In this document: one piece after another, positions 1 to 64,000 of the stretch
Numbering within the stretch: the first letter of the stretch is position 1
How the letters are laid out: every line of letters starts with the position of its first letter
Assembly: GCA_021108035.1 (NCBI GenBank)
Contig: JAIORQ010000026.1
Location: 1-64,000 of the forward strand
Direction of reading: 5' to 3'
Source of the DNA: Bacteroidales bacterium
GTDB taxonomy: Bacteria > Bacteroidota > Bacteroidia > Bacteroidales > JAADGE01
DNA: 64,000 bases
Notes under the pieces: generated by a model
The model's database searches: none
What the model saw: the letters and a program-made list of their open reading frames with translations, nothing else
What the model was told of the DNA's origin: nothing
Translations under genes and position numbers: made by a program

Positions 1-150
1 AATAAGGTTTATTATAAGTCTTCTTATTTCTATTAAGGTTAAAAATAACAGATAAGGTTTTTGCAAATAATTATAAAAACCTTATTTTAAAAGTTATAAC
101 CTTAGTAGAAAATAATCCGGCTAAACTCAAAACCTTATTACCTTATTCAA
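1..150. repeat. Cluster of ATAAGGTT/AACCTTAT repeats upstream of the caspase-like gene
   Basis: The octamer-like motif ATAAGGTTT occurs in both orientations about six times between positions 1 and 147. One pair (52-62 and about 76-86) forms an inverted repeat with 11-bp arms around a short A/T-rich loop. Nothing coding was found in 1-357. Function is unknown; it could be regulatory or a remnant of a small repeat element. Confidence 0.5.
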
Positions 151-357
151 CAGCAAAACAAGCGTTTTGTATCTTGTTGATAATCAGCAAAGCATAGCTT
201 AAGTTGACGCGTATGCCTGAAAGGGCGGTATATTCAATGCGTTTTACCGGATATTAAGTTAGTGTAGATGCGGCTATGCCCTGACGGGACCGAAATGTGT
301 TTTTAATAATTTTAAACAGCCAATAAGTAATTTTAATATGTAACTATAAATAATACC

Positions 358-1878
358 ATGAAGAATATATATATCTTATTATTTTTTTTAGTATCGCCAA
401 TGTATTCATATTCTCAATTAAATGCTTATATCATAAGCGATGAAAGTAATATGGGTAAGGAAATTAGTGTAAAAATATTTGAAAATAAATTAAAAGAAAG
501 CCTTATCGAAAACAGTTTTCAAATTGTAAACAATAAGTCTTCAGCAGATTATATTTACAATTGTAAATTAACTACAAGTCAAGGTTCAGAATATCAGGGT
601 GTTTATACAAGTTTTGCAAATGCTGAATTTGATGTATCTAATGCAAACGGTAAGCATTTATTTGCCAAAGTTTATACAAATATAAAAGCAGGCGGATTAA
701 ACTATGAACATGCCGGTTCTAAAGCAATAGAAAAAGTTTCCGATAAAATTATTGCCGAATTTGAAGTTTTTCTTTTAACAGCCGACTTGTTTGAAACTGA
801 TAACAGAATAAATGAAAATTTAACAGATACCACTGTAATCCAAAGCAAAGATAAAACTCCTCCCGAAATAAAAATTATTTCACCGACTCTGTTTACAAGA
901 AGTTCCGATCCTGTTACTAAAGAAAAGCAATTAAAAATTAAAGGTATTGCCACAGACGAGAGCGGTATATTTTCTGTTATCGTAAATAACCAAGAAACAA
1001 GTTTATCGGCTGACGGATATTTCAGTATTTCTTTAAAACTTAAAATCGGAGAGAATAAATTTGTCGTTATTGCAGAGGATATAAAAGGAAACAAATCAAA
1101 GAAAGAATATATAGTTACAAGAAGTGCTAAACCTTTTAGCGGCGATAATAACACATCGCTTTCAGAAACAAATACGGGAACATACTTTGCCTTGATTATC
1201 GGAGTAAATGAATATACGGATGTAACTATTCCGTCTTTGAACAATCCGGTTTCAGATGCACAATCTTTATATGATGTGATTACAGAAAAATATTCTTTTA
1301 AAGAAGAAAACATTAATTTCATTAAAAATTCAACACGCAGAGATATTATTATTGCTTTTGATAATTTGAGTAAAACTGTAACAGAAAACGATAATCTTTT
1401 GATATTTTTTGCCGGACACGGATATTGGGATGAAAAAATGAAACAAGGCTATTGGTTGCCTGCGGATGCCTCATATGATAATTCGGTAGATTGGATTAGA
1501 AATTCAACAATTCAAGGATATATTGGAAGTATTAATTCAAAACACACATTATTAATTGCAGATGCCTGCTTCAGCGGAGGAATTTTTAAAACACGAAAAG
1601 CATTTAATGATGCTTCTGAAGGAATAAATAAACTTTATGAGCTAAGCAGTCGTAAAGCCATGACATCAGGAACTTTAAAAGAAGTCCCCGATGAAAGTGT
1701 ATTTTTAAAATATCTTGTAAAAAGATTAAATGAAAATCCGGAAAAATATATTTCGGCACAAGACTTATTCACAAGTTTTCGAACGGCAGTTTTAAACAAC
1801 AGCCCGAATGTACCTCAATACGGAACAATTAAAGATACAGGAGATGAAGGCGGTGATTTTATTTTCATTAAACAATAG
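358..1878 (+). CDS. Secreted caspase-family (C14-like) protein with Ig-like domain
   Basis: A signal peptide (about residues 1-19, ending YSYSQ) directs export. Residues about 20-150 form an unrecognised N-terminal domain. Residues about 165-255 resemble a bacterial Ig-like module (TPPEIKIISP start, ATDESGI, ending in a KEYIV strand). From about residue 274 a caspase-like p20 fold begins (FALIIGVNEY). The catalytic dyad is visible as His354 in FAGHG and Cys404 in DACFSGG, so the enzyme is probably active. Bacterial caspase-like proteases (metacaspase/orthocaspase-type) cleave after basic residues in many cases, but the substrate here cannot be told. No T9SS sorting domain is seen at the C-terminus, so a periplasmic location is likely. 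It stands alone, 44 bp upstream of a permease gene on the same strand. Confidence 0.85.
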   Translation: MKNIYILLFFLVSPMYSYSQLNAYIISDESNMGKEISVKIFENKLKESLIENSFQIVNNKSSADYIYNCKLTTSQGSEYQGVYTSFANAEFDVSNANGKHLFAKVYTNIKAGGLNYEHAGSKAIEKVSDKIIAEFEVFLLTADLFETDNRINENLTDTTVIQSKDKTPPEIKIISPTLFTRSSDPVTKEKQLKIKGIATDESGIFSVIVNNQETSLSADGYFSISLKLKIGENKFVVIAEDIKGNKSKKEYIVTRSAKPFSGDNNTSLSETNTGTYFALIIGVNEYTDVTIPSLNNPVSDAQSLYDVITEKYSFKEENINFIKNSTRRDIIIAFDNLSKTVTENDNLLIFFAGHGYWDEKMKQGYWLPADASYDNSVDWIRNSTIQGYIGSINSKHTLLIADACFSGGIFKTRKAFNDASEGINKLYELSSRKAMTSGTLKEVPDESVFLKYLVKRLNENPEKYISAQDLFTSFRTAVLNNSPNVPQYGTIKDTGDEGGDFIFIKQ

Positions 1879-1922
1879 AAGATTCACCGAAAAAATATAC
1901 TTTTGATGATTAATCAAGATGT

Positions 1923-2885
1923 ATGAGTGATATTTTTACTTCGGGATTTTTGGGAATGTTGGATGCTTTGGCAAGGGTTTTTATTATTATCATAGTTGCC
2001 GGATTGTTAGTCAGAAAGAAAATCATCTCACAGAAGCAAATTGAAGCCTTATCGAAAGTTACTGTTATTGTATTATTACCGTCCCTTGTATTTGCAAATA
2101 CCATAAAACATTTTAATCCCGACAGTTTGCCGTATTGGTGGTTACTGCCTTTGATCGGAATATTAATGAGTACAGTAGGTTTTTTATTTGCTTCGGGTGT
2201 TTTTGCACCGGATTTCAGAAAGCAAAAGAATATGATTGCTTTATCTTCCATGCAAAATGCCGGTTATCTTGTATTGCCGATAGGGCAAGTAGTATATCCC
2301 GATAAATTTGAAGAATTCGCATTAATTACTTTCTTGTTTATTCTCGGTTATAATCCGCTCTTATGGACTCTCGGTAAATACTTGGTAACATCAAAGGACG
2401 AAAAAGTTAAGTTTCATTATAAAGATTTGATTACACCGCCTGCAGTTGCTAATATTTTGTCTTTAATTATAGTTTTAATTGGTATTCAAAAGATTTTTCC
2501 TGTTATTATTATTGATTCTGTCAGTTTAATAGGAGATGCTGCGGTTCCGGTAGCAACATTTGTACTTGGGGCAACACTCGGAACAGTTTCTTTAAGAAAA
2601 TTCCCGAATATTTGGAATACAATTCGTGTAATTTTTGTAAAGTATCTGTTACTTCCCATTGCAACAATCGGTGTATTAATTTGGTTTAATGTAGCCGAAA
2701 CCAATCCCTTATTAGCCGACTTCTTTATTATACAAGCAGCAGCAGCCCCTGCAACCGGATTAATCCTGCAAGTAAGAACCTACGGCGGCGATGTAAATAA
2801 AGTAGCCGGAATGATGTTAATAACATATATCGCCTGCCTTATTGCATTACCGTTTTGGATTGCGGTTTGGCATATGATTGTTTAA
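1923..2885 (+). CDS. AEC family permease (auxin efflux carrier-like transporter)
   Basis: The 320-residue protein is almost entirely hydrophobic, with about ten membrane segments in two halves. Features of the AEC (PIN-related) family include the N-terminal AGLLVRKK turn, the NPDSLPYWW region and the conserved Asn/Pro-containing segments near SSMQNAGYLVLPIGQ and the C-terminal AAAPATGLILQ. Family members export or import small organic acids such as malate; the substrate here cannot be assigned. It lies in the inner membrane. The gene starts with ATG 44 bp after the caspase-like gene and could be cotranscribed with it, although a functional link is not obvious. Confidence 0.85.
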   Translation: MSDIFTSGFLGMLDALARVFIIIIVAGLLVRKKIISQKQIEALSKVTVIVLLPSLVFANTIKHFNPDSLPYWWLLPLIGILMSTVGFLFASGVFAPDFRKQKNMIALSSMQNAGYLVLPIGQVVYPDKFEEFALITFLFILGYNPLLWTLGKYLVTSKDEKVKFHYKDLITPPAVANILSLIIVLIGIQKIFPVIIIDSVSLIGDAAVPVATFVLGATLGTVSLRKFPNIWNTIRVIFVKYLLLPIATIGVLIWFNVAETNPLLADFFIIQAAAAPATGLILQVRTYGGDVNKVAGMMLITYIACLIALPFWIAVWHMIV

Positions 2886-2958
2886 AAACCACTTACTCCG
2901 CAAGTCAGGGTTTGACTCTTTTAATAACAGACATTAAACAAAATTGTTTCCGATTTTA

Positions 2959-3089
2959 GATACTGTATGAAAGCGTAAAATTGAATTTAGATTAGCCCAT
3001 GACTTCAGTCGTGGGGCATTGACAATCAGCACATTAATCTTAACCGTTTTAACGGTTTTGAATTTTTCAGTATGTTTTCACACAGTATC
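2959..3089. repeat. IS200/IS605- or REP-like hairpin element remnant
   Basis: An inverted pair GATACTGT (2959-2966) and ACAGTATC (3082-3089) bounds about 130 bp. Inside are two perfect or near-perfect hairpins: CCCATGAC-TTCA-GTCGTGGG-type at 2996-3015 and AACCGTT-TT-AACGGTT at 3042-3057. Stem-loops of the GACTTCAGTC type occur at ends of IS200/IS605-family elements and REP sequences. No transposase is present. The rest of the 2886-3355 gap contains no credible gene. Confidence 0.5.
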
Positions 3090-3355
3090 TTCAATCGGGG
3101 ATAAAAATAACTACACAAAAAATCGTCGGCAAAACCCCGTTCGGACGATGCTCCGGCCTCGTTCGTAATATTATGTATTCGTATCCCTGTATAGTTCAGT
3201 CTGTTACTTGCTAAGCAAAGTATGCAATTTCGCTTCACCATAATCAATAGTTTTCAACTATCACATTTTCAGTTAATTTTTACAAATAATTTGAAATAAC
3301 CATATTTTTTGTATATTGTATATTCTTAATTTTATAAATTTTAACATTAAACATT

Positions 3356-3880
3356 ATGAAAAAATTATTTTTGTTATTTTTAGTATCATTATTTACTGTC
3401 GGCTTATTTGCACAAAATGAGAAATTTGTTTCGAATAAATATAAGTTTAAAATGGATGTTCCCGACGGTTTTGTATTTAAAACCGCTCAAGACGGAGAGT
3501 GGGGAAGGATGATAGGGATTCATCCTAAAACCGATACAAAATTGAATGCTTTTACAAGAAAGGGAGTTTATACAAAAGATGAAATTTATGATTTTGGTGT
3601 TAACAAAACCGGAATTCCGAGAGGTGAATGGAAAATAGTTGCCGAGGGCAAGGATAAAAACGGTTTTGAATGGTACGAAAGATACAAAAGTGATTATAAC
3701 GGAAAAGTATTATTTGCTTTAATCGGCAAAAATAAAGGCGATGACATTTATTATTTGATGTTCGTTCTCGGGCCGAAAGGTGAATTTGTCAAACATGAAA
3801 AAAATTATAAAGAATGGATGAACAGTTTTACGGGTGTTAATATTACTAAAGATAAAATTTTAGATTCCAAAACTGATTAA
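3356..3880 (+). CDS. Small exported protein of unknown function
   Basis: The 174-residue product begins with a clear signal peptide (MKKLFLLFLVSLFTVGLFAQ), so it is exported to the periplasm or beyond. The mature part is soluble in character, rich in Lys, Gly and aromatic residues, with no cysteine and no lipobox. No family was recognised. The pattern of a short N-terminal strand followed by FKMDVPDGF and a later GKNKGDDIYYLMFVLG segment is reminiscent of small alpha/beta stress or fatty-acid-binding-like folds, but this is a guess. It is isolated: repeats lie upstream and the converging RNase Z gene downstream. Confidence 0.6.
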   Translation: MKKLFLLFLVSLFTVGLFAQNEKFVSNKYKFKMDVPDGFVFKTAQDGEWGRMIGIHPKTDTKLNAFTRKGVYTKDEIYDFGVNKTGIPRGEWKIVAEGKDKNGFEWYERYKSDYNGKVLFALIGKNKGDDIYYLMFVLGPKGEFVKHEKNYKEWMNSFTGVNITKDKILDSKTD

Positions 3881-4040
3881 AGTAAAAAAACACAACAAAA
3901 AAACTTGCTTCATATTTTTTGAGGTGAGTTTTTTATTATGTGTACAGCGTGGCACGGTTTACCTGATTATTTGAAATGTATTTTTCTCATCACCTCAAAA
4001 TGAAATTTAGCCGAAATGTTTGGATGTAGGAATGAAACAA

Positions 4041-4096
4041 CAATGCAACAATGCAACAATGCAACAATGCAACAATGCAACAATGCAACAATGTAA
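4041..4096 (+). repeat. Octanucleotide tandem array (CAATGCAA)7
   Basis: Seven 8-bp units follow one another, six exact CAATGCAA and a last CAATGTAA. The array ends one base before the stop codon (4098-4100) of the minus-strand RNase Z gene. Related arrays occur at 16820-16851 and 56496-56543. Confidence 0.9.
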
Positions 4097-4097
4097 A

Positions 4098-5024
4098 TTA
4101 TTCTTTCTCTCTTTCTAAAGCTATGCTGAAAACATCACCGTCATTAACAGCCAATGTGTTCGGGAATATTTTTTTTGCTTCTTCAAGAATAATGTCGGTA
4201 TCTTTATATCTTGTTGAAAAATGCCCTATAAGAAGTTTCTTAACATTTGCTTTTAAGGCAATTGTTCCGGCATCTTCGGAAGTTGAATGTTTTGTTATAT
4301 CGGCAGTCTCCTGCAAATCTTTGGCAAAGGTTGCTTCGTGATATAAGACATCTGTATTTTTTATGTACGGAATTGTTTCTTCAAAATACTTTGTATCGGA
4401 ACAATAGGCGTATGACCTTGCTTTGTAGGGAGGATAACTTAATTTTGAGTTTTTGATAAGTTCTCCTTCTTTGGTAGTAAAATTTTTCCCTTGCTTTATA
4501 TTCAGTATATCTTTAATTCCAAGATTATATTTAACAATGGCTTCTTTTTTTATGTTTCTTTCCTTTGGTTTTTCTTTAAGAAAATATCCGTAAGTTTCTA
4601 TTCTGTGGTCAAGAGGGAATGCTGAAACTTCAATGCTTTTAGTTTCGTAAATTATTTTTTTATTTTCATGACTTATTCTGTGAAAGAAAATGTTGAAACC
4701 GATTTCAATTTTATTAATAACAGAATAAACTTTTTTTTCAAGATTTCCGGGAGAATATATGTGAAGGTCATTTTTTCGCCCCAATAGATTAAATGTTGAA
4801 ATAACGCCCCAAATTCCGAAGAAATGATCTCCGTGAAGATGAGTAATAAAGATGTGGTTGATTTTAGAAAAACTTATTTTAAATTTTCTTAATTGAATTT
4901 GTGTTCCTTCACCGCAATCAATTAAAAAAAACCGCTCATGTATATTAACAACATGAGCGGAAGGGAATTTTTTTGATGTGGGTAGTGCTGAACTGCTACC
5001 CAATACAGTTATTTCAAAAGACAT
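4098..5024 (-). CDS. rnz: Ribonuclease Z (tRNA 3' endonuclease)
   Basis: RNase Z removes 3' trailers from tRNA precursors in the cytoplasm. The 308-residue length fits the short bacterial form. The metallo-beta-lactamase zinc motif HLHGDH is at residues 62-67, preceded by the glycine-rich LGSSSALPT start and IDCGEGTQIQL. Further zinc ligands are in the YCSDT, YHEATF and LLIGHFSTRY segments. The gene starts 6 bp after the end of the STAS-domain gene on the same strand, so the two are probably one operon. The 3' end abuts an octanucleotide array, described separately. Confidence 0.95.
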   Translation of the reverse strand: MSFEITVLGSSSALPTSKKFPSAHVVNIHERFFLIDCGEGTQIQLRKFKISFSKINHIFITHLHGDHFFGIWGVISTFNLLGRKNDLHIYSPGNLEKKVYSVINKIEIGFNIFFHRISHENKKIIYETKSIEVSAFPLDHRIETYGYFLKEKPKERNIKKEAIVKYNLGIKDILNIKQGKNFTTKEGELIKNSKLSYPPYKARSYAYCSDTKYFEETIPYIKNTDVLYHEATFAKDLQETADITKHSTSEDAGTIALKANVKKLLIGHFSTRYKDTDIILEEAKKIFPNTLAVNDGDVFSIALEREKE

Positions 5025-5030
5025 AAATCA

Positions 5031-5375
5031 TTAATTGATTTTGCTTTCTGCTTTTTCAAGAGTATCTTCTATTGATAAAACAGAATCTAATTGAGAAATT
5101 GAAATCAATCTTTCAACTGCATTTTGAAGTCCTGTTAATATAAACTGCCCCTTTGCATTTTTGCATAATCTGTTAGCAACTAATATTGAACTCAAACCTG
5201 ATGAATCACAATATTCGGTTTTACTTAAATCAATAATCATATTTTTTTCTCCGTTTCCGGCAATCATTACTAATTCAGATTTGAAAGAAGGAGCAATACT
5301 GGTGTCAAGTTTTTTTACTAAAACCTGAATAACAGTATGATTATCTTTTTTTACTACATCATATTTTTTTTCCAT
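5031..5375 (-). CDS. STAS-domain protein (anti-sigma-factor antagonist type)
   Basis: The 114-residue protein is a single STAS domain. The conserved phosphorylation-site region is visible as IDLSKTEYCDSSGLSSIL, with Ser58/Ser59 in the DSSGL motif. Such proteins act as antagonists of anti-sigma factors or as partner-switching regulators whose Ser is phosphorylated by a HPK-like kinase. No cognate kinase or sigma factor is encoded nearby, so the pathway is unknown. It lies 6 bp upstream of rnz and downstream of rpsA, separated from rpsA by a strong hairpin. Confidence 0.88.
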   Translation of the reverse strand: MEKKYDVVKKDNHTVIQVLVKKLDTSIAPSFKSELVMIAGNGEKNMIIDLSKTEYCDSSGLSSILVANRLCKNAKGQFILTGLQNAVERLISISQLDSVLSIEDTLEKAESKIN

Positions 5376-5417
5376 AACCTGTGAATATATTCATTTATTA
5401 CTTGTAAATATACAATA

Positions 5418-5449
5418 AACAGATGAAAGATAAAAATCTTTCATCTGTT
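5418..5449. terminator. Hairpin between rpsA and the STAS gene
   Basis: Perfect arms of about 15 bp (AACAGATGAAAGAT / ATCTTTCATCTGTT) with an AAAA loop lie 8 bp beyond the rpsA stop codon. It likely ends or attenuates rpsA transcription. The longer T-run is on the plus strand; the minus strand has only a short one. Confidence 0.65.
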
Positions 5450-5456
5450 TTTTTAA

Positions 5457-7958
5457 TTATTTATCATCTTCTTTTTTATCATCTTCCTTTTCAACTTTCT
5501 TTTTATCAGTTTTCTTGGTAGATTTTTTATCATCGTCTTTTTCTGCTTTTGCCTTTTTGGAAGGGGTTTTCTTTACAGTTTTCTTTTTTTCATCCTTCAC
5601 TTTGTCGTCTTTCTTTTTTTCATCCTTCACTTTGTCGTCTTTCTTTTTTTCATCCTTTACTTTTTCATCTTTCTTTTTTTCATCCTTTACTTTGACGTCT
5701 TTCTTTTTTTCATCCTTCACTTTGTCATCTTTCTTTTTTTCATCTTTCACTTTGACGTCTTTCTTTTTCTCATCTTTCACTTTGACATCTTTCTTTTTTT
5801 CTTCTTCCTTTCTTTCGGCTTTAAATTTTTCTCTTGAAGCAGTGCTTAATTTATCTTTTAATTCAGATAAACTGCTGATATCACCTAATGTTGTTTTTTC
5901 AATATCAGTTTTATAGTTTGTTTTTGTTGATTTCGTTTTTGTTCTTTCTTTATATGTTCTTAAATGAGAAACAACAATTTTCTTTGCATCTTTATGGAAA
6001 TCAATAACTTTCACTAATATTTTTTCATCTTCAACCGGCATTGATCCGTCTTCTTTTTTAAAATGATTAATAGGGCAAACAGCTTCAACACCGTAAGGCA
6101 ATGTAATAAATCCTTCTTTCTGTCCGATTTTAACAATTGTTCCTTCATGATCACTGTCAATACAGAATAATGTTTCGAAAACATCCCACGGATTTTCTTC
6201 TAATTGTTTATGTCCGAGGCTTAATCTTCTGTTTTCTTTATCAATTTCTAAAACAACTACTTCAATATCTGCATCAATTTCAGTAAATTCAGCCGGATGT
6301 TTAATTTTTTTCGTCCAAGAAAGGTCAGAAATATGTACTAAACCGTCAACACCTTCTTCAAGTTCTACAAAGATACCGAAGTTAGTAAAGTTTTTAACCT
6401 TTGCTTTATGTTTAGAATCAACTATATATTTTTCTTCAATTTGTTCCCACGGATCCGGTTTTAATTGTTTAATACCGAGTGACATTTTTCTTTCTTCTTT
6501 TTCAAGAGTTAAGATTTGTGCCTCAACGATATCGCCTATTTTAAAGAAATCTTGGGCTGTTCTTAAATGTTGTGACCAAGACATTTCCGAAACATGAATT
6601 AAACCTTCTACACCCGGTTTAATTTCAATAAATGCACCGTAATCAGCAATAACAACTACTTTACCTTTTACTTTATTTCCAATTATCAGATCAGGATCTA
6701 AGGAATCCCAAGGATGTTCTTGTAATTGTTTTAAACCGAGAGCAATTCTTTTTTTGCTTTCATCAAAATCAAGAATTACAACATTTAATTTTTGATCTAA
6801 CTCAACAACTTCATCAGGATGATTTACTCTGCCCCATGACAGGTCAGTTATGTGGATAAGTCCGTCAACACCGCCCAAATCAATGAATACTCCGTATGAA
6901 GTTATATTTTTAACAGTACCTTCAAGTACTTGTCCTTTTTCTAATTGTTCAATAATTTTAGCTTTTTGTTCTTCAAGTTCAGCTTCAATAAGTGCTTTGT
7001 GAGAAACTACTACGTTTTTAAATTCTTTGTTGATTTTTACAACTTTGAATTCCATCGTTTTACCTACATAAGCATCATAATCTCTGATCGGTTTAACATC
7101 AATTTGAGAGCCGGGTAAGAATGCTTCAATACCAAATACATCTACAATCATACCTCCTTTTGTACGACATTTAATATATCCGTTAATAATTTCATCATTA
7201 TCAAGTGAAGAATTAACTTTCTCCCAAGATCGCAATGTTCTTGCTTTTTTATGAGATAAAATAAGTTGTCCGGTTCTGTCTTCTTGAGATTCAATATAAA
7301 CTTCTACTTGATCACCGATTTTTAATTCAGGATTATAACGGAATTCATTAAGACTGATAACACCTTCAGATTTGTATCCTATGTTTATAACAACATCTTT
7401 ATCAGTTAATGCAATTACAGTTCCGTCTAAAACTTCTTTTTCAGAAATTGTAGATAAAGTTTCGCCGTAAACTTTTTCAAGTTCAGTTCTTTTTTCATTG
7501 CTGTAATCATCAACTTCAGCTGATGCAGTATCCCAATCAAAATCCATAGTTGATGCGTTTTCAGTAATAAACACATCGCTTTTTGCTTCTTCTTCCTTTA
7601 CTTCTTCCTTTACTTCTTCTTTAACTTCTTCTTTAACTTCTTCTTTAACTTCTTCTTTAACTTCTTCCTTTACGTCTTCTTTTACTTCTTCTTTGACTTC
7701 TTCCTTTACTTCTTCTTTGACTTCTTCTTTAACTTCTTCTTTAACTTCTTCTTTAACTTCTTCTTTAACTTCTTCTTTGACTTCTTCTTTGACTTCTTCT
7801 TTGACTTCTTCTTTGACTTCTTCTTTGATTTCTTCTTTGATTTCTTCTTTGACTTCTTCTTTGACTTCTTCCTTAACTTCTTCTGAAGTTTTTAACTCGT
7901 CTTGATTTTCAATAACGGGTTCTTGTTTTTTTTTGTTTTCGTTTACTTTTTCGCTCAT
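5457..7958 (-). CDS. rpsA: 30S ribosomal protein S1 with expanded repeat tails
   Basis: Six S1 RNA-binding domains occupy residues about 155-700. Clear examples are GVFIDLGGVDGLIHITDLSW, GAFIEIKPGVEGLIHVSEMS and GIFVELEEGVDGLVHISDLS. S1 binds mRNA and helps the 30S subunit initiate. The protein is 833 residues, longer than the usual ~560-630. An N-terminal extension (about residues 25-122) is about 24 copies of a KEEV tetrapeptide encoded by 12-bp DNA repeats. The C-terminal tail (about residues 714-793) holds seven copies of the decapeptide KKKD(V/D/E)KVKDE, encoded by 30-bp repeats, and ends in a Lys-rich segment. The tails are charged and probably disordered. The start is the first ATG of the frame (MSEKVNENKKK). 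Confidence 0.95.
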   Translation of the reverse strand: MSEKVNENKKKQEPVIENQDELKTSEEVKEEVKEEVKEEIKEEIKEEVKEEVKEEVKEEVKEEVKEEVKEEVKEEVKEEVKEEVKEEVKEEVKEDVKEEVKEEVKEEVKEEVKEEVKEEVKEEEAKSDVFITENASTMDFDWDTASAEVDDYSNEKRTELEKVYGETLSTISEKEVLDGTVIALTDKDVVINIGYKSEGVISLNEFRYNPELKIGDQVEVYIESQEDRTGQLILSHKKARTLRSWEKVNSSLDNDEIINGYIKCRTKGGMIVDVFGIEAFLPGSQIDVKPIRDYDAYVGKTMEFKVVKINKEFKNVVVSHKALIEAELEEQKAKIIEQLEKGQVLEGTVKNITSYGVFIDLGGVDGLIHITDLSWGRVNHPDEVVELDQKLNVVILDFDESKKRIALGLKQLQEHPWDSLDPDLIIGNKVKGKVVVIADYGAFIEIKPGVEGLIHVSEMSWSQHLRTAQDFFKIGDIVEAQILTLEKEERKMSLGIKQLKPDPWEQIEEKYIVDSKHKAKVKNFTNFGIFVELEEGVDGLVHISDLSWTKKIKHPAEFTEIDADIEVVVLEIDKENRRLSLGHKQLEENPWDVFETLFCIDSDHEGTIVKIGQKEGFITLPYGVEAVCPINHFKKEDGSMPVEDEKILVKVIDFHKDAKKIVVSHLRTYKERTKTKSTKTNYKTDIEKTTLGDISSLSELKDKLSTASREKFKAERKEEEKKKDVKVKDEKKKDVKVKDEKKKDDKVKDEKKKDVKVKDEKKKDEKVKDEKKKDDKVKDEKKKDDKVKDEKKKTVKKTPSKKAKAEKDDDKKSTKKTDKKKVEKEDDKKEDDK
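5580..5800 (-). repeat. 30-bp tandem repeats encoding KKKDxKVKDE in rpsA
   Basis: Seven near-identical 30-bp units lie in the 3' part of rpsA. Differences between units are mostly single bases, which suggests recent slippage or unequal recombination. Confidence 0.9.
7590..7880 (-). repeat. 12-bp tandem repeats encoding (KEEV)n in rpsA
   Basis: Coding units of the type AAAGAAGAAGTT, with A/G variants and occasional EEI or EDV changes, run about 24 times. The unit is a multiple of three, so copy-number changes would keep the frame. Confidence 0.9.
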
Positions 7959-8170
7959 TTTAGTTTAAAAATTAATAAGTTAGACATTATATTATAGATA
8001 AATTTAAGACAGCAAAAATAAAATTTTAATTTATATAAAAAACAATTAACCGGAATTTTATTAAATTTTACAGCCTAAATCTCATTTGGGGGTGCTGAAT
8101 TGAATTTTTTTGATAATTTTGTTTACGCAAAAACAGCAAAGATTATACACAAAAAATACAAAGATTTAAT

Positions 8171-8734
8171 ATGCAAAATCTTCAATCAAGAATACCAAAG
8201 ATCTTTTATTCTGAAGAAACGGGAGGTTTGCATAAAACATGTATAATGTGTGATGATTTGATCCTGAAATATGAGCATGGATATATTATTGAAAAAGCTT
8301 TTAAAAGAAACGAAAAATCTAATAAATTTGATGTGATTTTTGAATATGCTTTATGTACAGAATGTCAACAAAGTTTATCCAAAGAAATGTCTCATAAGAG
8401 TATGAGAAATATTCAACAATATTTCCTTAAATATAAAAGTAATATATCCGGTTTAAACAGTTCTGAATCTGATATAAGTAAAAGATTATCGAATTGTATG
8501 ATAACAAATATTGATGTTAACGAGATGGATGAGTATCAAATTGCCGGACAATTTTATAAAAATTCTATGATTGTATTCGATGCGTTTCCTTTTGCCGTAG
8601 GAGAAATTGCTATTAATGAGATACAAGAAATGTTATCAGAGAAAACAAGAGGTTTTTCCGATAAATTTAAAGACTTAATCTTACCTCCCGATGTCAGAGA
8701 CAAAATTCCGGACGATCGCTTAGTTTTTTTCTAA
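8171..8734 (+). CDS. Unknown protein with two CxxC pairs (zinc-ribbon-like)
   Basis: The 187-residue protein has no signal peptide or membrane segment and is probably cytoplasmic. Two CxxC motifs, Cys24/Cys27 (TCIMCDD) and Cys62/Cys65 (LCTECQQ), are spaced as in a zinc ribbon that could hold one metal ion. The C-terminal half is helical in character and ends PDVRDKIPDDRLVFF. No family was recognised. It is divergent from rpsA (212-bp gap), which places two promoters in 7959-8170, and stands alone ahead of the lipoprotein gene. Confidence 0.6.
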   Translation: MQNLQSRIPKIFYSEETGGLHKTCIMCDDLILKYEHGYIIEKAFKRNEKSNKFDVIFEYALCTECQQSLSKEMSHKSMRNIQQYFLKYKSNISGLNSSESDISKRLSNCMITNIDVNEMDEYQIAGQFYKNSMIVFDAFPFAVGEIAINEIQEMLSEKTRGFSDKFKDLILPPDVRDKIPDDRLVFF

Positions 8735-8902
8735 GTTAATGACAAGCTAAAAAAAATATTAAAAAATATTTATTAACAATTAAATTAACAATTTTAGTAA
8801 ACTTTATAATACAATTTAGGTTATAGTCTTTACTTTTTTTCTTCGGAATTATACATTTTTCATGTAATGCATAATTTACGCAGAACCTTTGTAATAGTAT
8901 CT

Positions 8903-8926
8903 TTTGGCATATTGGTATAACTTTTG
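8903..8926 (+). promoter_or_regulatory. Likely promoter of the Asn/Ser-rich lipoprotein gene
   Basis: A TTTGG element (8903-8907) and a TATAACTTTTG box (to 8926) resemble the Bacteroidota -33 and -7 elements. A strong Shine-Dalgarno-like AAGGAGG precedes the ATG at 8985, which is uncommon in this phylum. Confidence 0.4.
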
Positions 8927-8984
8927 CAATATTGATTATAGAAAAATCAAACAATAATTAAATCAAACAAAGGAGGAAATTAAA

Positions 8985-10550
8985 ATGAAAAAATTATTTT
9001 TATTAATCGGATCAGCACTATTAATTTTGAGTTCGTGTACAACAACTCGAGTAGTGCATCATTATGACGATGCATATCCTTCTTCAAAAACTACTACTGT
9101 AGTAGTAACGGATAACAATGATAATAACGTTGTTACTGATAATAATGAAGAAGGTGTGTATGACAACTATGCAGATGAATCTTACGCTGATAATAATGTA
9201 ACTGTTTATACAGATGATAATGACGGAGATGTTACTTATGTTATCGAAAATGACGGAGACAGTGATGTTGACGTCTATATTATTAACGATTACCCCTCAT
9301 ATTCTTCAAGGATAAGACGTTTTCACGGTAATACATATATAATGACTGACTATTATAATGATTATTACCATTACGGAGGTTGGGGATATTCTTACTATTA
9401 TTATCCGAGTTATCATTATTATTATGATTATTATCCGTACAGTTATCGCAGGTACAGACCATATTATTACGGATGGCATCGACCTTATTATTACGGATGG
9501 GGGTACGGCGGTTATTGGAACGGATATCATAACGGGTATTATAACGGCTATTGGAATGGTTATTATGACGGCTATTATGGTTATGGAGGTGATTATAACT
9601 ACGGTTATAACAATAATAATTATGCATACGGAAACAAATACAGAACAGGTTCAGGTGAAAGGAACAGCGGCACAAGAAATAATGCCGTCAGAAATAATAC
9701 AGTGAGAAATAACAGTAACAAAACTACTACCGGAAGAAATAATACTGTAAACAGATCTGATGTTAATACTACTACGAATGCAAACAGAAACGATTCAAGA
9801 GTAAACAGTGATAATACTGTGAACAAAAACGATTCAAGAGTAAACAGTAATAATAATGTAAACAAAAACGATTCAAGAGTAAATTCCGGAAATACCGGCA
9901 GAAATAATACCGGCAATAATTCTTCGAATTCAAATTATGATGTCAGAACTAATACCGGTAATAATACGACTGTAAGAAGAAGTTCAAACAGCACAAGTAA
10001 TTCATATAATCGTACATCAACTAATACGAACAGAAATTCAAATAATAACAGTAACTCTCGATCAAATAATTATAATTCAAATACTAATTCTAACAGAAAC
10101 AGTAATACTAATTCTAACAGGTCAAATTATAATAAACCGAATAATAATTCGAGATCAAATTATAATAACTCGAACAGATCGAATAATACTAATTCTAACA
10201 GATCAAATAATTCTAACAGCTCGTATTCAAAACCGCATAGTAACAGCAGTTCTAATTACAGCAGCAACAGAAGTTCCGGTAACAAATCAAGTTATAACAA
10301 AAGCAACAATAATAACAACAACAGAAGTAGTAACACTAACAACAATAACAGATCAAGTTATAACAAAAGCAAAAGCAACAGTAACAAAAGCAACAGTAAC
10401 AGATCAAGTTACAACAGCGGAAGCAATCGCAGCAGCAGCAGTAATCGTTCAAGTTACAGCAGCGGAAGCGGCAGCAGCAGATCAAGCAGCAGCAACAGTT
10501 CCGGAAGTTCATCATCAAGATCAAGTTCTTCTCGCTCAGGCAGACGTTAA
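8985..10550 (+). CDS. Low-complexity Tyr/Gly- and Asn/Ser-rich lipoprotein
   Basis: The signal peptide ends in a lipobox (LILSSC, Cys18), so this is a lipoprotein. Residues about 30-105 are Asp/Asn/Val rich. Residues about 125-215 are dense in Tyr, Gly and Trp (repeats such as YYGW and NGYYNGYW). Residues about 220-521 are almost only Asn, Ser, Arg, Thr and Lys, with NKNDSRVNS repeats at about 270-305 and an RSSSSRSGRR end. No globular domain is visible. The composition suggests a disordered, possibly adhesive or matrix-like surface protein; function is not known. It is monocistronic, with a hairpin terminator directly after the stop codon. Confidence 0.8.
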   Translation: MKKLFLLIGSALLILSSCTTTRVVHHYDDAYPSSKTTTVVVTDNNDNNVVTDNNEEGVYDNYADESYADNNVTVYTDDNDGDVTYVIENDGDSDVDVYIINDYPSYSSRIRRFHGNTYIMTDYYNDYYHYGGWGYSYYYYPSYHYYYDYYPYSYRRYRPYYYGWHRPYYYGWGYGGYWNGYHNGYYNGYWNGYYDGYYGYGGDYNYGYNNNNYAYGNKYRTGSGERNSGTRNNAVRNNTVRNNSNKTTTGRNNTVNRSDVNTTTNANRNDSRVNSDNTVNKNDSRVNSNNNVNKNDSRVNSGNTGRNNTGNNSSNSNYDVRTNTGNNTTVRRSSNSTSNSYNRTSTNTNRNSNNNSNSRSNNYNSNTNSNRNSNTNSNRSNYNKPNNNSRSNYNNSNRSNNTNSNRSNNSNSSYSKPHSNSSSNYSSNRSSGNKSSYNKSNNNNNNRSSNTNNNNRSSYNKSKSNSNKSNSNRSSYNSGSNRSSSSNRSSYSSGSGSSRSSSSNSSGSSSSRSSSSRSGRR

Positions 10551-10562
10551 AATTTAAATAAT

Positions 10563-10593
10563 AAGTATCAAGCCTTTAACGGCTTGATACTTT
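10563..10593 (+). terminator. Rho-independent terminator
   Basis: Perfect 12-bp arms (AAGTATCAAGCC / GGCTTGATACTT) enclose a six-base loop, 12 bp after the stop codon of the lipoprotein gene. Confidence 0.85.
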
Positions 10594-10661
10594 ATTAGAG
10601 TTTTGATAAATCAAAGCCCGTTGGGAAAATAGTATCAATATTAAACCTTAAAACAAAAATT

Positions 10662-12218
10662 ATGTATAATAAATTAATAATAACAATTTCATTAATTATA
10701 ATGAGTGTGTTTTACACATTCTCTCAAAATCATATTGAAGCCTTAAGATACAGCCAACAATTCTATTCGGTTACGGCAAAATCTGATGCTATGGGAAATG
10801 CATTGTCTGCAGTTGGTGCTGATATGTCATCACTAACAATAAATCCTGCAGGTATTGCTGTCTTTAAATCTTCACAGTTTACGTTTACACCAAACTTCAT
10901 AATAAGTAATACTGAAGGGTCTTTTTCAGGTAATATCAGAAACGAGTCAAGATTCGGAATGAATATTTCAAATATTGGTTATGTAGGTGTTATGGAATTA
11001 TCAGGTCCGGTAAAAAATGTAAATTTTGGAATGTCATATAATGCAACCAACGATTTCAGACAAAGAACAATTGTTTCTGCTGATAATCAACAAGCTTCTA
11101 TGTTGGATTTTATGATTTATAATGAAAATGCCGGCAGACCAAGTGAATTCAGAGAGGACCTTGCTTGGGCAGGTTGGCTTTATGATAAAGATATAAATAC
11201 CGGAGAATTTTGGAGTTTTGTAACAGATGACGGAACATACGGAATGACTCAAAGAAAAGAAATAAGAACAAGAGGAGGTATGGGCGAATTTGATTTTTCA
11301 TTGGGTGTAAATATCAATGATATGTTGTATATTGGCACAAGTTTAGGTCTTACAAACGTTAATTATAATGAAGTTTCATTATATACTGAAACAAATTTTC
11401 CTTTTATATATGCTGAAGACGGGAATAATCCCGGTGACAGTGTTTTAGTAAATCCAAACAGGGTTGAATATACGCAAACATTGAATACAAACGGAACAGG
11501 TATTAACGGAAAAGTCGGATTGATTTTTCAACCTTTAAAATTCTTAAGGATTGCAGGAGCATTTCATACACCTACAGCTTTTAGTTTTAGTGATGATTAT
11601 TATACTGAAATGTATATAAATTACCCTGTTGCAGATTCATCCGGTATTTATAGTTATTCTCCAAGCAGTAAAACGAATATTTTTGATTGGGGATTAACCA
11701 CACCGTTTAGAGCAAATGCCGGTGTTGCATTTATATTAGATTCATATCCTGTTGGAAAATTTTTTACTATTCCGATGATATTCAGTTTTGATTATGAATA
11801 TGTTGATTACTCACAAGCAAGTTTGAGACCTGATTATTATTCAGACGAGAATTTTGATTATGAAAATGACGATATTCGTAATATGTATAAAGAAACTCAT
11901 AATATGAGAGCCGGAGCAGAATTAAATTTCGGTTGGATGAAGTTAAGAGGAGGATATGCACTGTATTCAAGTCCTTATATAAATGATATTAATTTACTTG
12001 ATAATGCAAAAGTTGTTTATTCAGGAGGAGTTGGTTTTGCCTCAGAACATGCTTTTTTAGATTTGTCTTATTCATATTCACCTACAAATTCTACTATGTA
12101 TATTTATGATGCAACTAATATTTTCCCTAATGATCCTATGGGAAATAAAACAGAGCCAAGCGCTGAATTGACTAATAATAAGCAATTTATAAAGATTACA
12201 ATGGGATTAAGATTTTAA
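10662..12218 (+). CDS. OmpP1/FadL-family outer membrane transporter
   Basis: This is an outer-membrane beta-barrel of 518 residues with a signal peptide ending FYTFSQ. The start of the mature protein has the FadL-family pattern: EALRYSQQFYSVTAKSDAMG followed by NALSAVGADMSSLTINPAGIA, where the conserved N-P-A-G segment belongs to the hatch region. FadL proteins carry hydrophobic compounds such as long-chain fatty acids across the outer membrane; in Bacteroidota such genes are often labelled hemin receptor without proof. Alternating amphipathic strands continue to a C-terminal phenylalanine (TMGLRF), typical of outer-membrane proteins. It stands alone between terminators. Confidence 0.85.
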   Translation: MYNKLIITISLIIMSVFYTFSQNHIEALRYSQQFYSVTAKSDAMGNALSAVGADMSSLTINPAGIAVFKSSQFTFTPNFIISNTEGSFSGNIRNESRFGMNISNIGYVGVMELSGPVKNVNFGMSYNATNDFRQRTIVSADNQQASMLDFMIYNENAGRPSEFREDLAWAGWLYDKDINTGEFWSFVTDDGTYGMTQRKEIRTRGGMGEFDFSLGVNINDMLYIGTSLGLTNVNYNEVSLYTETNFPFIYAEDGNNPGDSVLVNPNRVEYTQTLNTNGTGINGKVGLIFQPLKFLRIAGAFHTPTAFSFSDDYYTEMYINYPVADSSGIYSYSPSSKTNIFDWGLTTPFRANAGVAFILDSYPVGKFFTIPMIFSFDYEYVDYSQASLRPDYYSDENFDYENDDIRNMYKETHNMRAGAELNFGWMKLRGGYALYSSPYINDINLLDNAKVVYSGGVGFASEHAFLDLSYSYSPTNSTMYIYDATNIFPNDPMGNKTEPSAELTNNKQFIKITMGLRF

Positions 12219-12248
12219 TTGCCTTCTTTATTACCCTTATATATTTTC

Positions 12249-12277
12249 AAAGCCGGTGAGATTTCTTACCGGCTTTT
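12249..12277. terminator. Bidirectional terminator between convergent genes
   Basis: The arms AAAGCCGGTGAG / TTACCGGCTTTT form a stem with T-runs on both strands. It sits between the FadL-like gene (+) and the lipoprotein gene (-). Confidence 0.85.
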
Positions 12278-12286
12278 ATTATGTTA

Positions 12287-13087
12287 TTATTCAAAAATTA
12301 AATCATTAAGTTTTGTGCAACCGGAAATAACATTCAAGGTATCCGGTATCAAAGTATAAATTTTTCGTTGAGTTTGTGTTGGTGAAATTTGTTGATCATA
12401 AGCAAAATCATCTGCATTAATAATTACTTCCAAACCGTTTAATGATGCCGGAATTATTATTTCATAGTTTCCTGAAGCATCAATTAAAGTATCTGCATTA
12501 ACATTTTCATACGAAAAATTTAATATTCCTCCCGGTGCCGAATGACTTATATACTCTTCTAAACATTTTATGTTTATTCTTGCTGTTACACGTGCATTTG
12601 CCGGTACAGTTTCTAAACCTGTCGCTGTAAGGTCTAAATCAGCAAAGGCTTTTCCGATTATTTTTGCTGTATTTTCGCCTTTGGTCGGAAAAATAGTAAT
12701 CAGCGATGATACAACTCGCAAATTATCAGAGTCATAGACATCAACCGTATCGAATTCAGCAGTTAAATCTACTATGTAATTTACGGTGGTAAAGTTTTCG
12801 CAACTTATTTTTACAACAGTGTTTCCGGCAAATAAATAATCAAAATGTACAAGTCCGGTAGTATCAATTTTTTTGGTATAAATACTGTCGTTCATTACTA
12901 AACTAACTTTTGCACTGTCAAGCGTAATTGATTTATTAACCGAATTACTGCCGTCAAGCACCATTACGACGTATCTTATTTTTCGTCCTGAAATCGAATC
13001 CTCAAGAACTTCTTCTTCAATGTTTCTTTTCTTGCACGAAAATAAAACAACTGAAATTATTAGTGCTGAAAATATAATTTTTTTCAT
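12287..13087 (-). CDS. Putative lipoprotein of unknown function
   Basis: The 266-residue product has a signal peptide with lipobox LFSC (Cys17) and so is membrane-anchored. The mature part is rich in beta-strand-forming residues; segments such as SAKVSLVMNDSIYTKKIDTT followed by GLVHFDYL resemble carboxypeptidase-regulatory/prealbumin-like beta-sandwiches, in which a second such unit may follow (residues about 140-245). No enzyme motif is visible. It lies 28 bp downstream of an outer-membrane-like gene on the same strand, and the pair is probably an operon. Confidence 0.65.
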   Translation of the reverse strand: MKKIIFSALIISVVLFSCKKRNIEEEVLEDSISGRKIRYVVMVLDGSNSVNKSITLDSAKVSLVMNDSIYTKKIDTTGLVHFDYLFAGNTVVKISCENFTTVNYIVDLTAEFDTVDVYDSDNLRVVSSLITIFPTKGENTAKIIGKAFADLDLTATGLETVPANARVTARINIKCLEEYISHSAPGGILNFSYENVNADTLIDASGNYEIIIPASLNGLEVIINADDFAYDQQISPTQTQRKIYTLIPDTLNVISGCTKLNDLIFE

Positions 13088-13115
13088 CAGTATATAGTTA
13101 ATTAAATGATTTCTA

Positions 13116-14231
13116 TTAAATGATTTTGTTCCTTTTTAAAATAAAATTAAAATAAGTTTTAATATAAAATCCAAAAGTAAAATCGAATGTTTGATTATAA
13201 AAATCGTAATATGTATCGGCACCTATGCCAATTTTTAAAAATTTATAAATATTTTTATTGAAAAACATTTTAGTAAGAATCAGCGCTCTTTGATCTTCGT
13301 AATAATTTGTATATATATGCGAAATTGATTGAAAAATTTCGTTCCCTTTTTCAGAAAAATAATAATCGCTGTACCAGTGTTGTAATTCTAAATCAATAAT
13401 ATTATTGCTGAAATTTATACCTGATAAAATTCCGAATCCGGATAAATAAGGCAGATTTTTTTCCGGAGATGTATCAAAAGAGCCAATGTAATACGAAAAT
13501 AATTTAATATTTTTCAGTAATTTAGTATTTGTCGTTAAACTGTAATCAAATCCGCTGACTGAATTTGTGATCGTTTCAACAGGTACGTCTCGATGTCCTA
13601 TTTGCCCGCCTGTGTGTGTAACAATCCCCGATAATTTTATTGAAAAATTATGCATGCTTTCATTCTCGGTAAGTTTTATGATATTAGACAGTCCTGCTGT
13701 AAAAATTTCGGGGAAATTAGAATCCGTAAAAATATATTGTTCCCAATTAATCCAAAAATCTGTTTTTAAATATTTTTTTGAATACAATATTTGTAAACCG
13801 TTTTCCGTGTTTTCAGTAAGATATAATTCCGGGTCGAAAACCGGTTCCGGTAAATTGTGATAAACTGTTCCTTTGATATCACCAAAAATTATTTTTAAAT
13901 TTTTATTTGCCTGAAAGTTTATTGAAAATACAGGTCGTAGTTTTGTCAGTTGTTTTTCGCCAAAATACGATTGCAAAAATATTCCTTGCGTAAAACTTAC
14001 TTTATTAAACGGTTTGTATATTAGCTCAGGTTTTATAAAGTATCCGAAAATTGTGTATCCTTCGTTGAAATCATTAAAATATTCATTGTTTTTTACAAAA
14101 TTTGTATTTTTTACAGAAACTGATAAAACATTAGAATCAGTATTGCATTTATGTGTAAAAAACTTTTCAAACCCTTGCGAATAAAGAAAATTAGCCCATA
14201 TTACAAATGTGAAGAATAAAACGGATTTCAT
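13116..14231 (-). CDS. Putative outer-membrane beta-barrel protein
   Basis: The product has 371 residues and a signal peptide (about 1-18, ending NFLYSQ). The rest consists of alternating polar and aromatic residues in many short strands (for example YFIKPELIYKPFNKVSFTQ and LELQHWYSDYYF), as in outer-membrane barrels. The family was not recognised. The next gene downstream encodes a lipoprotein with 28 bp between them, so the two may work together at the outer membrane. Its start is 68 bp from the end of the carboxyltransferase gene, which is on the same strand. Confidence 0.55.
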   Translation of the reverse strand: MKSVLFFTFVIWANFLYSQGFEKFFTHKCNTDSNVLSVSVKNTNFVKNNEYFNDFNEGYTIFGYFIKPELIYKPFNKVSFTQGIFLQSYFGEKQLTKLRPVFSINFQANKNLKIIFGDIKGTVYHNLPEPVFDPELYLTENTENGLQILYSKKYLKTDFWINWEQYIFTDSNFPEIFTAGLSNIIKLTENESMHNFSIKLSGIVTHTGGQIGHRDVPVETITNSVSGFDYSLTTNTKLLKNIKLFSYYIGSFDTSPEKNLPYLSGFGILSGINFSNNIIDLELQHWYSDYYFSEKGNEIFQSISHIYTNYYEDQRALILTKMFFNKNIYKFLKIGIGADTYYDFYNQTFDFTFGFYIKTYFNFILKRNKII

Positions 14232-14299
14232 TGATTATATTATCGAATTTTTGATTGCAGTTTAATATTATGAATATTAATATAATTTATTTTGGGGTT

Positions 14300-15931
14300 T
14301 TATGTTCTGATAACTCCTGTTTTATAATCTTCTGTAATTGGATTATGTGATGCTGCTTCAATACCCATTGATATAACTTTTCTCGTTTCTAAAGGATCAA
14401 TTACTGCATCAACCCATAATCTGGAAGCTGCATAATAAGGGCTGGTTTGTTTATCGTATCTTTCAGTAATTTCATTAAGAAGTTCTTGTTTTTTTTCTTC
14501 GGATATTTCTTCACCTTTTGCTTTCATGGATGCTACTTGTATTTGAAGTAATGTTTTTGCTGCACTGGCACCGCTCATTACTGCAATTTTTGCTGAAGGC
14601 CATGCAACAATAAGTCCGGGATCGTATGCTTTTCCGTTCATGGCATAGTTGCCGGCACCGTATGAATTACCCACAACTATAGAAAATTTTGGTACAACCG
14701 AATTTGCCACAGCATTAACCATTTTTGCTCCGTCTTTAATAATCCCCCCGTGTTCAGAACGTTTACCTACCATAAAACCTGTTACATCGTGTAAAAATAC
14801 TAAAGGAACTTTTTTCTGATTGCAATTCATTACAAAATGGGCGCCTTTATCAGCAGAATCAGAATAAATTACCCCTCCGAACTGCATTTCTCCGCTTTTA
14901 TTTTTTATAATTGTTCTTTGATTTGCTACAATACCAACAGGCCAACCGTCAATTCTGGCATATCCGCATAATAAAGTTTTTCCGAAATCTTTTTTATATT
15001 CTTCAAATTCTGAATTGTCAACCAAACGATCAATTATTTCACGCATATCATATTGTTTTTCACGATTGTCCGGAAGTATTCCGTATATTTCTTTTTGATC
15101 TTTTTTTGGAGGCAGCGTTTTTTCTTTTTTCAAAAAACATTGCTGATCATTTTTATATGTTTTATCAATTAAATTTTTAATTTTATCAAGGGCGTCTTTA
15201 TCATTTTCGGCTTTGTAATCTACAACTCCTGATATTTCAGTATGAGTTACAGCACCTCCCAATGTCTCATTATCAACATTTTCACCTATAGCTGATTTAA
15301 CTAAGTATGAGCCCGCTAAAAAGATAGTTCCGGTATCTTTTACAATAATTGCTTCATCTGACATAATAGGAAGATAGGCACCTCCGGCAACACAATTTCC
15401 CATAATAGCTGCAATTTGAACAATTCCCATCGCTGACATTTTTGCATTGTTTCTGAATATACGTCCGAAATGCTCCTTGTCGGGGAAAATTTCATCTTGC
15501 ATGGGCAAAAATATTCCGGCACTGTCAACGAGATAGATAATTGGAATGCGATTTTCCATGGCAATTTCCTGTGCTCTTAAATTCTTTTTTGCAGTTATCG
15601 GAAACCAAGCTCCGGCCTTAACGGTGGCATCATTGGCGACAATTACACACATACGTTCTTTTACGTATCCCAAAACTACAACAACACCCCCGGATGGGCA
15701 TCCGCCGTATTCTTTATACATTCCGTCACCTGTAAATGCACCGATTTCAAGAGTATCTGTTCCGGTATCAACGAGATATTCAATACGCTCACGAGCAGTC
15801 ATTTTCCCTTTAGCGTGCAGTTTTTCAATTTTAACCTTTCCTCCGCCAAGGTATATTTTTGCTAATCTTTTCTTAATTTCGGAAACAGCAAATTTATTAT
15901 GATCTTCGTTTTTGTTGAATTCAATGTTCAT
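14300..15931 (-). CDS. Acyl-CoA carboxylase beta subunit (carboxyltransferase)
   Basis: The 543-residue protein is a biotin-dependent carboxyltransferase, with N- and C-terminal crotonase-like halves. Typical segments are GGKVKIEKLHAKGKMTARER, YGGCPSGGVVVVLGYV, MGNCVAGGAYLPIMSDEAI, LVFLHDVTGFMVG and SYGAGNYAMNGKAYDP. The HTEISGVVDY segment and overall pattern are closest to methylcrotonyl-CoA carboxylase-type beta subunits, but propionyl- or other acyl-CoA substrates cannot be excluded. It would transfer carboxyl from carboxybiotin to the acyl-CoA in the cytoplasm. No biotin carboxylase or biotin carrier gene is adjacent; these must be elsewhere. Confidence 0.9.
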   Translation of the reverse strand: MNIEFNKNEDHNKFAVSEIKKRLAKIYLGGGKVKIEKLHAKGKMTARERIEYLVDTGTDTLEIGAFTGDGMYKEYGGCPSGGVVVVLGYVKERMCVIVANDATVKAGAWFPITAKKNLRAQEIAMENRIPIIYLVDSAGIFLPMQDEIFPDKEHFGRIFRNNAKMSAMGIVQIAAIMGNCVAGGAYLPIMSDEAIIVKDTGTIFLAGSYLVKSAIGENVDNETLGGAVTHTEISGVVDYKAENDKDALDKIKNLIDKTYKNDQQCFLKKEKTLPPKKDQKEIYGILPDNREKQYDMREIIDRLVDNSEFEEYKKDFGKTLLCGYARIDGWPVGIVANQRTIIKNKSGEMQFGGVIYSDSADKGAHFVMNCNQKKVPLVFLHDVTGFMVGKRSEHGGIIKDGAKMVNAVANSVVPKFSIVVGNSYGAGNYAMNGKAYDPGLIVAWPSAKIAVMSGASAAKTLLQIQVASMKAKGEEISEEKKQELLNEITERYDKQTSPYYAASRLWVDAVIDPLETRKVISMGIEAASHNPITEDYKTGVIRT

Positions 15932-16046
15932 TACAACGGGCTTTAAAATGAAAGTATAAAAGTAGTAAAAATCTTGCTGTTTGTGTAATTTATTTTGATT
16001 TTGATTTTTTAAAACATATTTGCTGTTTTTTTACAAATTAATTAGA

Positions 16047-16190
16047 AGTGTCTGTCCATAAAGTCAGTGTTTGGTTTAGAATGTTCGAGTTCGAGGCATC
16101 CGAAGTGTTTACAATCAGGAATTTACTTTTGTAAATGACTGATTGTAAACATAAGGATAACGAAGAAATCGGACATTATGGACAAACACT
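16047..16190. repeat. Long composite hairpin element, copy A
   Basis: Outer arms AGTGTCTGTCCATAAAGTC (from 16047) and its near complement ending at 16190 enclose an inner perfect 12-bp stem (TGTTTACAATCA / TGATTGTAAACA) and an apical ATTTAC-TTTT-GTAAAT hairpin. The right end is 2 bp from the WbqC-like stop codon. It is homologous to 26595-26719 but has different stem sequences. Confidence 0.85.
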
Positions 16191-16192
16191 AA

Positions 16193-16840
16193 TTAACAGA
16201 GGTTGCAATATGATTGCCTCAAAACATTTTCAGCATTCGGACCTTCATTAAATAAAAGATCAAGAACAGAAAGATTAGGAACAAAATCAAACTTATTAAA
16301 AAATACCTGTGTATATTCAATAGGTATAAAGTAATTATCTTTGATTTGAAATTTTTCTTTCGGATGTATGGTATTTCTGAAATCCGGGAATTTACAATCG
16401 GAAATGAAATGTTCTGAAAAGTTGATTTGTTTTTTAATTTGAATTTCAGATAAAAGTGTTTGAATAATTTCAATATTAAAATCAAATAAAAAGGTGAATT
16501 TTTTTTCAAAAAAAACTTTGAATGCATCTGTGTAATATTCATAAAACGGAGAGGACAGATAGGCTGCTTGTAAGCTTTTTGAATGTATTGCCTGCCAATT
16601 ATTTTTATAATCAATTTTTATATCTTTAATTAATTGTTTGTTTCCCGAAATTTTTTCAACAGGAATGCTTAAGGTTTGTTTTCCGCCCGGAGATAAGATT
16701 TCACACCTGTTTCGGTATGATTGTTTTGTATAGTTTTCGTGTTGTTCAATTATAATTGAATCATAATTCAAAATTTTTGAAAAATATTGAATCGGGGGAA
16801 AGTATGCGATTGACAGTATTACATTGTTACATTGTTTCAT
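16193..16840 (-). CDS. WbqC-like family protein
   Basis: The 215-residue protein matches the WbqC family in its opening (ILSIAYFPPIQYFSKILNYD followed by SIIIEQHENYTKQSYRNRCE and GGKQTLSIPV) and in the KNNWQAIHSKSLQAAYLSSP segment with the following FYEYY. WbqC relatives occur in polysaccharide and amino-sugar loci; the biochemical role is not settled. No partner gene for glycan synthesis is close. The only ATG giving an open frame lies inside an octanucleotide array (third unit), so the first residues MKQCNNV are encoded by repeat DNA. The stop codon is directly followed by the copy A hairpin. Confidence 0.75.
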   Translation of the reverse strand: MKQCNNVILSIAYFPPIQYFSKILNYDSIIIEQHENYTKQSYRNRCEILSPGGKQTLSIPVEKISGNKQLIKDIKIDYKNNWQAIHSKSLQAAYLSSPFYEYYTDAFKVFFEKKFTFLFDFNIEIIQTLLSEIQIKKQINFSEHFISDCKFPDFRNTIHPKEKFQIKDNYFIPIEYTQVFFNKFDFVPNLSVLDLLFNEGPNAENVLRQSYCNLC

Positions 16841-16851
16841 TGTTTCATTGT
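16820..16851 (-). repeat. Octanucleotide tandem array, 4 units
   Basis: On the minus strand the units read ACAATGAA, ACAATGAA, ACAATGTA, ACAATGTA. The array starts 2 bp after the stop codon of the AlkD-like gene (16854-16856) and supplies the start codon of the WbqC-like gene. The unit length of 8 is not a multiple of 3. Confidence 0.9.
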
Positions 16852-16853
16852 TT

Positions 16854-17522
16854 TTACTTATTAATGATCTTCAATGCTTCTCTTTTACTTAAAGGAGCCA
16901 ACTTTGTTGTGTTCACAAATTCAATAACTTCTTCGGGATTAAATTTTGAATATTGCCTTAATATCCAGCCGATTGCTTTTTGAACAAAAAATTTATCAGA
17001 ATCATTAACTTTCAGAATGTATCTGAACATTAGTTCTTTGTCCATTTTATCTCTGAAGTTTAGTTGAAACAATAATGCACTTCTTTGAAACCAAAAATTG
17101 TCGGAATTTATCCATCTTTCAGTGTGTACAGGAATAAGTTTTGGGAACTTTTGGAAATATGTTTTTTCTAATCTGACAATCGAATCAACGCTGTCCCACC
17201 ATGATTTATTTTCAATCATATACTCCAAAATGCTTATATCTTCTTCAACAAATTGCTTTGCAATATTTTCGTAAAGATTTACCGCCGTATATTGAAATTC
17301 ACGTTCAGGTAAATTCCATAGAAATTTTATATAATCATTCATTTTAGTTTTTTCGGGTTTACCGTATGTTTTAAAATGTTCTTTCAAAATCTTTTTTCTG
17401 ACAGGTGTTTTTAAACCAAGAAACTCAAATTTACTTTTCATGTATTTTTTTTGCCCTACAGCTATGCCGGCATCTTTATTTTCTTTGAATTTTTTGATTA
17501 GAGGGTTTAAATATTTATCCAT
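16854..17522 (-). CDS. DNA alkylation repair protein (AlkD-like HEAT-repeat glycosylase)
   Basis: The 222-residue protein removes positively charged alkylated bases (such as N3- and N7-alkylpurines) in related enzymes. It has the HEAT-like helical repeat character and the AlkD landmark residues: Trp/Asp in KSWWDSVDSI, Arg in NFWFQRSALL, and Trp in GWILRQYSK. The start was set at ATG 17522 (MDKYLNPLIKKF), which gives the usual length; an upstream in-frame extension to 17615 is possible but has no family similarity. It is followed after 14 bp by the WbqC-like gene on the same strand. Confidence 0.88.
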   Translation of the reverse strand: MDKYLNPLIKKFKENKDAGIAVGQKKYMKSKFEFLGLKTPVRKKILKEHFKTYGKPEKTKMNDYIKFLWNLPEREFQYTAVNLYENIAKQFVEEDISILEYMIENKSWWDSVDSIVRLEKTYFQKFPKLIPVHTERWINSDNFWFQRSALLFQLNFRDKMDKELMFRYILKVNDSDKFFVQKAIGWILRQYSKFNPEEVIEFVNTTKLAPLSKREALKIINK

Positions 17523-17741
17523 TTTAAAATTACTTTTTTTAACTAAAAAGCAGAACTGATAATTTATATTATGAACAAATTTAAAAAATTTATTCGAAGA
17601 TAAGAAAGCTATCATTGCAATAATACATATTGAAGTATGTCCGGATATTCCAAATTATCTTTTTGAAATTCTATATTTATTCTTGTTCTTTGGAAAATAT
17701 ATGAAAGAGTATTATTATCAAATGATTTTGGACTTTTGCAA

Positions 17742-18800
17742 TTACAGATTTAACAGATTAAGTTCATCTGCTAAATAAGTTAACAGCAATGAAATTGAAA
17801 ATGCAACAGCAGGAGCAACAATCCACATAGCAAAAAAATTATTTACTTCTGTTTTTCTGAATATATTTTTAAATCCGAGCTTTGCTACTCCGATTCCTAA
17901 AATTGCAGCAACATTTAATTGAACAAGTGATGTGGGAATTCCTTTTACCAATGAAGCTGTCAGTAATAAACTTGCTGAAATAAAAGCAATTATAACGGCT
18001 TCAATTCTACCAAAAAGAACAATTTCTTTTCCTGTTTTTTGAACTACTTTATGTCCGAAAATTGAGCTTCCTATCCCAAAACTGGGAGCTACTATTAAGG
18101 TTGCCAAAATCATTATATGAACAAAATGATGTTCTGCAATGTTTAATTCATTACCGGCCATAGTTGCAAGCGGGCCAACAGCATTTGCAACATTATTTGT
18201 ACCGATAGAAAACGCAACGTATAAAGACATAAATACTATTAAGCCTTTTAAAATATAGCTTTCATTTACTTTTTTTGAAATAGTATATCCTCTTTTTCTG
18301 ATAGGTTTATATATATATTTACCTGTTAAAAAAGCTAAAACAAAAGAAATTATCGGCATAATAAACCATGTTGGTAAAACTTCACAGAACAATTTATCTG
18401 TATTTAATGAATGAAAATATACGGCAGGTGCTATTACGGATAAAACCGTTGCCTGACTTGTTGATTGCGGAATACCGAATAAATTTGCAATCAGTAAAGA
18501 AATTGCAACAGAAAGAAGAATTATTGATACTATGGTAAATGTCATCATTTCCGGATTTAGCAATCCTTTTCCTATTGTTTTGGCGGTTTCTTTACCGCCG
18601 ACAAATGCACCGATAAATACTGCAATACCAAAAAGTCCGGGGATTAAACTTTTTTTAATAATATTAGCTCCATAAGCAGCAGAAAAAGCAGGAGCTGTAC
18701 CGCTTCCGCCCATATTTATTGCGAGAAATATTGCTATGATAAAAGGGATTAAAAAAGGAATAAGCATAATTGAAATGTTTTTGAATAATAATTGAACCAA
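17742..18800 (-). CDS. PiT-family inorganic phosphate transporter
   Basis: About ten membrane segments and the duplicated PiT signatures are visible: NMGGSGTAPAFSAAYGANII near residue 30 and SIGTNNVANAVGPLATMAGN near residue 200. Members are low-affinity phosphate:cation symporters in the inner membrane; some carry sulfate instead. The 352-residue length is normal. No PhoU-like (DUF47) gene is adjacent, unlike many PiT loci. The 144-bp gap upstream contains operator-like sequences shared with the porin gene immediately upstream on the same strand, suggesting that the two are regulated together from separate promoters. Confidence 0.9.
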   Translation of the reverse strand: MVQLLFKNISIMLIPFLIPFIIAIFLAINMGGSGTAPAFSAAYGANIIKKSLIPGLFGIAVFIGAFVGGKETAKTIGKGLLNPEMMTFTIVSIILLSVAISLLIANLFGIPQSTSQATVLSVIAPAVYFHSLNTDKLFCEVLPTWFIMPIISFVLAFLTGKYIYKPIRKRGYTISKKVNESYILKGLIVFMSLYVAFSIGTNNVANAVGPLATMAGNELNIAEHHFVHIMILATLIVAPSFGIGSSIFGHKVVQKTGKEIVLFGRIEAVIIAFISASLLLTASLVKGIPTSLVQLNVAAILGIGVAKLGFKNIFRKTEVNNFFAMWIVAPAVAFSISLLLTYLADELNLLNL

Positions 18801-18824
18801 AAGTATTTCACTATAAAAGATTAT

Positions 18825-18869
18825 GAAACAGTTTTTAAACGTAATTTTTAATATACGTCTTTAAACGTA
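18825..18869 (-). promoter_or_regulatory. Operator-like sites upstream of the PiT gene
   Basis: A 16-bp partial palindrome TACGTCTTTAAACGTA (18854-18869) lies 54 bp from the PiT start codon. Next to it is GAAACAGTTTTTAAACGTA (18825-18843), nearly the same as a sequence at 20275-20293 upstream of the porin. Confidence 0.6.
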
Positions 18870-18944
18870 TTGTTTATAAATAGCACTTGTATCATTTTTA
18901 ATTCTAAATTTAAACTTTTTCATATCTATTGTTTTTTAATTGTT

Positions 18945-20225
18945 TCATAATGATTTTAATTCTTGTTTAAATAAAGTAGGTTTCAATGTCAGTTCCAAGT
19001 AGAAGAATTGAGAAAATTTATCATTGGGAACATCTTGTATAGTTTTTAAGGATTCTGTGGGCAAATAGAAAACATATCCGCTCTTAATGCTGCCCCAATC
19101 GTTAAATTTATATTTAAGCATTAATTCGTTTTCATAACCAAGGTATTTATTGCCGGGGGTATTTGCATTTGTTTGTGCCAATTGAAAATAGTGTCCGATA
19201 TTGGTAAGACTAACTGTTTTTGAAAATTTATATTCAAGACAGCCGTAAAAATCGGCTAATCCGCCTTCATTGGTATGACTTGCAAAATTCCTGAAATAAT
19301 CCATATGCCCGAAATACCTGTGTCGTGCACCGTATAAAACATCAAAAAGATTATCTGTTGCACCTCCGGGATTTTTATTGCCTGATAAATAACTTAAACC
19401 CAATCCCGGTGTGAACTTACCGATTTTGTAAGCGATATCTGCATCAAGCAGAAAAGCACTGATATTTACAGCAGTTTTGTTTTTTCCGTATTGGTAATAT
19501 GCATTTCCTCTTAATTTTAAGTTGTTACTTTTATAATCAGAATAAATTCCCGTTGTTTGCCTGAAGTGTAAGGTATTTGTGCTGTCTGTTTCTGTTATGC
19601 CCGAAGCTGTATGCAGGAAAGAAAAGTTCAGTTTGTCATTAAATTTGCGGTTGACCCATAAAAAATTTAAGGATTTTATACGGTTGGGTAAATATAAATT
19701 GTCTGACAAACTTGCGTCAAGTGAATTCCATGAACTTCCGATATGAATATTCCATTGCTTGGCACCAAGTTTAAAAACAACGGCATCACAGGCAATACCG
19801 TTTTGATTCCAATTTCGTGCTGCCAGCAATCTTTCGTAGTCATATATTAATTGTTGGCGGCCGACAGAAACCCAAGCCAATTTGCCGAATTTAATTTCAG
19901 CATAAGCTTCAAATAAATCTAATGAAGCATTATCGCCGTAAACACCGGTGGAACTTGCCAATTGTTCATCTCCCCAAATCCTTACGTCTTGCGGGGTGAA
20001 TTTAAATTTTATTTTTTCTGTTTCATAACTAAATGAAAGTCTTGTGCGTTGCGAAATTATTACTGACGGTGTTGAACCTGATGCGGCAAGTTTACGATAA
20101 CCGTCGCGATATTCAAAACGAGGCCGATATTGAGCATCTATTTTAAATTGAGCCTGTGTTTCAAATATAATAAACAGGCTTAAGATTGCTGTAATTAGGA
20201 ATAATCTGAAATTCTTTTGCTTCAT
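18945..20225 (-). CDS. Outer-membrane porin of the alginate-export family
   Basis: A signal peptide ends ETQAQF and the 426-residue mature protein is strand-rich. The pattern AYAEIKFGKLAWVSVGRQQL followed by IYDYERLLAARNWNQNGIACDAV is typical of the alginate_exp domain and related porins. Family members form outer-membrane channels, for acidic polymers in Pseudomonas; in Bacteroidota they are mostly uncharacterised. Position next to a phosphate transporter and shared operator-like sites suggest a role in uptake of an anionic solute, possibly phosphate or a phosphorylated compound (inference). Confidence 0.75.
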   Translation of the reverse strand: MKQKNFRLFLITAILSLFIIFETQAQFKIDAQYRPRFEYRDGYRKLAASGSTPSVIISQRTRLSFSYETEKIKFKFTPQDVRIWGDEQLASSTGVYGDNASLDLFEAYAEIKFGKLAWVSVGRQQLIYDYERLLAARNWNQNGIACDAVVFKLGAKQWNIHIGSSWNSLDASLSDNLYLPNRIKSLNFLWVNRKFNDKLNFSFLHTASGITETDSTNTLHFRQTTGIYSDYKSNNLKLRGNAYYQYGKNKTAVNISAFLLDADIAYKIGKFTPGLGLSYLSGNKNPGGATDNLFDVLYGARHRYFGHMDYFRNFASHTNEGGLADFYGCLEYKFSKTVSLTNIGHYFQLAQTNANTPGNKYLGYENELMLKYKFNDWGSIKSGYVFYLPTESLKTIQDVPNDKFSQFFYLELTLKPTLFKQELKSL

Positions 20226-20274
20226 AATCTTTTATTTTAATTATGAAACAAAAATACTGAACATAAAAAACCTG

Positions 20275-20340
20275 TGAAACAGCTTTAAAACGTAATTTAA
20301 AAAATAAGTATTTGAACATAACAATACGTTTTTATGCGTA
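20275..20340 (-). promoter_or_regulatory. Operator-like sites upstream of the porin gene
   Basis: The 16-bp TACGTTTTTATGCGTA (20325-20340) lies 100 bp from the porin start. GAAACAGCTTTAAAACGTA (20275-20293) lies between it and the start codon. Both motifs have counterparts upstream of the PiT gene. Confidence 0.6.
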
Positions 20341-20381
20341 TAATCATTATTTTGAGGAGGGAAAATCGAGCTGTAATCTTT

Positions 20382-20401
20382 CCCCGATTTGAAAGACGGG
20401 G
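20382..20401. other. Small hairpin CCCCGAT/ACGGGG
   Basis: CCCCGATTTGAAAGACGGGG can fold into a short stem-loop 50 bp beyond the response-regulator stop codon. It may act in termination or be an IS-derived stem-loop remnant. Confidence 0.35.
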
Positions 20402-20450
20402 CTACTGATACTTTTTTTAATCATAATTTCATGAATTAATCAGGCTGACA

Positions 20451-21095
20451 TCAGACCTCAAAAATTTTATTTTTTATTGCATAAATAACTAATCCTGCTG
20501 TGTTTTTAGATTGAGTTTTTAAAAGGATATTTTCTCTGTGTTTGTCAACAGTGCGTTTGCTGATGTATAGAAAATCTGCTGTTTCCTGATTTGATAATCC
20601 TTTACATATATTGTACAGAACTTCAATTTCTCGTTTAGTTAAGTCTGTATTCGATTTTTTGTGTCTTTTCTTGTTTAGATTTTTTATAATAGCTTCTAAA
20701 ATCTCCGGTGAGAAATAATTTTTTCCTTCACTAACTTCTGTTATTGCTTTTTGAACATCTTCAAAATTTGAATTTTTCAGTAAAAAGCCTTTTGCTCCTG
20801 CATCAATCATTTCCGTATAGAAATTTTCGTTACTGTGCATAGATAAAGCAATTATTTTAGTTTCAGGATATATTTTTAAAGTTTCCTTGGTAGCTTCAAT
20901 TCCGTTCATTCCCGGCATTTCAATATCCATAAGGATTATGTCAGGTTTTACATTCAATACATGTTTTAATAACTCTTTACCGTTTTCTGCTTCGTGAATT
21001 TCTGAAATTAAATCATTATCGGAAAGCAAAAAATTCAGGCCTTCTCTAAATAAATTATGGTCATCAACAATAAATATTTTTATTTTATTTGTCAT
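20451..21095 (-). CDS. NarL/FixJ-type response regulator
   Basis: The 214-residue protein has an N-terminal receiver domain with acidic residues Asp11/Asp12, phosphoacceptor Asp57 (ILMDIEMPG) and Lys in FLLKN. The C-terminal LuxR-type helix-turn-helix is visible (LTKREIEVLYNICKGLSNQE, then ADFLYISKRTVDKHRENILL). It would be phosphorylated by the kinase encoded directly upstream, with which it overlaps by 4 bp (ATGA), and then bind DNA. The TACG-N8-CGTA sites upstream of the kinase, porin and PiT genes are candidates for its targets. Confidence 0.92.
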   Translation of the reverse strand: MTNKIKIFIVDDHNLFREGLNFLLSDNDLISEIHEAENGKELLKHVLNVKPDIILMDIEMPGMNGIEATKETLKIYPETKIIALSMHSNENFYTEMIDAGAKGFLLKNSNFEDVQKAITEVSEGKNYFSPEILEAIIKNLNKKRHKKSNTDLTKREIEVLYNICKGLSNQETADFLYISKRTVDKHRENILLKTQSKNTAGLVIYAIKNKIFEV

Positions 21096-22030
21096 ATAGG
21101 TATAGTTATTTTAAGAAAAAAGCCTTTTTTATGTTTACTGTGCATTTCCATTTCACCGTCTAAAGATTTAACTCTTGAATTAATATTTGATAAGCCCATA
21201 CCTTTGCTTCTGGTGTTTTTCATATCAAAGCCAATACCGTTATCAGAATAAAACAGCTCTAATTCTTTTTCATAATGAAATAATGATATTTCAACTTTTG
21301 ATGCCGAAGCATATTTTAAAGTATTGGTAATCAATTCACCAATAATACGATACAGAGTAACTTCAATATTATAATTGTAACGTTTTCCGGCAAGATTGGA
21401 AGAAAGAATAATCTCCAAATTTTTTTTTGTAATAATTGTATCTGTAAATGTTTTTATGGCTTTTTCTAATCCAAAACGTTCCAATATATGAGGGCTGAGA
21501 TTATTTGAAATTTCTTTAATTGATAAGATTGCATTATCAACTGCGAGTTCAGTTTTTTTAATGATTTTTTCATTTGTGTTACCCACAATAGATTTATTTA
21601 CAGCGGAAATTGCCATTTTTATTGAAGATAATATCGGACCCAACCCATCGTGCAGCTCTTTTGCAAATTTTTGCCGTTCTTTTTCTTCTGTTTTAATTAT
21701 TGCAGATAAAACTTTTGCTTCATTTTCTTTACGCAGTTTATTAATTTTACCTTGCCAATTAAAAATTTGTCGGATATAAATTGAAGCAATAAACATCAAT
21801 AATGATATTAAAACTGCAATCCAACTGTTAATAAGTGTTTGAGTGCTTTTATGGTCTATGTTGACAATATCAATAAGCTCAATTAATCTTCGAATTGCCA
21901 TTAGGAAAAAACCTATAGAAATTGCTATCCACGAAATATTAAACTTAGTTTTTTGGATCAGACTTATGGTTATTAAAAAAGCTCCGAATTGAAGCAGTAC
22001 TGATATTATTAGGGCAATTTGAATAAACAT
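21092..22030 (-). CDS. NarX-type sensor histidine kinase
   Basis: The 312-residue protein has about three N-terminal membrane segments (residues about 3-24, 32-48 and 69-86), no large periplasmic sensor domain, a coiled linker (about 95-120), a HisKA_3 dimerisation domain with His127 in AKELHDGLGP, and an HATPase domain (LITNTLKYASA, YSDNGIGFD, GMGLSNI). It phosphorylates the partner response regulator encoded next. With so little outside the membrane it may sense a signal in the membrane or via another protein. The start ATG is 36 bp from the nearest operator-like palindrome, which suggests autoregulation. Confidence 0.9.
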   Translation of the reverse strand: MFIQIALIISVLLQFGAFLITISLIQKTKFNISWIAISIGFFLMAIRRLIELIDIVNIDHKSTQTLINSWIAVLISLLMFIASIYIRQIFNWQGKINKLRKENEAKVLSAIIKTEEKERQKFAKELHDGLGPILSSIKMAISAVNKSIVGNTNEKIIKKTELAVDNAILSIKEISNNLSPHILERFGLEKAIKTFTDTIITKKNLEIILSSNLAGKRYNYNIEVTLYRIIGELITNTLKYASASKVEISLFHYEKELELFYSDNGIGFDMKNTRSKGMGLSNINSRVKSLDGEMEMHSKHKKGFFLKITIPI

Positions 22031-22065
22031 GTGTGCAATATTAAAAAAAAATCTTCAGACTAGCA

Positions 22066-22081
22066 TACGTTTTAAATCGTA
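22066..22081. promoter_or_regulatory. Operator-like palindrome between kinase and peroxiredoxin genes
   Basis: TACGTTTTAAATCGTA is the third example of the TACG-N8-CGTA pattern. It lies 36 bp from the kinase start (minus strand) and 89 bp from the peroxiredoxin start (plus strand). Confidence 0.55.
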
Positions 22082-22120
22082 TTTTATTTATAATTTTTTC
22101 AAAAATAAGAAATATATTCA

Positions 22121-22128
22121 TACCTTTG
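22121..22128 (+). promoter_or_regulatory. -7 box of the peroxiredoxin promoter
   Basis: TACCTTTG matches the Bacteroidota TAnnTTTG element and lies about 40 bp upstream of the ATG. Confidence 0.55.
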
Positions 22129-22169
22129 CATCCGAAAATATTTTATTAATTAACAATAAAAAAATAATT

Positions 22170-22802
22170 ATGGCAGTTTTAACAGGAAAAAAAGCTCCTT
22201 TATTTACGGCACCGGCTGTATCAAACGGAGGTGAAATGATAGATGCATTCAAATTAGAAGATTATATAGGAAAGAAATATGTTGTTCTTTTCTTTTATCC
22301 GGCAGATTTTACTTTTGTATGTCCTACGGAGATTATAGCATTCCAAGAAAAAATGGATGAATTTAATAAAAGAAATGTTCAAGTAATTGGTGTTTCTACC
22401 GATTCTCAATTTTCACATTGGAAATGGTTACAAACAGAAAAAAATGACGGCGGTATTAAAGGTGTAAAATATCCTTTGGTTGCTGATCAAGCAAAAACTA
22501 TTTCAATGGATTATGATGTTCTTGCAGGAGAATATGACTTTGATGAAGACGGGAACTTTATTTATGAAGGAACTCCGATGGCATACAGAGGATTATTCTT
22601 AATTGACAAAGAAGGAACTGTTCAACACCAAGTTGTAAATAATATGCCTTTGGGAAGAAGCATTAATGAAACATTGAGAATGGTTGATGCTTTGCAATAT
22701 TTTGAAAAAAACGGAGAAGTTTGTCCTGTAGATTGGAAAGAAGGTGATGAAGGTCTAATTGCAACTCAAGTAGGTATTGCAGAATATCTTGGTAAAAAAT
22801 AA
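22170..22802 (+). CDS. 2-Cys peroxiredoxin (AhpC/Prx1-type)
   Basis: The enzyme reduces hydrogen peroxide and organic peroxides in the cytoplasm. The 210-residue protein has the peroxidatic Cys51 in FTFVCPTEI and the resolving Cys185 in GEVCPVDW, so it is a typical 2-Cys enzyme. The GVSTDSQFSHWKW segment is also characteristic. The start was set at 22170 (MAVLTGKKAP), because this is where family similarity begins and a TAnnTTTG box lies just upstream; the frame is open to 22029 but that part looks non-coding. No AhpF reductase gene is adjacent. Confidence 0.93.
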   Translation: MAVLTGKKAPLFTAPAVSNGGEMIDAFKLEDYIGKKYVVLFFYPADFTFVCPTEIIAFQEKMDEFNKRNVQVIGVSTDSQFSHWKWLQTEKNDGGIKGVKYPLVADQAKTISMDYDVLAGEYDFDEDGNFIYEGTPMAYRGLFLIDKEGTVQHQVVNNMPLGRSINETLRMVDALQYFEKNGEVCPVDWKEGDEGLIATQVGIAEYLGKK

Positions 22803-22820
22803 TTTTCAGCAAAAAATATA

Positions 22821-22852
22821 AAAAAAGACCGGCATAATTGGCGGTCTTTTTT
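22821..22852. terminator. Terminator between peroxiredoxin and iorB
   Basis: AAAAGACCG / CGGTCTTTT arms with T-runs on both strands, between two convergent genes. Confidence 0.85.
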
Positions 22853-22884
22853 GTTTTTTCCGTAATATTTTTTTGTGTTGTGAA

Positions 22885-23463
22885 TTACTGATTCAAAGTA
22901 AACTCTCTGCCTTTTTCCAAAGCTTCAATATTTTTATCAACAATTTCTTGTCCTTTTGCTCCGAAGATAGTTTGCAAAGCTTTTTTAAAACTGTCATATT
23001 CCATATCAATATACGGAGATGCTGCACCAAGCATAACAATGTTTGATGAACGAACTGATTTTAACTCCTTTGCAATAGCATCTGCATCAATTATTATATG
23101 ATTTTTTACTTTTCTGATTTCTTTATAAACTTCTTCCAAATCCGGATAATTTGCAATATTATTAAAAGGTTTCGAATTGGTAATTAACCAACCTTCCGGT
23201 TTTAAATATGAAATATATCTTAAACATTCCATCGGTTCAACCGAAATAACAACATCTGCTTTTCCCATCGGTATTAAATCGGATGCAACGGGTTTATCCG
23301 AAACTCTCATATTTGAAGAAACATCTCCGCCTCTTTGGCTCATACCGTGAACTTCCGATTGTTTCATGTATAAATTGCTTTGTAATGCGGCAGTTCCTAT
23401 TGTTGCAGCAATGGATAAAATTCCTTGTCCGCCTACGCCTGATAATATTATGTCTGCTTTCAT
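22885..23463 (-). CDS. iorB: Indolepyruvate:ferredoxin oxidoreductase beta subunit
   Basis: IorB is the gamma-type (POR_N-like) subunit of the enzyme that oxidatively decarboxylates indolepyruvate and other aryl-pyruvates, giving aryl-acetyl-CoA and reduced ferredoxin. The 192-residue protein has the conserved GVGGQGILSIAATIG start, the SEVHGMSQRGGDVSSNMRVS segment and GAASPYI. The start was chosen at ATG 23463 (MKADIILSGVGGQG); the longer frame lacks similarity. Normally iorB directly follows iorA, but here a toxin-antitoxin pair lies between them, all on the same strand with small gaps, so cotranscription is still possible. Confidence 0.92.
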   Translation of the reverse strand: MKADIILSGVGGQGILSIAATIGTAALQSNLYMKQSEVHGMSQRGGDVSSNMRVSDKPVASDLIPMGKADVVISVEPMECLRYISYLKPEGWLITNSKPFNNIANYPDLEEVYKEIRKVKNHIIIDADAIAKELKSVRSSNIVMLGAASPYIDMEYDSFKKALQTIFGAKGQEIVDKNIEALEKGREFTLNQ

Positions 23464-23476
23464 TTTTTTTATTTTT

Positions 23477-23866
23477 TTATTTCCAAATTGTTTCAATATC
23501 AAAAACTTCTTTAAATTTTTTATCACTTGATAATATTGGGCAATTCAAATATTTTGCAGTTGCAAGAATTAATCTGTCGTGAAGCTCATAAAAATCAACA
23601 TTTTCAGCAATTTGTAAAATGTCTGTATTGAAGTTAATGATTGAGTAACAACTTTTTTGCTTTATTAATTTTATTGATTCAGTTAAATTTAAAGGGATTC
23701 TGTTTTTTTCAGCAAGAAACATTATTTCCATTAAACTGATAACTGATATAAATAATTGATGTTGATTACTTTCTCCTTCATTTATTATTTTTTTAGCTTT
23801 TTTTCCGATTTTGCTAAAACTTGCAAAATGTCTGATAATTGCATTAGTATCAAGAAGATATTGCAT
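23477..23866 (-). CDS. PIN-domain ribonuclease toxin (VapC type)
   Basis: The 129-residue protein has the four acidic residues of the PIN active site: Asp6 (LLDTNAII), Glu47 (SLMEIMFLAE), Asp97 (ELHDRLILATA) and Asp115 (ILSSDKKF). VapC toxins are Mg2+-dependent RNases that cleave tRNA or rRNA and are neutralised by the partner antitoxin. The start overlaps the antitoxin stop by one base (TAATG), which indicates translational coupling. The 3' end is 13 bp from the iorB start. Confidence 0.88.
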   Translation of the reverse strand: MQYLLDTNAIIRHFASFSKIGKKAKKIINEGESNQHQLFISVISLMEIMFLAEKNRIPLNLTESIKLIKQKSCYSIINFNTDILQIAENVDFYELHDRLILATAKYLNCPILSSDKKFKEVFDIETIWK

Positions 23867-24123
23867 TATTCAAAAGTTCTGTTTAATATGTTATCACTTG
23901 TTTCTTTTCTTAATGTTTTAATTTCTGCATTTATATCAAGTATCTTTTCAAAACCAATATTTTTCCATATTCCGTTAAGAGTTTTTGGCTCTTTCTTTTT
24001 ATCTGTTTCTTTATTTTTATACAATAAAAACTTAATAAATGTATGAACTTTTTCCAATTTATTTTCAGATAAATCAGATAAATCAGTTATTATATTTTGA
24101 TATATTGTTGTTTTGTGTTCCAT
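23866..24123 (-). CDS. Antitoxin partner of the PIN toxin
   Basis: The small 85-residue protein precedes the PIN toxin with a 1-base overlap, the standard order in vapBC modules. The N-terminus (KTTIYQNIITDLSDLSENKL followed by EKVHTFIKFLLYK) resembles DUF2281-type antitoxins: a helical dimerisation part followed by a charged, probably disordered tail (KNKETDKKKEPK) that would wrap around the toxin. There is no obvious AbrB or RHH domain. The assignment rests mainly on context. Confidence 0.7.
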   Translation of the reverse strand: MEHKTTIYQNIITDLSDLSENKLEKVHTFIKFLLYKNKETDKKKEPKTLNGIWKNIGFEKILDINAEIKTLRKETSDNILNRTFE

Positions 24124-24200
24124 TTAAATTTTACCTTCTGAATTATAAATGTATTTTTTTTATAATCTTTTGCTTTTAACAAAGTTACAAAAAAAATGTT

Positions 24201-25811
24201 TTATTTCATCTTTTTAATCTTTGCTTTAAGTTTATGTTTCTTTTCAAGTGTTCTTACACATTCTCTGTGAGGAATTATAACTGAAACACCTTCATATTCA
24301 ATTTCTTCCCTTAAAATTTTAAGGGCTTCGTCATGATTTTTTTTCAGAGGAATAAAACTTCTGATATGCCCTTCTTCAACTCCGAGACCTTTGCAAATTT
24401 GTTGAAGCATATGTTCGGCATGAGATGCCTGCCCGCCGGTCATTGCTGTTGTATCATTATCTGAAATGATTACTGTAATTGGTGTTTTTTCATAAACACA
24501 ATCCAATAATCCTGTCATTCCGGAATGTGTGAAAGTTGAATCACCAATAAATGCTATTACATGTTTCATTCCTGCATCTGCAGCACCTTTTGCCATTGTT
24601 ATAGATGCTCCCATATCAACGCATGAATTAACGGCATTTAAAGGCGGCAATGCCGCTAATGTATAACATCCGATATCCGAAAACACTCTACCCGATCCGT
24701 AATCTGCCATAACTTCATTCAAAGCAATAAACACATCTGTGTGTCCGCAACCGGGGCATAATGACGGCGGACGATTTTGTAAGACATCAGGCTTGCTTAC
24801 AATAATTGGTTCTTCCAATCCAAGAGCAACAGCCACAAAATTAGGGTTAAGTTCTCCGTCTCTTGGTAAATCTCCGGTTAAACGACCTTTTATTTTTTTA
24901 TCTCCGAGTACACCTGTCAGTTTATTTTCAATAAACGGATAACCGTCTTCCAAAATTAAAATCTTATCACATTCTTCATAAATCTTTCTTACAGAATCGG
25001 AGGGTAAAGGATATTGACCAATTTTTAAAACAGGGTAGGGAACATTTCTGTCTTCATAATTCTCAATTAAATAATTAAAAGAAATTCCGGCAGCAATAAT
25101 ACCGAGAGATTTGTCTTTGCCTTCAAAATATTGATTATAAGAAGATTGTTCGGAAGAGTTCTCAAAATGAACTTGATTGCCGATTAATGTTTTGTAATTT
25201 TTTCTTGCAATTGCCGGTAATAAAACAAATTGTTTTAAATCACTCGGAAGAGAATTTTTATTTTCGTCAATTTGAGCTTTCCTTGTTATTGAAGCTCTTG
25301 AATGAGCTAAACGAGTTGTAATCCTAACCATTATTGGGGTATTAAATTTTTCAGATAATTCAAAACCTCCGTATATCATGTCATAAGCTTCTTGCTGATT
25401 TGACGGTTCTAAAATAGGAATCAAAGCAAAATCGGCAAAATAACGTGAATCTTGCTCATTTTGAGATGAATGCATAGACGGGTCATCAGCAACAACAATC
25501 AACATTCCTCCGTTTACACCTGTAATTGCTGAATTCATAAAAGCATCAGCAGCAACATTCAGTCCTACATGTTTCATACAAACCATAGAACGTTTGCCGG
25601 CATAAGACATACCTATTGCGGATTCCATGGCTGTTTTTTCATTAGTTGACCATTCACTGTGAATATTCTTTTCTTTTGCCGTTTTATTTCTTTGAATATA
25701 TTCGGTTATTTCTGTTGAAGGTGTTCCGGGATATGCATAAACACCGGACATGCCTCCGTCAATTGCAGCTTGTGCAATTGCTTCGTCTCCCAATAAAAGT
25801 AGTTTATTCAT
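24201..25811 (-). CDS. iorA: Indolepyruvate:ferredoxin oxidoreductase alpha subunit
   Basis: IorA is the thiamine-diphosphate-binding catalytic subunit. The 536-residue protein begins LLLGDEAIAQAAIDGGMSGV and has GYPGTPSTEI-like AYPGTPSTEI, the CMKHVGLNVAAD segment, CPGCGHTDV and the TPP/Mg site GDSTFTHSGMTGLLDCVYE...NDTTAMTGGQ. No cysteine-rich ferredoxin domain follows at the C-terminus (it ends in a Lys-rich tail), so electrons must leave through another protein. The gene lies upstream of the toxin-antitoxin pair and iorB. Together with lipB and a SusCD peptide locus it fits anaerobic amino-acid catabolism. Confidence 0.93.
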   Translation of the reverse strand: MNKLLLLGDEAIAQAAIDGGMSGVYAYPGTPSTEITEYIQRNKTAKEKNIHSEWSTNEKTAMESAIGMSYAGKRSMVCMKHVGLNVAADAFMNSAITGVNGGMLIVVADDPSMHSSQNEQDSRYFADFALIPILEPSNQQEAYDMIYGGFELSEKFNTPIMVRITTRLAHSRASITRKAQIDENKNSLPSDLKQFVLLPAIARKNYKTLIGNQVHFENSSEQSSYNQYFEGKDKSLGIIAAGISFNYLIENYEDRNVPYPVLKIGQYPLPSDSVRKIYEECDKILILEDGYPFIENKLTGVLGDKKIKGRLTGDLPRDGELNPNFVAVALGLEEPIIVSKPDVLQNRPPSLCPGCGHTDVFIALNEVMADYGSGRVFSDIGCYTLAALPPLNAVNSCVDMGASITMAKGAADAGMKHVIAFIGDSTFTHSGMTGLLDCVYEKTPITVIISDNDTTAMTGGQASHAEHMLQQICKGLGVEEGHIRSFIPLKKNHDEALKILREEIEYEGVSVIIPHRECVRTLEKKHKLKAKIKKMK

Positions 25812-25900
25812 TATATAATGTTTTTATATATTTTATGTAATTTCGCAAATTTAATAAATTAAGTTGTAATTACAGAATGTTTAATAAGGAGTAAAATATC

Positions 25901-26563
25901 ATGGCCGAAAAAATTTTGTTTAACGAATTAGGAATCATAAGATATGAGGAAGCTTACAGAATCCAGAACCTTATTTTTAATAAAAAAATATCAAATAAAA
26001 ATAACGAAATTAAAAATAATTTAGAAGTTTTAATTTGTGAACATCCACATGTTTATACAATAGGTAAAAGCGGAAATGAAAATAATTTATTAATTGATGA
26101 TGCTTTTTTAAGAAAAGTTGATGCAACTTATTTTAAAACAGACAGAGGCGGAGATATTACCTATCACGGTCCCGGACAATTAGTTGTATATCCTGTTATT
26201 GATCTTGATGATTGCCAAATTGGAATCAAAGAATATATTTACAGGCTTGAATATTTAATTATTGATGTATTGAAAGAATACGGCTTGACCGGAGAGTTGA
26301 GTAAAGGGAATATTGGTGTTTGGTTGGATGTCGGCAAACAAAATGAAAGGAAGCTGTGTTCAATAGGTGTAAAGGTTAGCAGAGGAGTAACAATGCACGG
26401 TTTAGCTTTGAATGTTAATACAGATCTTTCATATTTTAATCATATTAACCCTTGCGGTTATATTAATAAAGGTGTAACGTCAATAAAAAATGAACTTGGT
26501 AAAGAAACTGATCTAAATGAAGTAGTCGGTTTAATAAAAAAAGGATTTAATAAATTATTTTAA
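25901..26563 (+). CDS. lipB: Octanoyltransferase (lipoate biosynthesis)
   Basis: LipB transfers octanoyl from octanoyl-ACP to lipoyl domains, the first step of endogenous lipoate synthesis. The 220-residue protein has the signature DRGGDITYHGPGQLVVYPVI, and the catalytic pair Lys151 (RKLCSIGVK) and Cys185 (NPCGY), 34 residues apart as in other LipB enzymes. An AGGAG-like sequence precedes the ATG. The lipoyl synthase gene (lipA) is not in the window. A hairpin element lies 32 bp downstream, between this gene and the convergent methylase gene. Confidence 0.95.
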   Translation: MAEKILFNELGIIRYEEAYRIQNLIFNKKISNKNNEIKNNLEVLICEHPHVYTIGKSGNENNLLIDDAFLRKVDATYFKTDRGGDITYHGPGQLVVYPVIDLDDCQIGIKEYIYRLEYLIIDVLKEYGLTGELSKGNIGVWLDVGKQNERKLCSIGVKVSRGVTMHGLALNVNTDLSYFNHINPCGYINKGVTSIKNELGKETDLNEVVGLIKKGFNKLF

Positions 26564-26594
26564 ATAATGCCTGAACGAAAACTCAATATTTTAG

Positions 26595-26719
26595 AGTGCT
26601 TAGTCAGAAAGCGTCAAGTTCGAGGCTTGCGAAGTGCAGAAAATTAGGAGTTTACTATTGTAAATGACTGATTTTCTGCACAAGCATAACGAAGAAATTG
26701 ACGCTTTCTGTCAAGCACT
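26595..26719. repeat. Long composite hairpin element, copy B
   Basis: Outer arms AGTGCTTAGTCAGAAAGCGT (from 26595) and its complement ending at 26719, inner perfect stem GTGCAGAAAAT / ATTTTCTGCAC, and apical GTTTAC/GTAAAT hairpin. Conserved unpaired segments (GTTCGAGGC, ATAACGAAGAAAT, AATGACTGA) are shared with copy A. The terminal CTA is the stop codon of the RsmI-like gene read on the minus strand. Confidence 0.85.
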
Positions 26720-27425
26720 AAATAGCTTGCAATATAAAAATAGCAGGACGTTTATTGATTTGCGGAACACTCTTTTTCCACTCTGCAATTGTTTTTGTTT
26801 TAATAAATTCAGTATCTAAAGTTATATCTGCAGCAATACAAAGTAATGTATTCTTTCGGCAAGAATTCAGAATATCTTCTGTCATCTTCATATTTCTGTA
26901 TGGCGTTTCCATAAAAATTTGAGATTGATTTTCAGTTTTTGAACGATTTTCCAAAAACTGAATTTTCTTAATTTTTTCATTTTGCTTAACAGGTAAATAA
27001 CCGTTAAAAGCAAAATTTTGACCGTTTAGTCCCGAAGAAATAAGAGCAAGCAAAATTGAAGAAGGACCCACCAAAGGAATAACTTGAATGCCTTTCCTGT
27101 GTGCAATTTTTACAATATCTGCACCCGGATCTGCTATGCCCGGATTGCCTGCTTCGGAAATGATGCCGATATCATTACCTGAAAGTGTCGGTTGAATAAA
27201 ACTTGTAAGTTCATTTGCATTTGTATGTTTATTCAGCTCAAAAAATGTTATATCGTCAATTACTTTTGTTGCAGAAAGTTTTCGAATATAACGTCTTGCA
27301 GCTCTGATGTTTTCAACGATGAAAAAGTTAATTTCTTCAACAATTTGTTTCACATTATCCGGGATTACTGATTTTATATCAGATTCTCCCAATGTTGTCG
27401 GTATTAAGAATATCTTGCCTTTCAT
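26718..27425 (-). CDS. RsmI-like SAM-dependent methyltransferase (tetrapyrrole methylase fold)
   Basis: The 235-residue protein has the tetrapyrrole-methylase fold of RsmI, which 2'-O-methylates C1402 in 16S rRNA. Visible motifs are FLIPTTLGE at the start, IISEAGNPGIADPGADIV for the canonical SDAGxPxISDPG segment, VIPLVGPSSILLALISSGLN and FMETPYRN. The sequence is shorter and divergent from typical RsmI (~270-290 residues), so it may be the Bacteroidota paralogue with an unproven target. Its ATG directly abuts the TAA of the preceding protease gene with no gap, so translation is probably coupled. Confidence 0.8.
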   Translation of the reverse strand: MKGKIFLIPTTLGESDIKSVIPDNVKQIVEEINFFIVENIRAARRYIRKLSATKVIDDITFFELNKHTNANELTSFIQPTLSGNDIGIISEAGNPGIADPGADIVKIAHRKGIQVIPLVGPSSILLALISSGLNGQNFAFNGYLPVKQNEKIKKIQFLENRSKTENQSQIFMETPYRNMKMTEDILNSCRKNTLLCIAADITLDTEFIKTKTIAEWKKSVPQINKRPAIFILQAI

Positions 27426-29927
27426 TTACATTAATGCAATTTTTTTTGAATAAGAATTTGTACTCGTTTTAATGTTAACAATATATAAACCAATATGCGC
27501 CGTTACATTTTCAATTATGATTAAATTCCTGATATAATCTGTTTCAACAGTTTTAATTTCTTGTTGTGAAAACACCTTATTATAAATTACTTTGCCTGAA
27601 ATATCTGATATTGTAACCACAGCATCATTTTCAATAATATCATTGATTTCAATATAAAAATAATTCCTTGCCGGATTCGGGTATATTTGAATGTTGCTTG
27701 TCATAACAGTATCATAATTACCGGCTGAAGTTCCCGATACCATAAGATCATCAATATTCCAACCGCAGTATTGTTCAGCATGATTTGTAGGCCCTGTTAT
27801 AAAACGGATGAGGATTTTATTACCGTCGGCAATATCGGATATGTCAAATTCTTGTTTCATCCAGATTGTATCAGTAATCTGAATGCTTGAATTTGTCCAA
27901 ATGGTCTTTGAAGAATCTGTTGCATTAATCTCAATTGAAACATTATCGAATTTGTCACTGTCAATACCGATATAGCGGTAAAAAGAAAGCATGGTATTTT
28001 CAAAATTAGTGCAATCTATTACCGGAGATTGTGCATATTCTTCATTAAATCCGATATTATTTTCATAATCACCCGGATGCTGACCTAAACCGGTAAGATC
28101 GGTTCCTAATATATTAACTCCCGAATAGGCGAATGTCGGGTCAGGATAAGATGTTCCGCCACCTAATCCCATTGGTTCATCAATTTGGAACTCGCCTGTG
28201 AGATACCATGAGTTACCGGTTTCAAAATCATCTTCAAATATTGTATCATATATATAAAAAGATTTTCTTAAAGTATCATTGTAATTACAATCATCTTCTG
28301 TTCCGTTAGGATTTTCTATATAAACCATTATTGAATGTTCCCCGTTTAATAGATTAACTTCATTAAAAGAAATATCTTCAATCTCACCTGTTTTAAGACA
28401 TCCTGCCCAATTTTTTATTTGTAAAGTATTATTATCAATACTGTAATTGATTGTTAATGAGTTTAAATCATTGTTTCCTCTGTTCCTTATTTTAAATATG
28501 GGTGTTATAGTATTAATATCAAAATAATAATCTTCCGGACTAATTATTTCTAAAATTTGAGTATCATTATCATACCCCGGGACATTAGGGTCATAACCCG
28601 ACAGTTTTGTTACACCGTAGTTTACAGGATCTAACCAATTTTTTAATCTTGTTTCGGGAGTAGTTCCCATATCCCAAGAATATGAAAATTTACCGTACCA
28701 ATCCGGTTCATCAAGATTGCTGCAAGATGCATAACCGCCGTGAAGTTGGCCTATAATTCTGTGGTTTTCATCAAACAAAGGTGACCCTGAAGAACCGTTT
28801 TCAGTTGTTGTATTTCGGTCCCAAATAACTTTCCAATGAGAATCCGGCGGATTACTGTATCCTAAATAATAATCGGAAACAGTAGGATCATCATCATAAG
28901 ATATTTTTTTAATGTCTCCTTTCGGATGATGAATACAGACCGAAGAATCTGACGGGGAATCATCAGCATTCCATCCGGAATAATAAACTTCATAATCATA
29001 AGGCGGTTCATCATTCATTTCAAATAAACAAAAATCAGATTCGCTGTATCTTGCAATAAGTTGTGCACCTGAAAGGTCATCATGTTCGGGGGGAACAATC
29101 GGATTATCACATGTTTCGCTTTCCCAATTGAACATAAATACCATATCTGAAGGATCTCTGTAGCAATGATCAGCTGTTAATATATAAGGTGTGCCGTCTT
29201 TAAGGGTATTATTGATCAAAGCACCAGAACAAAAACCGGATCCTCCTGTAACCAACATACATGCAGAGCGAATCTCATTGCTCCAAGTTCCGTCATCGCA
29301 GGCAACATTCATATTACAATCGCCCGAATGTCCGAAACCTTTATCATAATTACTTATGCTGCGAAAACCGTGCGTGATTCTGTCAATAACTAATTCTGCA
29401 TGAAAATTTGCATCATCGGGTTCAAAATATTCAATGGTAATTTTGTCTCCTCTGATCAATCCCGTTGCAAATATCTTGTTTTTTTGATTGTTTTGAGATG
29501 TAAAACCGCCGATAATATCTGTCTTATCTTCATTATAAATGTATAATACAGCGTTTTTAGGTAATTTATATTTGCTGAATCTTAAATTAATTGTCAATGC
29601 ATATTCAGAATGTATTGTTAAACGATATAGTTTGCCTGAAGAAATATTATTAACAGCAGATTGTCTCATCAAATCAATGTTTACATCAATATTCTTCCCG
29701 AATTGCCATGGTTGATCTTTAGTTTCGTTTAGTTCTGCTTCAAGAAGTAATTGTTCGTTATTAAGTTTAGGTAAAGAAAAAACAGGTATATTTTGTTTTA
29801 TCAAAGTTTTGTATTTTTTCTCAAAGCCGATTGGAGTACCGCCAATATTAATTTGGGCAGTAAGATAATTTTGTCCTGTAAAAGTAAGAATAATTATAAG
29901 TATTATTTCCTTTAGATTTTTTTTCAT
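27426..29927 (-). CDS. Secreted trypsin-like serine protease with T9SS sorting domain
   Basis: The 833-residue protein has a signal peptide (ending YLTAQ), an N-terminal region about residues 25-200, a trypsin-like domain at about 205-445, and a jelly-roll-type domain at about 560-740. The catalytic residues are His in LTADHCYRDP, Asp in ESDFCLFEM and Ser in NGSSGSPLF. The overall pattern is close to secreted lysyl-endopeptidase-like proteases. The last ~80 residues form a type A T9SS C-terminal domain (IQIYPNPARNYFYI, ISDISGKVIYN, YSKKIALM), so it is exported by the T9SS and attached to the surface or released. It probably forms an operon with the methylase gene downstream. Confidence 0.9.
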   Translation of the reverse strand: MKKNLKEIILIIILTFTGQNYLTAQINIGGTPIGFEKKYKTLIKQNIPVFSLPKLNNEQLLLEAELNETKDQPWQFGKNIDVNIDLMRQSAVNNISSGKLYRLTIHSEYALTINLRFSKYKLPKNAVLYIYNEDKTDIIGGFTSQNNQKNKIFATGLIRGDKITIEYFEPDDANFHAELVIDRITHGFRSISNYDKGFGHSGDCNMNVACDDGTWSNEIRSACMLVTGGSGFCSGALINNTLKDGTPYILTADHCYRDPSDMVFMFNWESETCDNPIVPPEHDDLSGAQLIARYSESDFCLFEMNDEPPYDYEVYYSGWNADDSPSDSSVCIHHPKGDIKKISYDDDPTVSDYYLGYSNPPDSHWKVIWDRNTTTENGSSGSPLFDENHRIIGQLHGGYASCSNLDEPDWYGKFSYSWDMGTTPETRLKNWLDPVNYGVTKLSGYDPNVPGYDNDTQILEIISPEDYYFDINTITPIFKIRNRGNNDLNSLTINYSIDNNTLQIKNWAGCLKTGEIEDISFNEVNLLNGEHSIMVYIENPNGTEDDCNYNDTLRKSFYIYDTIFEDDFETGNSWYLTGEFQIDEPMGLGGGTSYPDPTFAYSGVNILGTDLTGLGQHPGDYENNIGFNEEYAQSPVIDCTNFENTMLSFYRYIGIDSDKFDNVSIEINATDSSKTIWTNSSIQITDTIWMKQEFDISDIADGNKILIRFITGPTNHAEQYCGWNIDDLMVSGTSAGNYDTVMTSNIQIYPNPARNYFYIEINDIIENDAVVTISDISGKVIYNKVFSQQEIKTVETDYIRNLIIIENVTAHIGLYIVNIKTSTNSYSKKIALM

Positions 29928-30023
29928 TTAATAAATTATTAAATTTTTATTTTGCTTCTAGTTTGTTATGAATTTCAAAATTAATAATTTAGCACAATAT
30001 TTAAATAATAAACGAAAAAAAAT

Positions 30024-30791
30024 TTGAAAATAACATTTCTCGGGACAGGAACTTCACAGGGTGTTCCCTTAATCGGTTGCACATGTGAAGTTTGTAAATC
30101 AAACGACAGCAAAGATAAACGATTAAGAAGTTCTGTTTTGATCTGTGTTAACGGAAAAAACATAATAATTGATGCCGGACCGGATTTCAGACAACAAATG
30201 CTCAGAGAAAATATTACGCAATTAGATGCAATACTTCTTACACATGAACACAAAGATCATATTGGGGGGTTGGATGATGTGAGAGCATTTAATTATATTC
30301 AAAAAAAACCAATGGATATTTATGCCGAAACACGTGTTATAGATTTATTGCAATCGCGTGATTTTGCTTATGTTGTTGAAAGAAAAGATTATCCGGGTAT
30401 TCCGAAAATGGAGTTTCATTCAATAACGGAAAAATCGTTTAATATTAATGGTATTACAATTATACCTGTTAGAGGTTTGCACATGTTACTTCCCGTTCTC
30501 GGCTTCAGAATAAATAAATTTGCTTATATAACTGATATGAATTATATTAGTCCGGAAGAAAGAAACAAGTTAAAAGGTTTGGACGTGTTAGTTATCAATG
30601 CATTAAGGAAGAAAAAACATGTTTCTCATTTCAATTTGGAAGAAGCATTGGAAGTTATTGAAGACGTGAAACCAAATAAGGCATATTTGACACATATCAG
30701 CCATAAATTAGGATTTTATGAAACTTTTAAAAATGAATTACCTGAAAATGTTTTTCCTGCTTATGACGGTTTACAGGATTTAATTATTTAA
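30024..30791 (+). CDS. MBL-fold metallo-hydrolase (PhnP-like)
   Basis: The 255-residue cytoplasmic protein belongs to the PhnP/RNase Z-like branch of the metallo-beta-lactamase fold. It has FLGTGTSQGVPLIGC, a CxCxxC-like pair (GCTCEVC) typical of PhnP-type proteins, IDAGPDFRQQ and the zinc motif THEHKDHIGGLDD, with further ligands in RGLHMLLPVLG, YITDMN and LTHISHKLG. PhnP cleaves cyclic phosphodiesters; the substrate here is not known. The start appears to be TTG at 30024, since no ATG or GTG is available and the family begins with KITFLGTG. A membrane-protein gene follows after 10 bp. Confidence 0.85.
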   Translation: MKITFLGTGTSQGVPLIGCTCEVCKSNDSKDKRLRSSVLICVNGKNIIIDAGPDFRQQMLRENITQLDAILLTHEHKDHIGGLDDVRAFNYIQKKPMDIYAETRVIDLLQSRDFAYVVERKDYPGIPKMEFHSITEKSFNINGITIIPVRGLHMLLPVLGFRINKFAYITDMNYISPEERNKLKGLDVLVINALRKKKHVSHFNLEEALEVIEDVKPNKAYLTHISHKLGFYETFKNELPENVFPAYDGLQDLII

Positions 30792-30801
30792 AAACAATAT
30801 T

Positions 30802-31410
30802 ATGAAAAAACTTATTATTATTATTTTAATACTTGGAGTTGTTGGTGCAACAGGCTACTACGGTTTTGAATGGTATAAAGGACAGCAAGAAAAACAAATT
30901 GCTAAACTCGAAGATAAAGCAGAATTTTTAAAAGCAGAAACAATTCCTTTGAGATTTAAAGTTCTGGAAAAAGACAGTTCGCAAATTACATTTGCATTCA
31001 AGTTTTATGATCAAGACGGAACAGAATTTAATCTTGATACAATTAGTTTAGCAGGACAAGAAATATCTTTTGATTTTTATATTGTACCGATTAAGGATGA
31101 TTTGAAAATTGCCTTTCCGTACAAGATATTTACTAACAAGATACCTGCAAAAGACGGTAAGTTATTATTTAACTATTATGATGATGAAGGATTTCCGCAA
31201 GTTTTCAGTTCAGAAAAATCTGATGAAGAATATATTACTTTAATGACCGAACTTTTTTCAAAGATCAAAGCAGGTGAGACAGAAGATATTGAAGGTGTCT
31301 ACGGAAGTATGGTACAAGATATTCAAAAATTGAATGAGTTTGCAGTAAATCATAAATATGAAATAGTGGTTCATACAAAAGGAGGAATTGAAATAAAAGA
31401 ATTTATGTAA
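30802..31410 (+). CDS. Single-pass membrane-anchored protein, paralogue of the next gene
   Basis: The 202-residue product has one N-terminal membrane segment (residues about 3-22), a short coiled-coil-like stretch (EWYKGQQEKQIAKLEDKAEF) and a strand-rich soluble domain. It resembles the C-terminal domain of the 32-kb neighbour: both have GxxIxF followed about 15 residues later by LPYKIF/FPYKIF, then DG-x-L..., G-x-P-x-(I/V)F, and end in a WV/VHTKGGxxIK-type strand. No known family was recognised. Its location 10 bp after the MBL gene suggests cotranscription. Confidence 0.6.
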   Translation: MKKLIIIILILGVVGATGYYGFEWYKGQQEKQIAKLEDKAEFLKAETIPLRFKVLEKDSSQITFAFKFYDQDGTEFNLDTISLAGQEISFDFYIVPIKDDLKIAFPYKIFTNKIPAKDGKLLFNYYDDEGFPQVFSSEKSDEEYITLMTELFSKIKAGETEDIEGVYGSMVQDIQKLNEFAVNHKYEIVVHTKGGIEIKEFM

Positions 31411-31415
31411 AATCT

Positions 31416-31423
31416 TATCTTTG
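31416..31423 (+). promoter_or_regulatory. Candidate -7 promoter box
   Basis: TATCTTTG matches TAnnTTTG, about 90 bp upstream of the membrane-protein gene at 31516. Confidence 0.35.
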
Positions 31424-31515
31424 TTGAATTGCTAAATTGTAAAAAACAATCTATTTTTAGAGCTTACCTAAAAAATAAACACCAAAATTATTAAAATAGC
31501 ATAAAATTATAAATT

Positions 31516-32451
31516 ATGAATGATTCTCAAGAATTATTAAAGCAAATTAATTGGTTTTTAGACCCTGTAGCCGATTTTATTCTCTTTTTGTTCACAACAA
31601 GAACAGGATATATTTTATTACTGATTTTTTTAATATTGTATCTGATATTTACAGTAATGAATGCTGTAAAAGTAAGACGTTTGGCTCATGAAGCAATAAG
31701 CAGAAATTTAAAAACACCTTTTCCGGAAAAGATTTATATAACTCTCAGTGAATTTGTAAAAGCATTTATGGGTATTATTTCCAAACTTCCGGTTTTACTT
31801 GCCGTATTCTTAATCCTTTTTGGTATTGTGGGGCTTTCAACTGCATTTAATACCATAGATGATTTTGTTGAAAATGAAAAACGAATAAAGGAGCTTAAAG
31901 CCGTTGTTAAAAATTTAGATAAAAGTTACATTGTTGCAAAACTTGAGATAACTGATGTTAATTATGTGAATGATACAACTTCTTTAAATATATATTATTA
32001 TGATTACGCACTTGATGATTACCTGCCGGATTATCAGTCTGTAAGTATAAAAGGTAAAGATATTTATTTTTTGAATTATGTGATGAACTTTGATTATTCT
32101 GAGATTGAGACAGGAAGAAAGATTAATTTAGTATTGCCTTATAAAATCTTTAGTGAAAAAGTTTCAAAGGATGACGGAATAATGCTTCAAACTACCGATT
32201 CATCAGGAATACCTTATATCTTCCGCAGAGATAATGATGAGATATACGGACTTGATTCATTAACATATTATTCAAGACTTGAAGAAATTGCTGAATTTAT
32301 GACTAATCCGGAAAAAGCAAGAAAGGAAGGCGTTAGAAGTTTTTATGCAGCTGCTCCGCATTTTATTAATCGTATCCAAAAGGGGCAAAAAATTGTTGTT
32401 TGGGTAGAGCAAACTGGCGGTTTAGTTTTGAAAAAAGAGCGATTATTTTAA
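31516..32451 (+). CDS. Membrane protein with two TM segments, paralogue of the previous gene
   Basis: The 311-residue protein has two N-terminal membrane segments (about residues 27-48 and 85-110), a short coiled segment (DDFVENEKRIKELKAVVKNL) and a strand-rich soluble domain at about 125-311. That domain matches the 202-residue protein just upstream in order and spacing of motifs (VSIKGKDIYFLNY, LPYKIFSEKV, GIPYIF, VVWVEQTGGLVLKK). No family was recognised. The two genes probably arose by duplication and later diverged, and their products could form a hetero-oligomer. Confidence 0.6.
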   Translation: MNDSQELLKQINWFLDPVADFILFLFTTRTGYILLLIFLILYLIFTVMNAVKVRRLAHEAISRNLKTPFPEKIYITLSEFVKAFMGIISKLPVLLAVFLILFGIVGLSTAFNTIDDFVENEKRIKELKAVVKNLDKSYIVAKLEITDVNYVNDTTSLNIYYYDYALDDYLPDYQSVSIKGKDIYFLNYVMNFDYSEIETGRKINLVLPYKIFSEKVSKDDGIMLQTTDSSGIPYIFRRDNDEIYGLDSLTYYSRLEEIAEFMTNPEKARKEGVRSFYAAAPHFINRIQKGQKIVVWVEQTGGLVLKKERLF

Positions 32452-32489
32452 GATTAGAAAATTACTTGTTTTTAAATCTAATTTCAAGT

Positions 32490-32624
32490 TTGAGTCCACT
32501 CCGAAAACGAAGTTTTTGGAGAATTAGAGTTAATTGAAAAAACAGAACAGTCTGATTTACAGAATTCCTTATTTTAATTAAATTCGTGAATTTGTGGCTT
32601 TTATATTTTTCGGAGCGGACTCAA
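32490..32624. mobile_element. MITE-like element with terminal inverted repeats
   Basis: About 135 bp bounded by TTGAGTCCACTCCGAAAA and the inverted TTTTCGGAGCGGACTCAA (17 of 18 bases match). No coding capacity. A degenerate second copy with a conserved right end is at 60838-60943. Confidence 0.7.
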
Positions 32625-32648
32625 GTTTTAAATTTCTAATTTCCAATT

Positions 32649-34751
32649 TTGCATCAACTAAAAAACGATATACAATTCTTAAAAGGTGTAGGTCCTAAAA
32701 GAGCTGAATTACTTAATCAAGAATTAAGTATTTTTAAATTTGAAGACCTTCTGCAACATTATCCTTTTCGTTATATCGACAGAACAAAGTTTTACAAAGT
32801 AAGAGAGATAAATGAGTCTTTGCCTAATATTCAATCAAAAGGAATTATCAACAACTTTCGAGAAAAAGGAGGCGGAAGAAAAAAATATTTGACTGCTGAA
32901 TTTTCTGACGAAACCGGAAGTATTGAATTAATTTGGTTTAAAGGTGCAAAATGGATAAAGCAAAATCTGATATCCGGTAATGAATATATTATCTTCGGAA
33001 AACCGGCAAGATACGGCAGGAAAATAAATATAGCCCATCCTGATATTGATGATCCTAAAGAAGATAATAAAAAAATAACTTCATCATTACAAGCTGTTTA
33101 TCCGTCAACAGAAAAACTTGCAAAGAAGAACGTAACTTCAAAAGTATTCAGGAAAATTATTTCAAATTTATTTGAACAAACAGGAGGTACCATTCCTGAA
33201 ACTATAGCTCTTTATTTAACTGAAAAATTAAACTTACTTTCTTATCATGAGGCATTGGTAAACATTCATTTTCCACAAAATTCAGAGAAACTTAACAGAG
33301 CAATTTTCAGATTGAAATTTGAAGAATTATTTTACATACAACTAAATATTCTAAAGCATAAAATTAAACGAAAAGCATTTTTTAAAGGATATAAATTTGA
33401 AAAGGTAGGGGATTATTTTAATCAATTTTATAAAGAAAAACTGCCTTTTGAATTAACCGGAGCACAAAAAAAGGTAATAAAAGAAATTCGCAGAGATTTT
33501 GCATCCGGAAAACAATCAAACAGATTGTTGCAAGGAGATGTGGGCAGCGGTAAAACATTAGTTGCTCTTATGCTTATTCTTATTACTCTTGATAACGGGT
33601 ACCAAGCATGTTTTATGGCTCCTACCGAGATTTTAGCCCATCAACATTTTCAAACAATTTCAAATATGCTTGACGGTTTGAATCTTAATATTTCATTATT
33701 GACAGGCTCAACAAAACAATCAAAGAGGAAAGAATTACATAATAATCTTCAAAACGGCAACTTAAATATATTAATAGGTACACATGCTTTGATTGAAGAT
33801 ACTGTTAAATTTAAAAATTTGGGATTTGTGGTAATAGATGAGCAACACAGATTTGGAGTAGCACAAAGAGCAAAGATGTGGAAAAAAAACACGCAACCGC
33901 CGCATATGCTTGTAATGACAGCTACTCCCATACCCAGAACATTAGCAATGACGGTTTACGGAGATCTTGATGTTTCAGTTATTGACGAATTACCTCCCGG
34001 AAGAAAACCTGTAAAAACAATTCATTCATATGATTCAAAACGGATACGTGTTTTTAAATTCATTAAAGATCAAATAAAAGCAGGCAGACAAATATATATA
34101 GTGTATCCTTTAATATATGAATCAGAGAATTTTGAATATAAAGATCTTGAGGACGGATTAGAAAGCATAAGCAGAGAATTTCCGGCACCTGAATATGCTC
34201 TTAGTGTTGTTCACGGAAAAATGAAATCGGCAGAAAAAGAAGCTTCTATGAAACTGTTTGTTAAAGGTGTTACTAATATAATGATTGCAACAACCGTTAT
34301 TGAAGTAGGAGTGGATGTTCCTAATGCAAGTGTTATGATAATTGAAAGTGCGGAACGATTCGGTTTGTCTCAATTGCATCAATTACGAGGCAGAGTAGGG
34401 AGAGGAGCCGATCAATCTTATTGTATTTTAATGACATCTTATAAAATGTCTGCAGAAGCCAAAACAAGATTAAAAACAATGGTTGAATCGAATGACGGAT
34501 TTAAGATTGCGGAAGTTGATATGAAATTAAGAGGACCCGGAGATACTGAAGGGACAAGGCAAAGCGGTATTCCGTTTGAATTAAAGTTGGCTAATTTGTC
34601 TGAAGATTATAAGATTTTGGAACTTGCAAGAAGAACAGCAGAACAAATATTAGATGACGATCCTGATTTATCTGAACTTAGAAATCAAGTTTTGATTAAA
34701 CATTTGAAAAATAAAACAAAAGCAAAACTGAATTGGGGAGTAATATCATAG
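32649..34751 (+). CDS. recG: ATP-dependent DNA helicase RecG
   Basis: RecG remodels stalled forks and branched DNA. The 700-residue protein has the N-terminal wedge/OB region (LKGVGPKRAELL, FRYIDRTKFYKV, about residues 10-240), Walker A GDVGSGKT (about 296-303), Walker B DEQHRFGV (about 395-402), MTATPIPRTLAMTVYGD and the C-terminal ATTVIEVGVDVPNASVM and QLHQLRGRVGRG motifs. Length and order are those of the family. The start is probably TTG at 32649 (MHQLKNDIQFLKGVG), because no ATG precedes the conserved opening; 9 bp upstream lies the region of the MITE-like element. Confidence 0.95.
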   Translation: MHQLKNDIQFLKGVGPKRAELLNQELSIFKFEDLLQHYPFRYIDRTKFYKVREINESLPNIQSKGIINNFREKGGGRKKYLTAEFSDETGSIELIWFKGAKWIKQNLISGNEYIIFGKPARYGRKINIAHPDIDDPKEDNKKITSSLQAVYPSTEKLAKKNVTSKVFRKIISNLFEQTGGTIPETIALYLTEKLNLLSYHEALVNIHFPQNSEKLNRAIFRLKFEELFYIQLNILKHKIKRKAFFKGYKFEKVGDYFNQFYKEKLPFELTGAQKKVIKEIRRDFASGKQSNRLLQGDVGSGKTLVALMLILITLDNGYQACFMAPTEILAHQHFQTISNMLDGLNLNISLLTGSTKQSKRKELHNNLQNGNLNILIGTHALIEDTVKFKNLGFVVIDEQHRFGVAQRAKMWKKNTQPPHMLVMTATPIPRTLAMTVYGDLDVSVIDELPPGRKPVKTIHSYDSKRIRVFKFIKDQIKAGRQIYIVYPLIYESENFEYKDLEDGLESISREFPAPEYALSVVHGKMKSAEKEASMKLFVKGVTNIMIATTVIEVGVDVPNASVMIIESAERFGLSQLHQLRGRVGRGADQSYCILMTSYKMSAEAKTRLKTMVESNDGFKIAEVDMKLRGPGDTEGTRQSGIPFELKLANLSEDYKILELARRTAEQILDDDPDLSELRNQVLIKHLKNKTKAKLNWGVIS

Positions 34752-34800
34752 GTATTAAGGAAGTTTATAATGAAGCCGACAAAGTCAGGAATAATTAAGT

Positions 34801-34860
34801 TGATAAGTCAGCAGTAGACAGTTTGCAGTCAGTAGCAGCTAACCTGCAACTTGATAACCC
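34801..34860. repeat. AGTCAGTAGCAG-type intergenic repeat, copy 1
   Basis: Imperfect repeats of GTCAGCAGTAG / GCAGTCAGTAGCAG. A related sequence with inverted-repeat structure occurs at 35696-35767, on the other side of the DjlA-like gene. Confidence 0.4.
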
Positions 34861-34876
34861 GTAACAATATTATTTA

Positions 34877-35680
34877 ATGCTTTTAGAAAACACACCTTTA
34901 TATATAGAGTTCGGTTCTGAAACTTTAGAGATATTATTCCCTGTACTTTTCGGATTAGTCTTTATACTATTAATGTATCTCGGAATTAAATCTAAATATG
35001 GAAAAGATTCTGAATTAAGAAATACAAGCGATTCTCAACTTCCGGTATATTTATTCAGAGCTCATGTTGCAAGATTTATTGCTTCAACAGGGCATTCCTT
35101 CAATGAGATTAAGGATATGTATTCAGAATATCTGAAAAAATTTGCATTTGTATATGGTGTTGAGCAAAAATATGAATTAAGCCAACTTCTGTATTTGACA
35201 GATAACAAAATTAATGTTGAACATACTATTCGTAAGGGCAGAAAAGAATCACATAAAAAAAGATTGATGATTTTATTTCTTTTGTTCAATATATCTGTAA
35301 GAACCGGGAAACTTTCTGACAATGATCGGTTTTATTTAGATAAAGTTTATAAAGATTTAGGCCTGTCTTATTCAGTTTACAGCAAGATAAAGTCAACTTA
35401 TATTAAAGATAAGCAAAAAAATACAAATAAGCGGTTTCAAGATATATCTGTTTCATCATATAAACTTCAAAAAGCATATCAAATATTAAACTTAACATCC
35501 GGTGCAAGTTTTAAAGAAGTTAAATATGCATACAGAAAAATGGCAAAGAAATATCATCCGGATGTTTACAAAAAACATGATACAAAGTCGAAAGAATTTG
35601 CTGTAAAAATGTTTAATGAGATTTCTCAAGCATATGAAATAATAAAAGAGCATAATGCAGCGAAGTTGCAAACAGATTAA
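34877..35680 (+). CDS. DjlA-like membrane-anchored J-domain protein
   Basis: The 267-residue protein has an N-terminal membrane segment (about residues 18-38), a central helical TerB-like region (about 60-160: HVARFIASTGHSFNEIKDMY, RLMILFLLFNISVRTGKLSD, DRFYLDKV) and a C-terminal J domain (about 197-262: KAYQILNLTSGASFKEVKYA followed by the HPD motif near residue 226). This is the layout of DjlA, a DnaK co-chaperone at the inner membrane. The HPD motif indicates it can stimulate DnaK. It follows recG by 125 bp but repeats lie between them. Confidence 0.88.
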   Translation: MLLENTPLYIEFGSETLEILFPVLFGLVFILLMYLGIKSKYGKDSELRNTSDSQLPVYLFRAHVARFIASTGHSFNEIKDMYSEYLKKFAFVYGVEQKYELSQLLYLTDNKINVEHTIRKGRKESHKKRLMILFLLFNISVRTGKLSDNDRFYLDKVYKDLGLSYSVYSKIKSTYIKDKQKNTNKRFQDISVSSYKLQKAYQILNLTSGASFKEVKYAYRKMAKKYHPDVYKKHDTKSKEFAVKMFNEISQAYEIIKEHNAAKLQTD

Positions 35681-36125
35681 CTTACTGTATAAAAAAGTAG
35701 TCAGTATTCAGTCGGTAGCAGGAAATTTAACATATCTGCTGAAGAATGCCGACTGTGGACTGAAAATGAAGAAACTAATTAATTTTACAGATAAAGCTTT
35801 GCTGAAAGAACAAAGGTTCACAGGATAATAACATATTTCATGCAACCATTATCAATTCAATTTATCTGAAAATAAATTGAGGGTAGTAGTATTTTAAAAT
35901 GTCATATATTATAAAAGAAACATTTATTATATATGTATAATAAACTACAATATATAAAACTTAATTGTAAACCTGATATTTGAATGTAATATACAAATTG
36001 TATTAGTAAAAAGTTATGCATGCAGAAAATATTATAAGGAAAAAAAATATTTTCTTGTTTTATATACAATTTTATTATAGTTTTGAATTTTTAAAAGAAA
36101 TATTTAAATTTTTAAATGTAAGTTT
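35681..36125 (+). promoter_or_regulatory. Long AT-rich leader of the SusC operon
   Basis: No gene was found. The first part (35696-35767) holds an AGTCGGTAGCAG-type inverted repeat. The rest is very A/T-rich with several TTTTG/TATA-like stretches and probably contains the promoter and 5' UTR of the SusCD operon. A specific -7 box could not be fixed. Confidence 0.4.
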
Positions 36126-39100
36126 ATGAGAAGAATATTTTTACTATTTGTACTATTTACTTTTTTTGTTACATATTCTTTTGCACAAAGAACAGTTACG
36201 GGAAAAGTAACTAATGATGACGGCGATGATTTGCCGGGAGTTACGATAATAGCTAAAGGTACTGATGCTGCGACAATCTCTGATTTGTCCGGTTCATACA
36301 CATTAGTTGTTCCTGACGGAGTAACAACATTAATCTTTCAATACATAGGTTATGAAGACCAAGAGAAACCGGTAGCAGATGTTGTTAATGTAATAATGAG
36401 ATCTGATACTGAGATTGAAGAAGTGATTGTTAATGCAATTGGAATTGCAAAATCAGAAAAGACAGTCTCATATGCTGTAACTTCTGTTGACGGAGATGAA
36501 ATAACAAAGAACAGCGACAGAAGTGCTTTAAATGCGCTGCAAGGCAAAGTAGCAGGTGTAAATATTTCAAGTTCTTCCGGAGCTCCGGGATCTTCTACCA
36601 GAGTGATTTTCAGAGGTATTTCTACTTTTAACGGAAGTAATCAACCCCTATTTGTTGTTGACGGTGTTCCGATTAATAATGCAGAAAGCGGAAGTACTTC
36701 TTTAAATGGTGGAACTGACTTTGGGAATGGTATAAATGATATTGATCCTAATATCATAGAAACTGTTAACTTTTTTAAAGGGTCTAAAGCTACTGTACTA
36801 TATGGATCCAGAGCTGCAAACGGTGTAGTTGTAATTACTACTAAAAGCGGAAAAGGGAAAAAAGGAACTAATATTTCAGTTAACTCTTCTGTTAAATTTT
36901 CAACTCCACTGCGAATTCCGCAAATGCAAAATGTATACGGGCAAGGAATTTTTGGAAATTGGGATTTATTTGAAAATACTTCATACGGTCCTAAATTTGA
37001 CGGAGAAATGCGTTACTGGGGGCATGTTGTAGATGGTGAAAGATTAATTAAGCCATACGAAGGATTGCCGAATAATGTATCTGATTTTTTTGAAATTGGT
37101 AAAACATATAATAACTCTGTTACATTATCGGGAGGAAATGAAAATACAACTTATTTTCTGTCATTATCAAACATAACTGATGACGGAATTTTTCCTGAAG
37201 ACAGAGATACATATAAAAGAAATGCTGTTACTTTTAACGGCAGTACAAAATTAACAGATAAAATAAGCAGTGAAGCTTCTTTGAATTATGTTAATAAAAA
37301 AAATAAATTTGTACCTACAGGACAAGGAGGACAATCTGTTTGGAATAATATTTTACAACAGCCAAGAGATATGCCTATTCTCGAATTAGCAAATTACAAA
37401 GATAAATTCTTTGATTATGATACTTATTACGGTAATTATACAACAAATCCTTACTGGCCCTTGTTGGAAAACGGAAATACAAATAATGAAGACAGAGTTT
37501 TCGGAAGGGTTGAATTAAACTACAATCCTATTGAATTTATTTCAATTAAAGCCAGAGTAGGAACAGATGTTTCAAACAGGCAATTAAAGGAATGGAGAGC
37601 AGTAAAGATTAATTCACCCGAATCAGAAGGTGGATTTAATGAAGGTACAGACAGAGAAGAAGGCAGGGTTGAACTATATTCAAACTGGAGAACTCAAATT
37701 AATTCAGACCTTATAGTAACTTATAATAATAAGTTCGGACAATTCAGTATTGATTTATTAGCAGGACATAATATAAACCAAGTTTCTTATAGTTATCAAT
37801 ATATCAGTGCTACCGGAATAAACATAGAAGGATTTTATGATTTAAGTAATACATACGGTACTCCTGATATAAATGAATACAGTTACACGAAAAGATTATT
37901 TGGAGTTTACGGGGATGCTCAAATAACTTATAAATCATGGTTAACACTTTCATTATCTGACAGAAATGACTGGTCTTCTACATTACCGGTAGAGAACAAT
38001 TCATTTAATTATCCCAGTGCCGGATTGAGTTTTGTTTATTCTGATGTTTTTCCGGCAATTAAAAAATATATACCGTTTGGTAAATTAAGAGTTAATTGGG
38101 GACAGGTAGGAAATGATGCTGATGTTCACCAAGTATATTCAATATATTATCAACCCGGGAGATTTCCTACACCAAATAATATAAACGGCTTTTCTGTCGG
38201 AAACAGGGTTGCTAACCCGGATTTACAACCTGAGATTACTTCTGAAACTGAAGTTGGTACAGATATGAGATTTTTGAATAACAGAATTAAGTTAGATTTT
38301 GCTTATTATAAAAAAATTATTACAGATTTAATTTTTAATGTAGAATTAGCTGCATCTTCAGGTTATACATATCAGACTATGAATCTTGGTAAAATTACAA
38401 ATGAAGGTGTTGAATTAGGTTTAACAATAACACCTGTAAAAAAAGATAATTTTATATGGGATTTGAGATATACATTTTCAACAAATAAATCTAAACTTGT
38501 AGAGTTAAACGATCAACTTGAACATGTAGATATCGCCGGACTGTTGGGGATATATGAAACATGGTTTAGGGCATACCCCGGAGGTAATATTGGAGTGTTT
38601 GAGGTTTCTAAACCTAAAATATATATTGATGAAGCCGGTGAAGAACATGTTGTTGTAAATTCACAAGGATATCCTGAATTCGAAGATGAAGGTTATAAAG
38701 AATACGGAAAATTTGAACATGACTATATAATGGGACTTACATCTGACATGACAATTTATAAGCATTTTACCGTAAGTTTTAATCTTGACTTTAGGAAAGG
38801 TGGATTGATGTATTCAAGAACTCTCGGAATGACTTATTTTACCGGAACAACCCCTGTTACTTTATATAATGACAGACAACCGTTCATAATTGAGAATTCT
38901 GTTATGGTAACCGGTACTGATGATAACGGAACACCGGATGATGTCAGTGACGATACATATATTTATGAAGAGAATACAAGACCTGTTTTGTACGAAGTAC
39001 TTGGTGGATCTGATCCGTCTTTTTGGGCAAACGGGGGATTTTATCCCGGAGAGCATGAGATAATTGATAAAACTTTTGTTAAACTAAGAAGTTTGAATGT

Positions 39101-39320
39101 TAGATTTAATATTCCTTCAAAATGGATAAGTAAATATCCGATTAATTCTGTTTCTGTCGGGTTTGTCGGAAATAATTTGTTATTATGGACTCCGAAAGGC
39201 AATAATTTTATTGATCCGGAATTAACAACATTCGGTACCGGAATTCGAGCTGAATTCGGCGAATTTGGAGCTACTCCTTCAATCAGAAGTCTTGGTTTTA
39301 ATTTATCTTTTAAATTCTAA
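36126..39320 (+). CDS. SusC/RagA-family TonB-dependent outer-membrane transporter
   Basis: The 1064-residue protein has a signal peptide (ending TYSFAQ), a carboxypeptidase-regulatory-like N-terminal domain (about residues 22-100: RTVTGKVTNDDGDDLPGVTI then ISDLSGSYTLVV), a TonB-box-like EEVIVNAIG, the plug (ALNALQGKVAGVNISSSSGA, FVVDGVPIN, GSRAANGVVVITTKSGK) and a long beta-barrel ending SFKF. It forms the outer-membrane channel with the SusD lipoprotein encoded next. The four-gene layout resembles the B. thetaiotaomicron BT2261-2264 peptide-import locus (recalled, not searched), which suggests an oligopeptide substrate. Its N-terminal domain is almost identical at DNA level with part of the VWA gene at 52.5 kb. 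Confidence 0.95.
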   Translation: MRRIFLLFVLFTFFVTYSFAQRTVTGKVTNDDGDDLPGVTIIAKGTDAATISDLSGSYTLVVPDGVTTLIFQYIGYEDQEKPVADVVNVIMRSDTEIEEVIVNAIGIAKSEKTVSYAVTSVDGDEITKNSDRSALNALQGKVAGVNISSSSGAPGSSTRVIFRGISTFNGSNQPLFVVDGVPINNAESGSTSLNGGTDFGNGINDIDPNIIETVNFFKGSKATVLYGSRAANGVVVITTKSGKGKKGTNISVNSSVKFSTPLRIPQMQNVYGQGIFGNWDLFENTSYGPKFDGEMRYWGHVVDGERLIKPYEGLPNNVSDFFEIGKTYNNSVTLSGGNENTTYFLSLSNITDDGIFPEDRDTYKRNAVTFNGSTKLTDKISSEASLNYVNKKNKFVPTGQGGQSVWNNILQQPRDMPILELANYKDKFFDYDTYYGNYTTNPYWPLLENGNTNNEDRVFGRVELNYNPIEFISIKARVGTDVSNRQLKEWRAVKINSPESEGGFNEGTDREEGRVELYSNWRTQINSDLIVTYNNKFGQFSIDLLAGHNINQVSYSYQYISATGINIEGFYDLSNTYGTPDINEYSYTKRLFGVYGDAQITYKSWLTLSLSDRNDWSSTLPVENNSFNYPSAGLSFVYSDVFPAIKKYIPFGKLRVNWGQVGNDADVHQVYSIYYQPGRFPTPNNINGFSVGNRVANPDLQPEITSETEVGTDMRFLNNRIKLDFAYYKKIITDLIFNVELAASSGYTYQTMNLGKITNEGVELGLTITPVKKDNFIWDLRYTFSTNKSKLVELNDQLEHVDIAGLLGIYETWFRAYPGGNIGVFEVSKPKIYIDEAGEEHVVVNSQGYPEFEDEGYKEYGKFEHDYIMGLTSDMTIYKHFTVSFNLDFRKGGLMYSRTLGMTYFTGTTPVTLYNDRQPFIIENSVMVTGTDDNGTPDDVSDDTYIYEENTRPVLYEVLGGSDPSFWANGGFYPGEHEIIDKTFVKLRSLNVRFNIPSKWISKYPINSVSVGFVGNNLLLWTPKGNNFIDPELTTFGTGIRAEFGEFGATPSIRSLGFNLSFKF

Positions 39321-39330
39321 CAAATATATT

Positions 39331-40803
39331 ATGAAAAATATAAAAATCTTATCATTAATATTAATTATTATTTTATTTGCAGGATGTGAAAAATTCTTGG
39401 ATGTTAATAAAGATCCTAATAATCCTTCAGAATCTACTGTTGATTTAATTTTTCCTGCAGCTGTTGAGAATACTGCAAGTGTTTTTGGCGGAACTTGGAC
39501 TATACTTGGAGAAATATGGTCACAGCATTGGTCTTCTGCTCCAAATGCACCGTATTTTCAATCAGAAGATGCATACGGTGTTGCATCCGGTGATTATTCG
39601 TACGATTTAAGAGGCTGGGAATATCTTTATTCAAGAGCTTTGATGGATTATCAAACGGTGAAAGAAAAAGCTGAAGAAGAAGAAAATTGGACTTATTTTT
39701 TTATAGCTGAAATTATGCAGTGTTATACATATCATGTACTTGCAGATTTTTTTGAAACAATACCATTATCAGGGGCTTTACAAGAAGTACCGCCTGAATA
39801 TGACACCGGAGAAGAAGTTTATAATATTCTTATAGAGAGAATTGATAATGCTTTATCAAAAGATTTATCTGTGGGTGACAACCCGAAAGAATCTGATCTT
39901 GTTTTTGGCGGTAATATGGACAATTGGGTTGCTTTTGCTAATACTTTGAAGTTAAAAATATTTTTACGACAAAGATTTGCAAGATCAACAATCGCAAAAA
40001 CCGGTATTAGAAATATGTACAACAATGGTGTAAGCTTTTTAAATGTTGATGCAAAATTCGATGATTTTAATGATGAAAGCGGAAAAGATAATTATCTTTA
40101 TGCTGCTGAATTCAGAGGCGGTAATAATAATTTAAAAGCATCTAATACTTTTTTAAGTTATTTAGATCACAATAACGATCCAAGACTTGATACGATTTTT
40201 GAAGAAGGAACTTCAGGGCATAAAGGTATGTATCAAGGAGATTACAGAGATGTTTACAGTGATGTTACTAAAGACAGTGAGTTATCATCTCCATATGTTT
40301 ATCCTACGCAACCCGTTTACTTTATTTCTGCAGTTGAAAGTAAATTCTTACAAGCGGAAGCATGTCTGATATATGATTTAGGAGATGGTGAAACTTTGTA
40401 TAAAGAAGCTGTAGATTTAGACTTTTCAAGAAGAGGAATTGATGCCCAAGATGCTGATGAAGTATACGGAGATTATGGTTATCAGAAATATAACGGCGAT
40501 ACAGATGATAGACTTGAAGCAATTATTGTCCAGAAATGGATTGCTCTTACAAATTCGCAAGGTATGGAAACTTACTTTGAACATAATCGTACAGGCTTCC
40601 CGAAAGAAAGTTCTGTAAATCCCGGAGATGAAGACTTTGATGATGATTATATTGAAGGTGAGTTTACCCTTTCAGTAACCAGTTTGTTACCTCCGGGAAA
40701 ATACCCGAGACGTCTTTTGTTACCCTCTTCCGAAGAGAGTAAAAATCCTAACTTTCCGGGCAGAATAGCCATGGAAATTCCGGTTTGGTGGGATAAAAGG
40801 TAA
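39331..40803 (+). CDS. SusD/RagB-family surface lipoprotein
   Basis: The 490-residue protein has a lipobox (LFAGC, about Cys16) and the SusD-like opening CEKFLDVNKDPNNPSES, followed by a helical TPR-rich fold (for example SRALMDYQTVKEKAEE, FFIAEIMQCYTYHVLADFFE and VLADFFETIPLSGAL). The pattern is that of the SusD-like_2 branch, which is frequent in loci for peptides. It caps the SusC barrel and binds substrate at the cell surface. The start was set at ATG 39331, 10 bp after the SusC stop; the longer frame inside susC has no signal peptide. Confidence 0.93.
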   Translation: MKNIKILSLILIIILFAGCEKFLDVNKDPNNPSESTVDLIFPAAVENTASVFGGTWTILGEIWSQHWSSAPNAPYFQSEDAYGVASGDYSYDLRGWEYLYSRALMDYQTVKEKAEEEENWTYFFIAEIMQCYTYHVLADFFETIPLSGALQEVPPEYDTGEEVYNILIERIDNALSKDLSVGDNPKESDLVFGGNMDNWVAFANTLKLKIFLRQRFARSTIAKTGIRNMYNNGVSFLNVDAKFDDFNDESGKDNYLYAAEFRGGNNNLKASNTFLSYLDHNNDPRLDTIFEEGTSGHKGMYQGDYRDVYSDVTKDSELSSPYVYPTQPVYFISAVESKFLQAEACLIYDLGDGETLYKEAVDLDFSRRGIDAQDADEVYGDYGYQKYNGDTDDRLEAIIVQKWIALTNSQGMETYFEHNRTGFPKESSVNPGDEDFDDDYIEGEFTLSVTSLLPPGKYPRRLLLPSSEESKNPNFPGRIAMEIPVWWDKR

Positions 40804-40846
40804 TTATTATCATTAACTTAATAAATTTCAGAATAAATTATTTATC

Positions 40847-41485
40847 ATGAAAAAAATTATTATTTTTACTTTAGCAGCTTTCAGTTTAAGCTCATGTAAT
40901 TTGTTTTTTGACAATGATACTACGGCGGAATTGTCTGAAACTTCTACAAAACCTACTATTACATTACTTGGAGAACCAATAATTAGTATAAAGCAAGGAG
41001 ATTCATATAATGATGCAGGAGTTGAAGCATATGTTGGTAATTCATTAGTAGATTATACAATTGTTTCCGGTAGTGTGGATGTTAGTCAAGAAGGATTTTA
41101 TGTAGTAACATATAGGGCAGAGAATCAGTATGGTTGGGATACATATGCATACAGAACTGTATTAGTATACTCCGGCTCTCCTTACGGTGATGATATTGCC
41201 GGAGAATATAAACTTAGTTTTGAATTTAGGGAAGATATTAGTAAACATGATGTTCAAGGTTTTTGGCAAATGACAAATGTATATCAAGAAAAAGGTGTAG
41301 AGTTTCCTATTGTTTTTGCAGATATGGGAGATAATACATATGGTATAGTTCCCGGTGAACACATAACAAAAGGACGTTATTCAGGAAATGCTGTTAAATC
41401 GGGAAATATAATTACATTCTATCTTGATATAATTGGTACTGACGGAACACTAATCAGTAAAGAATTTTCTTGGACCAAAATATAA
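40847..41485 (+). CDS. Accessory surface lipoprotein with Ig-like (DUF5011-type) domain
   Basis: The 212-residue protein has a lipobox (LSSC, about Cys17). Residues about 38-105 form an Ig-like unit (PTITLLGEPIISIKQGDSYN, DAGVEAYVGN, YVVTYRAENQYG), the pattern of DUF5011/HYR-type domains. Residues about 110-212 resemble the BT_2262-type C-terminal domain (GEYKLSFEFR ... FWQMTNVY). In B. thetaiotaomicron such a lipoprotein occurs with a SusCD pair for peptide uptake (recalled). It lies 43 bp after susD and is likely cotranscribed. Confidence 0.75.
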   Translation: MKKIIIFTLAAFSLSSCNLFFDNDTTAELSETSTKPTITLLGEPIISIKQGDSYNDAGVEAYVGNSLVDYTIVSGSVDVSQEGFYVVTYRAENQYGWDTYAYRTVLVYSGSPYGDDIAGEYKLSFEFREDISKHDVQGFWQMTNVYQEKGVEFPIVFADMGDNTYGIVPGEHITKGRYSGNAVKSGNIITFYLDIIGTDGTLISKEFSWTKI

Positions 41486-41529
41486 AAATTTTAATAATAG
41501 TATATTTTAAAAATTAAAAAATTATAAAG

Positions 41530-42123
41530 ATGAAAAAAATATATAAAATATTCCCAATTCTGATATTAGCAATACTATTTTCTGCTTGCGATTTATATCC
41601 CGATTGGGAGGAATATGTTGAATATTCAAGTACTTATCCTGTAAGCGGAGAGTATTATGTGTATGATTATGAAGAAAACGGAGACAGATTACTTATTGAA
41701 GATGGTGGTGATCCTTTTGATGCGTATTCTTTATATATTTACAACAAATCATATAATCCTACAAAGGATTCAATTTGGGTTGATAACAGAACCGGTCATC
41801 CTACCGGAGGAGGTTCAGTTGAATACCCGTTTAAATATAAGATAAAGTGCAAAGCTGATACTGTAAATTTGAGCTTTAATTGTGAAAGACAAGGAACAGT
41901 TACCGGTTTAAGCGTTAATCCGCTTGACTCAGCAATTACTGTTACAATTACAGAAAGTAAGATTTTTGATTATGATCCGGGTGATATTACCAGTGCAGTA
42001 CCTGACAGCATTTATTTCAAATTTTCATATTACGATAAATATGGAGATATTGTTAAAACTATTGTTACTGCCGGCCATAGAAAATCCGGATGGGAAGAAC
42101 CGCAAAATGATGATAATATGTAA
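41530..42123 (+). CDS. Accessory surface lipoprotein (Lipid_bd-like)
   Basis: The 197-residue protein has a signal peptide with lipobox LFSAC (about Cys20) and a beta-rich mature part beginning DLYPDWEEYVEYSSTYPVSG. The YPVSGEYYVYDYE start and later YPFKYKIKCKADTVNLSFNC resemble the putative lipid-binding lipoprotein family (PF12888) often encoded with SusCD systems. Function is not established; it may form part of the outer-membrane import complex. It ends the four-gene operon; a 219-bp A/T-rich gap follows. Confidence 0.7.
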   Translation: MKKIYKIFPILILAILFSACDLYPDWEEYVEYSSTYPVSGEYYVYDYEENGDRLLIEDGGDPFDAYSLYIYNKSYNPTKDSIWVDNRTGHPTGGGSVEYPFKYKIKCKADTVNLSFNCERQGTVTGLSVNPLDSAITVTITESKIFDYDPGDITSAVPDSIYFKFSYYDKYGDIVKTIVTAGHRKSGWEEPQNDDNM

Positions 42124-42342
42124 AGAAATATTTAGTTTTGAATGTGTACTAAAAGAGTATTAATTATATATAGAATGTTTGAAATATAAGTATGATTTAT
42201 ATGCATGCATACATATAAGAGAATAATAAACTTTAAAAAGAACATTTTATATATATAATTCTTTATCAGTATTATTTTTTAATATACTAGTAAATTAAAA
42301 TTTTATATTAACTATTTTTTTTAATCATTAAATTTATTTATC

Positions 42343-44193
42343 ATGAAAAAATTATTGACTTTTATGCTTGGAGTACTATTTGTAACCGGAATAGTTGCTC
42401 AAGACGGGAAAAACAGAACTGCTGTTCCCGTAAAATCACAAAAAAAAATCATTAGTCTCGGTACATGTAATACTTTAAACTCAAAATTAATTCCTGATGC
42501 AGTACCGGTTGGTTTTACAAATTATGATCTTCAAACTAATGATGGTATTGCCAAAAGATTAATAAATCATGGTGATGGTACTTTTTCAACTGTATGGATA
42601 CAATATCAGGGAGAAACTTTACCGGGAGCACCGGAAAGAGGAAGTGGTTATAATTATTATGATGGTTCATCATGGTTATATACTCTTTTGACAGAACCGG
42701 GTAATAATATTACAATTGAAGGATCCCAACGTACCGGTTGGCCGGCAATTGTAGCTCTTGATGACGGAACAGAATATGTTGCAAATCACGCTAATACTGC
42801 CGGCTATTTTGGATGGACACAAACTATTGGTGCATCCAATACCGGTTGGACGCAGAAAAATTCAGATGCAAGTGAGCCGTTATTATGGCCTCGTGCTGCC
42901 GTTTCAGGTGACACAATACATATTTTTGGTGTTGTTGATTATGATATTACATATAATGGTCAAAGTCCTGCTCCTATTTATCTGCGATCAACTGATGGAG
43001 GAGATACTTGGGACGGATTAGTTCAACCTACCGGTATTGGTTCAACTTTTTTTGATGGAATCGGAGGCGATTCTTATGCTATTGATGCTAACGGTGATGT
43101 TGTTGCATTTGTATTATTTGATATAATGTCTGATTGCGTACTTTTTAAATCGACAGATGGTGGTGATAATTGGACAAAAAAAATAATTGCTGATTTTCCT
43201 GTTAATTTATATGATTGGGAAGGTGGTGTATTAATTGATGAAGATACTGATGGAATAGCTGATACATGTACTACTGTAAACAATGCAGATGTCGTTATAG
43301 ATGATAATGGTGTTGTACATGTTGGATTTTCGACTCTTTTAATTGTAGATGATGACCCCGGAGATAATGCAGCAAGTTATTTTTTTGCATATAATAACGG
43401 AATTCATTATTGGAATGATACGATGGATGAGGGTTATTATGACGGAACTCCAACAAGTTCAAGTTTCCATGAATTGTATATATCAGACGTTACCGAAATG
43501 TGGATAGGCTGGACTCCTGATCTTGACGAAAGTGGTATTATTGGTGACGGAATAACCGGATCCGGGAAATATGGTTTTCAAGGTTGGTGTGGTTACCCCT
43601 CAATAGCATTAGATGCCTCTGATAATATTTATATATCATATTCAGCAACTATGGAAGGTGATGATTATTTAAAGCTAGATGCTAATCCCGAACCACAAAA
43701 CTTCAAACATATTTTAGTTTCCCAAAAAATTGGATCAACATGGGAAGACCCCATTGATGTTACTTCTGTTGATGGAACAAATGCGGAAAATATATATTGT
43801 ACTTTAGCAAAAAATGCTGATACTCATTTATATATGCAGTATCAATGGGATAACGAGCCCGGTCTTAATATTAATACTAACGGAGACGGCGATGCTGCAA
43901 CTTATAATTATATTTTATTTAAAGCTATACCTTTGCCGATTTCTGTCAGTGAAGTTAAAAGTATAGAAAATAATATTGCAGTTATGGTATATCCTAATCC
44001 TGCAAATGATATTATAAATGTAAATGCAAATAATATTAAGTATATTGAAGTTTATAATATTTTAGGAACTGGTATTATGCTTATTAAAGATAATTTTGAT
44101 AACATTGATGTATCAACTTTATCTTCCGGTTCTTATGTGTTTAAGGTTACTACGGATGAAGGTGTTGCTGTAAAAAAGGTACAAATAAATTAA
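42343..44193 (+). CDS. Secreted sialidase-like beta-propeller protein with T9SS sorting domain
   Basis: The 616-residue protein has a signal peptide (ending GIVAQ). Repeats with Asp-box character (LRSTDGGDTWDG, FKSTDGGDNWTKK, and related SYSATMEGDDY) indicate a BNR/sialidase-like six-bladed propeller across about residues 55-520. No sialidase Arg/Tyr active-site triad could be identified with confidence. The final ~80 residues are a T9SS type A sorting domain (VMVYPNPANDIINVNANNI, STLSSGSYVFKVTTDEGVAV, KKVQIN). It is thus exported by the T9SS. A perfect terminator follows. Confidence 0.85.
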   Translation: MKKLLTFMLGVLFVTGIVAQDGKNRTAVPVKSQKKIISLGTCNTLNSKLIPDAVPVGFTNYDLQTNDGIAKRLINHGDGTFSTVWIQYQGETLPGAPERGSGYNYYDGSSWLYTLLTEPGNNITIEGSQRTGWPAIVALDDGTEYVANHANTAGYFGWTQTIGASNTGWTQKNSDASEPLLWPRAAVSGDTIHIFGVVDYDITYNGQSPAPIYLRSTDGGDTWDGLVQPTGIGSTFFDGIGGDSYAIDANGDVVAFVLFDIMSDCVLFKSTDGGDNWTKKIIADFPVNLYDWEGGVLIDEDTDGIADTCTTVNNADVVIDDNGVVHVGFSTLLIVDDDPGDNAASYFFAYNNGIHYWNDTMDEGYYDGTPTSSSFHELYISDVTEMWIGWTPDLDESGIIGDGITGSGKYGFQGWCGYPSIALDASDNIYISYSATMEGDDYLKLDANPEPQNFKHILVSQKIGSTWEDPIDVTSVDGTNAENIYCTLAKNADTHLYMQYQWDNEPGLNINTNGDGDAATYNYILFKAIPLPISVSEVKSIENNIAVMVYPNPANDIINVNANNIKYIEVYNILGTGIMLIKDNFDNIDVSTLSSGSYVFKVTTDEGVAVKKVQIN

Positions 44194-44204
44194 GCTTTTT
44201 GAAC

Positions 44205-44246
44205 ATAACCAAAAAAAGAGCCTAAAAAGGCTCTTTTTTTGGTTAT
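44205..44246 (+). terminator. Strong symmetric terminator
   Basis: Perfect 19-bp arms (ATAACCAAAAAAAGAGCCT and its complement) with an AAAA loop. Confidence 0.9.
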
Positions 44247-44270
44247 TATTGCAACCATTAAAAAAAAAAT

Positions 44271-44278
44271 TATCTTTG
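44271..44278 (+). promoter_or_regulatory. -7 box of the first C10 protease promoter
   Basis: TATCTTTG matches the TAnnTTTG element, 29 bp upstream of the ATG at 44307. Confidence 0.5.
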
Positions 44279-44306
44279 CAATAATAATAACCAAAAAAAT
44301 AAAAAT

Positions 44307-46241
44307 ATGAGATTATCTAAACTTAAGATTTTAATAATTTTATTTATTATTCCTTTCTTTGCAAAGGCAGAAATAATAAATATTGAAGAAGCTGAAAGAA
44401 CAGCGAGAAATTTATACTTTGAAAAATCAGAAGTAAAACAGAATAACATTATTTTTGAAAACATTATACCTTACAAAAATAATGAAGGGAATATTGTTTT
44501 TTACATTTTTGATGTTAAGGATGATAATGGTTTTGTTATTATTTCAGCTGAAGATGCTTATAGCCCGATTATTGCTTATTCGATTAAATCAATTTTCAAG
44601 ATTGAGGGAATGCCTGAAAATATCAAAGGTTTATATGATAACTACGGTAAAAAAATAACTTATGTCAGAAATAATAATATTAAAGCAACTGAGCAAATCG
44701 GCAATGAATGGAAAAAATATAATGTCCCTTTTATTAATTTTAAATCCGGTAATAGCGTAAAAGCCGAATTATTAACTACTGCAAAATGGAATCAAAGCGG
44801 CGGATTTGATGATTGGTGTCCGTATGATGACGATGGATATCCTCCTGTAGGTTGTGTTGCAACTGCTATGGGAATAATTATGAAATATTGGAATTATCCG
44901 TTACAAGGTACAGGCAATACTTCTTATTATGAATATCCCTATGGAACATTATCTGCAAATTTCGGAGAATCTCACTATTTTTGGAATTTAATGGATAATG
45001 ATAGCTCAGGAAATACTTTTGAAGCTCATGTATCATATCATTGTGCTGTAGCAGTACATATGGACTTTGGTCTTGAAGGATCCGGTGCTTATGTTTATTA
45101 TGGCAGTAATTCAGCACTAAATGCTTTAAAAAATTATTTTAATTATAAAACTGATTTGAATTATAAACATAAATCTTCATATTCTGATGCTGCTTGGAAA
45201 GTATTGTTGAAAGATGAAATTGATGCAGGCAGACCATTGTTATTCAGAGGGTATGATCCTATACCTCCGGGAGGCGGGCATGCATGGGTATGTGACGGTT
45301 ACGAAAACACAGGTACCGATAGATTTCATTTTAATTTGGGTTGGGGAGGATCTAATAACGCATATTATGACATAAATAATATATGTGGTTTTACTGATGA
45401 TACAGGGGCAATATTCAATATTGAACCTGACGGGGATAATACTTATCAAAGTGCTCCCGAAAATTTGTCAGCTCAACTTAATACCGGTAATTTAAACAAT
45501 TTTACAGTTGATTTAACATGGGATGCTCCAACAGGAAAAGCTCTGACAAATTATAAAATTTATAGAATAGACTATGATGCAGAAAGTTTTAATCATATTT
45601 ATGAAGAAATAACTACAGTAGATGCATCAACAACTTCATATACAGATGTAGCAGATGAGGTAAGTGATAAAGATTATCTTGTACAAGCAATATACTCTGA
45701 TGGTGAAGGCGAAGCTGTCAGTGATTATGTAAAAGGTATGTTTGATATTACTTTCAGAGTACATGACAATGTTGGAAACTTTCTTACCAGTAATGGAATA
45801 AATTGTCAAGTAACATTTAACGGAGAGACAAATGCTACCGGTTTTGGAAATGCATATTTTAATCAAGTCCCTTTTGGAGGGAATAAGATATGGATTGGAT
45901 CTGCAGACGGACACCCGACTACTTCAGGTAAAGTTGATGTAATTGAAGATGAATCATTTAATATATATTTAGACGGAAGTCAAGCAAATATTAGTACTGT
46001 TGAAAATGATTTAATAACAGTATATCCTAATCCGGTAAAAGATATTTTATATGTTAAAATGTCAAATAATATTCAAGCTGTTACAATTGAGATATCTGAC
46101 ATAGCCGGTAAACAACTTGATAAAATTACAATTGATTCAAATGATTCAATGATTGATGTAAGTGATTTACCTAATGGTTTTTATTTCTTTAAATTTAATT
46201 TTGACAAAGAAACGATTGTTAAAAAAATAATTATAGAATAG
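44307..46241 (+). CDS. Secreted C10-family cysteine protease (streptopain-like), T9SS-exported
   Basis: The 644-residue protein has a signal peptide (ending FFAKA), a propeptide resembling the inhibitory prodomain (about residues 22-150, FDVKDDNGFVIISAEDAYSP) and a C10 catalytic domain (about 155-385). The catalytic Cys183 is in PPVGCVATAMG and His325 in GGGHAWVCDGY; the HFNLGWGGSNNAYY segment completes the active site. A fibronectin-type III-like module follows (about 395-470), then another strand-rich segment and a T9SS sorting domain (ITVYPNPVKDILYV ... ETIVKKIIIE). Streptopain-type enzymes degrade host or matrix proteins; here the role is probably extracellular protein digestion. Confidence 0.92.
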   Translation: MRLSKLKILIILFIIPFFAKAEIINIEEAERTARNLYFEKSEVKQNNIIFENIIPYKNNEGNIVFYIFDVKDDNGFVIISAEDAYSPIIAYSIKSIFKIEGMPENIKGLYDNYGKKITYVRNNNIKATEQIGNEWKKYNVPFINFKSGNSVKAELLTTAKWNQSGGFDDWCPYDDDGYPPVGCVATAMGIIMKYWNYPLQGTGNTSYYEYPYGTLSANFGESHYFWNLMDNDSSGNTFEAHVSYHCAVAVHMDFGLEGSGAYVYYGSNSALNALKNYFNYKTDLNYKHKSSYSDAAWKVLLKDEIDAGRPLLFRGYDPIPPGGGHAWVCDGYENTGTDRFHFNLGWGGSNNAYYDINNICGFTDDTGAIFNIEPDGDNTYQSAPENLSAQLNTGNLNNFTVDLTWDAPTGKALTNYKIYRIDYDAESFNHIYEEITTVDASTTSYTDVADEVSDKDYLVQAIYSDGEGEAVSDYVKGMFDITFRVHDNVGNFLTSNGINCQVTFNGETNATGFGNAYFNQVPFGGNKIWIGSADGHPTTSGKVDVIEDESFNIYLDGSQANISTVENDLITVYPNPVKDILYVKMSNNIQAVTIEISDIAGKQLDKITIDSNDSMIDVSDLPNGFYFFKFNFDKETIVKKIIIE

Positions 46242-46332
46242 AAAACTGATATATTTTAGAACTTTCTGATATATTCGGAAAGTTTCTTACTTTTACCATA
46301 AATACTAATTATTAATTTAAATTTTATAAGTT

Positions 46333-48144
46333 ATGAAAAAACTATTTACGTTTTTAATTGTAAGTTTAATGCTTATAACATTAGGCTTTTCACAAACAAC
46401 ACTTTTTGAAGATGATTTTGAAAGTTTAACTCCTGGAGAAAAATTTGTTCAACAAGCTAATCAAGATTGGTGGGATACATGGAGTAATGACCCCGGAGGA
46501 GATGAAGATCCTTATGTCTCAACAGATTATGCAAATAGTGGGAGCAATAGTGTTGTTTATGCAGGAGTTAATGATGTAATTTTGAAATTAGGAGACAGAG
46601 CAAGCGGAGAATATGAGGTAATATTTTATATTTATGTTGAAACAGGACAAGGCGGAGGTTATTTTAACTTGCAAAAATGGGAAGATCCAGGTAGTGAATG
46701 GGCTTTTAACGGATATTTCTATGATGACGGAACAGGCTTCTTGGAATATAATACAACAGGTAATACTTTCACTTATGATTTAGATCAATGGGTTGAAGTA
46801 AAAAGCATTATTGATTTAGATAATGATATATTTGAAATGTATATTGATGGTGTATTAGTTGATACACATCAATATAGCATGCAGGCTTTTAGTGCAACAG
46901 GTGAAAAAAGATTAGGTTGTATTAATTTTTACGGCGGAACAAGTGTTGATCCTTATGATTTTTATATTGATGATGTTTCAGTTATTGAGGTTACTGCTTC
47001 AACTCCACCTGTAGCCGGTCTTGATATTACAGAAATTATAACTGATGGAACTGCAAACAGTACATTTAATATTTCAAATAACGGTGTTGAAGATTTATTA
47101 TATTCAATTTATCCTACATATACTTCTACTTCTGTAAAAGGAGAGAATAAACAAATTATACTGAATAATTCAAAAGATAATGCTGATTTGACTTATATTG
47201 CCGGTAATGTAGGGTACTATGCATATCTTTTTGATGGTTTAAGAACAATGAAAGAAGTAATTAAAATAACTCCTGAAAAACTTACTTCCGAGAATGCTGT
47301 TGGTATGTATTTGAATTCAGTTATTTGTTATATCGGTGAAACTTCTTATATAGAAACTGTTGGTGGTGATCCTGTAGATGTTGAGTTTAAATTAAAAGTA
47401 TGGGATAGAGGTACATTATTAACTCCGGGGCCTGGAAATCTTATTACAGAGCAAGTATTTGCAGCTACATCATATGACCAAAATGTTGTGACATTGGATT
47501 CACCTATTTATATTGATGGACGTGATCTTTGGTTTGGTTTTGAATATTATGGTATTGGTATGATTGAAAATGTTGATACTTTATTTACTCTTAGTAGAGA
47601 TGATGGAACTGTTGTTCCCGATGTTAATTTTATTTCAAGTGGAGTAGGATGGCAGGAAGAAGATGGAGGTAATCTTGGTATTATTGGACTTGCTTCCGGA
47701 GATCCTGTAATTCGCTGGTTATCAGCAAGTCCAAGTACAGGCTCAATTGTTGCTGCTGATTCAGATGAAATTACTGTAAGTTTTGATTTAACAGACTTAT
47801 CTACAGGAACATATACTTCTACTCTAGTAGTATCAACAAATGATCCGACTAATACGTTTAATGAAATTCCTGTGACACTCAATGCGGTTATTATAGGTGT
47901 AAATAGTATTGAAAATTCAGGAATTATGACTTTCCCGAATCCGGCTACAGATATTTTTACTATTGTTTCTGATACAGAAATAAATATTGTAAAAATTATG
48001 GATTTAACCGGTAAATTAATTCAAGAAGTTACTCCAAATTCAAATTCTTATAAATTTGATTTGTCAAATCTGTCAAAAGGAGTATATATATTCAATATTA
48101 GTACTGCAAATCAGTCTGTCAGCAGAAAAATAATTGTTGAATAA
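46333..48144 (+). CDS. Secreted LamG/concanavalin-like protein with T9SS sorting domain
   Basis: The 603-residue protein has a signal peptide (ending GFSQT). Residues about 20-220 look like a concanavalin/LamG-type domain (TLFEDDFESLTPGEKF, WVEVKSIIDLDNDIFEMYID, FYIDDVSVIEVT). The middle contains a beta-rich region (about 225-420) and an Ig-like ASPSTGSIVAADSDEITVSF segment typical of DUF-type or BACON-like beta-sandwiches (about 450-520). The C-terminus is a T9SS domain (IMTFPNPATDIFTI ... VSRKIIVE). No catalytic motif is visible; carbohydrate or protein binding is possible. Confidence 0.8.
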   Translation: MKKLFTFLIVSLMLITLGFSQTTLFEDDFESLTPGEKFVQQANQDWWDTWSNDPGGDEDPYVSTDYANSGSNSVVYAGVNDVILKLGDRASGEYEVIFYIYVETGQGGGYFNLQKWEDPGSEWAFNGYFYDDGTGFLEYNTTGNTFTYDLDQWVEVKSIIDLDNDIFEMYIDGVLVDTHQYSMQAFSATGEKRLGCINFYGGTSVDPYDFYIDDVSVIEVTASTPPVAGLDITEIITDGTANSTFNISNNGVEDLLYSIYPTYTSTSVKGENKQIILNNSKDNADLTYIAGNVGYYAYLFDGLRTMKEVIKITPEKLTSENAVGMYLNSVICYIGETSYIETVGGDPVDVEFKLKVWDRGTLLTPGPGNLITEQVFAATSYDQNVVTLDSPIYIDGRDLWFGFEYYGIGMIENVDTLFTLSRDDGTVVPDVNFISSGVGWQEEDGGNLGIIGLASGDPVIRWLSASPSTGSIVAADSDEITVSFDLTDLSTGTYTSTLVVSTNDPTNTFNEIPVTLNAVIIGVNSIENSGIMTFPNPATDIFTIVSDTEINIVKIMDLTGKLIQEVTPNSNSYKFDLSNLSKGVYIFNISTANQSVSRKIIVE

Positions 48145-48177
48145 TTTACACCTTATATAAAGTCTAAAATATATTTT

Positions 48178-48210
48178 AAAAAGCATCCGTCTGTTGACGG
48201 ATGCTTTTTT
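48178..48210 (+). terminator. Terminator after the LamG-like gene
   Basis: Arms AAAAAGCATCCGTC / GACGGATGCTTTTT with a TGTT loop. Confidence 0.9.
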
Positions 48211-48222
48211 TATTTTAAAAAT

Positions 48223-48638
48223 TAACTAAAAAAGATAATTTTGTATATTCAAAATCTAATAAATAACAAATGAAAGCTTTTTTCGATACTTTATTCAGAA
48301 CATTTTACCGAGAACATAAGACTCACAGAGTATTTTTTATGAAAACAGAGAATATTCTTAATACAGATGAAGATGAAACAGGTTTGATTGTTGAAGTTGA
48401 ACATGATGAAAAATATAAATTTGAAGAAATTGAGATAATTGAAAAACCTGAAATTGAAACAATAAAAAGAGGAATGTCCAAGGTTGTACAAGATTTAAAA
48501 TTGAAATTTAAAAACCCCGGAGGTATTTATAATGATCTCGTAAACATAAAAGAGAAAGACAAAGGTATAAGCATACTACATATAGGTCCTAATAATCAGG
48601 CTTATTTATATGGTGAGCATGAAGGCTTAAAAATTATT
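48223..48638 (+). repeat. 416-bp direct duplication, copy 1 (upstream of the second C10 gene)
   Basis: Includes a TAATTTTG promoter-like box (48236-48243), the start codon and 123 codons of a small gene. By eye it differs at three bases from copy 2 at 51804-52219. Confidence 0.95.
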
Positions 48639-48761
48639 TATACGGGTGAAATTGCTTCTGAATTAACAGAAATAAATATTGAAAGCTTTAGTAAGGGTTT
48701 TTATATTTTTAAAATATATTCCGATAATAAAATTTCAACTAAATCAATAATAATTAATTAA
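48270..48761 (+). CDS. Chimeric small gene: duplicated N-part fused to a T9SS tail
   Basis: Residues 1-123 are nearly identical to those of the 156-residue protein at 51851. After residue 123 the sequence changes to YTGEIASELTEINIESFSKG then FYIFKIYSDNKISTKSIIIN, which is the end of a T9SS type A sorting domain. There is no signal peptide, so the tail is very unlikely to work in secretion. The gene is best explained as a recombination product: copy 1 of the duplicated gene lost its own 33 C-terminal residues and was joined to the remnant of a T9SS-protein gene. Whether the product is functional is unknown. Confidence 0.75.
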   Translation: MKAFFDTLFRTFYREHKTHRVFFMKTENILNTDEDETGLIVEVEHDEKYKFEEIEIIEKPEIETIKRGMSKVVQDLKLKFKNPGGIYNDLVNIKEKDKGISILHIGPNNQAYLYGEHEGLKIIYTGEIASELTEINIESFSKGFYIFKIYSDNKISTKSIIIN

Positions 48762-48796
48762 TACTATTAACAAACTTTTAATTAAAATTCGTAATT

Positions 48797-51700
48797 ATGA
48801 AAAAATTAATACCGATTTTATTTGCTGTATTTTTTGTAAATATGGTTTTTGCAAAACCAATTACTGAAAAGCAAGCTGTTGAAGTAGCTCAAAAGTATTT
48901 TAAATACAGAGCCGACAATTTTCAAAGTTCAGATATTAAATCTGTTCACACTAATAAATATAATGGTTTAACAAGCTGTTATGTTATTAATTTTAAAGAA
49001 GGTGGTTTCGTTATTGTATCAGCTGATGACAGAGTGAAACCGATATTAGCATATTCTTTAAAAAATTCAGCTCCTGAAAATGTTGATAATGCAGAAGTCA
49101 ACTATTGGCTTGACGTATATAACAAACAAATTGAATATGCTGTTATAAATAATTTAAATAACGCTGTTATATTAAATGAATGGGAAGGCATAAGGAATGA
49201 AAATTTTTCTAAATCTGAAAAAGCTGTTACACCTTTGTTGACTACAACTTGGGATCAAGGAGGTGCATATAATGATTATTGCCCGACCGGAACGCCTACC
49301 GGTTGTGTAGCTACAGCTATGGCACAAATTATGAATTATTATGAGTTTCCGGTTACCGGTGCCAAATCCCATGCTTACGACCATCCTACATACGGAAATC
49401 AATCTGCTGATTTTTCAACCGGTAATTATGATTGGGCAAGTATGCCTGACGGTTCTGCAAGTGATGCAGTTGCATGGTTAATGTATCATTGCGGTGTTGC
49501 TGTTGATATGAATTACGGTCCTACAGGTTCAGGTGCAGCAAGTAGAGATGTAACCTATACTTTAGCAAATTATTTTAAATATGATCAAGGATTAGATTAT
49601 ATCAGTATAGATGATTATTCAAATTCTGCATGGATATCTATCTTAAAAAATGAATTAGATTACGCAAGACCTGTATATTATTCCGGAAGAAGTGATGCAT
49701 CAGGTGGACACGCCTTTGTTTTTGATGGGTATGATGATTCTGATAATTTTCATGTAAATTGGGGATGGAGTGGTATTTATAACGGATATTTTGCAATTGG
49801 TTCATTAAATCCCGGAGGAAGCAATTTTAATGATGATAATGCTGCAATTATAGGTATTGAACCTTCAACTGTTGAAAACGAAGAATTTCTTATAGTAAAA
49901 AAATATTCGGGACTTTCTGATGAAGCTGCTCGAATTTCTCCTTATATCGGTTACATGTGTGCTGTTGATGAAAATGTTGCATGGGGTATTGCAAGAGACG
50001 GAAGCGGAGAAACCCCTACTCTTGATTACAGGATTTATACAAGGACAACAGACGGCGGTCAAACTTGGACTGCTAATTCTGTTACTGATCTTGGCGGAAC
50101 AGCTTTCTCTATGATTTTTGGATTAAGTGATCAAATTGCATATATTGCTATGTACGGAACAGGAACAGATTATAATCATATTCTGCGAACAACAAACGGA
50201 GGAACATCTTGGGAATCAATATTAGACGCCAGTGCTGCAAGTTTTTTCAATGTTGTACATTTCTTTAATACAAATGACGGTGTTGCCCTTGGTGATCCTG
50301 AAGGAGGTGAATATGAGTTTTATACAACAAATGACGGAGGAGATACATGGGTAAGAGTTGCCGGAGCAAATATACCTGATCCGAATTCATCCGGTGAATA
50401 TGGTATTGTAGGATTTTATACTGCAATTGCTGATACAGTTTGGTATACTACAAACGAAGGAAGAGTTTATAAATCTACGGATATGGGCTATAATTGGAAT
50501 GTTTATAATATTTGCACACCCGGTACTAATTCTCAATTAAGTATTGCATTTGATGATGGTGGATTAAACGGTATTTCTGTTAATGAAGTTGCTGATCCTG
50601 AAACATTATATTCTACATCTGACGCTGGTGAAACTTGGACACAGATAACTTCTCCTTCAGGGAATTTTTATTCAACCGGTATCTCATCAGTTCCCGGAGA
50701 AGCTAATACATTTATTAGTGTCGGGGCTGATGTTCAAACTCAGGCAGCGGGGATATCTTATACAATTGATGCCGGAGAAACTTGGATAGAGTTTCCTGAA
50801 TATTATCAAAATTATCAATTTATTTATGTTGATATGTTAAGTTGGGATAAAGGTTTTATTGGTACTTTTGCTGATGAATGGAGCGATGGAGTATTCTTGT
50901 CATACGGTTCACATTTTCCCGATTTATCTGCAAATTTCTATGTGGGAGATATGGGGGATACATTGCATTGTTCTTCAGGTGTTACATTTAATAATAATTC
51001 CGGCGGTATTATTACTTCATATGATTGGGATTTTGGTGCAGATGCAACTCCTCCAACTGCTGGCGGAATAGGACCGCATAATGTCGTTTATTCTACAGGA
51101 GGAGAAAAAACAGTTGAATTAATTATTTCTGACGGTACTGATAATGATATATTTACCGATGTTATTAAAGTTTCTGAAAATGCACCTGCTGCTATTGATA
51201 CTATTTATGGTGCAACTATAGTTATAACCATTGGTTCTACTGAAACATATTCAGTTGATGCTGATAGTGAATTATATACATTCTACAATTGGTCTGAAAA
51301 CGGCACAAATTGGTCAGGAAACGGTAGTACTACTAATGAATTTGAGGTTACTTTTGGAGGTTTTGATGCAACTAGTGATATTACATGTTATGCATCAAAC
51401 GGATGTGGTGACGGAGGCTCATATGCTTTATCTGTACATTACACAAACGGAGTTGATATTGAAGAAATTAATTCAAACGTTAATTTATTCCCAAATCCTG
51501 CAACAAATAATATTGAAATTGATGGTATTGCAGGTAATTCTGTTTTAATTTATGATATTTCAGGTAAACTGGTATATTCAGCAATTGCAGATTCTGATAA
51601 TTATATCATAGATATATCTGATCTTGCTGAAGGATTTTATACTGTCAGAATTTCTGACGGAAAAGAAATTCGTACTGGGCGATTTAATATTGTAAGATAA
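48797..51700 (+). CDS. Secreted C10-family protease with propeller and PKD-like domains, T9SS-exported
   Basis: The 967-residue protein has a signal peptide (ending MVFAK), a propeptide (about 20-145), and a C10 catalytic domain (about 150-355) with Cys170 in TPTGCVATAMAQIM and His305 in SGGHAFVFDGY, plus HVNWGWSGIYNGYF. A propeller with Asp-box-like repeats (TTDGGQTWTA, TTNGGTSWES, TTNDGGDTWVR, STDMGYNWNV, TSDAGETWTQ) covers about 370-705. A PKD-like domain (about 715-800: SYDWDFGADATPP) and a further Ig-like segment follow. The T9SS sorting domain ends RTGRFNIVR. The gene is enclosed by the 416-bp direct duplication. Confidence 0.93.
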   Translation: MKKLIPILFAVFFVNMVFAKPITEKQAVEVAQKYFKYRADNFQSSDIKSVHTNKYNGLTSCYVINFKEGGFVIVSADDRVKPILAYSLKNSAPENVDNAEVNYWLDVYNKQIEYAVINNLNNAVILNEWEGIRNENFSKSEKAVTPLLTTTWDQGGAYNDYCPTGTPTGCVATAMAQIMNYYEFPVTGAKSHAYDHPTYGNQSADFSTGNYDWASMPDGSASDAVAWLMYHCGVAVDMNYGPTGSGAASRDVTYTLANYFKYDQGLDYISIDDYSNSAWISILKNELDYARPVYYSGRSDASGGHAFVFDGYDDSDNFHVNWGWSGIYNGYFAIGSLNPGGSNFNDDNAAIIGIEPSTVENEEFLIVKKYSGLSDEAARISPYIGYMCAVDENVAWGIARDGSGETPTLDYRIYTRTTDGGQTWTANSVTDLGGTAFSMIFGLSDQIAYIAMYGTGTDYNHILRTTNGGTSWESILDASAASFFNVVHFFNTNDGVALGDPEGGEYEFYTTNDGGDTWVRVAGANIPDPNSSGEYGIVGFYTAIADTVWYTTNEGRVYKSTDMGYNWNVYNICTPGTNSQLSIAFDDGGLNGISVNEVADPETLYSTSDAGETWTQITSPSGNFYSTGISSVPGEANTFISVGADVQTQAAGISYTIDAGETWIEFPEYYQNYQFIYVDMLSWDKGFIGTFADEWSDGVFLSYGSHFPDLSANFYVGDMGDTLHCSSGVTFNNNSGGIITSYDWDFGADATPPTAGGIGPHNVVYSTGGEKTVELIISDGTDNDIFTDVIKVSENAPAAIDTIYGATIVITIGSTETYSVDADSELYTFYNWSENGTNWSGNGSTTNEFEVTFGGFDATSDITCYASNGCGDGGSYALSVHYTNGVDIEEINSNVNLFPNPATNNIEIDGIAGNSVLIYDISGKLVYSAIADSDNYIIDISDLAEGFYTVRISDGKEIRTGRFNIVR

Positions 51701-51724
51701 AATTAATATTGTAAGATAAATTAA

Positions 51725-51757
51725 GAGACTGTCTCAAAAACCGAGGCAGTCTTTTTT
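51725..51757 (+). terminator. Terminator after the second C10 gene
   Basis: AGACTGTCTC / GAGGCAGTCT arms (one G-T pair) followed by a T-run. Confidence 0.75.
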
Positions 51758-51803
51758 ATGAAAGTATAAAAAGCTAAGGTTGTTGGAATTAATTTTATTA
51801 TTT

Positions 51804-52219
51804 TAACTAAAAAAGATAATTTTGTATATTCAAAATCTAATAAATAACAAATGAAAGCTTTTTTCGATACTTTATTCAGAACATTTTACCGAGAACATAA
51901 GACTCACAGAGTATTTTTTATGAAAACAGAGAATATTCTTAATACAGATGAAGATGAAACAGGTTTGATTGTTGAAGTTGAACATGATGAAAAATATAAA
52001 TTTGAAGAAATTGAGATAATTGAAAAACCTGAAATTGAAACAATAAAAAGAGGAATGTCCAAGGTTGTACAAGATTTAAAATTGAAATTTAAAAACCCCG
52101 GAGGTATTTATAATGATCTCGTAAACATAAAAGAGAAAGACAAAGGTATAAGCATACTACATATAAGTCCTAATAATCAGGCTTATTTATACGGTGAGCA
52201 TGAAGGCTTGAAAATTATT
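51804..52219 (+). repeat. 416-bp direct duplication, copy 2
   Basis: Near-identical partner of 48223-48638 in the same orientation, offset 3581 bp. The promoter-like box TAATTTTG is at 51817-51824. Confidence 0.95.
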
Positions 52220-52321
52220 GAAGTAACTGAAGATACACTCATTTTAGAAGGAGAAGAAGCAGATACTTTCTTTTATGTGGACTACAATTTAGCTTTGAAA
52301 ATTATTGAAACACATCAATAA
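51851..52321 (+). CDS. Small protein of unknown function (intact copy)
   Basis: The 156-residue protein has no signal peptide and is probably cytoplasmic. Residues 1-25 are basic and aromatic (FFDTLFRTFYREHKTHRVFF), the centre is highly acidic (NTDEDETGLIVEVEHDEKYK), followed by a helix (IKRGMSKVVQDLKLKFK) and a strand-rich end (EVTEDTLILEGEEADTFFYV). No family was recognised. This is the intact version of the truncated chimeric gene at 48270. A terminator directly follows. Confidence 0.65.
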   Translation: MKAFFDTLFRTFYREHKTHRVFFMKTENILNTDEDETGLIVEVEHDEKYKFEEIEIIEKPEIETIKRGMSKVVQDLKLKFKNPGGIYNDLVNIKEKDKGISILHISPNNQAYLYGEHEGLKIIEVTEDTLILEGEEADTFFYVDYNLALKIIETHQ

Positions 52322-52356
52322 AATAATTAATTATTTGGTAAAATAACAGTAGAACC

Positions 52357-52399
52357 AAAACAAAAAAATCCGATGCACAGCATCGGATTTTTTTGTTTT
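52357..52399 (+). terminator. Terminator after the intact small gene
   Basis: Long arms AAAACAAAAAAATCCGATGC and complement with an ACA loop. Confidence 0.9.
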
Positions 52400-52459
52400 T
52401 TTTAGGGGACTTACAATTTTGCAATTGTCATATCATAAAACAATTTAAATTTTACAGAT

Positions 52460-54322
52460 ATGAAAACAAAATTAATGATCAGTATGATTGCAATTTTATT
52501 AATTGTAAATCAATTAAATGCACAAAGAACAGTTACGGGAAAAGTAACTAATGAAGAAGGTGATGATTTGCCGGGTGTTACGATAATAGCTAAAGGTAGT
52601 AATGCTGCAACAATCTCTGATTTGTCCGGTTCATACACATTAGTCGTGCCTGACAGAGTAATAACTTTGATATTTCAATATATCGGATATCAAGATGTTG
52701 AAAAGCCGGTTGCAGATGTTGTAAATGTTCAAATGAAGGCAGATATGGAGATTCAAGAGGTAGTTGTTACGGCTCTTGGCAGAAGAAGACCGTTAAAAAG
52801 ATTAAGTTATGCAGTAGTTGGTTCATCTAACAGGGTTAAAGTAAAGGGATTTTCAAGTAATAAAAATCATAGAGAAATACCAATTGATCATAATACAGAA
52901 GAATACGATCATATTTCTGAAAATGTATTTAAAAGTGCAAAAGATAATCCTGTTTCTACTCTGTCAATTGATGTTGATAATGCATCCTATTCAAATGTAA
53001 GACGATTTTTAAATGCAGGACAACTACCGCTGAAAGATGCCGTTAGAACAGAGGAAATGATCAATTATTTTACTTATGATTATCCTGAACCGCAAGGAGA
53101 ACATCCTTTTTCATTTATAACGGAATATTCTGAATGCCCTTGGAATAAAGAAAATAAATTATTACATGTTGGTATTCAAGGTAAAAAATTAGATTATAAT
53201 GATCTTAAACCTTCAAATTTTGTATTCCTTCTCGATGTTTCAGGTTCTATGAGCTGCAATAATAAATTGCCCTTATTAAAAAAGTCATTATTAAAATTGA
53301 TTGATAATCTCGGCAGAAAAGATAAAGTTTCTATTGTTGTATATGCCGGAGCGGCAGGCCTTGTTTTACCTCCGACTCCCGCCTATGAAAAGGATAAGAT
53401 ACGAAAAGCATTAAATAAGTTAAATGCAGGCGGATCCACAGCAGGAGGTGCCGGTATAAAGCTGGCTTATAAAACCGCTAAAGAAGCATATATTAAGGGC
53501 GGTAATAACCGAGTGATATTGGCAACCGACGGAGATTTTAATATCGGCACTTCATCAACAAGCGAGTTGGTCAGACTTATTGAAGAAAAAAGAAAAGATG
53601 ATATTTATTTGACAATTCTCGGTTTTGGAATGGGAAATTATAAAGACGGCAGAATGGAACAGATCAGCAATGCCGGAAACGGAAATTATTTCTATATTGA
53701 TGACATTAAAGAAGCTGATAAAGTTTTCGGAAAAGAGATGAGAGCCAATATGTTTACAATAGCTAAAGATGTTAAGATTCAAATTGAATTTAATCCTGCA
53801 AATGTAAAAGCATATAGATTAATCGGATATGAAAACAGAATTTTAAATAAAGAAGATTTTGACGATGATACAAAAGATGCAGGTGAACTCGGACCCGGAC
53901 ATACTGTTACGGCTTTATATGAAATTGTTCCGGCAGGATCAAGTACTGAAGTAAAAACTTTTGGTAAATTAAAATATCAGACTGCTGTGTTTAACGGAAA
54001 TTCAAAATTTAAAGATGAATTAATGACATTGAAATTCAGATATAAACCACCGAAAGAAAATAAAAGCATTTTAATAGAGCATATTGTTCGTAATGAGCTT
54101 ATTAAATTGAATAATACATCTGATAATTATAGATTTTCGGCATCAGTTGCAGCTTTCGGTATGTTGTTAAGAGATTCTGAATTTACGGGTAATTTTGACT
54201 ACCCTAAAGTGATTAAACTTGCTTCCGGTTCAAAAGGAAAAGATGAAAATAAATACAGAAAAGAATTTATTGAATTGATAAAAAAGGCAGAAAACATTAA
54301 AGATAATTTAGCTGATGAATAA
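52460..54322 (+). CDS. YfbK-like VWA protein with transplanted SusC N-terminal domain
   Basis: The 620-residue protein has a signal peptide (ending LNAQ), a carboxypeptidase-regulatory-like domain (about residues 23-95) and a TonB-box-like EVVVTALG that is otherwise a SusC feature. Then follows a vWF_A-type N-terminal region (about 150-250: EEYDHISENVFKSAKDNPVS then TLSIDVDNASYSNVRRFLN), a VWA domain with the MIDAS motif DVSGSMS (about 250-420), and a C-terminal DUF3520-like region (SASVAAFGMLLRDSEFTGNF). Proteins of this kind are exported and of unknown function; the MIDAS suggests metal-dependent binding. The VWA part is a near-copy of the next gene. Confidence 0.88.
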   Translation: MKTKLMISMIAILLIVNQLNAQRTVTGKVTNEEGDDLPGVTIIAKGSNAATISDLSGSYTLVVPDRVITLIFQYIGYQDVEKPVADVVNVQMKADMEIQEVVVTALGRRRPLKRLSYAVVGSSNRVKVKGFSSNKNHREIPIDHNTEEYDHISENVFKSAKDNPVSTLSIDVDNASYSNVRRFLNAGQLPLKDAVRTEEMINYFTYDYPEPQGEHPFSFITEYSECPWNKENKLLHVGIQGKKLDYNDLKPSNFVFLLDVSGSMSCNNKLPLLKKSLLKLIDNLGRKDKVSIVVYAGAAGLVLPPTPAYEKDKIRKALNKLNAGGSTAGGAGIKLAYKTAKEAYIKGGNNRVILATDGDFNIGTSSTSELVRLIEEKRKDDIYLTILGFGMGNYKDGRMEQISNAGNGNYFYIDDIKEADKVFGKEMRANMFTIAKDVKIQIEFNPANVKAYRLIGYENRILNKEDFDDDTKDAGELGPGHTVTALYEIVPAGSSTEVKTFGKLKYQTAVFNGNSKFKDELMTLKFRYKPPKENKSILIEHIVRNELIKLNNTSDNYRFSASVAAFGMLLRDSEFTGNFDYPKVIKLASGSKGKDENKYRKEFIELIKKAENIKDNLADE

Positions 54323-54348
54323 CATCAATAATAGATTTTTTTTCATTG

Positions 54349-54377
54349 AAAGCGACATCATAAGGTGTTGCTTTTTT
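54349..54377 (+). terminator. Terminator after the first VWA gene
   Basis: AAAGCGACATC / GGTGTTGCTTTT stem with G-T pairs and a T-run. Confidence 0.6.
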
Positions 54378-54499
54378 ATCATTAAAATATGTAGCCTGCA
54401 ATAATGCAGGGTAGAATAAAAAATTATTTATTTGATCTTCTTAACTTATGGATTTCGTAACATTTTTTTATCTAATTAATATATAATCAACTAAAAACT

Positions 54500-56392
54500 A
54501 TGATAATGAAAACAAAATATTTTTTAAACGTACTTATTTTTCTTCTGCTTGCAAACTTTTCATATTCTCAAACAGCTGTAAAAGGATTAGTAACAGATGA
54601 AAAAAATAAAGCTTTATACGGAGTTAAAGTTACCGTAAAAAATACACATATTTCAACCAAAACTTTAAAAGACGGTACTTTTGCCGTTAATGTTCCGAGC
54701 AATTCTTCAATATTGGTTTTTGCATTAAAGGGGAAACAAACCAAGGAAATCAAATTAACCGGAAAAACATACATTAAGGTAATTCTAAAGGATGTTGTTC
54801 AAGTAATTGAGATTGTCAAGGATGAAGCTGAATTTGAATCGGATGATGCACCTGTGTTTGGGAATGTAAGTAAAGTATCCGGATCTAAAAAGATGTATTT
54901 TAACATCAGAAACACAAATAGTTATATGAATTATGATGATGGCGGCGATAATTTTAACACAGAAGAATACGATCATATTTCTGAAAATGTTTTCAAAAGT
55001 GCAAAAGATAATCCTGTTTCTACTTTGTCAATTGATGTTGATAATGCATCCTATTCAAATGTAAGACGGTTTTTAAATTCCGGAAAACTGCCTTTAAAAG
55101 ATGCTGTTCGTATTGAAGAAATGATCAATTATTTTACTTATGATTATCCGAATCCGCAAGGTGAACATCCTTTTTCGTTTATTACGGAATATTCTGAATG
55201 TCCGTGGAATAAAGAAAATAAACTATTGCATATTGGAATACAAGGTAAAAAATTAGATTATAACGATCTTAAACCTTCAAATTTTGTATTCCTTCTCGAT
55301 GTTTCAGGTTCTATGAGCTGCAATAATAAATTGCCCTTATTAAAAAAGTCATTATTAAAATTGATTGATAATCTCGGCAGAAAAGATAAAGTTTCTATTG
55401 TTGTATATGCCGGAGCGGCAGGCCTTGTTTTACCTCCGACTCCCGCCTATGAAAAGGATAAGATACGAAAAGCATTAAATAAGTTAAATGCAGGCGGATC
55501 CACAGCAGGAGGTGCCGGTATAAAGCTGGCCTATAAAACCGCTAAAGAAGCATATATTAAGGGCGGTAATAACCGAGTGATCTTGGCAACCGACGGGGAT
55601 TTTAATATCGGAACTTCATCAACAAGCGAATTGGTAAGGCTTATTGAAGAAAAAAGGAAAGATGATATTTATTTGACAATTCTCGGTTTTGGAATGGGAA
55701 ATTATAAAGACGGCAGAATGGAACAGATCAGCAATGCCGGAAACGGAAATTATTTCTATATTGATGACATTAAAGAAGCTGATAAAGTTTTCGGAAAAGA
55801 GATGAGAGCCAATATGTTTACAATAGCTAAAGATGTTAAGATTCAAATTGAATTTAATCCTGCAAATGTAAAAGCATATAGATTAATCGGATATGAAAAC
55901 AGAATTTTAAATAAAGAAGATTTTGACGATGATACAAAAGATGCAGGTGAACTCGGACCCGGACATACTGTTACGGCTTTATATGAAATTGTTCCGGCAG
56001 GATCAAGTACCAAAGTAAAAACTTTTGGTAAATTAAAATATCAGACTGCTGTATTTAACGGGAATTCAAAATTTAAAGATGAATTAATGAGTTTAAAATT
56101 CAGATATAAACCACCAAAAGATGACAAAAGCATTTTAATAGAGCATATCGTTAAAAATTCGGCTCTTGAATTGAATAATACATCTGATAATTTTAGATTC
56201 TCGGCATCAGTTGCAGCTTTCGGAATGTTATTAAGAGATTCTGAATTTACGGGTAATTTTGACTACCCGAAAGTGATTAAACTTGCTTCCGGTTCAAAAG
56301 GAAAAGATGAAAACGGATACAGAAAAGAATTTATTGAACTTATTGAAAAAGCAAAAAAAATATTTACAGGAATTGCTGACAAGACAGATTAA
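54500..56392 (+). CDS. YfbK-like VWA protein, second copy
   Basis: The 630-residue protein has a signal peptide (ending FSYSQ) and its own, unrelated carboxypeptidase-regulatory-like domain (about residues 24-100: AVKGLVTDEKNKALYGVKVT). From about residue 152 it repeats the neighbouring gene: EEYDHISENVFKSAKDNPVS, DVSGSMS MIDAS in the VWA domain, and the DUF3520-like C-terminus. The central ~840 bp of the VWA coding part is almost identical with the first copy, whereas the flanks differ at many silent sites. Start could be ATG 54500 or 54506; the second gives a more usual signal peptide. Confidence 0.88.
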   Translation: MIMKTKYFLNVLIFLLLANFSYSQTAVKGLVTDEKNKALYGVKVTVKNTHISTKTLKDGTFAVNVPSNSSILVFALKGKQTKEIKLTGKTYIKVILKDVVQVIEIVKDEAEFESDDAPVFGNVSKVSGSKKMYFNIRNTNSYMNYDDGGDNFNTEEYDHISENVFKSAKDNPVSTLSIDVDNASYSNVRRFLNSGKLPLKDAVRIEEMINYFTYDYPNPQGEHPFSFITEYSECPWNKENKLLHIGIQGKKLDYNDLKPSNFVFLLDVSGSMSCNNKLPLLKKSLLKLIDNLGRKDKVSIVVYAGAAGLVLPPTPAYEKDKIRKALNKLNAGGSTAGGAGIKLAYKTAKEAYIKGGNNRVILATDGDFNIGTSSTSELVRLIEEKRKDDIYLTILGFGMGNYKDGRMEQISNAGNGNYFYIDDIKEADKVFGKEMRANMFTIAKDVKIQIEFNPANVKAYRLIGYENRILNKEDFDDDTKDAGELGPGHTVTALYEIVPAGSSTKVKTFGKLKYQTAVFNGNSKFKDELMSLKFRYKPPKDDKSILIEHIVKNSALELNNTSDNFRFSASVAAFGMLLRDSEFTGNFDYPKVIKLASGSKGKDENGYRKEFIELIEKAKKIFTGIADKTD

Positions 56393-56408
56393 TAAGAATT
56401 AATTAAAA

Positions 56409-56451
56409 AAAAACATTCGTCTGATCACTTTAAGTGGCCGGGCGAATGTTT
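56409..56451 (+). terminator. Terminator after the second VWA gene
   Basis: AAACATTCG / CGAATGTTT arms with an inner CACT-TTA-AGTG stem. Confidence 0.65.
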
Positions 56452-56495
56452 ATAACGACAGACTGTTTCTTGCACAAAAATATATTTATCATTAT

Positions 56496-56543
56496 CAATG
56501 AAACAATGTAACAATGTAACAATGAAACAATGTAACAATGAGT
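56496..56543 (+). repeat. Octanucleotide tandem array, 6 units
   Basis: Units CAATGAAA, CAATGTAA, CAATGTAA, CAATGAAA, CAATGTAA, CAATGAGT. The array ends 2 bp before the stop codon (56546-56548) of the minus-strand saccharopine-dehydrogenase-like gene. Confidence 0.9.
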
Positions 56544-56545
56544 AA

Positions 56546-57886
56546 TTAATCAATCAATTCTTCTTCTTCAATAAACTCAATTCCGTATTCTGTTAATTCT
56601 TGCAGTATAGGTTCGTAAACTTCTTTATTGAGGGGAATTATTACTCCGGTTTCTTTTATTTTACCGGTTAAGATCATCTTAACGGCAATAGCAACAGGCA
56701 CACCTACGGTTATTGACATGGCAGTATGAACATTATCCGTTCCTTCAACAACTAATGATGAAGTTATTCTTTTACGCTGTCCGTTTAATTCATATTCAAA
56801 CTTATGCTGCATAACTATCATATCTTTATCTTCAGGATCAAGTTTCCATTTATTTACAAGTATTTTTTGTAAAATTTGAGCGGGTGTCGCATTTTTTAGT
56901 CCTATTTTTTCATTTTTGAAAATCCCCAACCATCTTAAACGATACATAATTCCGGAATCTTCTTCAAGATTAAAATAATTTTGAATTTTTTCTTCAACAG
57001 TTAAATTTATATCAAACTCTAAAAAAGTATTAATAAATTCTCTGTATGTCATTTTTTCTGAATTCTCCAATTCATATGTATCATCAGTTGCGCCTAATTG
57101 TACTAAAATATTCCATGTTTTTGAAAACCCCGGCCTTCTTAAAGTTCCTCTTATCATGGTCGATATGTCTTCCAAATCATATAAACTTCTGTATTTTAAG
57201 GAATCTCTGTTCATATAACCTTCAAATTCTCCGTAATCAAGCACTTCTGTTCTCAATGTCCGTCTGAATAATTGATGATAAGGAATAAATTTATATCTGT
57301 CGTTTACTATGATTTGAGCAGCACTGCCTTGTCCGGCTAAAACAACATTCCTTGGATTCCATGTAAATTTATAATTCCAAGGATTATTATCATATTTCGG
57401 TGCTACCAAGCCACCGGTATAGGAACGAAATGCAGTTACTGTGCCTCCGGTATCCTTTATTCGATCAATAACTTGCATTGCAGACATATGATCAATTCCT
57501 GGATCAACACCAATTTCATTTAATATTAATAAACCTTCAGCCTTTATTTTATCAGCCATGCCTTTAATCTCATCAGAAACATAGGAGGCTGTAACCATAT
57601 TTTTTTTAAACTTTAAGCAACTTTCTGCCACCATGCAATGCATTCGGGCAGGAAGCATAGAAACAACAATATCTGATTTGCTTATCTCAGTATTTCTTTG
57701 TTCCTCATCGAAAATATCAAATTTTAATGCTTCTCCGTTTTTGTGACCGTTAATTTTTTTACAGGCAGTTTCGAATGAAACATCTCCGACTTTTACTATC
57801 CAATTATGCTTCTCGGAATTATCCAATAAATACTGAATTAAGGTTGAAGATGATAAACCTGCTCCGATTATTAAGATTTTTTTCAT
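56546..57886 (-). CDS. Saccharopine dehydrogenase-family oxidoreductase
   Basis: The 446-residue protein has the NAD(P)-binding Rossmann start ILIIGAGLSSSTLIQYLL, the DIVVSMLPARMHCMVAESCL segment and the substrate-domain motifs EIGVDPGIDHMSAMQ and YTGGLVAPKYDNNPWNYKFT. It would act in the cytoplasm on lysine-pathway intermediates or on polyamine-type substrates (saccharopine or carboxynorspermidine); which of these cannot be decided. It is monocistronic, and divergent from mutS with a 279-bp A/T-rich gap between. Confidence 0.88.
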   Translation of the reverse strand: MKKILIIGAGLSSSTLIQYLLDNSEKHNWIVKVGDVSFETACKKINGHKNGEALKFDIFDEEQRNTEISKSDIVVSMLPARMHCMVAESCLKFKKNMVTASYVSDEIKGMADKIKAEGLLILNEIGVDPGIDHMSAMQVIDRIKDTGGTVTAFRSYTGGLVAPKYDNNPWNYKFTWNPRNVVLAGQGSAAQIIVNDRYKFIPYHQLFRRTLRTEVLDYGEFEGYMNRDSLKYRSLYDLEDISTMIRGTLRRPGFSKTWNILVQLGATDDTYELENSEKMTYREFINTFLEFDINLTVEEKIQNYFNLEEDSGIMYRLRWLGIFKNEKIGLKNATPAQILQKILVNKWKLDPEDKDMIVMQHKFEYELNGQRKRITSSLVVEGTDNVHTAMSITVGVPVAIAVKMILTGKIKETGVIIPLNKEVYEPILQELTEYGIEFIEEEELID

Positions 57887-58082
57887 GCTTGCTGTAATTT
57901 GTAAATTTTATATTATTTCTGATTTCTAAAATCTAATTTCTAAATATTATGCGAATGTAGATGTGATTTTTTTAATTTAAAAACTATTCTTTATATTTTT
58001 TTTATTTTTAACAACAATGATTGACACAGAGCCTTTTTTTGATTATGATAATTCTCATTATATGATTCAAAATATATTTTAT

Positions 58083-58090
58083 TATTTTTG
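58083..58090 (+). promoter_or_regulatory. Candidate -7 box of mutS
   Basis: TATTTTTG fits TAnnTTTG, 76 bp upstream of the mutS start. Confidence 0.35.
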
Positions 58091-58165
58091 TAAATTAGAT
58101 TTAAAAACATTTAATTCTTGACAGAGTTGACTTTTTTTCTGAAATTCTGAAAAATCTATAATAAT

Positions 58166-60775
58166 ATGGCAAAGAAAGTTGTAGAAACACCTTTAATGAA
58201 ACAATATAATCAGATTAAATCCAAACATCCTGATGCTGTTTTGTTATTTCGAGTAGGCGATTTTTATGAAACATTTTCAGATGATGCGATTAAAACTTCT
58301 AAAATTCTCGGAATTACTTTAACCAAACGTGCAAATGGTGCAGCTTCCTTTGTTGAACTTGCCGGATTCCCGTACCATGCACTTGATACATATCTTCCTA
58401 AATTAGTAAGAGCCGGACAAAGAGTAGCTATATGCGAACAATTGGAAGATCCGAAAAAAACAAAAAAAATTGTTAAAAGAGGAGTAACAGAATTAGTAAC
58501 ACCGGGTGTAGCAATTGGGGACAGTATTTTAGAGCATAATGAAAATAACTTCTTGGCAGCTGTTCATATTGATAAACAAATAGCAGGAATTTCTTTTCTT
58601 GATATTTCTACCGGTGAGTTTTATCTCGCTGAAGGAAGTTTTCAATATATTGATAAATTATTATCAAGCTTTTCACCTAAAGAAGTTTTATATGAAAGAA
58701 GCCAATACGAAAAATTTAAAGAACTTTTCGGCACAAAATATTATACATATAAATTAGAAGATTGGGCATTTACCGAAAGCACATCTGAAGAACGCTTATT
58801 GAAGCAATTCGATACAAACAGTCTTAAAGGTTTCGGTATCAATACAATGAGATACGGTGTTACAGCGGCAGGTGCAGTTTTGCAATACTTAGACCTCACC
58901 GAACACCGAGATATAAAACATATTACACGTATCTCAAGAATTGAAGAAGACAAATATGTTTGGTTGGATAAATTTACAATCAGAAATTTAGAAATATTCC
59001 AATCTTTCGGAGAAAATTCAAAATCATTATTGGATATTATTGATAAAACTGTATCTCCGCCCGGTTCCAGATTAATGAGAAGACGGCTTGCGTTACCTTT
59101 AAAAAATCTGCAATCAATTCAAGAACGCTTGGATTTAGTTGGGTTTTTTATTAAAAATCCTGAAGAAAAGGAACAAATCTCTAAACTGATTAAACAAACC
59201 GGAGATTTAGAGCGAATGAATTCAAAAATTGCTTCTCAAAGAATAAATCCTCGTGATGTTTATCAACTGAAAAATGCACTGTTTGCTGTTGAAGACATTA
59301 AAAATATTTGTCAGAATTCAAATAATGATAAACTGAAAAAAGTAGCTGATTCTTTGAATCCGTGTATAAATATCAGGGAAAGAATTGATAATGAAATAAA
59401 AGAAGATCCGCCTACTGCCATACAAAAGGGTAATGTGATAAAAGAAGGTGTATCAAAAGAACTTGATGATTTAAGAGAAATTGCATATTCAGGTAAAGAT
59501 TATCTTCAAAATTTGAAAAGGGATTTAGCCTATAAAACCGGCATTGCATCATTGAAAATTGGTTTTAATAATGTATTCGGCTATTATTTTGAAGTAAGGA
59601 ACAGATTTAAAGATATGGTTCCGCAAGAGTGGACAAGGAAGCAAACTCTTGTGAGTTCTGAACGATATATTAACCAAGAGTTAAAGGAATATGAAGAAAA
59701 AATTTTGGGTGCAGAAGATAAGATATTAGTGCTTGAAAGCAAATTGTTTGAAAATCTGATTATCAGTCTTGCCGATTATATTTCATTGATACAAACAACA
59801 GCACAAGCTACTGCTAATTTAGATGTTTTGTTGTCATTTGCTCAAACAGCAGTTGATTATAATTATTCCAAACCGGAAGTAAACGATTCTTTAGAGATAA
59901 ATATTAAACAAGGAAGACATCCTGTTATTGAAAGACAGCTTCCGATTGATGATCCCTATATCCCTAATGATGTTTTCTTGGATACTGAATCGCAACAGAT
60001 TATCATTATTACGGGACCAAATATGTCCGGAAAATCGGCTTTATTAAGACAAACTGCATTAATTGTACTAATGGCACAGATTGGGTCTTTTGTGCCGGCA
60101 GAGGACGCAAAAATCGGTTTTGTGGATAAAGTATTTACGCGTGTAGGAGCATCTGATAATATTTCTTCCGGAGAATCAACTTTTATGGTTGAAATGAATG
60201 AGGCGTCAAGTATCCTGAACAATTTATCTGAACGCAGTTTAATTCTTTTTGATGAATTGGGTAGGGGAACCAGCACCTATGACGGAATTTCAATTGCTTG
60301 GTCAATTGTTGAATATATACATGAGTATCCCAAAGCAAAAGCAAAGACCTTGTTCGCGACTCATTATCACGAACTTAATGAAATGGAAAAATCTTTTAAT
60401 CGAATTAAGAACTTTAATGTTTCTGTTAAAGAACTTAATCAAAAGATAATATTTTTAAGAAAGTTGGTGCAAGGCGGCAGTGAACACAGCTTTGGTATTC
60501 ATGTTGCAAAACTTGCCGGTATGCCGCAAAGTATAGTAAAACGTGCAAATATAATTCTTAAAGAACTTGAACAATCCCACCGTAAAGAAGAATTAATTGA
60601 AAAAGTTGATGATCTTGCAGAAAACCGCGAAGGATTTCAAATGAGTATATTCCAATTAGATGATCCCGTATTAAAACAGATCAGAGATGAAATAGCTAAT
60701 TTGGATATTAATAATCTCACCCCCATAGAAGCCTTGAATAAGCTGAATGAAATTAAGAAGCATTTAAATCTGTAA
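58166..60775 (+). CDS. mutS: DNA mismatch repair protein MutS
   Basis: MutS recognises mispairs and small loops. The 869-residue protein has the mismatch-binding N-terminal domain with the Phe-x-Glu motif ([10 protein letters not shown], about residues 27-36), connector, lever and clamp regions, and the ATPase with Walker A GPNMSGKS (about 617-624), the [20 protein letters not shown] signature, Walker [13 protein letters not shown] and FATHYHEL. It ends at the usual [11 protein letters not shown] dimer helix. The start ([20 protein letters not shown]) is as in other Bacteroidota MutS proteins. Confidence 0.97.
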
Positions 60776-60795
60776 ATCCTTTTGTCAAAAGGATT
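60775..60795 (+). terminator. mutS terminator
   Basis: AATCCTTTT-GTC-AAAAGGATT hairpin overlapping the last base of the stop codon. The T-run is short. Confidence 0.6.
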
Positions 60796-60837
60796 ATTAC
60801 ACAAAATATGCAGTTAAATTTCGACTGTCAGTTCTTC

Positions 60838-60943
60838 GGGAATTTGAATTAATTTGATAAAATATAACAAGCAGATTCACAATGCTTTAAATTTATTAAA
60901 ATTCGTGCATTCGCGGCTTTTATACTTTTCGGAGTGGACTCAA
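60838..60943. mobile_element. Degenerate copy of the MITE-like element
   Basis: The right end (60893-60943) closely matches 32574-32624, including the terminal TTTTCGGAGTGGACTCAA. The inner part is alignable but degraded, and the left terminal repeat is not intact. Confidence 0.6.
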
Positions 60944-60990
60944 CTTTGGCAAACTTATCATACAGAATTATTTTATCTTTCAAATAAAAA

Positions 60991-61130
60991 TTAATTTTCA
61001 AGAACAATATTTCCGTTTTCATCTAATTTTACAATCCAATAATCGCAAGCTCCGTGATTACCGCTGACATCAGCGTCATATAACACAGAAAAACCGGCAA
61101 CAATATTACTGCTTTCTATTTTTTTATTGA
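60991..61130 (-). pseudogene. C-terminal remnant of a DYWIVKLDENGNI-repeat protein, copy 1
   Basis: Read on the minus strand, the segment encodes SSNIVAGFSVLYDADVSGNH then GACDYWIVKLDENGNIVLEN and a stop. The motif DYWIVKL-D-x-NGN is typical of repeat/propeller proteins of Bacteroidota. No start codon or upstream domain remains. The same fragment, with a frameshift, occurs at 63033-63160. Confidence 0.65.
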
Positions 61131-61158
61131 GGGTTTCACTTCAAGTGAAGCCCTCAAT
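61126..61158. terminator. Hairpin downstream of the first Fib_succ_major gene
   Basis: ATTGAGGGTTTCACTT / CAAGTGAAGCCCTCAAT, 16-bp arms with one mismatch-like G-T pair and T-runs. It lies 60 bp after the stop codon and is exactly repeated at 63167-63199. Confidence 0.75.
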
Positions 61159-61217
61159 TTTTCAAAAAAATTCGCTACGCGGTAAAATAATCAAATAATC
61201 GAATTGTAAAATAAATT

Positions 61218-62576
61218 CTAATCCCGTAAACAGCGAACTGAAAACCCATAACTCTTATTGCTGCTGCCACGATTTACACCGCTGTTATCGTAGAGCAGTC
61301 TCCGGTACCATGCGTATGTTGCATCGTACTCGGTAGCCGACCAAAAATAGCTGTTGCTGCCAAGACCGCCGAAATCACCGTGATCGTAGTGGCGGTAACC
61401 ACCCGGAAGAGCAGTAAAACCGCTTTCGTTTGTAGCATCTGTATTTGGGTTGTCCCAGTGTGTTATGCCGGCTTCTTTCATTTTACCGCCTTCATCTGTT
61501 CCTCGCCAGCCGGTTGCATCGGCTTGTGCCTGCGTCATGCCAAGTTCCATTTCAAGTTCTTTCCATTCTGCATCACTTGGCAAATGCCAGTCGTCAGGGC
61601 AAACTCCTTGTACTCCGCTGGGGTTGGTATTGCTGCTAACGGCATTATCACCCATTGCTGCTGCCCATGTGTATAATGCTCCGTAGGTATCAGCTTCGCC
61701 CTCGTTGTTATTATTATAATAACAATAAGCATCATCGGTATTATTATCGCCAAGATCAGCCCAAACAATATGATCTTCTACAAGAAGTATTCCTGTGCCG
61801 TTATGATAACGGGTTACTTTAAGGTTTTCTTTTAACCATATTTGGTTGCCTATTACAACTGTATTGTATATGTTTCCGTCAATATCAGTAATTTGATAAG
61901 GAGCAGTTGTAAACATTTTTTCTTCACCGTAACTTGTTCCTCCGTCATTTGTAGCATAAGCACGTACATAATAAGTTTTGTTTTCTGTTAAACCGGTTAT
62001 TTCATTTATAAACGCTCCTATTCCGCCTCCGTCTTCTGTACAGAGGTCGGATATTGTAGGATTTTGACTTGTACTCCAACATACACCGCGTTCTGATACA
62101 TCAGAACTGCCGGCATTTGTTACGTTGCCGCCGCATGTTGCAGTTATGTAATTAATATTTGTAATTTCATCAGTTGTTACAATTGGTGTTGTTATTAGTT
62201 CTAATGTCGTAAAATTTTGTTCGGTTTTGCCGTATCTAATTTCATCTTCTTCGGCATAAGCTCGCAAGTAATAAGTTGTATTTGGAGCGAGCTCTGTAAT
62301 TTCTTCGGTAAATATACCGATTTTTGCATTTTCTCCGGCGTATATTGTTTTACTGTCTTTAACAGTAGGCATGCTTCCTGTTCCGTAACAATAACCGTAT
62401 GTTTTCAAATTATCACCTACTTCAAGTATCTCGGTTGATACGCTTACACTGTTATAAGTTATGTTACTTACTTCCGATTGTGTATAAATAGTTTTTGTAA
62501 TTAATTCAAATCTTTTACAGCCGGTATAGCTTAAAAGAAAAATTGCCGAAGCTGTTAGGAAAAGTGTTTTTTTCAT
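61218..62576 (-). CDS. Fib_succ_major-domain lipoprotein with hypervariable C-terminus
   Basis: The 452-residue protein has a signal peptide with lipobox (LLSYTGC, about Cys20), two or more fibronectin-like repeats (ENKTYYVRAYATNDGGTSYG pattern, about residues 30-220) and a C-terminal Fib_succ_major domain (about 225-452: DIDGNIYNTVVIGNQIWLKE, GVCPDDWHLPSDAEW, FWSATEY, GFSVRCLRD). The fold is of the FGE-sulfatase/C-type-lectin type. It is probably displayed on the cell surface and may bind ligands. The segment from GGYR to GFSVRC differs strongly from the neighbouring paralogue at 63259. The start was set at MKKTLFLTASA (62576), which has the signal peptide. Confidence 0.85.
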   Translation of the reverse strand: MKKTLFLTASAIFLLSYTGCKRFELITKTIYTQSEVSNITYNSVSVSTEILEVGDNLKTYGYCYGTGSMPTVKDSKTIYAGENAKIGIFTEEITELAPNTTYYLRAYAEEDEIRYGKTEQNFTTLELITTPIVTTDEITNINYITATCGGNVTNAGSSDVSERGVCWSTSQNPTISDLCTEDGGGIGAFINEITGLTENKTYYVRAYATNDGGTSYGEEKMFTTAPYQITDIDGNIYNTVVIGNQIWLKENLKVTRYHNGTGILLVEDHIVWADLGDNNTDDAYCYYNNNNEGEADTYGALYTWAAAMGDNAVSSNTNPSGVQGVCPDDWHLPSDAEWKELEMELGMTQAQADATGWRGTDEGGKMKEAGITHWDNPNTDATNESGFTALPGGYRHYDHGDFGGLGSNSYFWSATEYDATYAWYRRLLYDNSGVNRGSSNKSYGFSVRCLRD

Positions 62577-62820
62577 TAAAATAAATTTATAAATAATATA
62601 ATTATTCTTATATTCGTGCTGCACTACAGAAAGGGTTTACACAAAAACAAAATTTCTTAAACAGACAATTTATTAACAATTTAAATATTAAGTTTATAAT
62701 AGATTATTTTCCTTTATACAAGTCCAATTTGTCATAAACCAAAATTAATTCAGTTAAAAACTAAACTGAAAAAGTTTCCAGATTAATCAATTTACTTTTT
62801 AACACAATTGATTTAGTCTG

Positions 62821-62890
62821 AAACTAAACGATTTTACTTACAAACTAAACGATTTAACTTACAAACTAAACGAATTCACTTCAATACTAA
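62821..62890. repeat. 20-21-bp tandem repeats with CTAAACGATTT core
   Basis: About four units of the type (C)AAACTAAACGATTTNACTTA follow each other, the last ones degenerate. Related CTAAAC words continue to about 62945, and a 16-bp palindrome AGTACCCGTAGGTACT lies at 62947-62962. The rest of the 62577-63032 gap holds no gene and probably includes the promoter of the gene ending at 61218. Confidence 0.7.
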
Positions 62891-63032
62891 ACAGGTTTAG
62901 TTCAGAACATAATTAATTTACATCAGAACCGAGAGAATTTAGTTCAGAAGTACCCGTAGGTACTTGAACAGTACATGATTATCAGCAAGTTAGGGTTTTT
63001 TAATAAAAAAGACCCTGCGTATATTCATAAAA

Positions 63033-63160
63033 TTAATTTTCAAGAACAATATTTCCGTTTTCGTCTAATTTTACAATCCAATAATCGCAACCTCCATGAT
63101 TACCGCTGACATCAGCGTTATATAACACAGAAAACCGGCAACAATATTACTGCTATCTAA
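63033..63160 (-). pseudogene. C-terminal remnant of a DYWIVKLDENGNI-repeat protein, copy 2
   Basis: This is the counterpart of 60991-61130. A one-base deletion in an A-run (four instead of five A at about 63131) shifts the frame, so this copy is certainly not a gene. Confidence 0.65.
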
Positions 63161-63166
63161 TTTTTT

Positions 63167-63199
63167 ATTGAGGGTTTCACTTCAAGTGAAGCCCTCAAT
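63167..63199. terminator. Hairpin downstream of the second Fib_succ_major gene
   Basis: Identical in sequence to 61126-61158, again 60 bp beyond the stop codon. Confidence 0.75.
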
Positions 63200-63258
63200 T
63201 TTTCAAAAAAATTCGCTACGCGGTAAAATAATCAAATAATCGAATTGTAAAACAAATT

Positions 63259-64000
63259 CTAATCCCGTAAACAGCGAACTGAAAAGCCATAACCCTTATT
63301 GTCCAAGCTATGGCTTACATTGCTGTGATTGTAGGGGAGTATCCGGCTATGTGTGCACGTCCCACCGAACTCGGTATACTCGGTAGCCGACCAAAAAATG
63401 CCGTGGATACCAAGAGAATAGAAATTACCGTCATTGCAGCGACGGTAACCACCCGGAAGAGCAGTAAAACCGCTTTCATTTGTTGCCCCTGTATTTGGGC
63501 TGTCCCAATGGTCAGTGCCGGTTTCTTTCATTTTTCCGCCGGCTACACTTGATCCTCCCAAATAATCTGTTAGTTCCGTCCATTCGGCATCGCTCGGCAA
63601 ATGCCAATCGTCAGGGCAAACTCCTTGTACTCCGCTGGGGTTGGTATTACTGCTGACGGCATTATCACCCATTGCAGCAGCCCATGTGTATAATGCTCCG
63701 TATGTATCAGCTTCGCCCCCGCTGTTATTATTGTAATAACAATAAGCATCATCGGTATTATTATCGTCAAGATTTTCCCAAACAGTATTATCTTCTATAA
63801 GAGGTATTCCTGTGCCGTCATGATAACGGGTTACTTTAAGGTTTTCTTTCATCCATAATTGGTTGCCGATAATAACTGTATTGTAAGTATTTCCGTCATA
63901 GTCAGTAACTGTTGAAGGAGCTGTTAAAGTAGTAAAAGTTTTTTCATCTCCGTAGCTTATTCCCACAGAATTTATTGCATAAGCTCTTACATAATAAGTT
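63259..64000 (-). CDS. Fib_succ_major-domain protein, partial at window edge
   Basis: The reading frame is open to the end of the window, so the start lies outside. The visible 246 residues begin in a fibronectin-like repeat (YYVRAYAINSVGISYGDEKT) and include a complete Fib_succ_major domain (DYDGNTYNTVIIGNQLWMKE, GVCPDDWHLPSDAEW, FWSATEY, GFSVRCLRD). It is the paralogue of the gene at 61218. The N-terminal half of the domain is conserved with mostly silent changes; the C-terminal part is highly divergent. The downstream 250 bp is about 97% identical with that of the other gene. Confidence 0.85.
   Translation of the reverse strand, partial: TYYVRAYAINSVGISYGDEKTFTTLTAPSTVTDYDGNTYNTVIIGNQLWMKENLKVTRYHDGTGIPLIEDNTVWENLDDNNTDDAYCYYNNNSGGEADTYGALYTWAAAMGDNAVSSNTNPSGVQGVCPDDWHLPSDAEWTELTDYLGGSSVAGGKMKETGTDHWDSPNTGATNESGFTALPGGYRRCNDGNFYSLGIHGIFWSATEYTEFGGTCTHSRILPYNHSNVSHSLDNKGYGFSVRCLRD

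Follow-up and report, generated by a model that had tools for sequence, protein, structure and literature searches.

Probable past writing by a diversity-generating retroelement in the tails of two tandem Fib_succ_major genes of a Bacteroidales bacterium

Two tandem genes with divergent tails

We analyzed a stretch of 64,000 nucleotides (the window) from a Bacteroidales MAG (G000) of 4.96 Mb in 116 contigs, 95% complete, in which 10 Fib_succ_major domains were detected at E 0.001. Toward the end of the window lie two tandem genes with a C-terminal match to the Pfam family PF09603, Fib_succ_major (E 2.6e-46 for gene 1 and 3.4e-42 for gene 2), and with lipobox-like motifs recognized by eye (SYTGC and FSTGC). 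The features used below are as follows.

61218..62624, minus strand: gene 1, lipoprotein-like, with a C-terminal Fib_succ_major domain; the ATG of MKKTLFL at 62576 is a more likely start than the listed GTG at 62624
61248..61397, minus strand: 50-codon variable region (VR) of gene 1
61221..61247, minus strand: conserved tail GFSVRCLRD of gene 1
60987..61217, minus strand: the 231 bp beyond the gene 1 stop, which share 96.5% identity with the corresponding DNA behind gene 2
61173..61203, minus strand: flank of gene 1 resembling that of targets of diversity-generating retroelements (DGRs), with a TTTGAYTATTTGAYTATTT-like motif at 61185-61203 and a GNA-loop hairpin, CGC-GTA-GCG, at 61173-61181
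63259..64000, minus strand: gene 2, tandem paralog of gene 1, with its stop at 63259 and extending past the window end
63289..63447, minus strand: VR of gene 2, 53 codons (three more than in gene 1)
63214..63244, minus strand: matching flank 3' of gene 2, with the motif at 63226-63244 and the hairpin at 63214-63222
58166..60775, plus strand: mutS-like gene (named by reading rather than by family search), a syntenic anchor in common with contig C504 of the congener G010

The tails of both genes had been singled out in a sequence-only reading as DGR-like, based on about 28 differences at codon positions 1 and 2 against about 8 at position 3. Our recount, covering more codons, gave a similar ratio, with 19, 18, and 11 differences at positions 1, 2, and 3 across the 50 aligned codons from GGYR to GFSV. 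The dN/dS of the VR was 1.07, versus 0.26 to 0.52 in the remaining parts of the genes. The accompanying claim that the upstream half of the domain differs mainly at silent sites held for codons 314 to 409, directly upstream of the VR (10/11/25 differences, dN/dS 0.26), but not for codons 245 to 313, where they were spread evenly across positions (9/8/9, dN/dS 0.52). In the N-terminal part dN/dS was 0.35 and dS 0.71. FWSATE and FSVRCLRD are indeed unchanged at the protein level, and the reported near-identity of the noncoding DNA beyond the stops is borne out by the 231 bp listed above. The two flanks are closer to each other than to that of G010, with which they are 91.1% (gene 1) and 88.6% (gene 2) identical. 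The near-identity between the genes starts at the end of the VR (61218-61247 and 63259-63288) and from there runs into the noncoding DNA. The GFSVRCLRD tail of gene 1 occupies the place of the initiation-of-mutagenic-homing site in DGRs and, judging by this position, may have had that role. Elsewhere in the window, another tandem pair (52460-54322 and 54500-56392), which by reading we take to be of von Willebrand type, is ca. 95% identical across 1.38 kb (offset 2,064 bp, 68 mismatches), while the N-termini differ.

A structural model of the domain had a pLDDT of 86, and the variable codons correspond to model residues 155 to 204, which hold the last strands. The best folds in the PDB were the C-terminal domains of Lcl and Bd2740 and the entry 4eps, all weak matches at E 0.1 or worse; some C-type lectins came lower, mixed with unrelated folds, in the same E range. 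Among viral models there were three clear matches, two of them named Fib_succ_major and one unnamed, and a PDB sequence search with our domain alignment (A1) returned no match to E 0.1. The domain is probably a C-type-lectin-like binder carried on a lipoprotein.

Comparison with the templates and flanks of intact DGRs

Using A1, we fetched the best 80 of 549 genome loci and 79 of 149 viral-contig loci. A motif scan identified DGR-type reverse transcriptases (RTs) in 9 of these 159 loci, and tblastn with the RT of locus L114 gave matches in 4 of the 80 genome loci and 8 of the 79 viral ones. In L114, L127, and L133 the gene order is target, Avd, template, and RT, and the 33, 24, and 24 mismatches between template and VR (over 196, 193, and 159 nt, respectively) all fall at template adenines. 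Another genus of the same family as the window also has an intact target-Avd-template (TR)-RT cassette (G020:C156), whose own VR differs from its TR at 26 A sites and 0 non-A sites. Within the family, the DGR RT query matched 3 of 21 genomes, G020 and, more distantly, G018 and G016. In G018 (C411, L262), positions 359-1811 hold an RT followed by an N-rich ORF (GGSWNNNADNCRVANRNNNN); by reading, this ORF resembles a template serving a different target family, so that the locus might represent a second DGR type in the family.

The template of G020 (TR_G020), which is foreign to our genome, aligns 21 AAY codons with the tails. In gene 1, 17 of them are changed at positions 1 and 2, all 21 end in C or T, and 18 have kept the third base of the template. 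The corresponding values (changed, pyrimidine-ending, and same third base) were 18, 20, and 16 for gene 2; 18, 21, and 17 for the G010 ortholog of gene 1; and 20, 21, and 18 for the real VR of L114. The pyrimidine endings that the sequence-only reading expected from copying of an AAY-rich template are present in both genes. In nine other homologs the third base was kept in 3 to 14 of the 21 codons: 3 in C42, 6 in G005C6, 7 each in C26_87k, C115, and G007, 11 in G011C256, 13 each in C8 and G010C427, and 14 in G004C43. The last three may themselves be DGR-written.

Mismatches were also concentrated at template adenines. Between genes 1 and 2, 29 of 65 positions occupied by A in three real DGR templates differed, versus 16 of 111 non-A positions (odds ratio 4.8, Fisher P = 1.3e-5); this test is not decisive alone because six homolog pairs that are not DGR-like had the same excess in a weaker form (odds ratios 1.6 to 3.4). 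Against TR_G020, gene 1 mismatched at 32/62 A versus 10/66 non-A sites when only positions 1 and 2 were considered. With all sites, the values were 31/65 at A and 23/111 at non-A for gene 1 (P = 2e-4) and 34/65 and 29/111 for gene 2 (P = 4.5e-4), the template being foreign in both cases. Again, the mismatch tests alone do not settle the matter since other homologs partly pass them, namely G010C427 (P = 9e-4) and G007 (P = 0.006), with higher numbers of non-A mismatches (40/111 and 42/111, respectively).

For the third-base test, only changed codons ending in a pyrimidine were counted, and the expectation was taken either from a C-use of 0.35 or from the C-use of the gene's own codons in this set. 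Gene 1 kept the third base of TR_G020 in 15/17 codons (P = 4e-5 and 0.017, respectively) and that of TR_L114 in 15/18 (P = 0.001 and 0.006). For gene 2 the values were 14/17 with TR_G020 (P = 2e-4, but 0.10 at its own C-use) and 11/17 with TR_L114 (P = 0.045, but 0.60). TR_L127 was discarded as a template, given that the signal was absent in gene 1 (9/17, P = 0.24) and in gene 2 (8/16, P = 0.41, and 0.81 at its own C-use). The third-base evidence appears good for gene 1 but less strong for gene 2. The proportion of NNC among NNC plus NNT codons was 0.54 and 0.49 in the tails of genes 1 and 2, 0.36 and 0.32 upstream, and 0.16 to 0.24 in four other genes of the window.

By a VR-likeness score (mean over four templates), gene 1 ranked 10th of 92 scored sequences, among the DGR-linked VRs of L114, L133, and L127, which ranked 1st, 2nd, and 12th; gene 2 lies at the cut of 0.60. 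This rank is no proof for single loci because it partly reflects codon use (C-rich genomes score higher) and the cut was chosen after the ranking was seen. The score itself is backed by the neighborhood of the loci: among the best 80 of 549 genome loci, an RT or Avd adjoins 7 of the 32 VR-like loci and 0 of the 48 others (P = 0.001). A further Fib_succ_major paralog of the genome (L038, G000:C8:35936-36415) keeps the third base of TR_L127 in 13 of 19 changed AAY codons and has a perfect 7-bp hairpin after its stop; its tail is possibly another frozen VR.

The noncoding DNA behind the genes also resembles that of real targets. A TTTGAYTATTTGAYTATTT-like stretch followed by a small GNA-loop hairpin is common to the flanks of genes 1 and 2, the G010 gene, L114, L133, L127, and G020. 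The stems range from TCTTTGC-GTA-GCAAAGA in G020 (7 bp) through ACCGC-GTA-GCGGT in L127 (5 bp) and CCGC-GAA-GCGG in L133 (4 bp) to the 3-bp stem of genes 1 and 2, which sits in the aligned place; those of L114 (CCGT-GAA-GCGG) and G010 (CTGC-GTA-GTGA) contain G.T pairs or mismatches, as judged by eye. The short hairpin of genes 1 and 2 is weak evidence of decay, since that of L114 is imperfect too, with a G.T next to the loop that our stem search ignores, although the DGR alongside is apparently intact. Genes 1 and 2 (61173-61203 and 63214-63244) and the targets L114, L127, L133, and L261 are all followed by a short noncoding signature made up of TTTGAYTATTT repeats and a hairpin whose loop, GNA, has 3 nt. 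The BPP-1 phage DGR of Bordetella needs a hairpin 3' of its VR to retrohome efficiently (PMC3240598, accessible part). Its target site is similar in having an inverted repeat after the VR with a G..A-type loop and differs, in the same text, in its stems of 7 to 10 bp, 4-nt GRNA loops, and location 4 to 34 bp after the VR (PMC3240598); Fib_succ_major flanks have 3- to 7-bp stems and 3-nt GNA loops 29 to 43 nt after the stop, with the TTTGAYTATTT motif before them.

Scored as present at ≥14 of 19 matches, the flank motif occurred in 16/38 VR-like homologs and in 1/54 of the remaining ones (P = 9e-7). Without the 10 stop-less homologs (stop not found within 40 codons) and the 7 seeds in which the motif was spotted, the values were 9/29 versus 1/46 (P = 6e-4). 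The association depends on the VR-likeness cut, with 9/38 versus 1/37 at 0.5 (P = 0.014) and 4/14 versus 6/61 at 0.7 (P = 0.08), both after the same exclusions. In the window, allowing ≤3 mismatches, the pattern was found four times, as overlapping pairs that all lie in the flanks of genes 1 and 2; the chance mean was 1.14, and four was reached in 1 of 100 shuffles. A larger palindrome, ATTGAGGG...CCCTCAAT at 61124-61162 and at the matching place after gene 2, is probably a terminator or a small intergenic repeat. It was rejected as a DGR hairpin, as it recurs at least at seven other places of the genome (40 of 164 candidates scored) and is absent from the flanks of the four DGR targets compared. 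Because the template matches resemble those of real VRs and the 3' flank resembles that of DGR targets, the sequence comparisons support the view that the tails of both genes originated as DGR variable regions.

Search for the machinery and rate of change

The RVT_1 profile (PF00078) had a single match in G000, at C52:97271, which was ruled out as a DGR RT by the adjoining cas1- and cas2-like ORFs. The RT of L114 as a DGR query matched 0 of the 14 genomes of the genus (G000 and 13 congeners). RVT_1 itself had seven matches in 5 of the 14, and six of them were inspected. We take those at G010:C490 and C14 to be of the group II intron type, that at G002:C162 of the RT-Cas1 type, and G005:C12 to be a fragment of the group II type; G011:C54 is presumably another fragment, eukaryotic-looking. 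The seventh, at G010:C611, was unmatched by the DGR query. In template searches, the best match of TR_L114 in G000 was the VR of gene 2 (E 3e-7), with all others at E ≥0.04, while TR_G020 at E 0.01 matched in the whole genus only the VRs of gene 1 and of the G010 ortholog. When the final 20 kb of the window and 11 loci were each scanned against themselves, no pair of repeats had mismatches only at A. As to Avd, the genome has 13 four-helix-bundle (PF05635) matches; nine of the 13 were compared with three DGR Avds, and the best hit reached E 5e-6 at 26% identity, while DGR Avds are 72 to 99% alike among themselves. The four-helix-bundle genes near contig ends were accordingly rejected as DGR-type Avd within the nine compared.

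The absence of RT and template is not proof, because the assembly is 95% complete and in 116 contigs. Nevertheless, a working DGR found no backing here, either from the RT query in the 14 genomes or from the templates searched in G000 (TR_L114) and in the genus (TR_G020). Among the outcomes which that reading had listed as speaking against a DGR, the lack of RT and template and the slow divergence of gene 1 were both observed, whereas an adenine-biased pattern does exist, although against foreign templates only.

The divergence of gene 1 was estimated with G010:C504, a locus syntenic on both sides (the mutS end and a 482-aa gene) with one gene where G000 has two. Over its 50 codons, the VR of gene 1 differs from that of this ortholog by four nonsynonymous and two synonymous changes (dN 0.034, dS 0.071, dN/dS 0.48), with no excess at template adenines (2/65 A versus 4/111 non-A sites). 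As a clock we used the last 444 bp of the mutS-like gene, in which dS between the two genomes was 0.28 and dN 0.008. For comparison, the VRs of L114 and L133 differ at 33 of 64 A sites. Since VRs written independently should be distinguished by tens of A sites, gene 1 seems not to have been rewritten in either lineage since G000 and G010 split, unless a copy was exchanged between them. Likewise, in an active-target test against the ortholog the VR was no more variable than its surroundings. Gene 1 has thus diverged at an ordinary slow rate in this one pair of species. According to the available text of Roux et al. (PMC8144416), recent activity was found in 50 to 75% of DGRs per group, so that the presence of a DGR often goes without visible activity.

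Origin of the tails and their present state

Taken together, we think it probable that the tails of genes 1 and 2 are orphan, frozen VRs, written by a DGR in the past whose machinery has since gone; the DGR reading probably fits the origin of the tails and not their present state. Genes 1 and 2 would encode lipoprotein-like surface proteins with a C-terminal, probably C-type-lectin-like Fib_succ_major domain containing the VR. An AAY-rich template RNA would have been reverse transcribed with adenine mutagenesis, and the cDNA would have replaced the 3' end of the gene; the homology to templates is observed, and this writing process is modeled on known DGRs. Later the DGR would have been lost from the lineage, or it would have acted from an element now absent, as suggested by our failure to find it in the searches above. 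Both tails would now be fixed, vertically inherited binding surfaces, altered only through point mutations and recombination of one tandem copy with the other. Fixation is seen for gene 1, against one sister species, and is presumed for gene 2.

A still active DGR, whose RT and template are carried by a mobile element or by sequence missing from the assembly and whose remote targets are gene 2 or both genes, seems to us quite improbable. The fragmented MAG (95% complete, 116 contigs) leaves some room for it, remote DGR targets are known in cyanobacteria (PMC7517822, accessible part), and the flanks of genes 1 and 2 are closer to each other than to that of G010 despite their divergent VRs, as would be the case if gene 2 had been written anew once the flanks had been homogenized. 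Against this, the RT query matched none of the 14 genomes, the template query across the genus matched only VRs, and no rewriting is seen in gene 1 after its lineage separated from that of G010. Moreover, the two VRs also differ at 16 of 111 template non-A sites, which exceeds the divergence of the flanks and means that they were not both freshly copied from a single template. Less probable still is that a DGR was never involved and that diversifying selection between paralogs has shaped the tails as surfaces that bind ligands. Such selection would yield a dN/dS of about 1, other homolog pairs also differ more at template-A sites (odds ratios 1.6 to 3.4), and homologs without DGR-like third bases are equally variable in the tail. 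However, it leaves unexplained why codons changed at positions 1 and 2 keep third bases that match the templates of intact DGRs, as well as the DGR-target-like noncoding flank, and the VR of gene 1 shows no such selection against its ortholog (dN/dS 0.48).

The most serious alternative, albeit an unlikely one, is that the genes were written elsewhere and that horizontal transfer and recombination brought them in, or rearranged them, as ready-made cassettes, without any DGR ever having acted in the lineage. It would account for flanks that are 96.5% alike although the N-terminal parts stand at a dS of 0.71. The locus does recombine, given that the 5' end of the G010 gene is similar to gene 2 and its 3' end to gene 1. 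Yet this alternative overlaps with frozen VRs of a lost DGR, tails that are DGR-written and now frozen being common to both.

Fib_succ_major as a DGR target has already been published (PMC4159848, PMC8143477, and PMC8934634, each in its accessible part). Such targets, with those of DUF1566, were described in human microbiomes, one example being a predicted lipoprotein (PMC4159848), and in the Bacuni phages of Bacteroides (PMC8143477), again as far as the available texts go. The Bacuni phages carry RT, Avd, and template in that account (PMC8143477), whereas RT and template were not found in G000. Similarly, the partial systems without RT in the accessible part of PMC4159848 each keep a TR-VR pair, unlike our genome, where neither RT nor template was found. 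The nearest likeness is all3226 of Nostoc PCC 7120, a variable-protein paralog that retains remnants of TR-VR homology, with neither an RT gene nor a pseudogene of one in its vicinity, i.e., a DGR-written target without machinery like genes 1 and 2 (PMC7517822, from the text available). It belongs to another phylum and target, and only nearby RTs were considered in the portion available (PMC7517822), while our search extended to the entire assembly and 13 congeners. In the open-access literature we found no orphan or frozen VRs closer than this one, which does not prove their absence elsewhere. The target family and the loss of machinery (Nostoc all3226) were thus known already; what may be newer is that frozen VRs are possibly common here.

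Several observations bear on how general this is. Among the best 80 of 549 genome loci, 9 of the 10 VR-like loci with ≥8 kb on both sides lacked DGR parts. From the same 80, 28 VR-like loci had no RT in the flanks examined; they belong to 27 genomes, in 24 of which the L114 DGR RT was unmatched at E 1e-10 (it matched in G032, G037, and G042), while in the control genomes of L114, L127, and L133 it was matched in 3/3; with one RT query and genome completeness not given, the figure of 24 is a lead and no count of losses. G042 had four matches, G037 (the genome of L151) has an RT cut short, and G032 has one full-length RT plus pieces at three other places (C249:52585-53650, C37, and C215), where RT frames in pieces are perhaps decaying DGRs. 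Three of the 24 genomes without a matched RT have Avd-like stretches beside the target (L090, L091, and L093). Frozen VRs could be a usual end state, the DGR being a transient receptor factory that writes once and whose receptors are kept after the machine is lost; we offer this tentatively and lean slightly against it.

If the tails are frozen VRs, hypervariable-looking Fib_succ_major tails would be a fossil record of DGR activity. The history of DGRs would then be readable without an RT, through third-base agreement with known templates plus a short noncoding flank, and a DGR-like codon pattern alone would not imply present hypermutation. The proteins of genes 1 and 2 would be candidate binders, selected through a DGR and later kept.
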